Shown: piece by piece, positions 1 to 41,422 of the stretch
How the letters are laid out: each line of letters begins with the position of its first letter
Position numbering within the stretch: the stretch's first letter is position 1
Assembly: GCA_903871235.1 (NCBI GenBank)
Contig: CAIQGA010000037.1
Span: 1-41,422, forward strand
Direction: 5' to 3'
Source: an uncultured Chlorobiaceae bacterium
Lineage (GTDB): Bacteria > Bacteroidota > Chlorobiia > Chlorobiales > Chlorobiaceae
DNA length: 41,422 nucleotides
Notes under the pieces: generated by a model
What the model saw: only the letters and a program-made list of their open reading frames with translations
Database searches by the model: none
Told to the model about the DNA's origin: nothing
Position numbers and translations under genes: made by a program

Positions 1-2
1 CG

Positions 3-263
3 GCAACTATCTCCGCCGCCGACCTGCAACGCGTGATCGACGAAGGCGGCAAGTTGCCGCTGGCGACAGTCCTGCGCTGCCGGGTCCGGTATTTCACGGA
101 CGGCGCCGTGCTCGGCAGCAAGGCGTTCGTCGCCGCACAACTGGTTATCTACCGCAAAAAGACCAGCCGCCGCCAACGCACCGGCCCGCGCGCCCTGCCC
201 GCCTGGACCGATTTCGGCGATTGGGCGATTCTGCGTGGACTGCGGCGGCCCGCGTTCGGGTGA
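3..263 (+). CDS. REP-associated tyrosine transposase (RAYT), C-terminal fragment
   Basis: The reading frame is open from the window edge, so the N-terminal catalytic part (HUH histidines and tyrosine of the IS200-like/TnpA_REP fold) lies outside. What remains resembles the C-terminal end of RAYT proteins: a GKLPLATVLRCRVRYFTDG stretch followed by a glycine-serine turn and a basic RRQRTGPRAL tail. In this family that region follows the catalytic domain. RAYTs are single-copy domesticated transposases that act on REP palindromes at gene borders. Two nested palindromes lie directly downstream, as expected for such a pair. The first ATG-like codon inside the window (GTG at 33) is probably internal. 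The identification is from motif memory only. Confidence 0.6.
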   Translation, partial: ATISAADLQRVIDEGGKLPLATVLRCRVRYFTDGAVLGSKAFVAAQLVIYRKKTSRRQRTGPRALPAWTDFGDWAILRGLRRPAFG

Positions 264-288
264 CGTCTCGCGAGTGAACACTCGCCCT

Positions 289-335
289 TCGCTTGGCCAC
301 CCCGGAGCAAGCTCCGGGGCATCAGGGCCAAGCGA
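289..335. repeat. REP-like nested palindrome 1
   Basis: An outer inverted repeat TCGCTTGGCC (289-298) / GGCCAAGCGA (326-335) encloses a perfect inner hairpin: CCCCGGAGC (300-308), loop AA, GCTCCGGGG (311-319). A smaller hairpin CGAGTG-AA-CACTCG precedes it at 271-284. The block 303-319 recurs exactly at 375-391. Its position just after a RAYT fragment supports a REP/BIME interpretation. Confidence 0.6.
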
Positions 336-360
336 CCGCTCCGCGGACCGGGCTCGTGGA

Positions 361-409
361 ATCGCAGAAAAGAACGGAGCAAGCTCCGGGGAATGGACCC
401 GTCTGCGAT
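361..409. repeat. REP-like nested palindrome 2
   Basis: An outer inverted repeat ATCGCAGA (361-368) / TCTGCGAT (402-409) encloses CGGAGC-AA-GCTCCG (375-388). It shares a 17-base block (375-391) with the first palindrome, but the outer arms differ. Stretch 264-479 contains no credible gene. Besides these palindromes, it separates the RAYT fragment from the convergent kinase gene. Confidence 0.6.
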
Positions 410-479
410 TCAAACTACAAACGGCCCGGTTGTGCCAGTATCGGATCCTTTGTTGGCGCAGGAGCGGTATTACGCTTTT

Positions 480-1148
480 TCATGGGCGGGTCATGTTTGA
501 GGCCGGCGGCAGCCGGCGTATCCGTTCCGCCAGTGCGTCCAGCTCCACCGCTGCCAACCGGGCGTCGAGCACAAGGTCCGCGGACTTCAGCTGCGGCGCG
601 ACGTGCCGGCCATACATCGGCTCGACCTGCGCGGTCCACTGCCGTTCCACGTCGTCCGGGGTGCGGCCCCGGTGCCGGATGTCCCGGTGCAACCGGCGCG
701 TGTAGCGCAGGTCGGTCTCGACGGAGCGATAAATGCGCAGCGCGAACAACTCGCGCAGCTGCGGCTTGCCCCACGGCCACAGGCCCTCAATCAAAACGAT
801 GTCCCGTCGCCGCCAGCGGCGGGTGGCCGGTGCGCGGGTGTGTCGCGCGAAATCGTAGCGCGGCAGGCTCGGCGTTTCACCGCGGGCAATCGCTCGCAGC
901 GTCGCCTCGAACAGCGTCCAGTCGATCGCCGCGGGTGAATCGAAATTGCTCTTCGCCCGCGCTTTCCCGGGCAGGTGCGAGAGGTCGCGGTAGAAATCGT
1001 CGAGCGAGAGCAGGCCCGCGTGCGGATGCAGCCGCCGCCTCAACGCGGCCGCCAGCCACGTCTTGCCTGAGCCGCTGCCGCCCGCGATGGCCACAAGCAC
1101 CGCCGGGCGGAGCCGACCGCGAGGGGTTTCTGGTTTCTTGGACTTCAT
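480..1148 (-). CDS. Uridine-kinase-like P-loop kinase
   Basis: The 222-residue protein belongs to the uridine kinase/phosphoribulokinase-like P-loop family. Visible motifs are Walker A GGSGSGKT (residues 23-30), then LSLDDFYRD (about 48-55), an NFDSPAAIDW segment (about 69-77) that matches the substrate loop of uridine kinases, and a VLIEGLW strand for Walker B. The likely reaction is ATP- or GTP-dependent phosphorylation of a nucleoside, but the true substrate is unknown because many members are annotated only by similarity. The start ATG (1148-1146) overlaps the TGA of the upstream aminotransferase (ATGA), which implies translational coupling. It is the last gene of a three-gene minus-strand operon with very GC-rich codons, unlike the rest of the window. 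Confidence 0.75.
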   Translation of the reverse strand: MKSKKPETPRGRLRPAVLVAIAGGSGSGKTWLAAALRRRLHPHAGLLSLDDFYRDLSHLPGKARAKSNFDSPAAIDWTLFEATLRAIARGETPSLPRYDFARHTRAPATRRWRRRDIVLIEGLWPWGKPQLRELFALRIYRSVETDLRYTRRLHRDIRHRGRTPDDVERQWTAQVEPMYGRHVAPQLKSADLVLDARLAAVELDALAERIRRLPPASNMTRP

Positions 1149-2329
1149 GGGGAAACTCCTCCCGGCCGCGGCAGCACATCGGCCAGCGCAGCCAGCAACC
1201 GCGCGACATCGTCCGCCGAGTTGTACCCCTGAATCGACACCCGCAGCAGCGCCCGGTCCCGCCAGCGCATCACGGGCACTTCGACCCGGTGCCGGGCATA
1301 CAGGTCCGCCTGCAGCCGAGGGCCATCGCAGGGCGGCAACGGCACCGCGAACATCTGCGCGAACCACTCCGGCGAATCGGGGCAGAGCGGCGGCAACTGC
1401 GTGAACGCCGCCAGCTCCGCCCGGGCGCGCCGCACCAGCTCGTGGCACGAGGCCCGCACACGATCGCCGTCGTGGTCCTGCCAGAAACGGATCGCCGCCG
1501 GCACCGCGAGGAACGCCGCGATGTCGCGCGTGCCGGTCCATTGCTGTTCGTCGAGAAAGGGCCTGCCGCTCGGGGTAAAAGCCGTGTCGCCCCAGCTGAT
1601 GATCAGCGGCTCGACGAGCGACTGCACCTCGGGCCGCGCGTACAGAAAGGCCGAGCCCTTTGGCGCACAGAGCCATTTGTGGGCGTTGGCCGTGTAGAAG
1701 TCCGCGCCGATTTCTTCGAGGTGCAGCGGTATCTGCCCGAGTGCGTGGGCGCCGTCGACGATGCTGAGAATCCCCTCCGCGCGCGCTCGCCGGCAGAGCT
1801 CGCGCACGGGGAAAATCAAGGCCGTGGGCGAGGTGATGTGGCTCACAAACAACACCCGCGTGCGCGGTGTGACGCCGGCCCACAGGGCGTCGACGATCGC
1901 CTCCGCGGTGGTGATCGGCAGCGCCACGGGCGTCGGCTGGTAGACGGCGCCGTTCTGGCGACAGAGCGTCCGCCACATACGATCCATCGCCCCATATTCG
2001 TGGTCCGTGGTGAGGATTTCGTCGCCCGGTTGCAGGCGGAGGCTGCGCGCGACGATGTTCAGTGCCGTGGTGGCATTGGGCACGAAGACGAGGTTGTCGG
2101 CGGCGGTGTGTACGTGCGCCGCAAGCGCGGTCCGCGCCGTGCGCATCAGCTCCGGAAAGCGCCTGATGAGGAACTCCACCGGCTGCCACTCCAGTTCCCG
2201 CTGCCACGCCTGGTAGTCGTCGAACACCGGCCGCGGGGTCGCGCCGAACGAGCCGTGATTCAAAAACGCCACCGCCGGGTCGAGCAGGAACAGATCCCGG
2301 CGAAGGCCGGCGTCTGCGCCGGCCTTCAC
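1145..2329 (-). CDS. Class V aminotransferase, isopenicillin N epimerase-like
   Basis: This 394-residue PLP enzyme has the NHGSFGATPRPV opening typical of isopenicillin-N-epimerase-like class V aminotransferases, the cofactor aspartate in VDGAHA (D192), and the Schiff-base lysine in NAHKWLCAPKG (K218). The fold covers the full length. Members act as epimerases, desulfurases or transaminases, and the sequence alone does not say which. The GTG start at 2329 overlaps the TGA of the upstream aldo/keto reductase (GTGA). The stop overlaps the kinase start in turn, so all three genes are coupled. Longer upstream reading frame exists but runs through the reductase gene out of frame, so the GTG is preferred. 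Confidence 0.8.
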   Translation of the reverse strand: MKAGADAGLRRDLFLLDPAVAFLNHGSFGATPRPVFDDYQAWQRELEWQPVEFLIRRFPELMRTARTALAAHVHTAADNLVFVPNATTALNIVARSLRLQPGDEILTTDHEYGAMDRMWRTLCRQNGAVYQPTPVALPITTAEAIVDALWAGVTPRTRVLFVSHITSPTALIFPVRELCRRARAEGILSIVDGAHALGQIPLHLEEIGADFYTANAHKWLCAPKGSAFLYARPEVQSLVEPLIISWGDTAFTPSGRPFLDEQQWTGTRDIAAFLAVPAAIRFWQDHDGDRVRASCHELVRRARAELAAFTQLPPLCPDSPEWFAQMFAVPLPPCDGPRLQADLYARHRVEVPVMRWRDRALLRVSIQGYNSADDVARLLAALADVLPRPGGVSP

Positions 2330-3231
2330 GACGGCAGCCTTACCTTGCGCATCCGCCCGGCGAGATCGTCGATCTCCGCCGTGTTTTCGCAACCGACGTT
2401 GAATACATCGACGCAGCCGAGCCCCAGGGAGAACTTCACCGACTCGCTCCGTTTCTCCGGGTCGTCGCGCAGCTTGCCCGCGCCGACGATCTTCATGCCC
2501 ACCACACCCTTGCCCGCGGCATGGATGCGTTGCAGCACCGGCACCACCTGCTCCGGCTTCCCATCCATGGAGAGTCCGTAGGGATTGATGCGCGTGTGCA
2601 CCGAATCGACCCATGGCTCCGTGGCGCACGCCTCCAGCGCGACCAGCGAGTGGCACGACACCCCGTGCGCACGCACGACGCCCTTTTGTTTCAGCTTCGC
2701 GATGATCTCCATCTGCCGCGCCAGCTCTTCCGGCCACTTGGCCGAGACGACGCAGTGCAGCAGCAGCAGATCGATGTAGTCGGTCTTGAGTTCCTTGAGA
2801 AACCGGGCGACGACCACGTCGGCGTCGGGCCGTTCGGTCTCCGGAATGCCGCCGGTCCGGAACCAGATCTTCGTGGAAATCTGGTAGTGATCGCGCGGGA
2901 GGCCCTGCAGCGCGGCGACGGCGAAGGGATGCGTGCCGTAGAGGTCGGCGAGATCGAACATCCGCACGCCGCGTTCGTGGGCGCCGCGCACCAACGTCTC
3001 GAACTTGGCCTTCCCCATGCGCGTGTGGTTCGATTCGCGTTTGCCTCCGTTCATGCCCGTGCCGAGGCAGAAGCGGGAAACCTTCACCTTGCTGCGGCCG
3101 AGTGTCACGGTGGCGAACGGATCGCAGTTCGGCGCAGGCACAGGCGCGGCGGTGAGGGTGCGGATGCTCAACAGAACACCACCGAGGCCGAGAGCGGAAC
3201 TTTTCAGGAATTGGCGGCGGGCAATTTTCAT
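2326..3231 (-). CDS. Tat-signal aldo/keto reductase
   Basis: The 301-residue protein begins with a twin-arginine signal (RRQFLK, residues 5-10, then a hydrophobic stretch ending near TAAPVPAP), so it is probably exported folded to the periplasm. The rest is an aldo/keto reductase barrel. The catalytic tetrad is visible as D and Y in FDLADLYG, K in ISTKIW and H in LLLLHCV. The C-terminal NADPH-binding part is short. The substrate is unknown. Export of a nicotinamide-dependent enzyme is odd in an operon whose other two products look cytosolic. The gene heads the operon, but its upstream sequence is only a pyrimidine-rich tract with no visible ribosome-binding site, and composition changes there. 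Confidence 0.8.
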   Translation of the reverse strand: MKIARRQFLKSSALGLGGVLLSIRTLTAAPVPAPNCDPFATVTLGRSKVKVSRFCLGTGMNGGKRESNHTRMGKAKFETLVRGAHERGVRMFDLADLYGTHPFAVAALQGLPRDHYQISTKIWFRTGGIPETERPDADVVVARFLKELKTDYIDLLLLHCVVSAKWPEELARQMEIIAKLKQKGVVRAHGVSCHSLVALEACATEPWVDSVHTRINPYGLSMDGKPEQVVPVLQRIHAAGKGVVGMKIVGAGKLRDDPEKRSESVKFSLGLGCVDVFNVGCENTAEIDDLAGRMRKVRLPS

Positions 3232-3245
3232 GGAAGGGAGGAGGG

Positions 3246-3290
3246 GGAAGAGAGGAAGACGCTGGAAGAGAGGGAGACGGGGAAGAGAGG
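3246..3290 (+). repeat. Purine-rich imperfect tandem repeat at the composition boundary
   Basis: The decamer GGAAGAGAGG occurs at 3246-3255, 3264-3273 and 3281-3290, with periods of 18 and 17 bases. The whole of 3232-3290 is almost entirely purine. It sits exactly between the GC-rich block and the moderate-GC remainder. It may supply the AGAGG ahead of the antitoxin start. Confidence 0.7.
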
Positions 3291-3293
3291 ATT

Positions 3294-3551
3294 ATGATAG
3301 CGATAAGCACAACAGAGTTACGCAGGAACCTGAAGAAGTACCTGACCATAGCCAATAAGGAGCGAGTGGTTATTCTGTCTGGCAAAGCTGAGACCTACGA
3401 AATTATTCCTGCAAAAAAAATTAGTGACACGGATAAGTATTTTTCTAATCCGAGATTATTGGCAGCGCTGAAAGAGGCTGAGGCGGATATTGCTGCAGGA
3501 CGGGTACGGGAGGTAAAAGACTCCATACAACTATGGGAAGGTATAGAGTAA
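3294..3551 (+). CDS. YefM/Phd-family antitoxin
   Basis: The 85-residue protein has the N-terminal fold signature of Phd/YefM antitoxins ([17 protein letters not shown], then a [17 protein letters not shown] segment). In this family it dimerises and binds its own operator. The C-terminal half is acidic and alanine-rich and would wrap around the toxin. It overlaps the downstream toxin gene by 19 bases, the usual TA layout. The family normally autoregulates through operator binding, but no clear operator is visible upstream, where only the purine-rich tract is seen. It lies immediately after the composition boundary, so the TA pair could mark an insertion point. Confidence 0.8.
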
Positions 3552-3814
3552 AATTTACGGCCAAGGCTGATAAAGATCTTCTCTATTGGAAAAAACAGGG
3601 GGATAAGTCGATTCTGAGGAAAATTGAAAAAATCATTGATGAACTGACTGAACATCCTGCACTTGGCACGGGAAAAGCCGAACGGCTTAAAGGTAATTTA
3701 TCAGGTTATTGGTCGAGAAGATTGAACAGTAAGGAACGGCTGATTTACACTATCGATGATTTTGTTGTTACGGTATATGTTCTCTCGCAACGAAGACATT
3801 ATGGCGACTCATAG
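3533..3814 (+). CDS. yoeB: YoeB-family mRNA interferase toxin
   Basis: This 93-residue protein matches Txe/YoeB along its full length. The segment [20 protein letters not shown] followed by RLIYTIDD, and the C-terminal RRHY, carry the residues that act in YoeB: E50, R69, H89 and Y90 here. YoeB binds the ribosomal A site and cleaves mRNA during translation. All catalytic positions are present, so the toxin is probably active and held in check by the overlapping antitoxin gene. A short GDS tail follows the HY pair that usually lies at the very end. The start ATG lies inside the antitoxin gene. Confidence 0.85.
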
Positions 3815-3879
3815 GCATGCTCAATTGAGATTAAAACATGGACCCCGAATACAGAGGAGGCAAAGCGGGATTCTGTCAG

Positions 3880-4287
3880 TCAGTCAGCGGATGAAGAGAT
3901 GCTCAGGCTCAGATGCTTGACTCCGACCTGCACCTTGAGGGTTGTGGCCAGTTTTTCAACATCGGAGGCCCGGCCTTTTACCGCAATGATTTCAAGGCAG
4001 TGGTGATGATCGAGGTGCACATGCTGGGTTGAAATGATGGTCTCCTGAAAGTCATGCTGAATATCAAGGAGCACGCTGACCAGTTCTCGCTTGTGATGGT
4101 CATAAGTCATGACGATCGCTCCGGCAACAGTGCCGCCCTCTTGCCACTCTTTTCTGACAAGCTCTTCACGGATCAAATCCCGTATCGCTTCAGATCGGCT
4201 TTTGTACTGTTGTGTTCCGATATGACGGTCAAAAGCCTCGATCAACGTTTTTTCAAGGGAGACGCCGAATCTGTAGAGATCGCTCAT
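3880..4287 (-). CDS. nikR: NikR-family nickel-responsive regulator
   Basis: The 135-residue protein has an N-terminal ribbon-helix-helix DNA-binding domain (LYRFGVSLEKTLIEAFDRHI, then the YKSRSEAIRDLIRE helix) and a C-terminal ACT-like nickel domain. The high-affinity nickel ligands of E. coli NikR (H76, H87, H89, C95) align with H78, H89, H91 and C97 at identical spacing, so the metal site is intact. In other bacteria NikR represses nickel import or urease/hydrogenase genes. No such gene is adjacent, so its targets lie elsewhere. An upstream in-frame TTG at 4311 falls inside a terminator T-tract, so the ATG at 4287 is preferred although no clear ribosome-binding site is seen. Confidence 0.88.
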   Translation of the reverse strand: MSDLYRFGVSLEKTLIEAFDRHIGTQQYKSRSEAIRDLIREELVRKEWQEGGTVAGAIVMTYDHHKRELVSVLLDIQHDFQETIISTQHVHLDHHHCLEIIAVKGRASDVEKLATTLKVQVGVKHLSLSISSSAD

Positions 4288-4314
4288 CTGGAGATGTGGG
4301 TTGGTGAACAAAAC

Positions 4315-4342
4315 GGACCGGACTTCCGTCCGGTCCTCTTTT
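4315..4342 (-). terminator. Bidirectional intrinsic terminator after nfnB
   Basis: An 8-bp perfect stem GGACCGGA (4315-4322) / TCCGGTCC (4329-4336) has a 6-base loop. On the minus strand it is followed by GTTTTGTT, and on the plus strand by TCTTTT. It lies 17 bases after the nfnB stop and just upstream of the nikR start, so it should separate the two transcription units. Confidence 0.75.
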
Positions 4343-4359
4343 GCAGTGTAGCGGTCAGT

Positions 4360-5796
4360 TCAATGTTTTTGTTCGCCCATCAGCTTTGCGTGAATTGCTG
4401 CCGCAGCCGTACGTCCTGCGCCCATGGCAAGAATAACCGTCGCTCCTCCGGTCACAATGTCGCCACCGGCATAGACATTCTCCTTTGAGGTTGCCATGGT
4501 CGTGATATCGACGACAATGGTATCCCGCTTGCTGACATCAATATCCGGCGTTGTCTGCTTGATGAGCGGGTTGGAACCGTTGCCGATCGAAATGACGGCC
4601 ATATCGATGGGTAAAATAAATTCAGAATCTTTGATTGGTATCGGGCGTCGTCGTCCCGAGTCGTCCGGCTCGCCCAGCTCCATGCGGAGGCATTTGGCTC
4701 CTGTAAGCCACTGCGCCTCATTGCCGATAAATTCCAGAGGGTTCATCAGTACGAGGAATTCAATACCCTCCTCCTTTGCGTGGTGCACCTCTTCAATACG
4801 GGCAGGCATCTCCGCCTCTGAACGGCGATAGACAATGTAGGCGTGTTCAGCCCCAAGTCGCTTGGCCGTGCGAACAGCATCCATCGCCGTATTGCCGCCA
4901 CCGAAGACCGCCACACTCTTTCCCGTGCAGTTGAAGACCGGAGTGTCGTTGTCGGGGAACTGATAGGATTTCATCAGGTTAACCCTTGTCAAAAACTCAT
5001 TGGCCGAGTAGACCCCGAGCAGATTTTCACCAGGGATACCCATGAACCAGGGTAGACCCGCTCCGACCCCGATAAAGATCGCATCAAATTTCTCCTCTTC
5101 AAGCAGTTCATCAACGGTGATCGAACGGCCAGCGACCGCATTGGTGACAAAGTTTACACCAAGCTTTTTCATCCCCTCAATTTCAGCCTGGACAATCTCT
5201 TTGGGAAGGCGGAACTGGGGAATACCGTACATCAAAACACCGCCAAGCTCATGCAACGCTTCAAAAACCGTCACCGCATGGCCCAACTGAATCAGGTCAT
5301 TGGCACAGCTCAGTCCAGCCGGTCCGCTGCCGATAACAGCCACCTTTTTCCCGGTCGGTGCGGCCACCTGCGGCAGCTCCACTCGTCCGGTTTCGCGCTC
5401 AAAATCAGCCGCAAACCGTTCGAGATTGCCGATGGCCACCGAGGTATATTTTTTTGTGAGAACACACTCCTTTTCACACTGGTCTTCTTGCGGGCAAACC
5501 CTGCCGCAGACCGCAGGCAAAACATTATCCTCCTTGATTTTTCTTGCGGCGCCCGCAAAATCACCATCAGCGATAAGCTTGATAAACTGGTCAATCTTGA
5601 TATTGACCGGGCACCCCTTTACACAGGCCGGGTTTTTACACTGAAGGCAACGCTGAGCCTCCCGTTGTGCCAGCTCCGCAGTATAGCCAAGATTGACCTC
5701 CCTGAAATTGTGACTCCGCACCTCCGGATTCTGAGACGGCATCTCCTGACGTGGAATGGCAAGACGTTCTTTGGTCGTGATAGATTGTGCGTCCAT
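4360..5796 (-). CDS. nfnB: NfnAB large subunit (glutamate synthase small-subunit family)
   Basis: The 478-residue flavoprotein belongs to the GltD-like family that forms the large subunit of NADH-dependent reduced ferredoxin:NADP+ oxidoreductase. The N-terminus has two iron-sulfur cysteine sets: C50, C53, C58, C62 and C97, C101, C107, C111. A FAD site follows (VIGSGPAG, 154-161) and an NADP-binding GGGNTAMD motif later. The complex couples transfer between NADH, NADPH and ferredoxin by flavin-based bifurcation. It may therefore balance the reduced ferredoxin made by a type I photosystem with NADPH demand. The same proteins are often annotated as sulfide dehydrogenase or glutamate synthase beta chain. 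The nfnA gene directly upstream supports the Nfn assignment. Confidence 0.88.
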   Translation of the reverse strand: MDAQSITTKERLAIPRQEMPSQNPEVRSHNFREVNLGYTAELAQREAQRCLQCKNPACVKGCPVNIKIDQFIKLIADGDFAGAARKIKEDNVLPAVCGRVCPQEDQCEKECVLTKKYTSVAIGNLERFAADFERETGRVELPQVAAPTGKKVAVIGSGPAGLSCANDLIQLGHAVTVFEALHELGGVLMYGIPQFRLPKEIVQAEIEGMKKLGVNFVTNAVAGRSITVDELLEEEKFDAIFIGVGAGLPWFMGIPGENLLGVYSANEFLTRVNLMKSYQFPDNDTPVFNCTGKSVAVFGGGNTAMDAVRTAKRLGAEHAYIVYRRSEAEMPARIEEVHHAKEEGIEFLVLMNPLEFIGNEAQWLTGAKCLRMELGEPDDSGRRRPIPIKDSEFILPIDMAVISIGNGSNPLIKQTTPDIDVSKRDTIVVDITTMATSKENVYAGGDIVTGGATVILAMGAGRTAAAAIHAKLMGEQKH

Positions 5797-5833
5797 AGTA
5801 ATGCTTCTTTAAAAAAAGAGAGTTTGATGATGC

Positions 5834-5901
5834 AAAAAAAAGCTGTCACCGGCAGAGAGCCGGGCAAGAAGGTCATCGTTGAGAGCCAAAGAGTGCCGGT
5901 G
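5834..5901 (-). terminator. Possible intercistronic attenuator between nfnA and nfnB
   Basis: On the minus strand, the 111-base gap holds CACCGGCA (5901-5894) pairing with TGCCGGTG (5854-5847). A competing short hairpin CCGGC-TCTCT-GCCGG (5863-5849) is followed seven bases later by eight T residues (5841-5834). This resembles a weak or partial terminator that could lower nfnB relative to nfnA. The loop of the long stem is large, so it may be chance. Confidence 0.3.
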
Positions 5902-5907
5902 AAGGCC

Positions 5908-6753
5908 TCAGAGCTGCTTCTGGAGGTTGCACTGGTGCGCAAATGTTTCAACTGCCTGCTTCTCTTCCGGCAGGTACATCTTGTTCCGGTCAGAAAGGTT
6001 TTTGAAATCGACCAGATGAGCGTCGAACTCAGGGCCGTCAACACAGGCGAACTTGATCTGGTTGTCTACCGTAACCCTGCAACCACCGCACATACCGGTG
6101 CCGTCAACCATGATCGGATTGAGGCTCACAACGGTTTTGATCTGGTAAGGACGGGTGACCTCCGCGATGGCTCTCATCATTGGAATAGGCCCGATGGCAA
6201 GCACAAAATCAATTTTTTTGCCGGAGTCAATCAGCTCCTGCAGTTTCTGGGTAACAAAGCCGTGAAAGCCGTACGACCCGTCATCGGTCGTGATATAGGC
6301 CTCATCACTCACCGCACGCATCTCTTCTTCAAGGATCACCAGCTCTTTTGAACGGGCACCGTTGATGGTAATGACATAATTACCAGCCTCTTTCAGCGCC
6401 ACTGCCGTTGGATAGGCAATTGCCGCACCCAAACCGCCGCCTATGCTTACCGCAGTGCCAAACTTCTCGATATGCGACGGTGCACCAAGAGGACCGACGA
6501 TATCGTGGATACTCTCACCAGCCTCTTTGCTGTTCAGCTCCCTTGTCGACGTCCCCATACCCTGAACAATGATGGTAATGGTTCCTTTTTCGGGATTTGA
6601 GTCCGCAATGGTCAGCGGAACCCGTTCGCCCGTCTCGCCCACTCTGATCATGACAAACTGGCCAGCTTTTCTTTTTTTTGCAATGCGGGGAGCCTCGATC
6701 TCAATTTTTTTGATATTTTCAGCTAAAAATATGGCAGAAACAATTTTGTGCAT
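5908..6753 (-). CDS. nfnA: NfnAB small subunit (ferredoxin-NADP reductase-like)
   Basis: The 281-residue protein is of the PyrK/sulfhydrogenase-gamma type. It has an N-terminal FAD-binding barrel (VPLTIAD near 45-51), an NAD-binding half (SIGGGLGAAIAYP, 103-115) and a C-terminal [2Fe-2S] site. That site has C222, C225 and C237 preceded by D217 in a DGTGMCGGC motif. NfnA small subunits are known for ligating this cluster with three cysteines plus an aspartate, which fits. It is the bifurcating subunit that accepts NADH. It is transcribed first, with nfnB 111 bases downstream. Divergently transcribed hisH starts 187 bases away, so the AT-rich gap between them (6754-6940) must hold both promoters. 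Confidence 0.88.
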   Translation of the reverse strand: MHKIVSAIFLAENIKKIEIEAPRIAKKRKAGQFVMIRVGETGERVPLTIADSNPEKGTITIIVQGMGTSTRELNSKEAGESIHDIVGPLGAPSHIEKFGTAVSIGGGLGAAIAYPTAVALKEAGNYVITINGARSKELVILEEEMRAVSDEAYITTDDGSYGFHGFVTQKLQELIDSGKKIDFVLAIGPIPMMRAIAEVTRPYQIKTVVSLNPIMVDGTGMCGGCRVTVDNQIKFACVDGPEFDAHLVDFKNLSDRNKMYLPEEKQAVETFAHQCNLQKQL

Positions 6754-6940
6754 TGGTTCCCTGATTTCGTATGATAGTGGAGACCTTTCGGTTTTTCTGG
6801 CAAGATGAAAAAGTCATTATAATAATCATTAATTATTCAATATAAAAGGCTTCTTTTTTGATTGTCGTGAGCAGCTTGACGGTCGATGAGCGCGGCGTTC
6901 AAGGGTATTCTGTTGATCGCTCTGTAATTTTAAAGTTGTT

Positions 6941-7552
6941 ATGCACATGGTTTTTATTGCCGATTACGGCGCGGGGAATCTTCGTTCTGTCCTCAAGGCA
7001 TTTGACTACCTCGGAGTCAAAGCGATCGTCAGCAGTGATCCTGCCAAACTTGCCGGCTATAACAAAGTTATTCTTCCTGGTGTCGGAGCTTTCGGTTCTG
7101 CCATAGAGTCACTCAACGCATCGGGTTTTACCGAAGCAATCTCGGAGCATATTGACAAGGGAGGCCAGCTCCTCGGGATCTGCCTCGGCATGCAGTTACT
7201 GCTTACCGGGAGTGAAGAGATGGGATCGTACAAGGGAATGGATCTGATTGCGGGTAAAGTGGTTCGTTTCAGGAGCGAAACCGACAAGATTCCCCAAATC
7301 GGGTGGAACTCCGTTGATCAGCAGAAAGAGAGTGTCCTGTTCCGCGGAATAGCCGATCACACTTTTTTCTATTTTGTACACTCCTACTACTGTGAGCCAG
7401 AAAGCCTTGACTCAGTAGCCGCAACAACTTGCTTCGCCGGAAAAAACTTTTGTTCAGCCATCGAAAAAAATGGTATTTTTGCGGTTCAGTTTCATCCGGA
7501 AAAAAGTTCGGATGCCGGTTTGCAGATACTTAAAAATTTTGCCGGGTGCTAA
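6941..7552 (+). CDS. hisH: Imidazole glycerol phosphate synthase glutaminase subunit
   Basis: This is a class I glutamine amidotransferase of 203 residues, the normal length for HisH. It shows the N-terminal FIADYGAGNLRS motif, the oxyanion loop LPGVGAFG, the nucleophile C81 in GICLGMQ, and the catalytic H185/E187 pair in QFHPEKS. It supplies ammonia to HisF for imidazole glycerol phosphate formation in histidine biosynthesis. hisF is not in the window, but hisA follows 22 bases downstream. Two starts are possible, ATG at 6941 or at 6947 (giving MVFIADYG). The first is used here. No clear Shine-Dalgarno sequence is seen. Confidence 0.93.
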   Translation: MHMVFIADYGAGNLRSVLKAFDYLGVKAIVSSDPAKLAGYNKVILPGVGAFGSAIESLNASGFTEAISEHIDKGGQLLGICLGMQLLLTGSEEMGSYKGMDLIAGKVVRFRSETDKIPQIGWNSVDQQKESVLFRGIADHTFFYFVHSYYCEPESLDSVAATTCFAGKNFCSAIEKNGIFAVQFHPEKSSDAGLQILKNFAGC

Positions 7553-7574
7553 AACATTTTTTTTGTTATTCGTT

Positions 7575-8345
7575 ATGTTGATAATTCCCGCTATAGACAT
7601 TAAAGAGGGGAAGTGTGTACGACTGACCCGTGGCGACTTCAGCCAGAAAAAAATCTATCTTGACAATCCTCGTGACATGGCAATTATCTGGCGCAAGCAG
7701 AATGCCAAGATGCTCCATATTGTCGATCTCGATGCTGCCCTCAGTGGCGAGATGGTCAACTTTGAAAAAATCAGTGAAATTGTCGTGAACATCGACATCC
7801 CGGTACAGGTCGGTGGCGGCGTTCGCTCCGCCGATGCGGTAAAGCGCTATCTGGATATCGGCGTCAGTCGCGTGGTTATCGGCTCGGCTGCGGTAACCTA
7901 TCCAAAGTTGGTCGAAGAGCTTTTGAAAACCTATACATCATCACAGATTGTTGTCGGCATCGATGCCGAAAACGGCATTCCAAAAATAAATGGGTGGACC
8001 GAAAGCAGCACGCTCAAGGATTACGATCTGGCGCTTCAGATGAAAGAGATGGGCGTTGAGCGCGTCATTTATACCGACATAAGCCGTGACGGCATGATGC
8101 AGGGTTTCGGGTATGAGAGCACCAGGCGCTTTGCCGAAAAAGCAGGGATGAAAATTACAGCTTCCGGCGGTGTTACCAATTCCGAAGACCTGAAAAAGCT
8201 CAACGAGCTTGCCGCTTTTGGAGTTGATTCAGTTATTATTGGCAAGGCTCTCTACGAATGTAATTTTCCTTGTCAGGAGCTCTGGTACAGCTTTGAAGAG
8301 GGGATTAGCCTTGATCATAATTTTTCGACAGCACGGAAAAAATAG
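7575..8345 (+). CDS. hisA: ProFAR isomerase (phosphoribosylformimino-AICAR-P isomerase)
   Basis: This 256-residue beta/alpha barrel catalyses the Amadori rearrangement of ProFAR to PRFAR, the step before HisFH. Catalytic aspartates are D8 (IPAIDIK) and D129 (VGIDA). The two phosphate-binding glycine-rich motifs are QVGGGVR and TASGGV. ATG at 7575 is chosen because LIIPAIDI is the conserved N-terminus. The longer upstream reading frame overlaps hisH out of frame. The C-terminal extension after the LYECNF segment is slightly longer than usual and polar. The gene lies between hisH and scpB in an apparent operon. Confidence 0.93.
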   Translation: MLIIPAIDIKEGKCVRLTRGDFSQKKIYLDNPRDMAIIWRKQNAKMLHIVDLDAALSGEMVNFEKISEIVVNIDIPVQVGGGVRSADAVKRYLDIGVSRVVIGSAAVTYPKLVEELLKTYTSSQIVVGIDAENGIPKINGWTESSTLKDYDLALQMKEMGVERVIYTDISRDGMMQGFGYESTRRFAEKAGMKITASGGVTNSEDLKKLNELAAFGVDSVIIGKALYECNFPCQELWYSFEEGISLDHNFSTARKK

Positions 8346-8365
8346 CAGTTAACCCACCCGAAAAC

Positions 8366-8995
8366 GTGCAGAAGCAGGAGTTACAGTTACAGCAACAGAT
8401 TGAGGCGCTCATTTTTGCCTCCGAAGAGCCTCTTTCGCTTCCGGCAATCCGGCAGCTTACCGCCGTGAACCTCAATCAGAGCGAGCTTCAGGCTATTGTT
8501 GGGCGGTTGAACCGAGAGTACGAAGAGAGTGGAAGAAGTTTTCAGATCGAGTTTATTGCTGGCGGATACCGTTTTTTTACCCGTCAGGAATTTGGTGACC
8601 TGCTCAAAAAACTTCTTGCCCCGAAAATCCGCAGAAAGCTTTCGAACTCTCTGCTTGAAGTTCTTGCCGTTATTGCCTATAATCAGCCTGTTACCAGGGG
8701 GAAGATTCAGCAGATTCGTGGTGCAAGCCCCGATTATGCTATCGACAGGCTTCTCGTTCGTGCGCTCATAGAAGTTCGCGGAAGAGCGGATGCTCCCGGT
8801 AAAGCGCTGCAATATGGTACCACCACCGAGTTTCTTGACCTCTTCAATCTTCCGACACTGAAAGAGCTCCCTGAACTTCGTGAGATAAAAGAAATTCTTC
8901 AGGAGCACGAAGAACAGCAATCCTTTACCCGGCTGCATGGCGAAGAAAAAGTCTCATCCGGCAACGAACAAGCAGGAAACGATACAGGAATATGA
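8366..8995 (+). CDS. scpB: Segregation and condensation protein B
   Basis: The 209-residue protein is ScpB, the winged-helix dimer that binds ScpA and, with SMC, forms the bacterial condensin. Both winged-helix units are visible: IEALIFASEEPLS at residues 12-24 and LEVLAVIAYNQPVTRGKI followed by IRGASPDYAIDRL near 97-130. The usual LFNLPTLKELP motif ends the second domain, and a charged, low-complexity tail follows. The GTG start at 8366 lies 20 bases after hisA. The smc gene lies about 11 kb further along on the other strand, and scpA is not in the window. The stop overlaps the next start (ATGA), so scpB and rluB are probably co-translated. Confidence 0.92.
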   Translation: MQKQELQLQQQIEALIFASEEPLSLPAIRQLTAVNLNQSELQAIVGRLNREYEESGRSFQIEFIAGGYRFFTRQEFGDLLKKLLAPKIRRKLSNSLLEVLAVIAYNQPVTRGKIQQIRGASPDYAIDRLLVRALIEVRGRADAPGKALQYGTTTEFLDLFNLPTLKELPELREIKEILQEHEEQQSFTRLHGEEKVSSGNEQAGNDTGI

Positions 8996-9735
8996 AAAAC
9001 AGTACGAAAGATGATGAAGTAAGAATCAATCGCTATCTCGCCTCGTGCGGCATAGCATCACGACGGGCGGCCGATCAGCTTGTTCTGGACGGCAGGGTCA
9101 TGATCAACGGCGTTGTCGTGACGACGCCAGGCATAAAGGTCAGCCCCTCCCGCGACGAGGTTATTGTGGATGGCGAAAAGTTTGCCCAGCCTGAGCACCG
9201 GAAGGTCTACATCCTCTTCAACAAACCAAGAAACGTTATCACCACCAATAGTGACGAAAAAAAGCGGGAGATGGTGCTCGATTTTATTGACGTCGAAGAG
9301 CGCATTTTTCCTGTTGGACGACTCGACCGGAAAACGACAGGTGTGATTCTCCTCACCAATGACGGTACACTGGCGCATAAATTAATGCATCCTTCGTCAA
9401 ATGTAAAAAAAGAGTATATTGCCGAGCTTGGTGAAAAGTTTGCTCCAAATCTTCTGCCTCAACTGACAGGAGGGATGCGTTTGAAAGATACCGGAGAAAA
9501 AGTCAGTCCCTGCCGTGCAAAAATACTTGATGAGGGAATGCAGGTACTGGTGAGCATTCATGAAGGAAAAAATCACCAGGTCAGAAGAATGTTCGAGACT
9601 CTCGGTTTTGAGGTGAAACGGCTTGAACGGGTTGCTTATGCAGGTCTTCAGGCAGGAGAACTCCGGCGTGGCGAATGGCGCTACCTGAGCCGTAATGAGG
9701 TTCAGGCACTCTACAAGTTGACGGAAAGCCCATAA
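8992..9735 (+). CDS. rluB: Pseudouridine synthase, RluB/RsuA family
   Basis: The 247-residue enzyme has an N-terminal S4 RNA-binding domain (RINRYLASCGIASRRAADQL, residues 11-30) and the catalytic domain with aspartate D112 in VGRLDRKTTG. The downstream NHQVRRMF motif is also typical. It converts a uridine of rRNA to pseudouridine. RluB (23S U2605) is the usual annotation for the scpB-linked gene, but RsuA or RluE specificity cannot be excluded by eye. The start codon overlaps the scpB stop. The scpB-rluB order is common in many bacteria. Confidence 0.9.
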   Translation: MKNSTKDDEVRINRYLASCGIASRRAADQLVLDGRVMINGVVVTTPGIKVSPSRDEVIVDGEKFAQPEHRKVYILFNKPRNVITTNSDEKKREMVLDFIDVEERIFPVGRLDRKTTGVILLTNDGTLAHKLMHPSSNVKKEYIAELGEKFAPNLLPQLTGGMRLKDTGEKVSPCRAKILDEGMQVLVSIHEGKNHQVRRMFETLGFEVKRLERVAYAGLQAGELRRGEWRYLSRNEVQALYKLTESP

Positions 9736-9745
9736 GCTATCAGCC

Positions 9746-9769
9746 GGTTTTGTTAACTGATACAAAACC
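9746..9769 (+). other. Short stem-loop upstream of the HhH outer-membrane gene
   Basis: A perfect 8-bp stem GGTTTTGT (9746-9753) / ACAAAACC (9762-9769) encloses an 8-base loop. There is no following T-run, so a terminator is unlikely. It would sit at the 5' end of the downstream message. Confidence 0.3.
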
Positions 9770-9784
9770 CGATGTGTGACAGCT

Positions 9785-11800
9785 ATGCGCAAACCTTTCT
9801 TTTCTCTCAAACGTCATGCCGTGCGCAGAGTCATGGCGTTTGTGTTCTTTGTTGCCTCACTCATTTCTTCCCCATGCGCACACGCTGCCGAAACCGGCGA
9901 TCTTCAGGATCTGCTTAATAATGCTGAATCAGAATCAACTATCGAGCAGTTGCTCGATCTGGTCGATCGGCTGAAAAGCAGCAAGATTGTGATTAACGAG
10001 GCTGATGTTGACGACTTGTGTCAACTGCCCTGGCTCAAAAGAGCCGATGCAGAGGCCATCATCATTCACCGGCGCGATAAAGGGCCCATACTCTCTCTGC
10101 AGGAACTTGAACTCATCATCGGAAAAGAGAAAACGGCGAGCATTGCACCCTACATCCTCTTAAGCAAAGAGAGTACTTTTCGTCGTGCTCCCGACGCCAA
10201 AGCCGTAGTTGTTGATGGCTCGCTCTATAGCCGCCTCTTCTGGGAAACGCCGCCTCGAAAAGGAATTCTCGACGGATCCTATGCAGGAGAGAACTATAAG
10301 CTTTACAACCGGTTGCAGTTGTCGGCGCCTCACCTCAAAGCCAGTCTGGTACAGGAAAAGGATATTGGTGAGCCTGATGTGGCCGACTTCAGCGCAATCA
10401 GCCTCAATGCCTACGATCTTGGCCACTTGAAAAGCCTGGTTCTCGGCAATTATAAACTCAATCTTGCCCAGGGGCTGCTCATCGGGCAGGGACGCTATTT
10501 TTCAAAGGGAAGCGACCCTGCCGGCAGCGTCAGGCTTCCCTCAAAGCAGCTCTTGCCCTCCGCCTCAAGCACGGAATCCGGTTTTTTACAGGGAGCTGCC
10601 GCGACACTGAAGCTCGATCCATTTGAAGTGACCCTCTTCTACTCCTCCGACAATCGTGATGCGGTCATCAACGACGATGGTGTCATCACCAGTTTCAGTA
10701 CCTCAGGTTACCATCGCAACGAGCTTGAAATAAGCAGAAAAGACAACGTGACCGAGATAATCTCCGGAGCAAATCTCCTCTACCGCTATCAGGCAGGCCT
10801 CTTCAGTGGCAGGGCTGGGGGCAGTGTGCTGAACTACAAATATCCATTGCCGCTTGATGATCATTATCCCTCTTCGGCAACCCTTTACAGTCTTGAAAGC
10901 GATCTCTCCGTTGGGCATGTCAGTCTTTTTGGCGAAGCGGCATTTTCCACTCGTATCGCTGATGCATCATGGATGGCAGGCGTGGAGTATGAGATTCTTC
11001 AGGGCCTCAGCACTGTTGCAGCAATCCGGCGGTATGGTGATGGCTACGCATCCCCTTTTGCCGGTGCTTTTGCCGAACGGGGGAGTGATGCCTCAAATGA
11101 GCGGGGATACTATGTCGGCCTCAACGCAAAAATCAGCAAACGGCTTTCAGTTGCTGCCTATTATGACCTCTTCACCTTTCCACAGCTTGGCACGAATTTC
11201 TCGTACCCTTCCAGCGGCAACGATTCACGGCTTATCATCACCTGGAAGCAGTCCCCCCTTTTCACCTGGAACCTTCAATTCCAGCACAAATACCGTGAGG
11301 AGGAGTTCAATAAGGGGACTTCAGACAATCCCCTTTGGGTAGCCCTTCCTCAAATCAGTGACCGCTGCCGACTCGATTGCGATGTTGCCCTCTCCCGCAA
11401 CGTGCAGCTCAGAAGCCGTGGAGAGGTCAAAAAAGTGGTCAAGGAGTATCCTGCTGGCGATCAGCAATTTTATGGATGGATGGCCTATCAGCAGGCTGGC
11501 TACACGGTCAAAAAATTTGGTATAAAAGGGCGCATGACCGTTTTTAATACTGAAGATTACGATGCAGCACTCTATGCCTACGAAGATGACCTGCCCCTCA
11601 CCTCCTCCCTCGGGATGTACAACGGTCGGGGCAAATCCCTCTTTCTGGTAGCAACATGGCAGGCCCTGCCACAAATGAAACTTGGGGCACGATACGAGGT
11701 CACCTGGTACAGCGACAGGAAGGTTTACAGCAGCAGCCATGACGAGCGGGCGACCAGTGCTCCAGGCTCATTCCATCTTGGCTGCTTTTTTGCATTTTGA
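9785..11800 (+). CDS. Helix-hairpin-helix outer-membrane protein
   Basis: The 671-residue protein has a Sec signal peptide (basic start, hydrophobic core, probable cleavage after AHA near residue 34). Two helix-hairpin-helix-like repeats then follow in residues about 55-115 (INEADVDDLCQLPWLKRADAEAI and ILSLQELELIIGKEKTASI), similar to the ComEA-type DNA-binding unit. The remaining 500 residues are rich in alternating aromatic/polar strands, and the chain ends in FAF, as expected for an outer-membrane beta-barrel. HhH-plus-barrel proteins of this kind are known in Bacteroidota and Chlorobiota but are uncharacterised. A role in DNA binding at the surface is only a guess. The ATG at 9785 fits the signal peptide better than the GTG at 9776. 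Confidence 0.7.
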   Translation: MRKPFFSLKRHAVRRVMAFVFFVASLISSPCAHAAETGDLQDLLNNAESESTIEQLLDLVDRLKSSKIVINEADVDDLCQLPWLKRADAEAIIIHRRDKGPILSLQELELIIGKEKTASIAPYILLSKESTFRRAPDAKAVVVDGSLYSRLFWETPPRKGILDGSYAGENYKLYNRLQLSAPHLKASLVQEKDIGEPDVADFSAISLNAYDLGHLKSLVLGNYKLNLAQGLLIGQGRYFSKGSDPAGSVRLPSKQLLPSASSTESGFLQGAAATLKLDPFEVTLFYSSDNRDAVINDDGVITSFSTSGYHRNELEISRKDNVTEIISGANLLYRYQAGLFSGRAGGSVLNYKYPLPLDDHYPSSATLYSLESDLSVGHVSLFGEAAFSTRIADASWMAGVEYEILQGLSTVAAIRRYGDGYASPFAGAFAERGSDASNERGYYVGLNAKISKRLSVAAYYDLFTFPQLGTNFSYPSSGNDSRLIITWKQSPLFTWNLQFQHKYREEEFNKGTSDNPLWVALPQISDRCRLDCDVALSRNVQLRSRGEVKKVVKEYPAGDQQFYGWMAYQQAGYTVKKFGIKGRMTVFNTEDYDAALYAYEDDLPLTSSLGMYNGRGKSLFLVATWQALPQMKLGARYEVTWYSDRKVYSSSHDERATSAPGSFHLGCFFAF

Positions 11801-11805
11801 GTGGT

Positions 11806-11830
11806 CTGCTGGCCGCAGGGAGGTCAGCAG
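11806..11830. terminator. Hairpin between convergent genes
   Basis: A 9-bp stem CTGCTGGCC (11806-11814) / GGTCAGCAG (11822-11830), with one G-T pair and a 7-base loop, lies just after the HhH gene stop and covers the last codons of the convergent tsaC/sua5 gene. No T-run follows on either strand, so terminator function is uncertain. Confidence 0.35.
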
Positions 11831-12780
11831 AGTCCGGCGGCCCGCATAAGCCGATCCCTGATTGCTCTGCCAAGTCCCTCGTCTGAAGGCAGTTCGCAGT
11901 AAATGACGCTGATGTTCCGGGCATCGCAAAGCCTGAAAAATCCGAAGAGCTCCCGGCCATACTCCTCCGTGGTGCGGCACACCTTGAGCAGCGCCACCCC
12001 CTCAGGGGGCTCCGACATGCCGATATAGGCCGCAGAACTCTCTTTGATGTCGATTTTTTCGTTCTTGGAACAGAGCACAATCGACGCCCTCGGAGCATAA
12101 TGGGGATACTTCAGCCCCGGGCACTTAGGCCTTTCCTCAGGCTGCGTAATCGTAATGGTCGTTATTTCAGGTACCACTGCGCGCAGTTGTTCCAGTGTGA
12201 TTGCTCCGGCCCTCAGCAAAATCGGCCTACTCCCCGAGCAGTCAACAATGGTCGATTCAAGGCCGATGGTACTCGGGTCTCCCCTGAGAAGGCAGTCAAT
12301 TTTTCCGTCAAGATCTTCATGCACCGCCTCCCAGTTTGTCGCACTCGGCAGCCCCGAACGATTTGCCGAAGGAGCGGCCACCGGGCAGCAAGCGAGACGA
12401 AGAAACTCCCGGGCGACCGGATTTGCCGGGCAGCGTACCCCGACAGTCTCAAGACCGGCGGTCACGCTGTAAGGGACAGAAGAATTTTTTTTGAGCACCA
12501 GTGTCAGTGGGCCGGGAAAAAAGCGCTCAATCAACTGAGCGGCCTGCAAGCTCACTGCAGAGGCAACCTCCGCAACCTGCCCAATGCTGGCGATATGTAC
12601 AATCAGCGGGTTATCTGCCGGACGCCCTTTTGCCCGAAAGAGCTGAAGAAGTGCTTCCGGATGGCAGATACCGGCACCAAGGCCATAGACCGTTTCTGTT
12701 GGAAATGCAACGACCCCGCCCGAGTTCAAAATAGCCGCGGCCTCTTCAACTGAATCGGTAAGCTTTGTCTGCATGATCAT
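11824..12780 (-). CDS. sua5: Threonylcarbamoyl-AMP synthase, Sua5 type
   Basis: This 318-residue protein makes threonylcarbamoyl-AMP from threonine, bicarbonate and ATP for the t6A37 modification of tRNAs reading ANN codons. The YrdC/TsaC domain occupies about residues 1-200, with PTETVYGLGA, KGRPADNPL and the SANRSG motif. A C-terminal Sua5 domain follows, linked by a conserved CPGLKYPHYAPRA segment. The extra domain makes it the long Sua5 form rather than short TsaC. The start could be ATG 12780 or ATG 12774. It lies 15 bases downstream of the dolichol-kinase-like gene on the same strand, so co-transcription is likely. Confidence 0.92.
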   Translation of the reverse strand: MIMQTKLTDSVEEAAAILNSGGVVAFPTETVYGLGAGICHPEALLQLFRAKGRPADNPLIVHIASIGQVAEVASAVSLQAAQLIERFFPGPLTLVLKKNSSVPYSVTAGLETVGVRCPANPVAREFLRLACCPVAAPSANRSGLPSATNWEAVHEDLDGKIDCLLRGDPSTIGLESTIVDCSGSRPILLRAGAITLEQLRAVVPEITTITITQPEERPKCPGLKYPHYAPRASIVLCSKNEKIDIKESSAAYIGMSEPPEGVALLKVCRTTEEYGRELFGFFRLCDARNISVIYCELPSDEGLGRAIRDRLMRAAGLC

Positions 12781-12795
12781 TCTTGAAAGAAAAAA

Positions 12796-13425
12796 CTATC
12801 GGAAAATGGGGAGGAGTGTACAGAGTTTGCCTACTATTGCGCTGGCAAGAGGAATTGAGAGGTTATCGTCAACCTTGAACTCACCGATACGCACTATAAA
12901 TGCTTCGGTCAGCGTTGCCGTTACAGCCATGATGATGCCGATAAAGGGGTTCAGGCCCGGTACAATGCTGATTACCACAAGTGCGGAGCAAAAAAAGGCT
13001 GCACTTCCCTCAACGCTCTTTTGCCCAAACCGGTGCTTTCCAAAACTTTTACCAATAATGGCCGCAAGGGTATCTGAAACCGCCACAAGGCTGAAAGCGG
13101 CAACCGCAATGATTTTCGGAAAAAAAAGCACCAGAAGAAGTGCTGCCATCATGATATAGGTCGCACCGTTCAGGTTGTTTTTTGTTCTTTCAAGTTCATG
13201 TGTTCTCAGCATCGAATCGAAGGTTTTGTGATACCAGATCGATACCGGAGTAAAAAAATTTTTCAGCAGGTCAATCAGAAAAAAACCGGAAAAAAGTGGA
13301 AAAAGCAGCAGCAGCGCAAGTTCACGGCTGATAAACCAGTAAATCACCGGAATAGAGAGCGAAGAGAGATGAATTGCTTTTCGCGCAACTTCATAGCGGA
13401 GTTCCAGCCGGTCCATTTCTTGCAT
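12796..13425 (-). CDS. Dolichol/phytol-kinase-like membrane protein
   Basis: The 209-residue protein has about five or six hydrophobic segments and the motifs of the DGK1/SEC59/VTE5 group of CTP-dependent lipid kinases: RKAIHLSSL near the N-terminus, a LERTKNNLNGATY loop, SDTLAAIIGKSFGKHR, and SVEGSAAF. Known relatives phosphorylate dolichol, diacylglycerol, phytol or farnesol. In a phototroph, recycling of a chlorophyll-derived isoprenoid alcohol would be a plausible role, but the substrate cannot be read from sequence. It is the first gene of a two-gene unit with sua5. The 169-base gap to divergent ppx contains no further gene. Confidence 0.7.
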   Translation of the reverse strand: MQEMDRLELRYEVARKAIHLSSLSIPVIYWFISRELALLLLFPLFSGFFLIDLLKNFFTPVSIWYHKTFDSMLRTHELERTKNNLNGATYIMMAALLLVLFFPKIIAVAAFSLVAVSDTLAAIIGKSFGKHRFGQKSVEGSAAFFCSALVVISIVPGLNPFIGIIMAVTATLTEAFIVRIGEFKVDDNLSIPLASAIVGKLCTLLPIFR

Positions 13426-13594
13426 AATAAAAAAATCAATAAAAATACCCTCCCCGCATCAATTTCAGGCTTGAATATACACTGAAATCTTTTTTTTCGG
13501 TCATCAATCCAGTCCGTAGAACTCTTTTTCCGTTTCAAGAGCAAAACATGTATTTTGCCTCGCTTAATAAAGAGCATTTTGAACCTGTCCAGGC

Positions 13595-15157
13595 ATGAAG
13601 AGTGAAAAATTGAGGGTTGCCGCCATTGATCTCGGCACCAACTCCTTCCACATGATTATTGTCGAAGAGAATCCGCAGAAGGGGATTGTTGAGATTGATC
13701 GTGTCAAGGATATGATTTGTATTGGTCGTGGCAGCATCTCCACAAAAATGCTCAATGAAGAGGCCATGCAGTCAGGTATAGCCGCGTTGAAAAATTTTCT
13801 TGTTCTTGCCCGGCAGCATGGCGTAGCGCAGGAAAATGTTCTTGCCTTCGCCACCAGTGCCATTCGCGAGGCAAAAAACCAGGGGGATTTTCTCCGCCGT
13901 GTCCGCGAGGAGACCGGCCTGAAGGTCAAGGTGATTTCCGGCAGGGAGGAGGCTGAATTTATCTACTATGGAGTTCGTAATGCCGTGAAGATTGGCAAAA
14001 CTGCCGACCTTCTCTTCGATATCGGCGGAGGTTCGGTCGAGTTTGTGCTTGTCAACGAGAAGGGGATACAACTGCTCGAGAGTCGCAAAATTGGTGTGGC
14101 AAGGATGTGCGAGCGCTTTGTTGCCTCAGAACCGATAAGCAGCCACAACATCCATCTCCTTGAACAGTTCTTTTCGGCCGAGATGGTCACCGCTGTCGAA
14201 AAGGCCTCCCAACTCCAGGTGAGCAGGGCCATCGCCTCTTCAGGCACCGCACAGAATATCGCCCGCATGATAGCCTCCATGAATGGCCGTGAGAGTGATG
14301 CCTCGCTCAACAACAGCGTCTTCACCCGCAAGGAGTTTAAGGCTCTTTACCAGGCAGTCATTCCGCTCGGTGGCGGCGAACGGAAAAAATTGACAGGCCT
14401 TGACGAAAAAAGGGTCGATCTCATTGTGCCGGGGCTTATTCTTGTCGATATGATCTTCAAGCTCTTCAATCTGCAGGAGATTGTGATTGCTGATTCAGCC
14501 CTGCGGGAGGGAATGGTGCTCCACTATTTGAAGCATCGCATTGCTTCAGGTGCAAGGCGGGGAGAAGACGATGAACTCGACATCCGTCGTGAGAGTGTCT
14601 ATGAACTCGGCTTCCGATGTAACTGGATGCGTGACCATGCAGAGCATATTGCCCGACTCACACTTCAGCTTTTCGACAAGCTTGAACCCCTGCACCATCT
14701 CGACAAGCCTTACCGCGAACTGCTTGAGTACGCCGCACTGCTCCACAACATTGGCGCATTTATCTCCATTTCATCACATCACAAACACGGTCAGTACATC
14801 ATTCTCAATGGGGAGCTTCGTGGATTTTCTCCTTCGGAGATCGAGATTATCGCTCATGTTGTCCGTTATCACCGCAAATCTCCTCCATCGGAGCGTCATA
14901 CGGCCTACAACCTGCTCAAGCCAGAGCATAAACGGGCTGTTGACCTGCTTTCCGGTATGCTGCGTATTGCCAACGGTCTTGAACGTGGCCACCGGAAGAA
15001 TATTCAGAAAGTCAGCGTGGAGATTCGCGAGCGCGACATAACGCTTCGCCTCAAAAGCCGTTGCGAGCCCGACATTGAAATCTGGGCCGCCGACCTGCTG
15101 AAACCCTGGCTCGAAACCGTTCTCGACAAAACCATTACCATCGAAGCGAATCAGTAA
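13595..15157 (+). CDS. ppx: Ppx/GppA exopolyphosphatase-family phosphatase with HD domain
   Basis: The 520-residue protein has the two actin-like ASKHA halves of Ppx/GppA: phosphate loop IDLGTNSFHM (residues 11-20), ATSAIREAKN near 90, and DIGGGSVEFVL near 143. The C-terminal HD-like domain carries LLHNIGAFIS followed by SSHHKHGQYI. The family hydrolyses polyphosphate or pppGpp, and sequence alone does not separate the two activities. The last residue and stop codon (CAG TAA) are the first heptamer of a long repeat array, so the 3' end of the gene may have been reshaped by the array. Confidence 0.87.
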   Translation: MKSEKLRVAAIDLGTNSFHMIIVEENPQKGIVEIDRVKDMICIGRGSISTKMLNEEAMQSGIAALKNFLVLARQHGVAQENVLAFATSAIREAKNQGDFLRRVREETGLKVKVISGREEAEFIYYGVRNAVKIGKTADLLFDIGGGSVEFVLVNEKGIQLLESRKIGVARMCERFVASEPISSHNIHLLEQFFSAEMVTAVEKASQLQVSRAIASSGTAQNIARMIASMNGRESDASLNNSVFTRKEFKALYQAVIPLGGGERKKLTGLDEKRVDLIVPGLILVDMIFKLFNLQEIVIADSALREGMVLHYLKHRIASGARRGEDDELDIRRESVYELGFRCNWMRDHAEHIARLTLQLFDKLEPLHHLDKPYRELLEYAALLHNIGAFISISSHHKHGQYIILNGELRGFSPSEIEIIAHVVRYHRKSPPSERHTAYNLLKPEHKRAVDLLSGMLRIANGLERGHRKNIQKVSVEIRERDITLRLKSRCEPDIEIWAADLLKPWLETVLDKTITIEANQ

Positions 15158-15249
15158 TCAGTTGTCAGTAATCAGTTGTCAGTAATCAGTTATCAGTAAT
15201 CAGTAATCAGTTTTCAGTTGTCTGATTACTGATTACTGATAACTGAAAA
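15152..15249. repeat. CAGTNNT heptamer array with 25-bp hairpin
   Basis: Ten head-to-tail 7-base units (CAGTAAT, CAGTTGT, CAGTTAT, CAGTTTT types) occupy 15152-15221. Four inverted units (CTGATTA, CTGATTA, CTGATAA, CTGAAAA) follow to 15249. Bases 15186-15210 pair perfectly with 15222-15246, giving a 25-bp stem and 11-base loop. The first unit supplies the ppx stop codon. The array fills almost all of the ppx-pabBC gap. Confidence 0.95.
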
Positions 15250-15265
15250 CTCAAATATTCCGACC

Positions 15266-17119
15266 ATGCGCGACCGCACCCTGACGTCACAATGCCTCGT
15301 CACCCTTTCGTGCGAAGGGTCGCTTTGGCTTGAATCAGCCTTTTGCAAAGAGCTGGATGGCGGGGCGCTGCTCTTCTCCGCTCCTCTGGAGGTGGTGACG
15401 CTCACCTCCCTCTCCGGGCTTGAGAGCTTTTTTCGGAAGCTTGAGGAAAAGCTTGCTCAGGGCTTTTTTCTTGCCGGCTGGCTCACTTATGAGGCCGGTT
15501 ACGGTTTTGAGGAGTGCCTTGCCGACCCTGCTCACACTCTTCCGGTCCCACCGCTCGGCTGGTTCGGCATCTACCGCCAGCCGCAGCGCTTTTCTGCCCG
15601 AGAGGTCGAAGAGCTTTTTGCCGAAGCGAGCGCACTCTCCTCTCTCACGCTCAATGATCTCTTCTTCAACCTCTCTCAGGCAGAGTACTGTCGTAAAATT
15701 GAGAGTATCCGGGAGCAGATTGAGGCAGGAAATGTGTATCAGGTAAACTTTACCGGGCGATACCGCTTTACGTTTAATGGCGCGGCACCGGCACTTTTTG
15801 CAGCATTGAGAGGCGCGCAACCCTCCTCATACACCGCTCTCCTCAACAGCAAAGAGCGCACCATTCTCTCCTTTTCACCCGAACTCTTTTTCAGACGCAG
15901 CGGCTCCTCTATCGAAACCATGCCGATGAAGGGGACTGCACCAAGAGGGCGCACGGCAGAAGAGGACAACACCCTGAAAGAGGGGCTTGGGCAATGCCCA
16001 AAAAACCGGGCAGAGAATCTCATGATTGTCGATCTCCTGCGCAACGATCTCGGGCGGATATGCAAGCCCGGCTCAGTTGAGGCAGGGGAGCTCTTTGCCA
16101 CCGAAAGCTGGCCGACGCTCCATCAAATGCTTTCAACGATCTGCGGTGAGCAAAGGGAGGAGGTCGGGCTCTACGAACTCTTCCAGGCGCTCTACCCATC
16201 CGGATCAATAACCGGAGCGCCTAAAATAAATGCCATGAAGCTCATTCAAAGCCTTGAAGAGGAACCAAGAGGGATCTATACCGGCACTATCGGCTATATC
16301 ACCCCGGAGCGTGACATGGTTTTCAGCGTAGCCATCCGCACCATTGAGCTTACAGGCAACAAAGGGCTCTACGGTTCAGGGGGAGGCATCGTCTGGGACT
16401 CCAACCCCGCCGAAGAGTACCGGGAGTGCCAGCTCAAAGCAAAAATTCTTGGGGTGGGTGCAGGGTTTGGCCTTTTCGAAAGCATCCTCTGGAATGGAAG
16501 CTATCTCTGGCTTGAGGAGCATCTCCAGCGGCTTGCCGCATCAGCCGCAACCCTCGGCTTTCCCTGCAACATCGCCACCGCTGCACGACACCTCAGCACT
16601 CTCGAAGAGGAGCTGCGCCGAAACGCCGCCCGATACAAGGTAAAGCTCACCCTCTCCATGCAGGGAAGCTTTGGCACCAGCCATGAGCCAATACCTGCGC
16701 AGTCTTCCGCCACCACGCTTCGCCTCTGCATAGCCGCACACCGGGTCGATTCCCGAAACCCCTTGCTCCACCACAAAACCACCGAAAGGGCGCTCTACGA
16801 CCGCTACCTCACCCTCGCCCGTCACAGCGGTTACGATGAAGTGCTTTTTATGAACGAGCACGGAGAGCTGACCGAAGGAGCCATCAGCACCCTTTTTATC
16901 CGTCAAGGCCACCAACTCCTGACGCCTCCGCTCCACTCCGGCCTTCTCAACGGTATTTTTCGCAGCAACTTTCTCGCCACCCGCCCCTTCGCCGCCGAAA
17001 AAACCATAACCCTCCACGACCTGCAAACCGCCACCGCCCTCTTCATCGCAAATTCAGTCCGGGGCCTCAGGCCAGCTCTCTTCACTGGCAAAAAGTTGTC
17101 AGTAATCAGTAATCAGTAA
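15266..17119 (+). CDS. pabBC: Fused aminodeoxychorismate synthase I / aminodeoxychorismate lyase
   Basis: This 617-residue fusion makes 4-aminobenzoate for folate. Residues about 1-395 are PabB. PMKGT (220-224) contains the lysine typical of ADC synthase rather than anthranilate synthase, and GSITGAPKINAMKLI (313-327) and IRTI/GSGGGIVWDS complete the chorismate-binding fold. Residues about 398-610 are a PabC-like class IV PLP lyase with lysine K504 in HHKTTERALYDRYL and GELTEGAIST. The downstream minus-strand folP supports a folate role. The last seven residues (LSVISNQ) and the stop are encoded by a heptamer array, so the C-terminus has probably been replaced or extended by repeat sequence. 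Confidence 0.9.
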   Translation: MRDRTLTSQCLVTLSCEGSLWLESAFCKELDGGALLFSAPLEVVTLTSLSGLESFFRKLEEKLAQGFFLAGWLTYEAGYGFEECLADPAHTLPVPPLGWFGIYRQPQRFSAREVEELFAEASALSSLTLNDLFFNLSQAEYCRKIESIREQIEAGNVYQVNFTGRYRFTFNGAAPALFAALRGAQPSSYTALLNSKERTILSFSPELFFRRSGSSIETMPMKGTAPRGRTAEEDNTLKEGLGQCPKNRAENLMIVDLLRNDLGRICKPGSVEAGELFATESWPTLHQMLSTICGEQREEVGLYELFQALYPSGSITGAPKINAMKLIQSLEEEPRGIYTGTIGYITPERDMVFSVAIRTIELTGNKGLYGSGGGIVWDSNPAEEYRECQLKAKILGVGAGFGLFESILWNGSYLWLEEHLQRLAASAATLGFPCNIATAARHLSTLEEELRRNAARYKVKLTLSMQGSFGTSHEPIPAQSSATTLRLCIAAHRVDSRNPLLHHKTTERALYDRYLTLARHSGYDEVLFMNEHGELTEGAISTLFIRQGHQLLTPPLHSGLLNGIFRSNFLATRPFAAEKTITLHDLQTATALFIANSVRGLRPALFTGKKLSVISNQ

Positions 17120-17197
17120 TCAGTAGTCAGTAATCAGTAGTCAGTAGTCAGTAGTCAGTAATCAGAAAACTGACAACTGATAACTGATTACTGATAA
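17100..17197. repeat. Second CAGTNNT heptamer array
   Basis: Nine CAGTAAT/CAGTAGT units run from 17100 to 17162. CAGAAAA and inverted CTGACAA, CTGATAA, CTGATTA, CTGATAA units follow to 17197. CAGTAATCAG (17156-17165) can pair with CTGATTACTG (17184-17193). Unit type and forward-then-inverted order match the array at 15152. The array begins inside pabBC and supplies its stop. Confidence 0.95.
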
Positions 17198-17252
17198 CTA
17201 AAAAACTAACTATATTGCCCTCATACAAAAAACTAACCCATACCCGACCACC

Positions 17253-17714
17253 ATGCGCGACCATACCCCCGACTTCACCATGCATGAACTGACCGCTCAG
17301 AACAAAGCGCTCATTCGCCAGACCGTACAACAACTCATTGAAAAACTTGCCGTCGACGGCAAGCTCACTGCGGACACCCTGCTCGAATTCTGGATTGAAG
17401 TACCTGGTGTCAAGCGAGCCAGAGGAAGCTTCAGGGGCGGCTTTTTGATGCCCGACAGTTTTGTTTATATAAGCGACTATTTTCAGCCTGATGTGCCCAA
17501 CACCCTCACTCCCGGCTCGGCTTATGCTGCAGGGGGGCTCACCCTTGAAAAAGTGTGGGACGACCTGCTCGATGAACTTTATTACCAGATCGAAATTTTC
17601 ACCTCTCCGCTCTCAACAGGAAAAGGAATTACACTGGAACTCTGGGCAGGCAACCGCCAGCGTCCTGAAGGTGAGTGGCTCTATGCTGTCGATCGCAAAG
17701 TGGAACTTGGTTAG
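17253..17714 (+). CDS. Conserved-looking hypothetical protein
   Basis: I do not recognise this 153-residue soluble protein. It has a helical N-terminus (NKALIRQTVQQLIEKLAVDGKLTADTLLEFWIEVP), then a glycine-rich turn, aromatic strands (FVYISDYFQPDVPN) and a helical WDDLLDELYYQIEIF stretch. No signal peptide, membrane segment or metal motif is visible. A later start (ATG 17280, MHELTAQ) is possible, because the MRDHTP segment lies in a sequence shared with the pabBC start region. Codon use matches neighbours. Its stop TAG (17712-17714) overlaps the stop of the convergent nth gene, leaving no room for a terminator. Confidence 0.65.
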   Translation: MRDHTPDFTMHELTAQNKALIRQTVQQLIEKLAVDGKLTADTLLEFWIEVPGVKRARGSFRGGFLMPDSFVYISDYFQPDVPNTLTPGSAYAAGGLTLEKVWDDLLDELYYQIEIFTSPLSTGKGITLELWAGNRQRPEGEWLYAVDRKVELG

Positions 17715-18349
17715 TTTTTGGCGCTGTAGTCGCAGATGAGTCTTACAGAACAGTGCGCACAGTCAGGCTTTTTTGCCTTGCAGGTGTAGCGTCCGTGCAG
17801 CAGCAGATAGTGATGAAAGGGGAGTACCAAAGCCTGGGGAATAATGTTCATCAGCCCCTTTTCGGTCTCTTCTACTGTTTTGGTCTGAACCAGTCCGATC
17901 CGGTTTGAGACCCGGTGCACATGGGTATCGACCGGCATGACCGGAAGTCCGAAGGCGTTGCTGAGCACAACACTGGCCGTTTTACGGCCAACCCCCGGCA
18001 GGCTTTCGAGTTCCTCCCTCGTGCCGGGCACCTCGCAATGAAAGCGTTCAACCAGAATCCGGCTCGTCTCAAAAAGATGTTTTGCCTTGGTGTTGCAGTA
18101 ATTGATGGAGCTGACAAGGGCTCTCAGCTCCTCAAGCTTTATATGGCTCATGCTCTCGGCGTCCGGCGCCATCCGGAAAAGCTCCCGGGTAATGACATTG
18201 ACCTGCTTGTCCGTTGCCTGGGCCGCCAGAATGGTAGCCACAAGCAGTTGGAAAGGGGAGTTGTAGCAGAGCTCGCTTTTTGGGTTCGGGTATGCTCGGC
18301 CAAGCACCTCATTGAGAAAAACAATTTTTTTTTCAGGGCTCTCTTTCAT
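17711..18349 (-). CDS. nth: Endonuclease III (DNA glycosylase/AP lyase)
   Basis: The 212-residue enzyme removes oxidised pyrimidines and nicks at abasic sites. The helix-hairpin-helix LPGVGRKTA (117-125) contains catalytic lysine K123. D141 lies in VMPVDTHVHRV. The C-terminal [4Fe-4S] ligands are C190, C197, C200 and C206 with the canonical C-X6-C-X2-C-X5-C spacing. Length is normal. It is the last gene of a minus-strand series with nusB, six bases upstream. Its stop overlaps that of the convergent unknown gene. Confidence 0.95.
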   Translation of the reverse strand: MKESPEKKIVFLNEVLGRAYPNPKSELCYNSPFQLLVATILAAQATDKQVNVITRELFRMAPDAESMSHIKLEELRALVSSINYCNTKAKHLFETSRILVERFHCEVPGTREELESLPGVGRKTASVVLSNAFGLPVMPVDTHVHRVSNRIGLVQTKTVEETEKGLMNIIPQALVLPFHHYLLLHGRYTCKAKKPDCAHCSVRLICDYSAKN

Positions 18350-18355
18350 GCCCTC

Positions 18356-18871
18356 TCAGCTTTCGATTTCCGGCGCTTCCTCCTCACTCTCGCTCTTCTG
18401 CAGCTTGGCCACCGACTGGTCGATCAGTCCCCGTCCGTTTTTGTGTACCTTCCCCTCACCCTTGAGATCGTTATAAATCGCATCAAGAATACCATTAACA
18501 AACTTGCTGCTCTTGTCGGTGCTGTTGAATTTCTTGGCAATTTCAATAGCCTCATTAATCGAGACCTTGGGCGGAATATCCTCGCAGTAGAGGATCTCCG
18601 TCAGGGCCATGCGGATGATATTCTTGTCAATGATGGCAATACGGCTCATATCCCAGTTGAAGGTATGCTTCACAATATAGAGGTCAATCTCCTCTTTGTG
18701 TTCCTTGATGTTTTTCAGGAGCGTATTGAAAAACTTCATGGCATTGGCATCGGCCAAAATCTCCTCAGTCAAAAGCCAGCCAGCCGCAGAGTCGATGTCG
18801 GTATCACGGATTTCAATGGTATAGAGCGCCTGTAAAATTTTTTCACGTATTTGCCGGCGGTAGGTCTTCAT
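18356..18871 (-). CDS. nusB: Transcription antitermination factor NusB
   Basis: The 171-residue all-helical protein binds boxA RNA together with NusE (S10) during rRNA transcription. Typical NusB features are the basic [20 protein letters not shown] start, the [22 protein letters not shown] helix and the conserved [31 protein letters not shown] segment, given here by its ends ([21 protein letters not shown]). A charged tail beyond the domain (about residues 140-171, ending [11 protein letters not shown]) is longer than in E. coli. The ATG at 18871 is chosen over longer frames because it gives the family's N-terminus. Neighbours are a HAD phosphatase upstream and nth downstream. Confidence 0.92.
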
Positions 18872-18881
18872 AAAAGAGCAG

Positions 18882-19583
18882 TTAAATGATTGTAGAGTGG
18901 AGGATTTCATTGACAACAACATCCGTTCTCCCAAGGTTTTCATACAAAACATGCGGATGGTGCTTTTTAAGCTCTTCCGTTGAAAAGTTGCCGGTTGCGA
19001 CAGCAATGGACTTTGCGTTCAGAACCCTGGCACAGGCGATATCGTGTTCAGTATCACCTATAATGATAATGTCATGATCCGCAAACGTTGTTCCTGTCAG
19101 TTGGCGGGCCTTTTCAACCGCAATAGCCGGCAGTTCATTACGACTTGGGGCATCATCGGCAAAAGCACCAAAGGGAAAGTAGTGGTTTATTTCAGGAAGA
19201 AGGAGTTTGTGGCGTCCTGACGCTTCAAAATTTCCGGTCAAGAGGCCAAGCATCACTTCGGAACGTTCCGAAAGCTGTTGAAGGAGATCAGGGATGCCCA
19301 CCATCAGGCAAACGTCCGATGCCTGGGCAGCCTTACGGAAAAGTTCAATATAGCACGCCTTGACGCGCTCGAATTTTTCACTTATTTTGTCCTTGTTGAG
19401 GCCCGCACTCTGCAAGACCTCATAAATAATAACGCTGTCCATCTTGCCGCAAAAATTGTGCGTCCCGGCGCTTCCCGGCGTGCCGTAGACCTCCGTCAGG
19501 GCATCAACAAGGACGCTACGGTTGATCTTGCTTACCGTAAGCAATGTTCCGTCGATATCAAATAACACAAGTTTCTTCAGCAT
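18882..19583 (-). CDS. HAD-superfamily hydrolase, phosphoglycolate-phosphatase-like
   Basis: The 233-residue HAD phosphatase has nucleophile motif FDIDGTLL (D9, D11), an alpha-helical cap following it, motif II in LLTGNF, a lysine-containing segment EKARQL, and motif [15 protein letters not shown]. Domain order and length suit subclass I enzymes such as Gph. Phosphoglycolate is one possible substrate, and nucleotide or sugar phosphates are equally possible. It lies 18 bases after smc and 10 bases before nusB on the same strand, so it is probably part of one transcript. The link with smc looks positional only. Confidence 0.85.
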
Positions 19584-19601
19584 AAAATCGCTCGGTACCT
19601 T

Positions 19602-22600
19602 TCAAATTCTTATTTTTTCAAGTCGTACGGGAATCAGTCGTGATACTCCCTCCTCCTCCATGGTGACTCCGTAAAGAGCCTGGCAGGAGGCCATGGTTTT
19701 TTTGTTGTGCGTAACAATAATGAATTGGGTGTTATTCTCAAATTTTTTCAGAAGTTTAATAAAGCGGGTGACATTGGCATCATCGAGCGGAGCGTCCACT
19801 TCATCAAGAATACAGAAGGGGCTCGGCTTTACCAGATAGATGGCAAAGAGGAGTGAGAGTGCCGTCAGCGCCTTTTCTCCACCGCTTAATTGCTCAATGG
19901 AGAGAGGCTTTTTTCCCCTCGGCTTGGCGACAATCTCTATATGGGCATCGAGAGGATCTTCTGCGGAATGAATGAGCAGATCGGCCTCATCCTCCAATTC
20001 AAAAAGCTCCCGAAAAAGAGCAATAAAGTTTTTTCTCACTTCGCGGAACGTGGCATCAAATTTTTGAAGGGCCGCCTTGTTGATCTCCTCGATGGTCGAA
20101 CGAAGCTCACGCTCGGCCTTGAGCAGATCTTCCCGCTGCGTAACAAGAAAATCGAGGCGCTCTTTTTCTCTCTCATACTCATCAAGTGCCAGCTCATTGA
20201 CCGCTCCAAACTGTTCACGTTGTCTGTTCAGTAGCTCAAGCCTCTCTTTTGCCTCATTGCGGTCATAAAAATTATCAAGAGCCGGTTCAGCCATCACGGC
20301 AAGGTCACAGTTGTATTTTACCTGAGCCTCCATAAAGAGGTGGTCGAGCGACTGCTCCAGTTGCATGGTGTCGTGGGTGAGGGTTGTGAGCAATTGCTGT
20401 CGGAGATCGTGCTTCCGTCTCAGCTCCCTCAGCATCGTCTGGCCCGCATGATGCTGCGCCTGCCGCTCCCGGTAAGCCAAAGCAAGGTCACCAACCCTTT
20501 TTTGCTCCCCTGCCGCTTCGAGAAGCAGCGCCTCCAGCTCTTTTTGTATCTCTTCAGATGCTTTTTTGCATAAGCCCAGTTTCTTTTCGGTGGCGACGCT
20601 TTCCAGGTTGAGTCTTTTAATCTCTTCATGCAGCTCACTCCGGTTTTTGGCAGAGGCTGTGATGCTGAGGCCCAGTTTTTCAAGATCGCGTAACGCATCC
20701 TTATAGCGGCTCTGACGACTCTGTACCTCCCTACCAAAGAGATGGTGCCGGCTTTCAAGTGATGTAAGACTCTCTTGCAATAGTCGAATTTTTTCACTGA
20801 ACAATGCTGCTGCTCCTGCCTTGCTGCCGATAGCGGGCAAAAGCGCCTCTACTTCAGCCTCGCAAGCCGCTTTTTGCGCAACCATAGTGGCTTTTTCTGC
20901 TCCAGACTGCTCCTTCTCCCGTTTGCTCGCACTCTCCTCGGCTTCCAATCGCGCAGTTTTTTTCTCAAGCGCCCCCAGCTCTTCAGTCAGACGATCAACC
21001 TTTCGGCGCTCTTCATCCGCCTTTATGGAGCCCAGTTCTTTGCGCAGTTGCAGCAGAGCCTCCTCCTCCCTCGCAATGGTTTTTTCCAAAACCAGAAGCT
21101 CGGTCTGGAGACTCGCACGCAGCGCCTTTCTCCCCAGCCGCAATCCCTCACTGTTTTTTGAGCTTCCACCCAGTAAAAGCCCCCTGCCAGCAAATTTTTC
21201 ACCTTCACTTGTTACAAATGAGCAATCAGGATGAAGTAAGGCAAGAAATTCTGCCGTTATGAGATCCGGAACCACATAACTTTTGCCGAGCATCAGCAGC
21301 AATGCGTGATGCAGTTCCGGAGGGTAGTTGATGAGTTCAACGGTTTTTTGTGCGCCAGTGATTTCCTGATAGTCAATTCCATTGCTCTCGGTCACCAGAT
21401 CGAGCACCAGAAAATGAACCTTTCCCTTGTTTGAACTCCTCAGGTTGGCAATCCCTTCCTTGGCCTCCTGCAGTGACTGGCAGAGATAATAGCTCATACT
21501 GTCGCCAAGCGCCGCATTAACCGCTTTCCGGCAAGAGTTATCAAGCGAGAGAAGATCCGACAGGCACCCCAGCCCCGCTTTCCCGCTTTTCTGCTTTTCG
21601 AGAAATCCGATTCCCTCCGGCATCCCTTCAAAATTATCCAGCACCGAGTTGGCAAGCAAAATCTGGTTGTGCACCCTCTCCCGTTCAGATCGCTTCAGAA
21701 GAAGCACCTCCTGCATCTCCCTGACACGTGCGTTCAGCCCCTCCAGCCGTTCCCGGGCAAGCTCTTCGCGTTTTTTCGCTTCGGTAATCTCCCTGTTTTT
21801 GCGTAAGGTATCTTGCCGCAACTCATCTTCAGCGCGAAGGGAGCTTTTCATCTTCTCCTCAGTGGCCTTCTCTTTTGCTTCAAGCCGCTCAATCGTCAAA
21901 CGCAGATACTCTTTTTTCGATTCAAGGCTGTGTTTCTTTAACCCCAGAAGGTTGGCCTCACTCTGCTCCTCAGCCGAAAGCCTCCGCTCACGGGCAAGCT
22001 CATCCCTCTGCTGGCCAAGTGTTACATTGAGTTGGTCATATTCAGTAACAAGGCTCTGAAACGCTTCGTGCAGCTCATTGCAGGCTGCTTCACCGGGGGC
22101 TTTCTGCCGCAGCAGCTCCCGCTCGTGCAGCTCCTCTTCATTGCTTTTTTGTTCCCTGTTACGGAGAATTGCCCTGAAGCGAGCAAAATCGGATGCAAGG
22201 TTTTTTTTCTGTTCCTCATGCTGCAAAAGCTCCTTTTCAAGGGTGTGAATCCGTTGATTGCTCTCGTTCAGCTTTTTTTGATGCTCCGAGAGAGCACTCT
22301 CCTCCTTCAAAAGTTGCAATTCTCTCTCCTCAGCAGCGCTCTCTTCTGTCGCTATTGTTGCTGCATCAGCATGGTTCAGCAGCTCTTCATCCTTGATACG
22401 GTGCTGTATCGGTTCCAGCTTTTCGCGCAACTCCTCCATCTGCAGCCAGGAGAGCGCAAGATCGAGATCACGAATTTTCTTTTTCAGTTCCCTCAGCTTT
22501 TCAGCCTTGCGCACCTGCAACTTCAAACTCCGCACCTTCTTTTCAACCTCCGCCACCACATCATTAACCCGGGCAAGGTCGTGAGACGTACTTTCAAGCA

Positions 22601-23138
22601 GCTTGAAACTCTGTTTTCGACGTTGTTTATAACGGGTTATTCCTGCTGCTTCTTCAAAAAGCTTCAGTCGCTCCTCGCTCTTGTTGCTGATAATCTCCTC
22701 AATCATTTTCAGCTCAATAACCGAATAAGCATCGCTTCCCATCCCGGTATCAGTGAAAAGGTCAAGAATGTCGCGCAGGCGGCAGGGTACCATATTTAGA
22801 AGAAACTCACTCTCGCCGTTGCGGTACAAGCGGCGCGTAACTGTCACCTCCGTATATTCAATCGGCAGAACATTTCGATTATTTTCGATGGTCAGCGAAA
22901 CTTCCGTAAGGCTCAGAGGTTTGAGGTTTCTTGAGCCATTAAAAATAATATTCTCCATTTTCGCCGATCGAAGCAGCGAAGATTTTTGCTCGCCCAGCAC
23001 CCAGCGCATGGCATCAACAACATTTGTTTTGCCACAGCCGTTAGGACCTACAATGGCTGTAAGGCCCGGGTCAAATTTTATTCTGACCCGATGCGCAAAG
23101 CTTTTGAAGCCAAAAAGCTCAATTTTCGAAAGATACAT
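19602..23138 (-). CDS. smc: Chromosome segregation protein SMC
   Basis: The 1178-residue protein has the standard SMC layout: N-terminal ATPase half with Walker A GPNGCGKTN (residues 31-39), long coiled coil (about 170-490), hinge (about 500-660, from GFLEKQKSGKAGLG through LLGGSSKNSEG), second coiled coil, and C-terminal half with signature LSGGEKALTAL and Walker B CILDEVDAPLDDAN. With ScpA and ScpB it forms the bacterial condensin that organises and segregates DNA. The ATG at 23138 is chosen because MYLSKIELFGFKSF is the family's start. No good ribosome-binding site is visible. scpB is in the window at about 8.4 kb, but not linked as an operon. Confidence 0.96.
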   Translation of the reverse strand: MYLSKIELFGFKSFAHRVRIKFDPGLTAIVGPNGCGKTNVVDAMRWVLGEQKSSLLRSAKMENIIFNGSRNLKPLSLTEVSLTIENNRNVLPIEYTEVTVTRRLYRNGESEFLLNMVPCRLRDILDLFTDTGMGSDAYSVIELKMIEEIISNKSEERLKLFEEAAGITRYKQRRKQSFKLLESTSHDLARVNDVVAEVEKKVRSLKLQVRKAEKLRELKKKIRDLDLALSWLQMEELREKLEPIQHRIKDEELLNHADAATIATEESAAEERELQLLKEESALSEHQKKLNESNQRIHTLEKELLQHEEQKKNLASDFARFRAILRNREQKSNEEELHERELLRQKAPGEAACNELHEAFQSLVTEYDQLNVTLGQQRDELARERRLSAEEQSEANLLGLKKHSLESKKEYLRLTIERLEAKEKATEEKMKSSLRAEDELRQDTLRKNREITEAKKREELARERLEGLNARVREMQEVLLLKRSERERVHNQILLANSVLDNFEGMPEGIGFLEKQKSGKAGLGCLSDLLSLDNSCRKAVNAALGDSMSYYLCQSLQEAKEGIANLRSSNKGKVHFLVLDLVTESNGIDYQEITGAQKTVELINYPPELHHALLLMLGKSYVVPDLITAEFLALLHPDCSFVTSEGEKFAGRGLLLGGSSKNSEGLRLGRKALRASLQTELLVLEKTIAREEEALLQLRKELGSIKADEERRKVDRLTEELGALEKKTARLEAEESASKREKEQSGAEKATMVAQKAACEAEVEALLPAIGSKAGAAALFSEKIRLLQESLTSLESRHHLFGREVQSRQSRYKDALRDLEKLGLSITASAKNRSELHEEIKRLNLESVATEKKLGLCKKASEEIQKELEALLLEAAGEQKRVGDLALAYRERQAQHHAGQTMLRELRRKHDLRQQLLTTLTHDTMQLEQSLDHLFMEAQVKYNCDLAVMAEPALDNFYDRNEAKERLELLNRQREQFGAVNELALDEYEREKERLDFLVTQREDLLKAERELRSTIEEINKAALQKFDATFREVRKNFIALFRELFELEDEADLLIHSAEDPLDAHIEIVAKPRGKKPLSIEQLSGGEKALTALSLLFAIYLVKPSPFCILDEVDAPLDDANVTRFIKLLKKFENNTQFIIVTHNKKTMASCQALYGVTMEEEGVSRLIPVRLEKIRI

Positions 23139-23161
23139 CTGAAGAAGGAGACAATAAGGGT

Positions 23162-23194
23162 TTGACAGTCGCAATCCTGGTCAAGAGTGTCAAT
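23162..23194. promoter_or_regulatory. Imperfect inverted repeat upstream of smc
   Basis: TTGACAGTC (23162-23170) and GAGTGTCAA (23186-23194) form an inverted repeat with 8 of 9 positions matching. It lies 24-56 bases upstream of the smc start, in the 95-base gap after folP. It could be an operator or contain a -35 element (TTGACA on either strand), but no matching -10 sequence is convincing. Confidence 0.25.
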
Positions 23195-23233
23195 GTAACA
23201 AAAAACAAACCCGCAAAAAATATCATCCAACCC

Positions 23234-24133
23234 CTACGGTTTCCGGGTTGCGCGCACGATGGCGGCGGATGCCGCAGCCTCAGCGACGTCGTGGACACGC
23301 AAAATGGTTGCGCCACGCATCAGGGCTATCGTTTGTGCCGCAATGGTTGCGGCCAGCCTGTCTGATGGTGGCGGGGTGTCCCCGCCGGGCGGGGTAATGG
23401 CATGGCCAAGAAAGGATTTGCGCGACACACCCGCTAAAATCGGACGACCTAAAGCAAGCAGTGCATCAAGCTGATTGAGCAATCTGAAATTTTCCGCCAC
23501 GCTTTTGCCGAATCCGAATCCCGGATCAACAATACTATCCTTAATCGAATGCGTCTCAGCCAGCGCTATGGAGCGCCCCAAAAAACGGCTTACCCGCGTC
23601 ACAATATCCTCGTCCCCTTCCTCAGCCGCCTGGCTCCACTGCATTAACTCGGGTCTAACCGCCGTGTGCATCAACACCACCGCTGCCCGGTACTTCCGGC
23701 ATACAGCGGGAAGGTCGCTATCAAAGGTAAAACCCGAAATATCATTCACGATATGCGCCCCTGCCCGCAACGCTTCCTCGGCTACCTCTGCCTTAAAGGT
23801 ATCGATTGAAATCACAACATCGCTTTTTTCGCGCAAAAGGGCAATCAGCGGTACCGTCCGGGTAATCTCCTCACGGGCCGAAACTTTATCCGCCCCCGGC
23901 CGCGTCGATTCACCCCCTACATCAATAATCGAAGCCCCCGCCTCAATCATCGCCAACGCATAATCAAGCGCCCGCTCAAGGTCAACACCTCCGGTACCGC
24001 TATGCAGTACCCCGCCGTCATAAAACGAATCAGGTGTCGTATTCATGATTCCCATGATAATTGGCCCCGCCGACAGGTCAATTGCCCTCCCCGCGCAATG
24101 GAGTATCCCCGCCTTATTCCGGTTGTCAGGCAT
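23234..24133 (-). CDS. folP: Dihydropteroate synthase
   Basis: The 299-residue enzyme condenses 4-aminobenzoate with dihydropterin pyrophosphate in folate synthesis. Family signatures are MGIMNTTPDSF (residues 27-37), the IIDVGGESTRPGA loop, ISIDTFKAEVA, NDISGF, the DPGFGFGK phosphate-binding loop and the GVSRKSFLG motif with the substrate-binding lysine and arginine. It complements pabBC upstream in the window, which makes its substrate. ATG 24133 is chosen. A longer frame to 24193 would overlap the M50 protease gene, which ends 19 bases upstream. It probably belongs to the same transcript as the protease. Confidence 0.94.
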   Translation of the reverse strand: MPDNRNKAGILHCAGRAIDLSAGPIIMGIMNTTPDSFYDGGVLHSGTGGVDLERALDYALAMIEAGASIIDVGGESTRPGADKVSAREEITRTVPLIALLREKSDVVISIDTFKAEVAEEALRAGAHIVNDISGFTFDSDLPAVCRKYRAAVVLMHTAVRPELMQWSQAAEEGDEDIVTRVSRFLGRSIALAETHSIKDSIVDPGFGFGKSVAENFRLLNQLDALLALGRPILAGVSRKSFLGHAITPPGGDTPPPSDRLAATIAAQTIALMRGATILRVHDVAEAAASAAIVRATRKP

Positions 24134-24152
24134 AAAAAAATGGGTTGTCTTT

Positions 24153-25184
24153 TCAGGTGATTCCGAATGGCACTGGCGTAAAGGTGATAACAAAAATAGC
24201 TATAGTCAACCACCCGGCCAGTGCTCTGCCTTTTGTAAGTAGATGGTCGTGCACCGTCGGAGGATGCTGCGTCCCGATAACGCGCAAGAGAATCAGCGAC
24301 CACAATAACCAGCCAGGCCATGACCAGCGCAGCAGCAGCGGCGGAATCATCCGAATCCCCTCCGGATAGAACCATGAAAGCAGCAGCTCCAAAAATGAAG
24401 GAAAGCCAAGAAGCAGAATAAAAAGAAGAAAAACCCGGGCAACGGCCGCATGTCCTCTCCGGCCAAAGAGCGCATAACTGATATGTCCACCGTCAAGCTG
24501 GCCAACCGGCAGCAGGTTCAGTGCCGTTACGAGTGAACCGAGCCAGCCCGCAAAAAGAAAAGGATAGTGATACATCTCTGTCATCGGCGGCAGGTTTTTT
24601 GGTGCAATTACCAGCTCCAGCCCCATCCAGAGCAGATTTTTGCCAAGCACAAGGGTCCCCGCCGCTACCGGTGCCGGCAAGCCGCCTTGCGATGCGTATT
24701 CTGGATGAATGGTATAAATAAAATCAGTTGGCGGAAGATTTAAAAATCCATACACAAGAAGAGCTGCACAAACCGCAAACCCGCCTATCGGCCCCGAAAC
24801 ACCAATATCAAAAAGAGAGTTTGTGCCCGGAATGCGCTCCCTCACCTTAATCACAGCACCCATCGTACCGAGGCTGAGCAGGGAGGGCAGGGGAGGCATT
24901 GGAATGTAATAGGGGAGCGTAGCCCGTACATGATGGTGGCGTGCCGCAAAAAAGTGGCCAAACTCATGAACCGTCAGAAAAAGAAGAAGAGAAGCCGAGT
25001 AAGGAATACCCGAGGCAAGCGAGTTGATAAATAGCGGAAGAGAGCTGAAGTTTACCGCATGGCCACCCCAGAATGCTCCCGCCCACAGCGTGGTTACTAC
25101 CGTCAACAGAAAGAGCAGCAGATGGCGCGGGTAGTTCAGGCCAGCCGAACCAGCCCGCGTCAAAAAAATCGAAACTCTCATCAA
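24153..25184 (-). CDS. Site-2 protease family (M50) membrane metalloprotease
   Basis: The 343-residue multi-pass membrane protein has zinc motif HEFGH (residues 73-77) within a hydrophobic helix and the second motif LDGGH, whose aspartate is the third zinc ligand. At least six other membrane segments are visible. No PDZ domain is present, so it is not a classic RseP. It resembles the compact S2P-like proteins found in many phyla. Substrates are unknown. Its ATG start overlaps the stop of the haem-binding protein gene (ATGA at 25184-25181), so the two are translationally coupled and may act on the same envelope process. Confidence 0.85.
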
Positions 25185-25696
25185 TCTTTATCGTTATCGC
25201 CATCCTTGACCTTGACAGCACCCTTCTCACCTTTTTCGCCCTCTTTACCATTTACGCCGCCCGTTTTTTTCTCACCAAACGTGGCCGCAAGCCCCTTGGA
25301 TAACTCAACCTTCTCCTCAGCCGTCAGCTTCGCCTCAGGATGCGCTGGCAGGTAGAAAAACGGAGGCATTTTGCCCTCCTTAACCTCTCCCGCTGCCTTA
25401 TCGCTCTCATTTTCACCCGTCGTGCGTCCCAACTCCGAAACGTTAAATGCTGCCCGCCCAAGAGCAACATCATACTGAATCAGCCAGGATGCTGGCGCCA
25501 CTGAACTGTACCACGGCCAGACGGTCTCGTTCGAATGGCAGTTCTTGCAGGCGCGGCCAAAAAGTTCACTGGTACGCAGGGAATCCCATTTCGGTTCACC
25601 TTGTGTCGGAGGGTTCTTGTGGTCGCGGCCGTAAGGCACAAGCTGAATAGCCACCAGAGCAATTGCAGCCCCTGTCAGAAATTTAAAAAGCTTCAT
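25181..25696 (-). CDS. Haem-binding-domain envelope protein with single CxxCH
   Basis: This 171-residue protein starts with one hydrophobic segment (residues 5-20) that acts as signal or anchor. A cytochrome c motif CKNCH (50-54) follows, embedded in the [16 protein letters not shown] pattern typical of the small haem-binding domain family. [10 protein letters not shown] segment near 115 could supply the methionine ligand. The C-terminal 30 residues are a charged Gly/Lys/Glu/Asp-rich tail containing four Gly-X-Y triplets. The start is well determined: AGGAGG (25710-25705) lies eight bases before ATG 25696, one of the few strong ribosome-binding sites here. An electron-transfer or peroxide-related role is possible but unproven. 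Confidence 0.8.
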
Positions 25697-25928
25697 AATC
25701 AAATCCTCCTTATTATATATACACGTTGTAATAGCAAAACTACAATTTGACTGTTAATATACGTGATTTTTTGTTTTAACCAGCAGGGGAGGCTTCAATC
25801 GTTTGCCAACCAGAGGGACGCTGGGTGCCACTGCCGGGCTCCGCTCATAAAAGTGTAAAAATTCCCAATAATGTGTATCTTTCCCGCTGTTAGCGGCTGA
25901 TTTTCAAAGACTCAAGCATACAACCAAT

Positions 25929-27758
25929 ATGGCATATTTCAACCGCCTCTGTCTCGTTGAGGCTCCCCAGACCATCATCGCCCCCTTTCCCCGCTTCATT
26001 ACTGACTGTATCGGCGTCTGTTACCTCGCGGCTGCTGTTGAGCATGATGTTGAAAGCGTTGTCATGCCCGAAAATTTTTATAACGACGGCATTTTCGACA
26101 GCCTCCGCGCACTGTTGAAAAAAAATCCGGTTGACCTGGTCGCCATCTCTTCCATGACTGGCGCCTTCAACCAGGCCGAACGGCTCGCTAAAATAGCCAA
26201 AGAGGCTGGCGCCTTTGTTGTCATGGGCGGCTTTCACCCTACAGCGCTTCCTGAAGAGGTACTGAAACTTTCTTGTGTTGACGTCGTCGTTATCGGCGAG
26301 GGCGAAGAAACCTTTCGCGAGCTGGTGCTCAATGGCCCCTCACGAGAGATCAAGGGACTTGCCTACCGTGAAAATGGCGCCATTGTTTACACCGAACCAA
26401 GGCCTACCATTCAGAATATCGACTCCATCCGTTTTCCGATGCGTTCCCTTCGCCCCAGCCGTTACGGCGAAAAAGGTGATGCCTATTCCATCGACACCAT
26501 CTACACCTCTCGCGGCTGCCCCTGGAGCTGTTCTTTTTGTGCCAACGACCAGATGCACAAAGGATGGAGAGGGCGCAGTGCCGAAAATGTAGTCGAAGAA
26601 ATCGCTCTTTTGCACGATCCAAAAAACAAAAAACTGCTCAAAATCTGGGATGCCAACTTTTTGACCAACATCGGGCGGGCCGAAAAGATTTGTGACCTCA
26701 TGATCGAAAGGGGATTGACCAACTTCCGGATTATGACCGAAACGAGGGCTAAAGATCTTGTAAGGGCCGAACGGATTCTTGATAAACTGCGGCAAATAGG
26801 GCTTAGCAAGGTCGGTCTTGGCATCGAAAGCCCGAACGAAGCCACCCTTGCCCTCATGAACAAAAAAAACAGTCTCGGCGATGTTTCGCGGGCCATTACA
26901 CTCTGTCGCGAGCACCATATCGGAGCAGAAGGGTACTTCATTATCGGCCACTACACAGAAACCATTGAGGATACCATTGTTTACCCCGACTTTGCCCGCT
27001 CGCTCGGTCTCCGCCAGGCACTCTTCATGGTCATGACCCCCTACCCAGGAACCGGCATCTTCAAAGAGTACAAAGAGGAGGGGAAGATCTGCTCATTCGA
27101 CTGGGACTTCTACAACAACTATTGCCCCGTCATCGAAACCCGCACCATGGACAGCGCCACCCTGGTCGACATGCTGGCTTACTGCAACGTCGCTTTCAAC
27201 CGCTACCGCTCCGTCATGAAACGCAACAGCCACAAGGAGCTGCTGCTCAACTTTTTGATCGATCTCTTCCAGCTCTGCTTTCTCCTGCGGGTCAATAAAA
27301 ACCTCAACGCCGGGCAAATCACCGACCTCGTTTTTAAAGCCCTTCAACGGCTGCTCGATCATGAGCATGGAGAGATAGTACAGGCCGCGCTCCCCTCATG
27401 CAAACCCTTGCCGCAGCCACTCACCCTGCGCGTCCGCCGCTCAAGCGCAAAGAGCATCACCTTTACCCTGCAAGAGCGCGGCGCCAACCGGGTACTCACC
27501 ATGACAGCCCAGAAAGAGGGCGTAAAGCTCCCTTCCATCGATGGCCCGGAGATAAGGCTCGACAAACTGGTTGACTGTGCATGCTCCCTTTCCATGGAGA
27601 CACTGATGAGCGCCCTTTACCGCAACGAATGGCTGCACAACAACCCTGGCAGGATAACAGGCCAGATACTCTCGATCCTTTCCGACACTGAAATCCTGCG
27701 CTTCGGAGCCCGACTTGCTGCGCTCTATCTTGGCACCTGGCGCAAAAACAAAAGCTGA
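25929..27758 (+). CDS. B12-binding-type radical SAM protein (BchE/BchQ/BchR-like group)
   Basis: The 609-residue protein has a Rossmann-like cobalamin-binding domain (residues about 1-140, without a clear DxHxxG lower-ligand motif). A radical SAM domain follows, whose cluster cysteines are C197, C201 and C204 ([10 protein letters not shown]). The C-terminal region is unusual: about 170 residues including [16 protein letters not shown]. Architecture and size recall the chlorosome bacteriochlorophyll enzymes BchQ and BchR (C-8 and C-12 methyltransferases), BciD and BchE. I cannot tell which, or whether it is a paralogue with another substrate. It lies 13 bases upstream of recQ, and no pigment gene is adjacent. 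The 232-base gap upstream holds no gene. Confidence 0.7.
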
Positions 27759-27771
27759 ACCTCCCCTCATT

Positions 27772-29577
27772 ATGCTCGACACTCTCCGCAAGGTTTTTGG
27801 TTTCCATGAGTTCCGACCCAACCAGGAGAGTGTGGTGCGCTCGCTGCTCGATAAACGGGACGTTTTGGCCATCATGCCCACCGGCGGCGGCAAATCACTT
27901 TGTTACCAACTGCCCGCAGTGCTGCTTCCTGGCACCTGCATGGTCATCAGCCCGCTCATTGCCCTCATGAAAGACCAGGTCGACGGCGCCCGCTCTAACG
28001 GCATTCGCGCCGCCTTCCTCAACAGCTCCCAGAGTGCCGAGGAGCGCGACGAGGTGATGCACGCTCTCCTTTCCGGCAACCTCGACCTTCTCTACGTCGC
28101 ACCAGAACGCTTCATCCTCAACCATTTCCGCGAAACGCTCAATCGGGTGCAGCTCAGCCTGGCTGTCATCGACGAAGCACACTGCATCTCCGAATGGGGA
28201 CACGACTTCCGCCCCGACTATCTCTCGCTCTGCGACCTTGTCACCCTTTTCCCCGACATACCGGTGGCAGCTTTCACTGCAACAGCGACCCACAGGGTGC
28301 AGCAGGAGATTCTCGATAAACTGGCATTGCGCAACCCACTCATTGTCCGCGCTTCCTTCGACCGACCCAACCTTCTTTACGACGTTCGTTTTAAGGAAAA
28401 TGTGGAAGCACAGCTTATTTCGTTGCTCAACAGTAACCCCGGCAAGGCGGGTATTATCTACCGCACCAGCCGTAAAAGTGTTAACGACACCGCCGCCATG
28501 CTTCAGGCAAAAGGGTTTCGCGTCCTCCCCTACCATGCCGGGCTCAGCGACACCGAGCGCAAAAAAAATCAGGAGGCTTTCATCCGCGACCAGATTGAGG
28601 TCATTGTTGCCACCATCGCTTTCGGCATGGGGATCGACAAATCCAACATCCGCTTTGTCATCCATGCCGACCTCCCCAAAAGTATCGAAAACTACTATCA
28701 GGAGACCGGCAGGGCAGGGCGCGACGGTGAACCGGCCAAATGCTCCCTTCTTTTTTCTCAGGGCGATATTCCTAAAATGCGCTTTTTTATCGACGCAATG
28801 ACGGATGAAGTGGAACGGGAGCGGGCGCTTGCAGCCCTCTCCAGGGTGACCGCTTTTGCCTCGACCTCTGTCTGTCGCCGTCGCACTCTCCTCGACTACT
28901 TCGGTGAACGCTACCCGCACGAAAATTGCAACTCTTGCGACATCTGCCTCGGTACCCGTGAAGTGGTTGATGCCACCCTTGAGGCGCAGATGGTGCTCTC
29001 AGCCATCGTCCGTACCGAAGAGCGTTTCGGGGCAACCCATATCATGGATATTCTCACCGGGAGTCAGAACAAAAAAATTCTCGATTTTGGCCACGACCGT
29101 CTTAAAACCTGGGGTGTCGGCAAAGGCCACGATAAAAAATACTGGCGCCGCCTCATTGATGAACTTCTCGCACAAAAAGTGATCCAGAAATCCGACGGAC
29201 TCTACCCGACACTCTTTCTTTTGCCCAAGGCGTCGAAGGTACTGCGGCGCGAAGAACGCATCGACATTGTCCGGTTTCTCGAAAAGAAAACGGCTCAACC
29301 ACTCATAAAAGCGGGTGAGGCACCTTATGATACAGAGCTTTTCGAACTGCTTCGTTTGCAGCGCAAGCAAATCGCTGACGAGCAGGGGATTCCGCCCTAC
29401 GTTGTCTTCTCCGATCGTACGCTGCACGACATGGTCACCACCCTTCCCCGTACGGCTGAAGCAATGCTCACCGTTTCTGGTGTCGGCGAGGTCAAGCTCC
29501 AGCGTTACGGGCAGCAGTTTCTCCGTCTTATTGATCGTTACTGCAACGAACAGACGTCAGGGAGTATAAACGAGTAA
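27772..29577 (+). CDS. recQ: ATP-dependent DNA helicase RecQ
   Basis: The 601-residue 3'-5' helicase has the complete RecQ order: Walker A TGGGKS (37-42), IDEAHCISEWGHDFRPDY, FTATAT, the GIIYRTSRKSV and QETGRAGRDG motifs, the RQC zinc site (CRRRTLLDYFGE ... CNSCDICLG), a winged helix, and a C-terminal HRDC domain (from LFELLRLQRKQIADEQGIPPY to the end). It acts in recombination and fork repair. ATG 27772 gives the conserved LRKVFGFHEFRPNQ start. The frame extends further upstream, but inside the radical SAM gene. The gene is probably cotranscribed with the radical SAM protein. Confidence 0.96.
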   Translation: MLDTLRKVFGFHEFRPNQESVVRSLLDKRDVLAIMPTGGGKSLCYQLPAVLLPGTCMVISPLIALMKDQVDGARSNGIRAAFLNSSQSAEERDEVMHALLSGNLDLLYVAPERFILNHFRETLNRVQLSLAVIDEAHCISEWGHDFRPDYLSLCDLVTLFPDIPVAAFTATATHRVQQEILDKLALRNPLIVRASFDRPNLLYDVRFKENVEAQLISLLNSNPGKAGIIYRTSRKSVNDTAAMLQAKGFRVLPYHAGLSDTERKKNQEAFIRDQIEVIVATIAFGMGIDKSNIRFVIHADLPKSIENYYQETGRAGRDGEPAKCSLLFSQGDIPKMRFFIDAMTDEVERERALAALSRVTAFASTSVCRRRTLLDYFGERYPHENCNSCDICLGTREVVDATLEAQMVLSAIVRTEERFGATHIMDILTGSQNKKILDFGHDRLKTWGVGKGHDKKYWRRLIDELLAQKVIQKSDGLYPTLFLLPKASKVLRREERIDIVRFLEKKTAQPLIKAGEAPYDTELFELLRLQRKQIADEQGIPPYVVFSDRTLHDMVTTLPRTAEAMLTVSGVGEVKLQRYGQQFLRLIDRYCNEQTSGSINE

Positions 29578-29712
29578 GTGAGATCGGAAGTATTTCAAAA
29601 TTTCCGGTTCCGTTGGGTGTGAAAATATTTACGGTTATATTGGCTCTTTGCGGCGAAGCGATAAAGTCAAGTGCCGCAAACTTTATCAAACGTCTTGAAT
29701 TGTGGGATCTTT

Positions 29713-30699
29713 GTGCATAATAGAGTATACGTTGCCGGTCATCAGGGAATGGTTGGTTCTGCCATTGTGCGTCACCTCTTTGCCCAAGGGTTGAACTCCG
29801 GGAATTTGCTGCTCAGAACGCATGCTGAGCTTGACCTCACTTGTCAGGCGGCGGTTCGGACATTTTTTGAGAGTGAAAAGCCCGCACAGGTCTACTTGGC
29901 AGCGGCAAAAGTTGGCGGTATTCATGCCAACAATTGCTATCCGGCGGAGTTCATTTACCAGAATCTGATGATTGAGGCCAATATTATTCATGAGAGCTGG
30001 CGTGCGGGTGTGCAAAAGTTGCTTTTTCTCGGTTCGAGCTGTATCTATCCCCGGTTGGCATCGCAGCCGATGCCGGAGAGCGCCCTTTTGACGGGCCCTC
30101 TTGAGCCGACCAATGAGCCTTATGCCATCGCCAAGATTGCCGGTATCAAGCTCTGCGAAAGTTACAACCGGCAGTATGGAGAGAGCCATGGAACCGACTT
30201 CCGTAGCGTTATGCCGACTAACCTCTATGGCCCCGGTGACAATTATCACTTTGAAAACAGCCATGTTATTCCGGCCATGATCCGCCGTTTTCATGAGGCA
30301 CTCAGCGATCAGCATTCAGCATTCAGCACTCAGCGCTCAGTCCAGATATGGGGTAGTGGCACGCCGCTGCGGGAGTTCCTCTATGTAGATGATATGGCAG
30401 CAGCAAGTCTCTTTGTGATGAACCTCGACAAGGCGGTTTTTGCCGCCAACACCACTCCGATGCAGAGTCATATCAATGTGGGGAGCGGTCGGGAGGTTAC
30501 TATCAAGGAGCTTGCTGAAACTATTTCAAAAGTGGTTGGCTACAAGGGTGAGATTGAGTTCGATTCAGCGAAACCGGATGGTTCACCCCGGAAATTGATG
30601 GAGTGCAGCCGCCTTAACAACCTTGGATGGAGGCCGAACGTGGGGCTTGAAGAGGGGTTGGCGCTCGCTTATAACGATTTTTTAATTAACCACCAATGA
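29713..30699 (+). CDS. fcl: GDP-L-fucose synthase, with repeat-encoded loop
   Basis: This 328-residue SDR epimerase/reductase converts GDP-4-keto-6-deoxymannose to GDP-L-fucose. It has the NADP motif [11 protein letters not shown] (7-17), active-site S108 and C110 in GSSCIYP, and the Y137-K141 pair in YAIAK. The GTG at 29713 is chosen because it gives [10 protein letters not shown], close to the family start, with GGGA just upstream. GTG 29671 would add 14 residues. Residues 197-210 ([14 protein letters not shown]) are encoded by a CAGCNNT heptamer array and replace a shorter loop of relatives. The gene overlaps gmd by four bases (ATGA). Together they supply fucose for surface polysaccharide. 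Confidence 0.92.
30303..30344 (+). repeat. In-frame CAGCNNT heptamer array inside fcl
   Basis: Units CAGCGAT, CAGCATT, CAGCATT, CAGCACT, CAGCGCT and a partial CAGTCCA run head to tail. Three units equal 21 bases or seven codons, so the translated product repeats as LSDQHSA / FSTQRSV. Unit length and the CAG-Y-NN-T skeleton match the intergenic arrays at 15152 and 17100. Confidence 0.9.
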
Positions 30700-31838
30700 A
30701 AGTTGCTCTTATAACCGGTATAACCGGCCAGGATGGTTCCTATCTGGCTGAATTTTTGCTCGAAAAGGGGTATGAGGTGCATGGCATCAAGCGCCGGGCG
30801 AGCTCCCTTAATACTCAAAGGATCGATCATCTTTATCGCGATCGTCACGACATTGAAAAAGAGTCATTTCCCGGCACGCATCATCCGGAACTCTATCTTC
30901 ATTATGGTGACTTGACCGACAGCAGCAACCTTACCCGTATTCTCGAAGAGGTGCAGCCGGATGAGGTCTACAATCTTGGCGCGCAGAGCCATGTTGCGGT
31001 GAGCTTTGAGTCGCCGGAATATACGGCGGATGTTGATGCTATGGGCACTCTGCGTCTGCTTGAGGCGATCCGCTTTCTGGGACTTGAGAGAAAGACGCGT
31101 TTTTATCAGGCATCGACTTCGGAGCTTTACGGGTTGGTGCAGGAGATTCCACAGCGGGAGACGACTCCTTTTTATCCACGCAGTCCTTACGCCGTAGCGA
31201 AACTTTATGCCTACTGGATGACGGTCAACTATCGTGAAGCGTATGGCATGTACGCTTGTAACGGGATTCTTTTTAATCATGAGTCGCCGCGTCGTGGTGA
31301 GACTTTTGTAACGCGCAAGATCACCCGGAGTTTGGCCAACATCTCGCAGGGGCTTGAAGAGTGCCTCTATATTGGCAATATGAACGCTCTGCGCGACTGG
31401 GGCCATGCCAAGGATTATGTGCGCATGCAGTGGATGATGCTGCAGCAGGAGGAGCCAAGGGATTACGTGATCGCTACCGGAGTGCAGTACAGTGTCCGTC
31501 AGTTTATCGAAAAGGTGGCGGCTCAACTCGGCATTACCATTCGATGGCAGGGAGAAGGGAGAGAGGAGGAGGGCATTATTGAGTCGCTCACCATTCCGCA
31601 CCCTTTGCTGACTACTGGAGAGGTGATTGTCCGGATTGATGCGCGTTATTTCCGCCCCGCAGAGGTGGAGACTTTGCTTGGTGACCCGGCGAAGGCGAAG
31701 GCTGAACTTGGTTGGGTGCCGGAGATTACGCTTGATGAGATGGTAGAGGAGATGGTGGCGCACGATCTTGATCTCGCCCGGCGTCATGCTCTTCTTAGGG
31801 CTAATGGCTACAGCGTGGCGGTCAGTAAAGAGGACTGA
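30696..31838 (+). CDS. gmd: GDP-mannose 4,6-dehydratase
   Basis: The 380-residue SDR enzyme makes GDP-4-keto-6-deoxy-D-mannose from GDP-mannose, the step before Fcl. NAD(P) motif [15 protein letters not shown] (8-22), the [16 protein letters not shown] nucleotide-binding segment, the catalytic STSELYG triad region and [10 protein letters not shown] tyrosine-lysine pair are all present. [16 protein letters not shown] (substrate site) and the C-terminal [17 protein letters not shown] motif complete the match. The start ATG overlaps the fcl stop. The order fcl-gmd, rather than gmd-fcl, is less common in E. coli-like clusters but the coupling is clear. No glycosyltransferase genes are adjacent. 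Confidence 0.96.
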
Positions 31839-32054
31839 AATTTTTGTAGAAAACAATAGCAATGTGTGAACTCGATAAAAATTCAGTTAAGGGCTTTTGT
31901 GCCTCAAGATTTCAGTTGTAAGAGAGAGATTCGTTCAGATAACTCACACACGAATAACGCATCTGTTTTTTAAATACGGTGACGGAGAGGTTGCTGATGC
32001 CGTCAATTCTGAATGCGCGAATTTGCGTCGACAAGCAGAAGAATGGAGGATGTT

Positions 32055-33296
32055 ATGCAGTATAAGGGTCATGCTTCAATACGGGACATTTTCAGCCTGC
32101 CGGTGATTGTGGCAGCGCTGGGTTATTTTGTTGATATCTACGATCTGGTGCTTTTCAGTATTGTCAGGGTGCCGAGCCTGAAGTCGTTCGGGCTCTCGGG
32201 GAAGGAGCTGATCGATTACGGGGTCTATCTGCTCAATATGCAGATGATCGGTATGCTGGTTGGCGGTATTCTCTGGGGGTGGCTTGGCGACAAAAAGGGG
32301 CGCTTGAAGATTATGTTTGCCTCTATTCTGCTCTACTCACTTGCCAATATTGCGAATGGTTTTGTTTCGTCGTTGCCAGCCTATGCCGCGTTGCGCTTTA
32401 TTGCCGGTGTTGGTCTTGCTGGCGAACTCGGGGCGGGCATTACGCTTGTTTCGGAGGTGCTGCATACCAAAATACGGGGTTACGGGACGATGCTTGTGGC
32501 TTCTATTGGCGTTTCGGGGGCGATTCTGGCCAATCTTGTTGCCAATACCTACGAGTGGCATAACGCCTTTTTTATTGGAGGGGGGCTCGGTCTCTTGCTG
32601 CTCGTGGCCCGTGTGAAGGTTGCCGAGTCGGGGATGTTCAAAGCAATGGAGGCAAAGAGCGGGATGAGCAGAGGCAATATGCTGGCTCTCTTTACCGACC
32701 GCAAGCGCTTTTTTCGTTACCTCAACTCGATCATGATTGGTGTGCCGATCTGGTTTGTTGTGGGGGTGCTGATTACCTTTTCGCCTGAGTTTGGTGTTGA
32801 GCTTGGTCTTACCGGGCCGGTGGTTGCGGGCAATGCGGTGATGTACTGCTATCTCGGTCTTGTTTTCGGGGATCTTTCGAGCGGGCTGTTGAGCCAACTC
32901 TTGCAGAGCCGCAAAAAGGTTATTCTGTTGTTCATGCTGCTGACGGTTAGCGCCGTGGCGCTCTATTTTTTGCAAGGCCGCCAGAGCCCGCAGTTCTTTT
33001 ATGGTGTCTGCGCCCTCCTCGGTTTTGCGGGTGGCTACTGGGCTATTTTTGTGACGGTTGCCGCTGAACAGTTTGGCACTAACCTTCGCGCTACGGTTGC
33101 GACCACTGTGCCTAATCTTGTGCGCGGCATGGTGGTGCCTATCACTATGCTTTTTCAGTTTTTCCGGGGCCTCTACGGCCTTGAATCAGGGGCGCTGCTG
33201 GTCGGTGCAATATGCGTGACCGCAGCCTTTTTCTCACTGTGGGCTCTTGAGGAGACTTTTCATAAAGATCTGGATTATTATGAAGAGTTTCTATAG
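32055..33296 (+). CDS. MFS transporter, sugar/metabolite:H+ symporter-like
   Basis: The 413-residue protein has about twelve hydrophobic segments. The MFS loop 2-3 signature GGILWGWLGDKKGRLKIMF (69-88) and a repeat-like RGYGTMLVASIGVSG segment are also present. The substrate is unknown. The charge in the first helix (YFVDIYDLVLFSI) resembles metabolite:H+ symporters for organic acids or sugars. The start is fixed by GGAGG (32045-32049) five bases before ATG 32055. Upstream frames to 32013 are less likely. It stands 216 bases after gmd with no visible gene between. The stop TAG lies in the first unit of a nonamer array shared with convergent uvrA. Confidence 0.8.
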   Translation: MQYKGHASIRDIFSLPVIVAALGYFVDIYDLVLFSIVRVPSLKSFGLSGKELIDYGVYLLNMQMIGMLVGGILWGWLGDKKGRLKIMFASILLYSLANIANGFVSSLPAYAALRFIAGVGLAGELGAGITLVSEVLHTKIRGYGTMLVASIGVSGAILANLVANTYEWHNAFFIGGGLGLLLLVARVKVAESGMFKAMEAKSGMSRGNMLALFTDRKRFFRYLNSIMIGVPIWFVVGVLITFSPEFGVELGLTGPVVAGNAVMYCYLGLVFGDLSSGLLSQLLQSRKKVILLFMLLTVSAVALYFLQGRQSPQFFYGVCALLGFAGGYWAIFVTVAAEQFGTNLRATVATTVPNLVRGMVVPITMLFQFFRGLYGLESGALLVGAICVTAAFFSLWALEETFHKDLDYYEEFL

Positions 33297-33353
33297 CTCC
33301 TACAGGTATTACAGGAACTATAGAAACGATAGGAGCTATAAGATTTATAAGCC
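33291..33353. repeat. Nine-base-period array joining two gene 3' ends
   Basis: Seven degenerate 9-base units (CTATAGCTC, CTACAGGTA, TTACAGGAA, CTATAGAAA, CGATAGGAG, CTATAAGAT, TTATAAGCC) share the pattern YTAYAGGAN. TATAGCTCCTA (33292-33302) pairs with TAGGAGCTATA (33330-33340). The first unit holds the MFS stop codon. The last holds the uvrA stop on the other strand. The hairpin may serve as a convergent terminator. Confidence 0.75.
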
Positions 33354-36182
33354 CATTTCAGCCTTTAAAAACCGACCGGTATAGGAATGCTCTGTTCGGG
33401 CAATGTGTTCCGGGGTACCTTCGGCGATAATTTTGCCTCCTTCGTAGCCTCCCTCGGGGCCGATGTCGATAATCCAGTCGCTGTTTTTGATGATGTCGAG
33501 GTTGTGTTCGATGATAATGACGCTGTTGCCTTTATCGACAAGCCGGCGCAGCACTTCGAGCAGGTGCTGGATATCCTGGAAATGGAGTCCGGTGGTGGGT
33601 TCGTCGAGAATATAGAGGGTGTTGCCGGTCTGTATTTTGGCAAGTTCCGCCGAGAGCTTGATGCGCTGTGCTTCGCCGCCTGAGAGCATGGGGGAGGGTT
33701 GACCGAGCTTGAGGTAGCCGAGCCCGACGCTCTGCATGGTGGTGAGTATGCGGAGTATCCGGGGGAAGTCAACAAAGAACTCTGCTGCTTCGGTGATCGA
33801 CATTTCGAGCACGTCGGCAATGGATTTTCCACGGTATTTGACCAGCAGGGTTTCGCGGTTGTAGCGCTGGCCCTTGCAGTTTTCGCATTGGACATAGACG
33901 TCGGGCAAGAAGTTCATCTCTATTTTCCTCGTTCCTGCCCCCTGGCATACTTCGCAACGTCCTCCTTTAACGTTAAAACTGAACCTCCCTGCTTTGTATC
34001 CCCGTATCTGTGCTTCAGGCATCCGGGTAAAGAAGTCGCGGATGAAGGTGAAAGCTCCGGTATAGGTTGCGGGGTTGGAGCGGGGTGTGCGCCCGATGGG
34101 TGACTGGTCGACGTTGACTACCTTGTCGATCTGCTTGACTCCTTCGATGCTCTCGTAGGGATAGATGAGCAGCTTGGAGCGGTAGAAGTGGCGTGCAAGG
34201 ATCGGGAAAAGGGTTTCGTTGATGATGGTCGATTTGCCCGATCCGCTGACACCGGTGATGCTGACGAGTGAGCGGAGCGGGATGGTGATGTCGATATTTT
34301 GCAGGTTGTTGCCCCGGCACCCCTTGAGTTGCAAAAATTGCGGCTCTTCGTCGCTCGTTTTTTCCTCTTTTTGGCACTGTACCTGCCTTTTTCCGCTGAG
34401 GTATCCTGCGGTCAGTGAGTCGGGGTCAAGCGAGGAGGCTGCTCCCTGGGCAACAATCTCTCCACCGTAGATTCCGGCTCCGGGGCCGAGATCGATGATT
34501 TCGTCAGCTTCGAGCATAGTCTCTTTGTCGTGCTCGACGACGAGAACGGTGTTGCCGAGATCGCGGAGGCGCTTGAGCGAGGTGATGAGCTTCGAGTTGT
34601 CGCGCTGGTGAAGGCCAATGCTTGGTTCATCGAGGACGTAAAGGACGCCGCTGAGCTGTGAGCCAAGCTGCGAGGCAAGGCGTATACGTTGCGCTTCGCC
34701 ACCGGAGAGCGTCTGCGAGCTGCGGTCTAAGGAGAGGTAACTGAGGCCGACGTTGAGAAGAAATTCAAGTCGTTTGATGATTTCGTGCAGCACCGGTTTG
34801 GCCACAAGCCGCTCTTTTGCCGTCAGATTGTCGGGCAGTGCGGTAAAAAAGGAAAGTGCTTCCGGCAGCGGCAGTCTTTCGCATTCGGCAATGTTCAGTT
34901 CGTTTATTTTGACCAGCAGGCTCTCTTTGCGCAGTCGAGCCCCTTTGCATGAAGGGCAGGTCTGGCGGAGCATGTAGTTTTCGGCCCATTCTCGTATTTT
35001 GGCGGAACTCGCATTTTTGAGGATCTCCTCGACGTAGGGTATTGCTCCGGCAAAGGGTTGCGGGTAGAGGGTGTCGTGGCCGGAGTAGCTGTAACTGACG
35101 TCAAAGGTGCGGCTTCCGGAGCCTTCAATCAAAATTTTCATCGCCTCTTTCGAAATGGCGGAAATGGGGGTGTCGAGGGTGAAGCTGAACTCTCTGGCGA
35201 TTGCCCTGATCACCTGCCAGAGGTTCCGTTTCCCTGCTTTACCGAATGGGTCGAGCCCGCCATCGTTGAGCGAGAGCGTCTCGTCGGGGATCATCAGTTC
35301 TCCTGAAAGCTGCATGAGCTCTCCAAGGCCGTTGCACTCGGGGCAGGAGCCGTAGGGGGAGTTGAAGCTGAAGTGGTTTGGTGCAAGGTTGTCGACCGGC
35401 ACGGAGCCATCTGAATAGGCGTAGCGTGTGCTGAAGGTGAGCTCTTTCTGCTCGCTCTCCGACGGGTCACAGATTACCGTCGATTTATGTTCCGACATCG
35501 TAATGGCCATACTGACAGCATCTCTGAGGCGCTCTTCGCTCTCGGGGTCAATCACCAGGCGGTCAACAACAAGCTCGATGGAGTGGCTTTTATAGCGCTC
35601 AATTTGCATATCCTTTTCCATTTCCCGGTATTTGCCGTCGATACGGACCCGGAGAAATCCTTTGAGGAGGAGCCGTTCAAAGAGTTCGCGGTAGTGCCCT
35701 TTGCGTCCGGTGACGAGCGGGGAGAGGATTTGCACTTTTGTGCCGTGTGGCAGGGCAAGCAGGGTTTCGCAGATTGCCTCTTCGCTCTGCTGCTGAAGCA
35801 CGGCACCGGTGACGGGGTCGTAGCGTCGTCCAGCCTTGGCGTAGAGGAGACGGATAAAGTCGTGAATTTCGGTGATGGTGCCCACTGTTGAGCGGGGCGA
35901 GCGGTTGGTGCTCTTCTGGTCGATGGAGATGACCGGCGAGAGTCCTTCGATAAAGTCGACGTCGGGGCGCTCAATGCTGCCGATATATTGCCTTGCGTAG
36001 GGTGAGAGCGTCTCCATAAAGCGGCGCTGCCCTTCGGCGTAGATGGTGTCGAAGGCGAGGCTCGATTTGCCCGATCCCGAAAGGCCGGTGATGACAACAA
36101 ATTTGTTGCGAGGAATATCGAGAGAGATGTTCTTGAGGTTGTGGACTCTTGCGCCCCTGATGTTGATATGGCTGAATTCCAT
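33345..36182 (-). CDS. uvrA: Excinuclease ABC subunit A
   Basis: This 945-residue UvrA has two ABC ATPase modules: Walker A GLSGSGKS (33-40) and later GVSGSGKST, with signature [16 protein letters not shown] and [16 protein letters not shown]. The zinc modules include [19 protein letters not shown] and [11 protein letters not shown]...[10 protein letters not shown]. It recognises DNA damage and loads UvrB in nucleotide excision repair. ATG 36182 ([17 protein letters not shown]) matches the family start. A longer frame to 36221 adds a basic, unconserved segment. The final Leu codon and stop come from the nonamer array. No SOS-like box was recognised in the 180 bases upstream. Confidence 0.97.
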
Positions 36183-36360
36183 TGGTCTGTTTGTGCCTTT
36201 GTTTTCTCTGCGCTCTGGCAATCGGTTTTGACTGTTCGATGCCTTGCCCGACGTTGTACTGAAGGTTACGGTTTCGTTTCCGGAACATTCAATATGGAAA
36301 TTTTTTTTCGGAAGTGAGCTGAAAAAGGTAAAAGTGTTGTGGCGAAGTGGTTTTCAAGCA

Positions 36361-36395
36361 ATGAAAAAAGGCGACATGGAGCCGCCTTTTTTCAT
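36361..36395 (-). terminator. Intrinsic terminator after ppdK
   Basis: A 13-bp stem ATGAAAAAAGGCG (36361-36373) / CGCCTTTTTTCAT (36383-36395) has a 9-base loop. A run of six T follows the G/C part on both strands, so it can work in either direction. It lies 14 bases after the ppdK stop and upstream of uvrA. Confidence 0.85.
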
Positions 36396-36409
36396 GAAAG
36401 AGTGCGAGA

Positions 36410-39160
<2,751 letters not shown>

Positions 39161-39213
39161 GATTTTTTATAAGTAATTATGTTTTTGCACCAGATAATAA
39201 AAAGGAGAGGCCG

Positions 39214-39267
39214 GTGGTGAAAAAACAGGTGAAGTTGACTACTTTTATCGAAACCGAAGTTTACTAA
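39214..39267 (+). CDS. Possible 17-codon leader peptide upstream of the permease
   Basis: A strong Shine-Dalgarno-like AAAGGAG (39201-39207) lies six bases before GTG 39214. The frame reads MVKKQVKLTTFIETEVY and stops at 39267, 48 bases before the permease ATG. Such an upstream frame could regulate translation or be chance. No attenuator hairpin is obvious, and the peptide has no telling residue bias. Confidence 0.2.
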   Translation: MVKKQVKLTTFIETEVY

Positions 39268-39315
39268 AAAGCTGTTGTAAAAACTACCTGAAAGGTTATT
39301 TCATTCTGATTTATT

Positions 39316-40197
39316 ATGGGCATTGAGCCTTTTGTTATCGTGTTGCAGGTACTTCGTCTTGCTGTACCATACATTCTTACTTCTGTTGGTGCAACCTTTT
39401 CCGAACGGGGAGGTGTGGTTAATCTGGCGCTTGAAGGGATGATGCTTATTGGCGCGTTTGGTGCGGCGCTTGGCCAGTATCGGAGTGGTTCGGCCCTGGT
39501 CGGGATTCTTCTGGCACTTTTTTGCGGTCTTGGTGTGGCGCTGCTTTTTGCTTTTGTGACCATTACCCTCAAGGCTGACCAGATTGTTGCTGGTATAGCT
39601 ATTAACATCCTTGTTATGGGCGCTACCAGGTTTGGGCTCAGCGTGCTCTTCGGGAGTTCGACAAATTCAGCGCGGATTGCCGGTATTGAGGTTCCCTCAC
39701 TTCTGCTTGATCCCCTCTTTCTTGCCGCAGTTGTTTCCGTTCTTGCCGGTCAATTTTTTTTGTTTAAAACGCCTTACGGCCTCAGGCTCCGGGCAACTGG
39801 TGAGAGTGCAGAAACCGCTGACAGTGCGGGGATTAATGTTGACAGGATGCGCTACTCCGGCGTTCTCGTTTCGGGGGCTCTTGCGGCGCTTGGTGGAGCT
39901 TTTCTCGTCTTTCAGCAGCACACGTTTACCGATAACATGTCGGCCGGTCGGGGTTATATCGCACTTGCCGCCATGATTATCGGTAAGTGGAATCCAGTTG
40001 GAGCCGCATTTGCGAGTCTGCTTTTTGCGGCGACCGAATCAATGGAGATCTGGCTTCAGACGGGGTGGATTCCTTCCCAGTTGGTGCAGTCACTTCCATA
40101 CGTTATAACGCTGTTGGTACTTGCCGGCTTTGTCGGCAGAGCCTCTGCTCCCAAAGAGGCAGGCATTCCCTTTGAGAAAAATCGTCATTCAGGGTAG
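39316..40197 (+). CDS. Nucleoside-type ABC transporter permease (NupQ/YufQ-like)
   Basis: The 293-residue membrane protein belongs to the BPD_transp_2 permeases of the BMP-type nucleoside uptake systems. The N-terminal YILTSVGATFSERGGVVNLALEGMML motif region (20-45 approximately), ADQIVAGIAINIL, and the cytoplasmic LRATGESAETADSAGINV EAA-like loop are characteristic. Eight or nine hydrophobic segments are visible. Such systems need an ABC ATPase, a second permease and a lipoprotein (BmpA/Med type). None of these is in the window, and the next gene is unrelated. So either partners are encoded elsewhere or the gene is a relic of a larger operon. Confidence 0.85.
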   Translation: MGIEPFVIVLQVLRLAVPYILTSVGATFSERGGVVNLALEGMMLIGAFGAALGQYRSGSALVGILLALFCGLGVALLFAFVTITLKADQIVAGIAINILVMGATRFGLSVLFGSSTNSARIAGIEVPSLLLDPLFLAAVVSVLAGQFFLFKTPYGLRLRATGESAETADSAGINVDRMRYSGVLVSGALAALGGAFLVFQQHTFTDNMSAGRGYIALAAMIIGKWNPVGAAFASLLFAATESMEIWLQTGWIPSQLVQSLPYVITLLVLAGFVGRASAPKEAGIPFEKNRHSG

Positions 40198-40518
40198 GTT
40201 GAACTGCTTCGTGACAGATGTTTGTTCCTGCCTTTTGTGATTGAATTTTCGATTTGTCATGAAAGTAGTTTTGCATGAAACCAAAAATATGTTTTGTTTT
40301 AAATTGGTTGTACTCTTTTGTATATTTTCTCATGTAATATAGTCGTATATATGTGGATTGTGGATTGTGGATTGTGGATTGTGGATTGTGGATTGTGGAT
40401 ATGCTTGACGTGTATGTTGCGTTGCTTTACTGTAGTTACTGTTTTTGTTTTGTCTCAGTATTTTGTTGCTTTTTAAGTATTTAACGGCTATTCACGGCTA
40501 ACTCTACCCATAGTACCA
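40198..40518. other. Gene-free gap before the adhesin
   Basis: This 321-base gap is AT-rich and contains no credible gene. It holds the GTGGATT array (40353-40401), an ACGGCTA motif repeated twice around 40485-40500, and the first copy of a direct repeat AGTACCAAT (40512-40520) that overlaps the adhesin start. The adhesin promoter must be here. No clear -10/-35 pair or terminator after the permease was recognised. Confidence 0.6.
40353..40401. repeat. GTGGATT heptamer array upstream of the adhesin
   Basis: Six perfect GTGGATT units (40353-40394) are followed by a seventh with one mismatch (GTGGATA, 40395-40401). The array ends 117 bases before the adhesin ATG. Perfect identity of the units suggests recent slippage or expansion. 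Confidence 0.97.
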
Positions 40519-41422
40519 ATGAGTACCAATAATACAACGTCGCTTGCAATTGTCGCTGAAATTACCGGGAAGGTATGGACTGTGGCTGAAGATGGAACCC
40601 GCCATCTCCTTCAGAAAGGTGATGCGGTGTATGAAGGTGACGTTATTCTTGCTGAGGGTGGCGGTCTGGTTGTGCTTAGGGCGGCAAGTGGTGCTGAATT
40701 GAAGGTTACAGAAAGCAAAGAGGTCGTATTGAGTGACGGGCTGTTTGAAGGCGTGGAAAATACGTTCAGCCTTAATTTGAGGGGATTGATGGCCGCAACG
40801 GACGGAGCGCCTGACGTCGGCAGCATCGGATTGCTCGATGGAGTGGTGTTTGATCAGCCAGTTGACTGGAGGAGTTTTGATAATCTCAGTGAATCGGAGT
40901 CCCTTAGTGGATTTTTAAGTATTGAGCGTGTTGTGGAGTCCGTTACTGCTCCTCCGTATCTTTTATGGTCGTTTACGGGTAATTATAACTCGTCAACTAA
41001 TTTTCGTTTATCAAGTTACAACCCCTTTCTTGATGGTCGGGCGACTTATGACGAGCGAATAATAATGAGCCTTGAACCGCTTGGTTTTACTTATGAGGAA
41101 CCATTGCTTTTGCAAAAAACCATCGTTTTTGCAGAGACTCCACTTTTGCAGCCGAAAGTGGTTTCACCAATAGTTCCGGTGGTTAATGACCAGACCCGGC
41201 AAGGCTACGTCGAAGAGGAAGCCCTCACTGGCGGCAACAGCGACACCAGCGATGTCAGCGGCCTGACGGGAGACAACGATGGCAACAACGCCGTCTGGTC
41301 AGGCACGCTGAGCGGCCTTGCCTCCTTCGGCGCCGACCAGCCAGGCACCTATACGATTAATATGGTCACGACCGGCTTGCCCGTGCTCACCTCCGAGGGT
41401 GCCACCGTGCTCTACAGTGTGA
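40519..41422 (+). CDS. Large LapA-like adhesin, N-terminal part (retention module plus T1SS-type repeat)
   Basis: The frame stays open for 301 codons to the window edge. Residues about 9-75 (AIVAEITGKVWTVAEDG, then QKGDAVYEGDVILAEGGG and LRAASGAELKVTESKEVVL) resemble the N-terminal retention module that anchors LapA-type adhesins in the TolC-like secretion pore. A dialanine at residues 92-93 (GLMAATDG) falls where LapG-type proteases cut. A linker unlike known domains follows. From about residue 230 begins a repeat domain (SGTLSGLASFGADQPGTYTI, LTSEGATVLYS) of the large T1SS-exported proteins. The complete protein is probably thousands of residues with a C-terminal type I secretion signal. 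No ribosome-binding site is seen, and the start lies within a direct repeat. Confidence 0.7.
   Translation, partial: MSTNNTTSLAIVAEITGKVWTVAEDGTRHLLQKGDAVYEGDVILAEGGGLVVLRAASGAELKVTESKEVVLSDGLFEGVENTFSLNLRGLMAATDGAPDVGSIGLLDGVVFDQPVDWRSFDNLSESESLSGFLSIERVVESVTAPPYLLWSFTGNYNSSTNFRLSSYNPFLDGRATYDERIIMSLEPLGFTYEEPLLLQKTIVFAETPLLQPKVVSPIVPVVNDQTRQGYVEEEALTGGNSDTSDVSGLTGDNDGNNAVWSGTLSGLASFGADQPGTYTINMVTTGLPVLTSEGATVLYSV

Follow-up and report, generated by a model that had tools for sequence, protein, structure and literature searches.

The window analysed here, 41,422 nucleotides long, is the entire contig G000:C37 of a draft assembly (234 contigs, 3.3 Mb) of an uncultured Chlorobiaceae bacterium. 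Close to its end, a short intergenic region separates an ABC permease gene from the 5′ part of an adhesin gene, and it is within this region that a tandem heptamer array is found. The features of the locus are as follows.

40198 to 40518, + strand: intergenic region of 321 bp, with the ABC permease gene (Pfam PF02653) and the adhesin ORF on either side, delimited from the ORF list, Pfam and composition.
40344 to 40350, + strand: CGTATAT, adjoining the array start, a possible −10-like element by sequence reading.
40352 to 40400, + strand: exact period-7 array of 7.0 TGTGGAT units, equal to (GTGGATT)6 plus GTGGAT, found by TRF and by the exact-tract scan.
40405 to 40433, + strand: TTGACG-17-TACTGT, weakly promoter-like (8 of 12 consensus positions, under the scan threshold), just 3′ of the array.
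40519 to 41421, + strand: adhesin ORF, 5′ part (301 aa), with a retention-module-like N-terminus, cut by the contig end.

The array itself is a confirmed feature. TRF describes 49 bp of period 7 with 7.0 copies, 100% matches and no indels, and the run of 42 lag-7 matches is far above chance, the per-base match probability in this spacer being about 0.31. Read in the GTGGATT frame, six full units occupy 40353–40394, GTGGAT follows at 40395–40400, and then comes an A. The original prediction of a heptamer array ahead of the adhesin start was right to within a base: the gap, given as 117 bases, measures 118 from the array end to the ATG at 40519, while the span proposed for the feature, 40353–40519, takes in the leader as well as the array proper, which stops at 40400. 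The number of units, seven, comes from one genome of the species.

The gene downstream very probably encodes a type-I-secreted adhesin. Because the contig stops 301 aa into the ORF, the “giant” size that had been attributed to the protein is invisible within the window; it is inferred from a syntenic orthologue in genome G033, which is complete and encodes a repeat protein of 2477 aa. On the 3′ side of this orthologue are genes for an outer-membrane efflux protein (OEP), a rotamase, an ABC transporter with C39 and cyclic-nucleotide-binding domains, and an HlyD-family protein (L027 8674-14691). This type I secretion set is seen next to the syntenic orthologue only, as the window contig ends too early. 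Given this complete repeat protein and the secretion genes next to it, the label “adhesin” is sound. The further description “LapA-like” holds only in part, because the N-terminus scores 46.7 bits against the LapA retention-module model NF033682, just under the cut-off of 50, and because a search of the same genome for a LapG-type protease found no PF06035 match (the positive control being in Caulobacter).

An array in this position invites comparison with the hmw1A and hmw2A adhesin genes of Haemophilus influenzae, where tandem 7-bp units likewise lie about 100 bp upstream of large adhesin genes (PMC2651432). At hmw1A the promoter in use is P2; the heptamers overlap its −10 as well as the −35 of P1, lie between P2 and P1 in the 5′ UTR of P2, and more units give less transcript (PMC8262952). 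A selected phase-variable promoter of this type, in which slippage alters the number of GTGGATT units and hence initiation or leader length, is a possible but not the favoured reading of the locus. Under it, the amount of adhesin would vary stepwise, and the population would consist of attaching and free cells, a picture that we hold just as tentatively. The anatomy of the array is in line with such a switch, given pure heptamers 118 bp ahead of a secreted adhesin gene and promoter-like strings on both sides of the array, as in hmw; to this extent the analogy drawn in the original prediction stands. Yet the unit differs from that of hmw, the secretion route differs, and seven units are few for an hmw promoter, for which 9 to 28 were found in one survey (PMC2424069) and 13 to 38 in others. 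Here, moreover, the arrangement is known from the sequence of one genome, and the promoter is only a candidate.

The promoter-like strings find little backing, which counts against a selected switch. Neither CGTATAT nor TTGACG-17-TACTGT was listed by the promoter scan, which also gave no excess of promoter-like sites, and the enrichment of sigma-70 motifs ahead of genes did not suffice for calibrating promoter calls. Motif discovery in 18 homologue leaders returned nothing in common with the flanks of the array and left CGTATAT unsupported; by eye, strings resembling it (TNCGTATTAT) occur in some homologue leaders. In one homologue, L008, TTGACG is kept, but as far as can be read no second hexamer matches at a spacing of 17 bases.

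Two other functions for the array may be considered. The first is translational control by an upstream ORF that starts at ATG 40351, opens 41 codons across the array, and ends at a stop whose place depends on the unit number modulo 3, so that gain or loss of units would shift its end. This is very improbable, since with 3 to 11 units all of these frames end ahead of the adhesin ATG, no Shine-Dalgarno-like sequence precedes ATG 40351, and RNA folding of the leader is no better than that of shuffles. A variant in which the upstream ORF is fused to the adhesin is ruled out, as no frame fuses them for 3 to 11 units. The second is a cluster of protein-binding sites, such as those for DnaA, because TGTGGAT in each unit comes near the reverse of the DnaA box: six units match the reversed TTATCCACA at 7 of 9 positions and the last at 8 of 9, and a perfect TTATCCACA is found near dnaA in this genome. 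The likeness is weak, with the full box present in no unit, dnaA located on another contig, and a 7-bp spacing that would make adjacent 9-bp boxes overlap; we give a binding-site cluster scarcely any credence.

The relatives bear on the origin of the array. Among 65 genomes of this Chlorobiaceae genus, (GTGGATT)3 with at most one mismatch occurs in one, at this single site. The array is absent from the syntenic orthologues L009 and L010, which have the same upstream permease gene, and ahead of the other 26 homologue matches no tandem repeat exceeds 16 bp (for L117, the stretch read is coding). As far as could be checked, then, the array appears unique to the species. The absence from orthologues counts against a selected switch and fits a recent expansion, which is in keeping with the recent length change originally read from the perfection of the units. 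L008, a non-syntenic homologue with a different neighbouring gene, carries a single ATGTGGATATG, then CTTGACG and then TGTATGTTG, just as they follow one another in the window; shuffling gives this similarity a probability of 0.005 to 0.008, uncorrected for the 26 comparisons made. It is tempting to propose, because L008 keeps these elements in this order, that the array grew from one unit to seven, although the evidence for this is weak. A search of a plasmid collection gave no match.

The array must also be seen against the other heptamer repeats of the genome. Exact repeats were surveyed in a sample of 794 kb taken in stretches, about 24% of the genome. Period 7 had 7 runs of 11 matches or more, against 6 for periods 12 and 14, 4 for periods 9 and 15, 3 for periods 3 and 10 and 1 for periods 4 and 11; the other periods between 2 and 16 had none. 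A stricter cut of about three units, applied to the first 523 kb, left six at period 7 and one at period 14, with none at periods 3–6, 8–13 or 15. Since all but one of the exact period-7 tracts in the 794-kb sample are inside the window, exact tracts alone show no genome-wide excess. A pattern search, unlike the exact tracts, does show such an excess: four consecutive TCAGTNN units give 76 overlapping matches in this genome, where the reversed control pattern gives none. Such arrays are present in 17 of the 65 genomes of the genus (this one and 16 congeners), and in the examples fetched they are mostly intergenic and at gene ends. Two of them lie within the window.

15149 to 15246: TCAGTNN array with an inverted arm, at the 3′ end of a Ppx/GppA gene.
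17094 to 17199: TCAGTNN array with an inverted arm, at the 3′ end of a chorismate-binding/aminotransferase gene, overlapping the end of its ORF.

Heptamer arrays in this genome are therefore not specific to surface genes, and because TCAGTNN arrays adjoin housekeeping genes, a period-7 array by itself does not imply contingency control. This argues further against a selected switch, and the special role once assigned to the array is weakened by the same widespread arrays of other unit, together with the orthologues that lack it and its mere seven units.

We consider it reasonably probable that the array arose recently, by slippage, in the promoter/leader region of this type-I-secreted adhesin gene and is likely to be mutable in length; any effect on adhesin expression is putative. 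According to this explanation, the array would have expanded by replication slippage, perhaps with a lone GTGGATA as the starting unit, in a lineage that appears to accumulate heptamer arrays, and it can probably still gain and lose units; if the adhesin is affected, the cause would be a changed promoter spacing or a leader of different length. We hold it more likely that there is no effect, or an incidental one, than that the array is a selected switch. The general tendency to slippage is drawn mainly from the TCAGTNN pattern counts, because the exact period-7 tracts are mostly in the window. Since its unit is not of the TCAGTNN family, and it is purer and of single orientation, the GTGGATT array may have a cause of its own.

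If the array does vary and tune the adhesin, promoter-repeat phase variation would reach beyond host-adapted pathogens into a free-living phototroph, and the length of the locus could be counted directly in environmental reads. We regard it as doubtful that a green sulfur bacterium here controls its surface attachment by a heptamer-repeat phase-variable promoter; a literature search on green sulfur bacteria and phase variation turned up no such switch. If there is no switch, a heptamer array near an adhesin gene must be judged against the genome's own heptamer background.

TAACTGA heptamer repeats have been described in Beggiatoaceae, Cyanobacteria and five Bacteroidetes, in a text that does not mention Chlorobi (PMC4679880). 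TCAGTTA is the reverse complement of TAACTGA, and the TCAGTNN arrays elsewhere in this genome and genus match these repeats on the other strand, belonging to the same unit family. The array at 40352–40400 is likewise an intergenic heptamer array, but its unit, GTGGATT, places it outside the TAACTGA family, and its distance to the start codon is 118 bp, while most TAACTGA arrays in BOGUAY are no more than several bases away (PMC4679880). The GGGAATC and GGGGA(T/C)T repeats of Xanthomonas and Nostoc (PMC4692102) are also intergenic heptamers, and GGGGATT is one base from GTGGATT; in contrast to these G-rich repeats, GTGGATT occurs at one locus and forms no genome-wide family. A stable quadruplex is unlikely for the GTGGATT array because its G runs are only two long.

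Heptamers were met in a few other settings. An imperfect TCAGCAT-like array of 43 bp, at 30298–30340 of the window, is inside an epimerase ORF (29671–30699), where it is read in frame as 12 amino-acid letters. Long TCAGT-type arrays sit at contig ends in two relatives (L082 6-132, in G071:C2, and G001:C38:1-166), which suggests that heptamer arrays break assemblies. Viral contigs were rejected as relatives of the locus, as blastn with the last 2.4 kb of the window matched them only at the repeat. Eight viral contigs (L149–L156) have at least three GTGGATT units; three of them (L151, L154 and L155) show identical flanks around the units, and another (L152) carries a longer, imperfect GTGGATT array.

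Follow-up and report, generated by a model that had tools for sequence, protein, structure and literature searches.

Retention modules at the N-termini of large adhesins are usually taken as a sign that the protein is released from the cell by LapG under the control of cyclic-di-GMP. A reading frame that runs off the end of a contig from an uncultured member of the Chlorobiaceae raises the question of whether that assumption can be carried over to green sulfur bacteria. In a first-pass annotation its N-terminal 75 residues were likened to the LapA retention domain, a dialanine downstream was suggested to lie near a LapG site, and cyclic-di-GMP-controlled adhesion was proposed in the event that a LapG/LapD pair exists.

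The window, by which we mean the whole stretch of 41,422 nucleotides analysed, is contig C37 in full of a 3.3 Mb genome assembled in 234 contigs (G000), and its features are collected in Table 1. The frame at its end is the N-terminus of a giant adhesin with T1SS-143 repeats. Its residues 218-301 are homologous to several repeats of a relative on contig C52 of genome G052 and to stretches in G058, G045, G074 and G007, and are matched weakly by TIGR03660 (E 0.013). The long relatives whose frames reach a stop codon measure 2477 amino acids with ten T1SS-143 stretches (G074:C114) and 3184 amino acids with seven (G045:C24), and the adhesin frame on G012:C6 extends over 5712 amino acids. The permease encoded upstream in the window is 92% identical to the permease of G074:C114.

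Table 1. Features at the adhesin end of the window.
Feature	Position	Strand	Basis or remark
5' part of giant T1SS adhesin gene	40519..41421	+	ATG, 301 codons, no stop before contig end
Retention (cell-surface anchoring) domain, residues 8-76	40540..40746	+	NF033682, 5ix9 profile, AlphaFold2 model
Linker, residues 77-126, low conservation and low confidence	40747..40896	+	alignment columns, pLDDT
Dialanine 92-93, context GLMAATDG	40792..40797	+	codons; not LapG consensus
Second conserved block, residues 127-186	40897..41076	+	15/60 columns conserved at 90% or above (20 sequences)
Start of repeat region, residues 218-301	41170..41421	+	homology to relatives' repeats
ABC permease gene upstream of adhesin	39316..40197	+	conserved neighbour, marks orthologous adhesin locus

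The likeness to the retention domain was borne out at the level of both sequence and fold. The retention_LapA profile NF033682 matched the window protein with E 3.5e-12, residues 9-83 aligning with profile positions 3-72 of 145, at a score of 46.7 bits that lies below the curated cut-off of 50; at E values up to 1 this frame gave the one match in its genome. A family profile made from 20 chlorobial N-termini, with near-duplicate or cut N-termini left out, matched the cell surface anchoring domain of the Marinomonas primoryensis adhesin in PDB entry 5ix9 at E 1e-7, whereas the window sequence alone reached E 0.061. An AlphaFold2 model built from 16 aligned sequences was confident for about residues 8-76, with block-mean pLDDT values of 90-95 for residues 11-60 and of 84 and 77 for residues 61-80. 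It could be superposed on 5ix9 with a Z-score of 12.9 and an rmsd of 2.4 over 75 of 76 residues at 19% identity, the next chain in the structure comparison scoring Z 4.6, and Foldseek returned E 3.5e-5 for the model against 5ix9. Because sequence and structure evidence agree, the retention fold is supported and the module in the window frame is confirmed, its N-terminal resemblance being far above chance; an N-terminus unlike the retention fold, one of two findings that the annotation had named as telling against its proposal, is not what this protein has.

Of 86 Chlorobiaceae genomes, 19 encode a relative of the N-terminal domain. The search for relatives gave 20 genomes, but G007 is left out of this count because it matches in the repeat region alone. 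Across a sample of 394 genomes from the phylum, retention matches were likewise found in 19, all of them from the window's own family and 10 of them above the NF033682 cut-off, and the 15 loci from named genomes that encode relatives all belong to Chlorobiaceae, Chlorobium or Chlorobiota, in keeping with the green sulfur bacterial host that had been assumed. No plasmid matched the N-terminal 200 amino acids of the window protein. Two short proteins with a retention domain, of 1084 amino acids (L038 6202-9453, G045:C14) and 1319 amino acids (L040 130-4086, G076:C71), carry cadherin-like and vWA domains and form a paralogue group separate from the giant adhesins, and one adhesin (G046:C354, L043 4697-5200) has two tandem, diverged retention modules.

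In Lap systems the linker that follows the retention domain is the place where LapG cuts, at the alanine pair 108-109 in LapA of Pseudomonas. The corresponding linker in the chlorobial proteins is poorly conserved, with a mean majority fraction of 0.31 and no column at 90%, and the model has pLDDT values below 50 at residues 88-109, 111-125 and 127-134. The dialanine at 92-93 is indeed present, as annotated. A second pair lies at 55-56 within the retention domain, and shuffling of the linker produces an alanine pair in 11% of trials. The pair at 92-93 is shared by 9 of the 20 sequences in the family profile, all within the ten nearest to the window, and is absent from distant sequences. The published cleavage site of LapG and its Desulfovibrio counterpart comprises a helix, a DP motif and the sequence [T/A/P]AAG (PMC13090378). 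Neither DP nor [T/A/P]AA[G/V] occurs in the 301-residue frame, where the site reads MAAT, and in the model a four-residue helix at 73-76 alone stands between the retention domain and the dialanine. The sequence TAAG was found in 2 of 25 usable linkers (L029 and L030, paralogues from G079:C61 and G054:C76), both belonging to one paralogue group in other genomes; the linker set held 27 rows, of which L019 (wrong start) and L020 (cut at 53 amino acids) were excluded, and the linker limits are rough in L018 and in the double-module L043.

The genomes were also searched for the components that would operate such a site. LapG (Peptidase_C93, PF06035), searched for with this one Pfam model, was matched in none of the 86 family genomes, including the window's own, and a Caulobacter control was positive. 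LapD_MoxY_N (PF16448) was also matched in 0 of 86 genomes, but in no control genome either, and for this reason the EAL domain, which both LapD and DvhD carry, was used as the test for LapD instead; it was found in none of the 86 genomes and in 6 of 14 controls. GGDEF domains, by contrast, are present in 81 of the 86 genomes, at 8 places in G000, and cyclic-di-GMP signalling as such may therefore exist in the family. With neither LapG nor EAL matched in any family genome, the published Lap switch has neither its protease nor its class of receptor in this family. A LapG site at 92-93 is rejected on the LapG result together with the MAAT context and the missing DP motif. The proposed LapG/LapD pair, whose absence the annotation had also named as telling against it, was not found, and sequence analysis does not support cyclic-di-GMP-controlled release. 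A true LapA system, in which the linker would be cut at the dialanine when cyclic-di-GMP is low, could appeal to the alanine pair in nearly half of the profiled sequences, to the abundance of GGDEF domains and to the TAAG of the two paralogues, but the protease, the EAL domain and the motif are all missing, the preceding helix is minimal, and the LapD_MoxY_N result adds a weak point in the same direction. We regard such a system as largely refuted and exceedingly improbable.

The annotation's suggestion of type I secretion, on the other hand, is well founded. Contig G074:C114 carries in one piece a permease, the adhesin, TolC, a PpiC-type isomerase, an ABC transporter of 1018 amino acids and HlyD, and it is one of two (with G012:C6) on which a retention adhesin and then its secretion genes lie on a single contig; the G012 locus has a TPR gene, encoded on the opposite strand, between TolC and the isomerase. 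The order adhesin, TolC, PpiC-type isomerase, ABC transporter, HlyD was seen in 13 of the 18 ABC loci examined (20 pieces, L036 and L037 being the same G012 locus as L075), the isomerase of G056 having been supplied to this count by a separate isomerase search. The remaining five loci (L074, L081, L084, L085 and L087) have an upstream frame without a family, are otherwise arranged or are cut.

In the window's own genome, contig C12 begins within an adhesin C-terminus of 495 amino acids and continues with TolC (247.8 bits, cut-off 225.15), the isomerase (Rotamase), the ABC transporter and HlyD. Pfam domains of this transporter are cNMP_binding, Peptidase_C39, ABC_membrane and ABC_tran; its C39-like and ABC parts are over cut-off, and against TIGR01846 it scores 713.7 bits, below the cut-off of 725.55. 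Since G000 holds a single retention module, a single operon isomerase and one listed ABC transporter of about 1000 amino acids, synteny makes it probable that C12 carries the other end of the gene cut in the window, with the middle portion unassembled. Domain and operon also go together across the 86 genomes: 19 have the domain and 17 the isomerase, with 15 having both (15/4/2/65, Fisher p 2e-11), and the corresponding figures for the transporter of about 1000 amino acids are 19 and 16, with 14 having both (14/5/2/65, Fisher p 3e-10), p values that overstate independence because the genomes are related by descent. The operon is seen without the N-terminal domain in G007, whose contig starts within the adhesin, and in G019. 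Neither isomerase nor transporter was found in 4 of the 19 retention genomes (G046, G048, G059 and G062), which may use another exporter or have an operon hidden by assembly gaps. Genes for TPR and glycosyltransferase family 41 (GT41) proteins directly follow the secretion operon (L071 7869-11591, and downstream of HlyD in L078, L079 and L082). This adjacency was confirmed by Pfam in four loci, one of them in the window's own genome; at least three relatives share it, and it is possible that the adhesin is glycosylated in the cytoplasm by the GT41 enzyme.

By sequence the exporter resembles a cyanobacterial type with cNMP-like and C39-like domains. Judged from the 14 best plasmid records, the transporter is about 44-46% identical to cyanobacterial proteins over 95-99% of its length, and 16 plasmid records reach a coverage of 80% or more, every one of them belonging to the cyanobacterial matches listed. 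The order peptidylprolyl isomerase, ABC transporter, HlyD recurs on Nostoc and Picosynechococcus plasmids. These cyanobacterial systems differ from the chlorobial ones in that no retention domain was found in the three loci examined and no TolC is listed adjacent in a gene table that is incomplete; one related exporter adjoins a predicted extracellular nuclease. The N-terminus of the transporter on C12 matches PF00027 at E 1.2e-14. The canonical phosphate-binding cassette of cNMP-binding domains reads FGE..L......PRAA, and in an alignment judged by eye most chlorobial copies read FGWVSLMRRQPTEI at this place. Inspected in the same way, the 18 chlorobial transporters seem to lack residues needed for cAMP binding and for the C39 cysteine protease.

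A mechanism that accommodates these findings is constitutive anchoring of the adhesin in the TolC channel with no Lap-type release, which we consider the most likely by a good distance. The adhesin would be exported C-terminus first by its dedicated system of TolC, PpiC-type isomerase, cNMP-like/C39-like ABC transporter and HlyD. The compact retention domain would arrive last and, unable to pass the TolC channel, would plug it from the periplasm, a function suggested by homology to LapA and to the Marinomonas adhesin. The linker would thread into the channel and leave the repeats outside, and anchoring would be lost by turnover or through an unrelated protease, not by a Lap switch. That neither a LapG protease nor an EAL-type cyclic-di-GMP receptor was found in the genome or the family makes constitutive anchoring probable. 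Against this reading stand the retention score of 46.7 bits under a cut-off of 50, the cut gene, the unjoined contigs C37 and C12, the four of 19 genomes that have no operon markers, the TAAG in the linkers of two paralogues, the tandem modules of G046:C354 and the judgement of LapG absence by one model.

The region beyond the linker bears on whether release might nevertheless be regulated in some other way. Residues 127-186 follow the pattern GFLSIERVVES..PPYLLWSFTGNYN..FLDGRATYDERI and are conserved much as the retention domain is: among 20 sequences, 15 of the 60 columns here and 15 of the 69 in the retention domain reach 90%, as against none in the linker between them, and R163, R174 and R180 are invariant. 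The block has no Pfam or NCBIfam match in the window protein, and residues 127-200 predicted alone from 16 sequences gave no confident fold (mean pLDDT 57.7, pTM 0.22) and no structural elements long enough to be listed. By its position the block could sit in or just beyond the channel, with a lock, a cap and a cleavage site for another protease among its possible roles. Regulated release by a protease unrelated to LapG, reading either the linker or this block, has in its favour the conservation of the block, with its three arginines, next to a linker that is not conserved; no protease gene was seen to recur in the neighbourhoods of the ABC loci, a weak objection given that most flanking frames there are unassigned, and on balance we think this unlikely. 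It is less likely still that the N-terminal domain shares the fold of a retention module and serves another purpose, such as binding or chaperone recognition, with the type I system releasing the protein. The tandem modules of G046:C354 are superfluous for a single plug, and the neighbour of the related cyanobacterial exporter is a predicted extracellular nuclease, but the N-terminal position of the domain, its match to an anchoring-domain fold and its linkage to type I secretion all speak for a plug.

Constitutive anchoring leaves room for a more elaborate arrangement, which we put forward tentatively as somewhat improbable in its entirety: a permanent tether without a Lap switch, in which a Lap-type plug would be combined with a cyanobacterial-type exporter bearing a nucleotide-binding-like sensor, the adhesin glycosylated by GT41 before export and then held or cut at the lineage-specific block. 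Control would in that case be exerted at export, through the cNMP-like domain of the transporter, and not at release.

LapA of Pseudomonas fluorescens likewise combines an NF033682-type retention module at its N-terminus with a giant repeat body and type I secretion. Unlike LapA, the chlorobial family has no LapG or EAL match, the window frame has no [T/A/P]AAG site, and the exporter is nearest to the HlyB model, well below the LssB cut-off, with an N-terminal cNMP-like domain and an adjacent PPIase. The anchoring domain of the Marinomonas adhesin, an organism also named for it in PMC13090378, shares the fold, whereas repeats and host differ and a conserved block follows in the chlorobial proteins. 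The DvhA/DvhG/DvhD system of Desulfovibrio vulgaris is described as having a retention domain and a large type I-secreted adhesin as well (PMC13090378), and the vWA domain of one chlorobial paralogue group is a further likeness to DvhA; a DvhG-type BTLCP protease and its cleavage motif were not found here.

Giant type I-secreted adhesins of green sulfur bacteria have been reported before (PMC7762298, PMC4053972). In Prosthecochloris a giant adhesin, or T1SS-143 RtxA-like protein, is followed by TolC, ABC and HlyD genes, and there too the adhesin gene is cut by contig ends (PMC7762298); the words 'retention' and 'LapA' do not occur in the main text of that report. The open-licence literature yielded nothing on a giant RTX adhesin of Chlorobium, on type I systems with a cyclic nucleotide-binding domain and an isomerase, or on HlyB in connection with cyanobacteria. 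Within that literature, the new elements are the retention anchor, the cyanobacterial-like exporter and the absence of the switch. A plug accompanied by many GGDEF domains and by no LapG or EAL match suggests that the usual Lap inference does not hold beyond the lineages in which it was established. It also makes the adhesin a candidate for lasting attachment between cells, or of cells to surfaces, in the green sulfur bacteria, a group with consortial members.

Two further observations concern the window itself. Its first 3300 positions encode a PRK/uridine-kinase-like protein and an aldo/keto reductase, and GC content is 66-70% in the first 3 kb as against about 51% in the remainder, which suggests that this end of the contig is chimeric or a contaminant. 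A perfect array of seven TGTGGAT copies lies at 40352-40400, 118 bases upstream of the adhesin start, and further heptamer arrays are found at 15149-15222, 17094-17199 and 30298-30340. None of 24 homologous upstream regions, each of up to 400 bases, contains three or more perfect copies of any 5-12-mer, and the TGTGGAT array of the window could be a promoter spacer of variable length.
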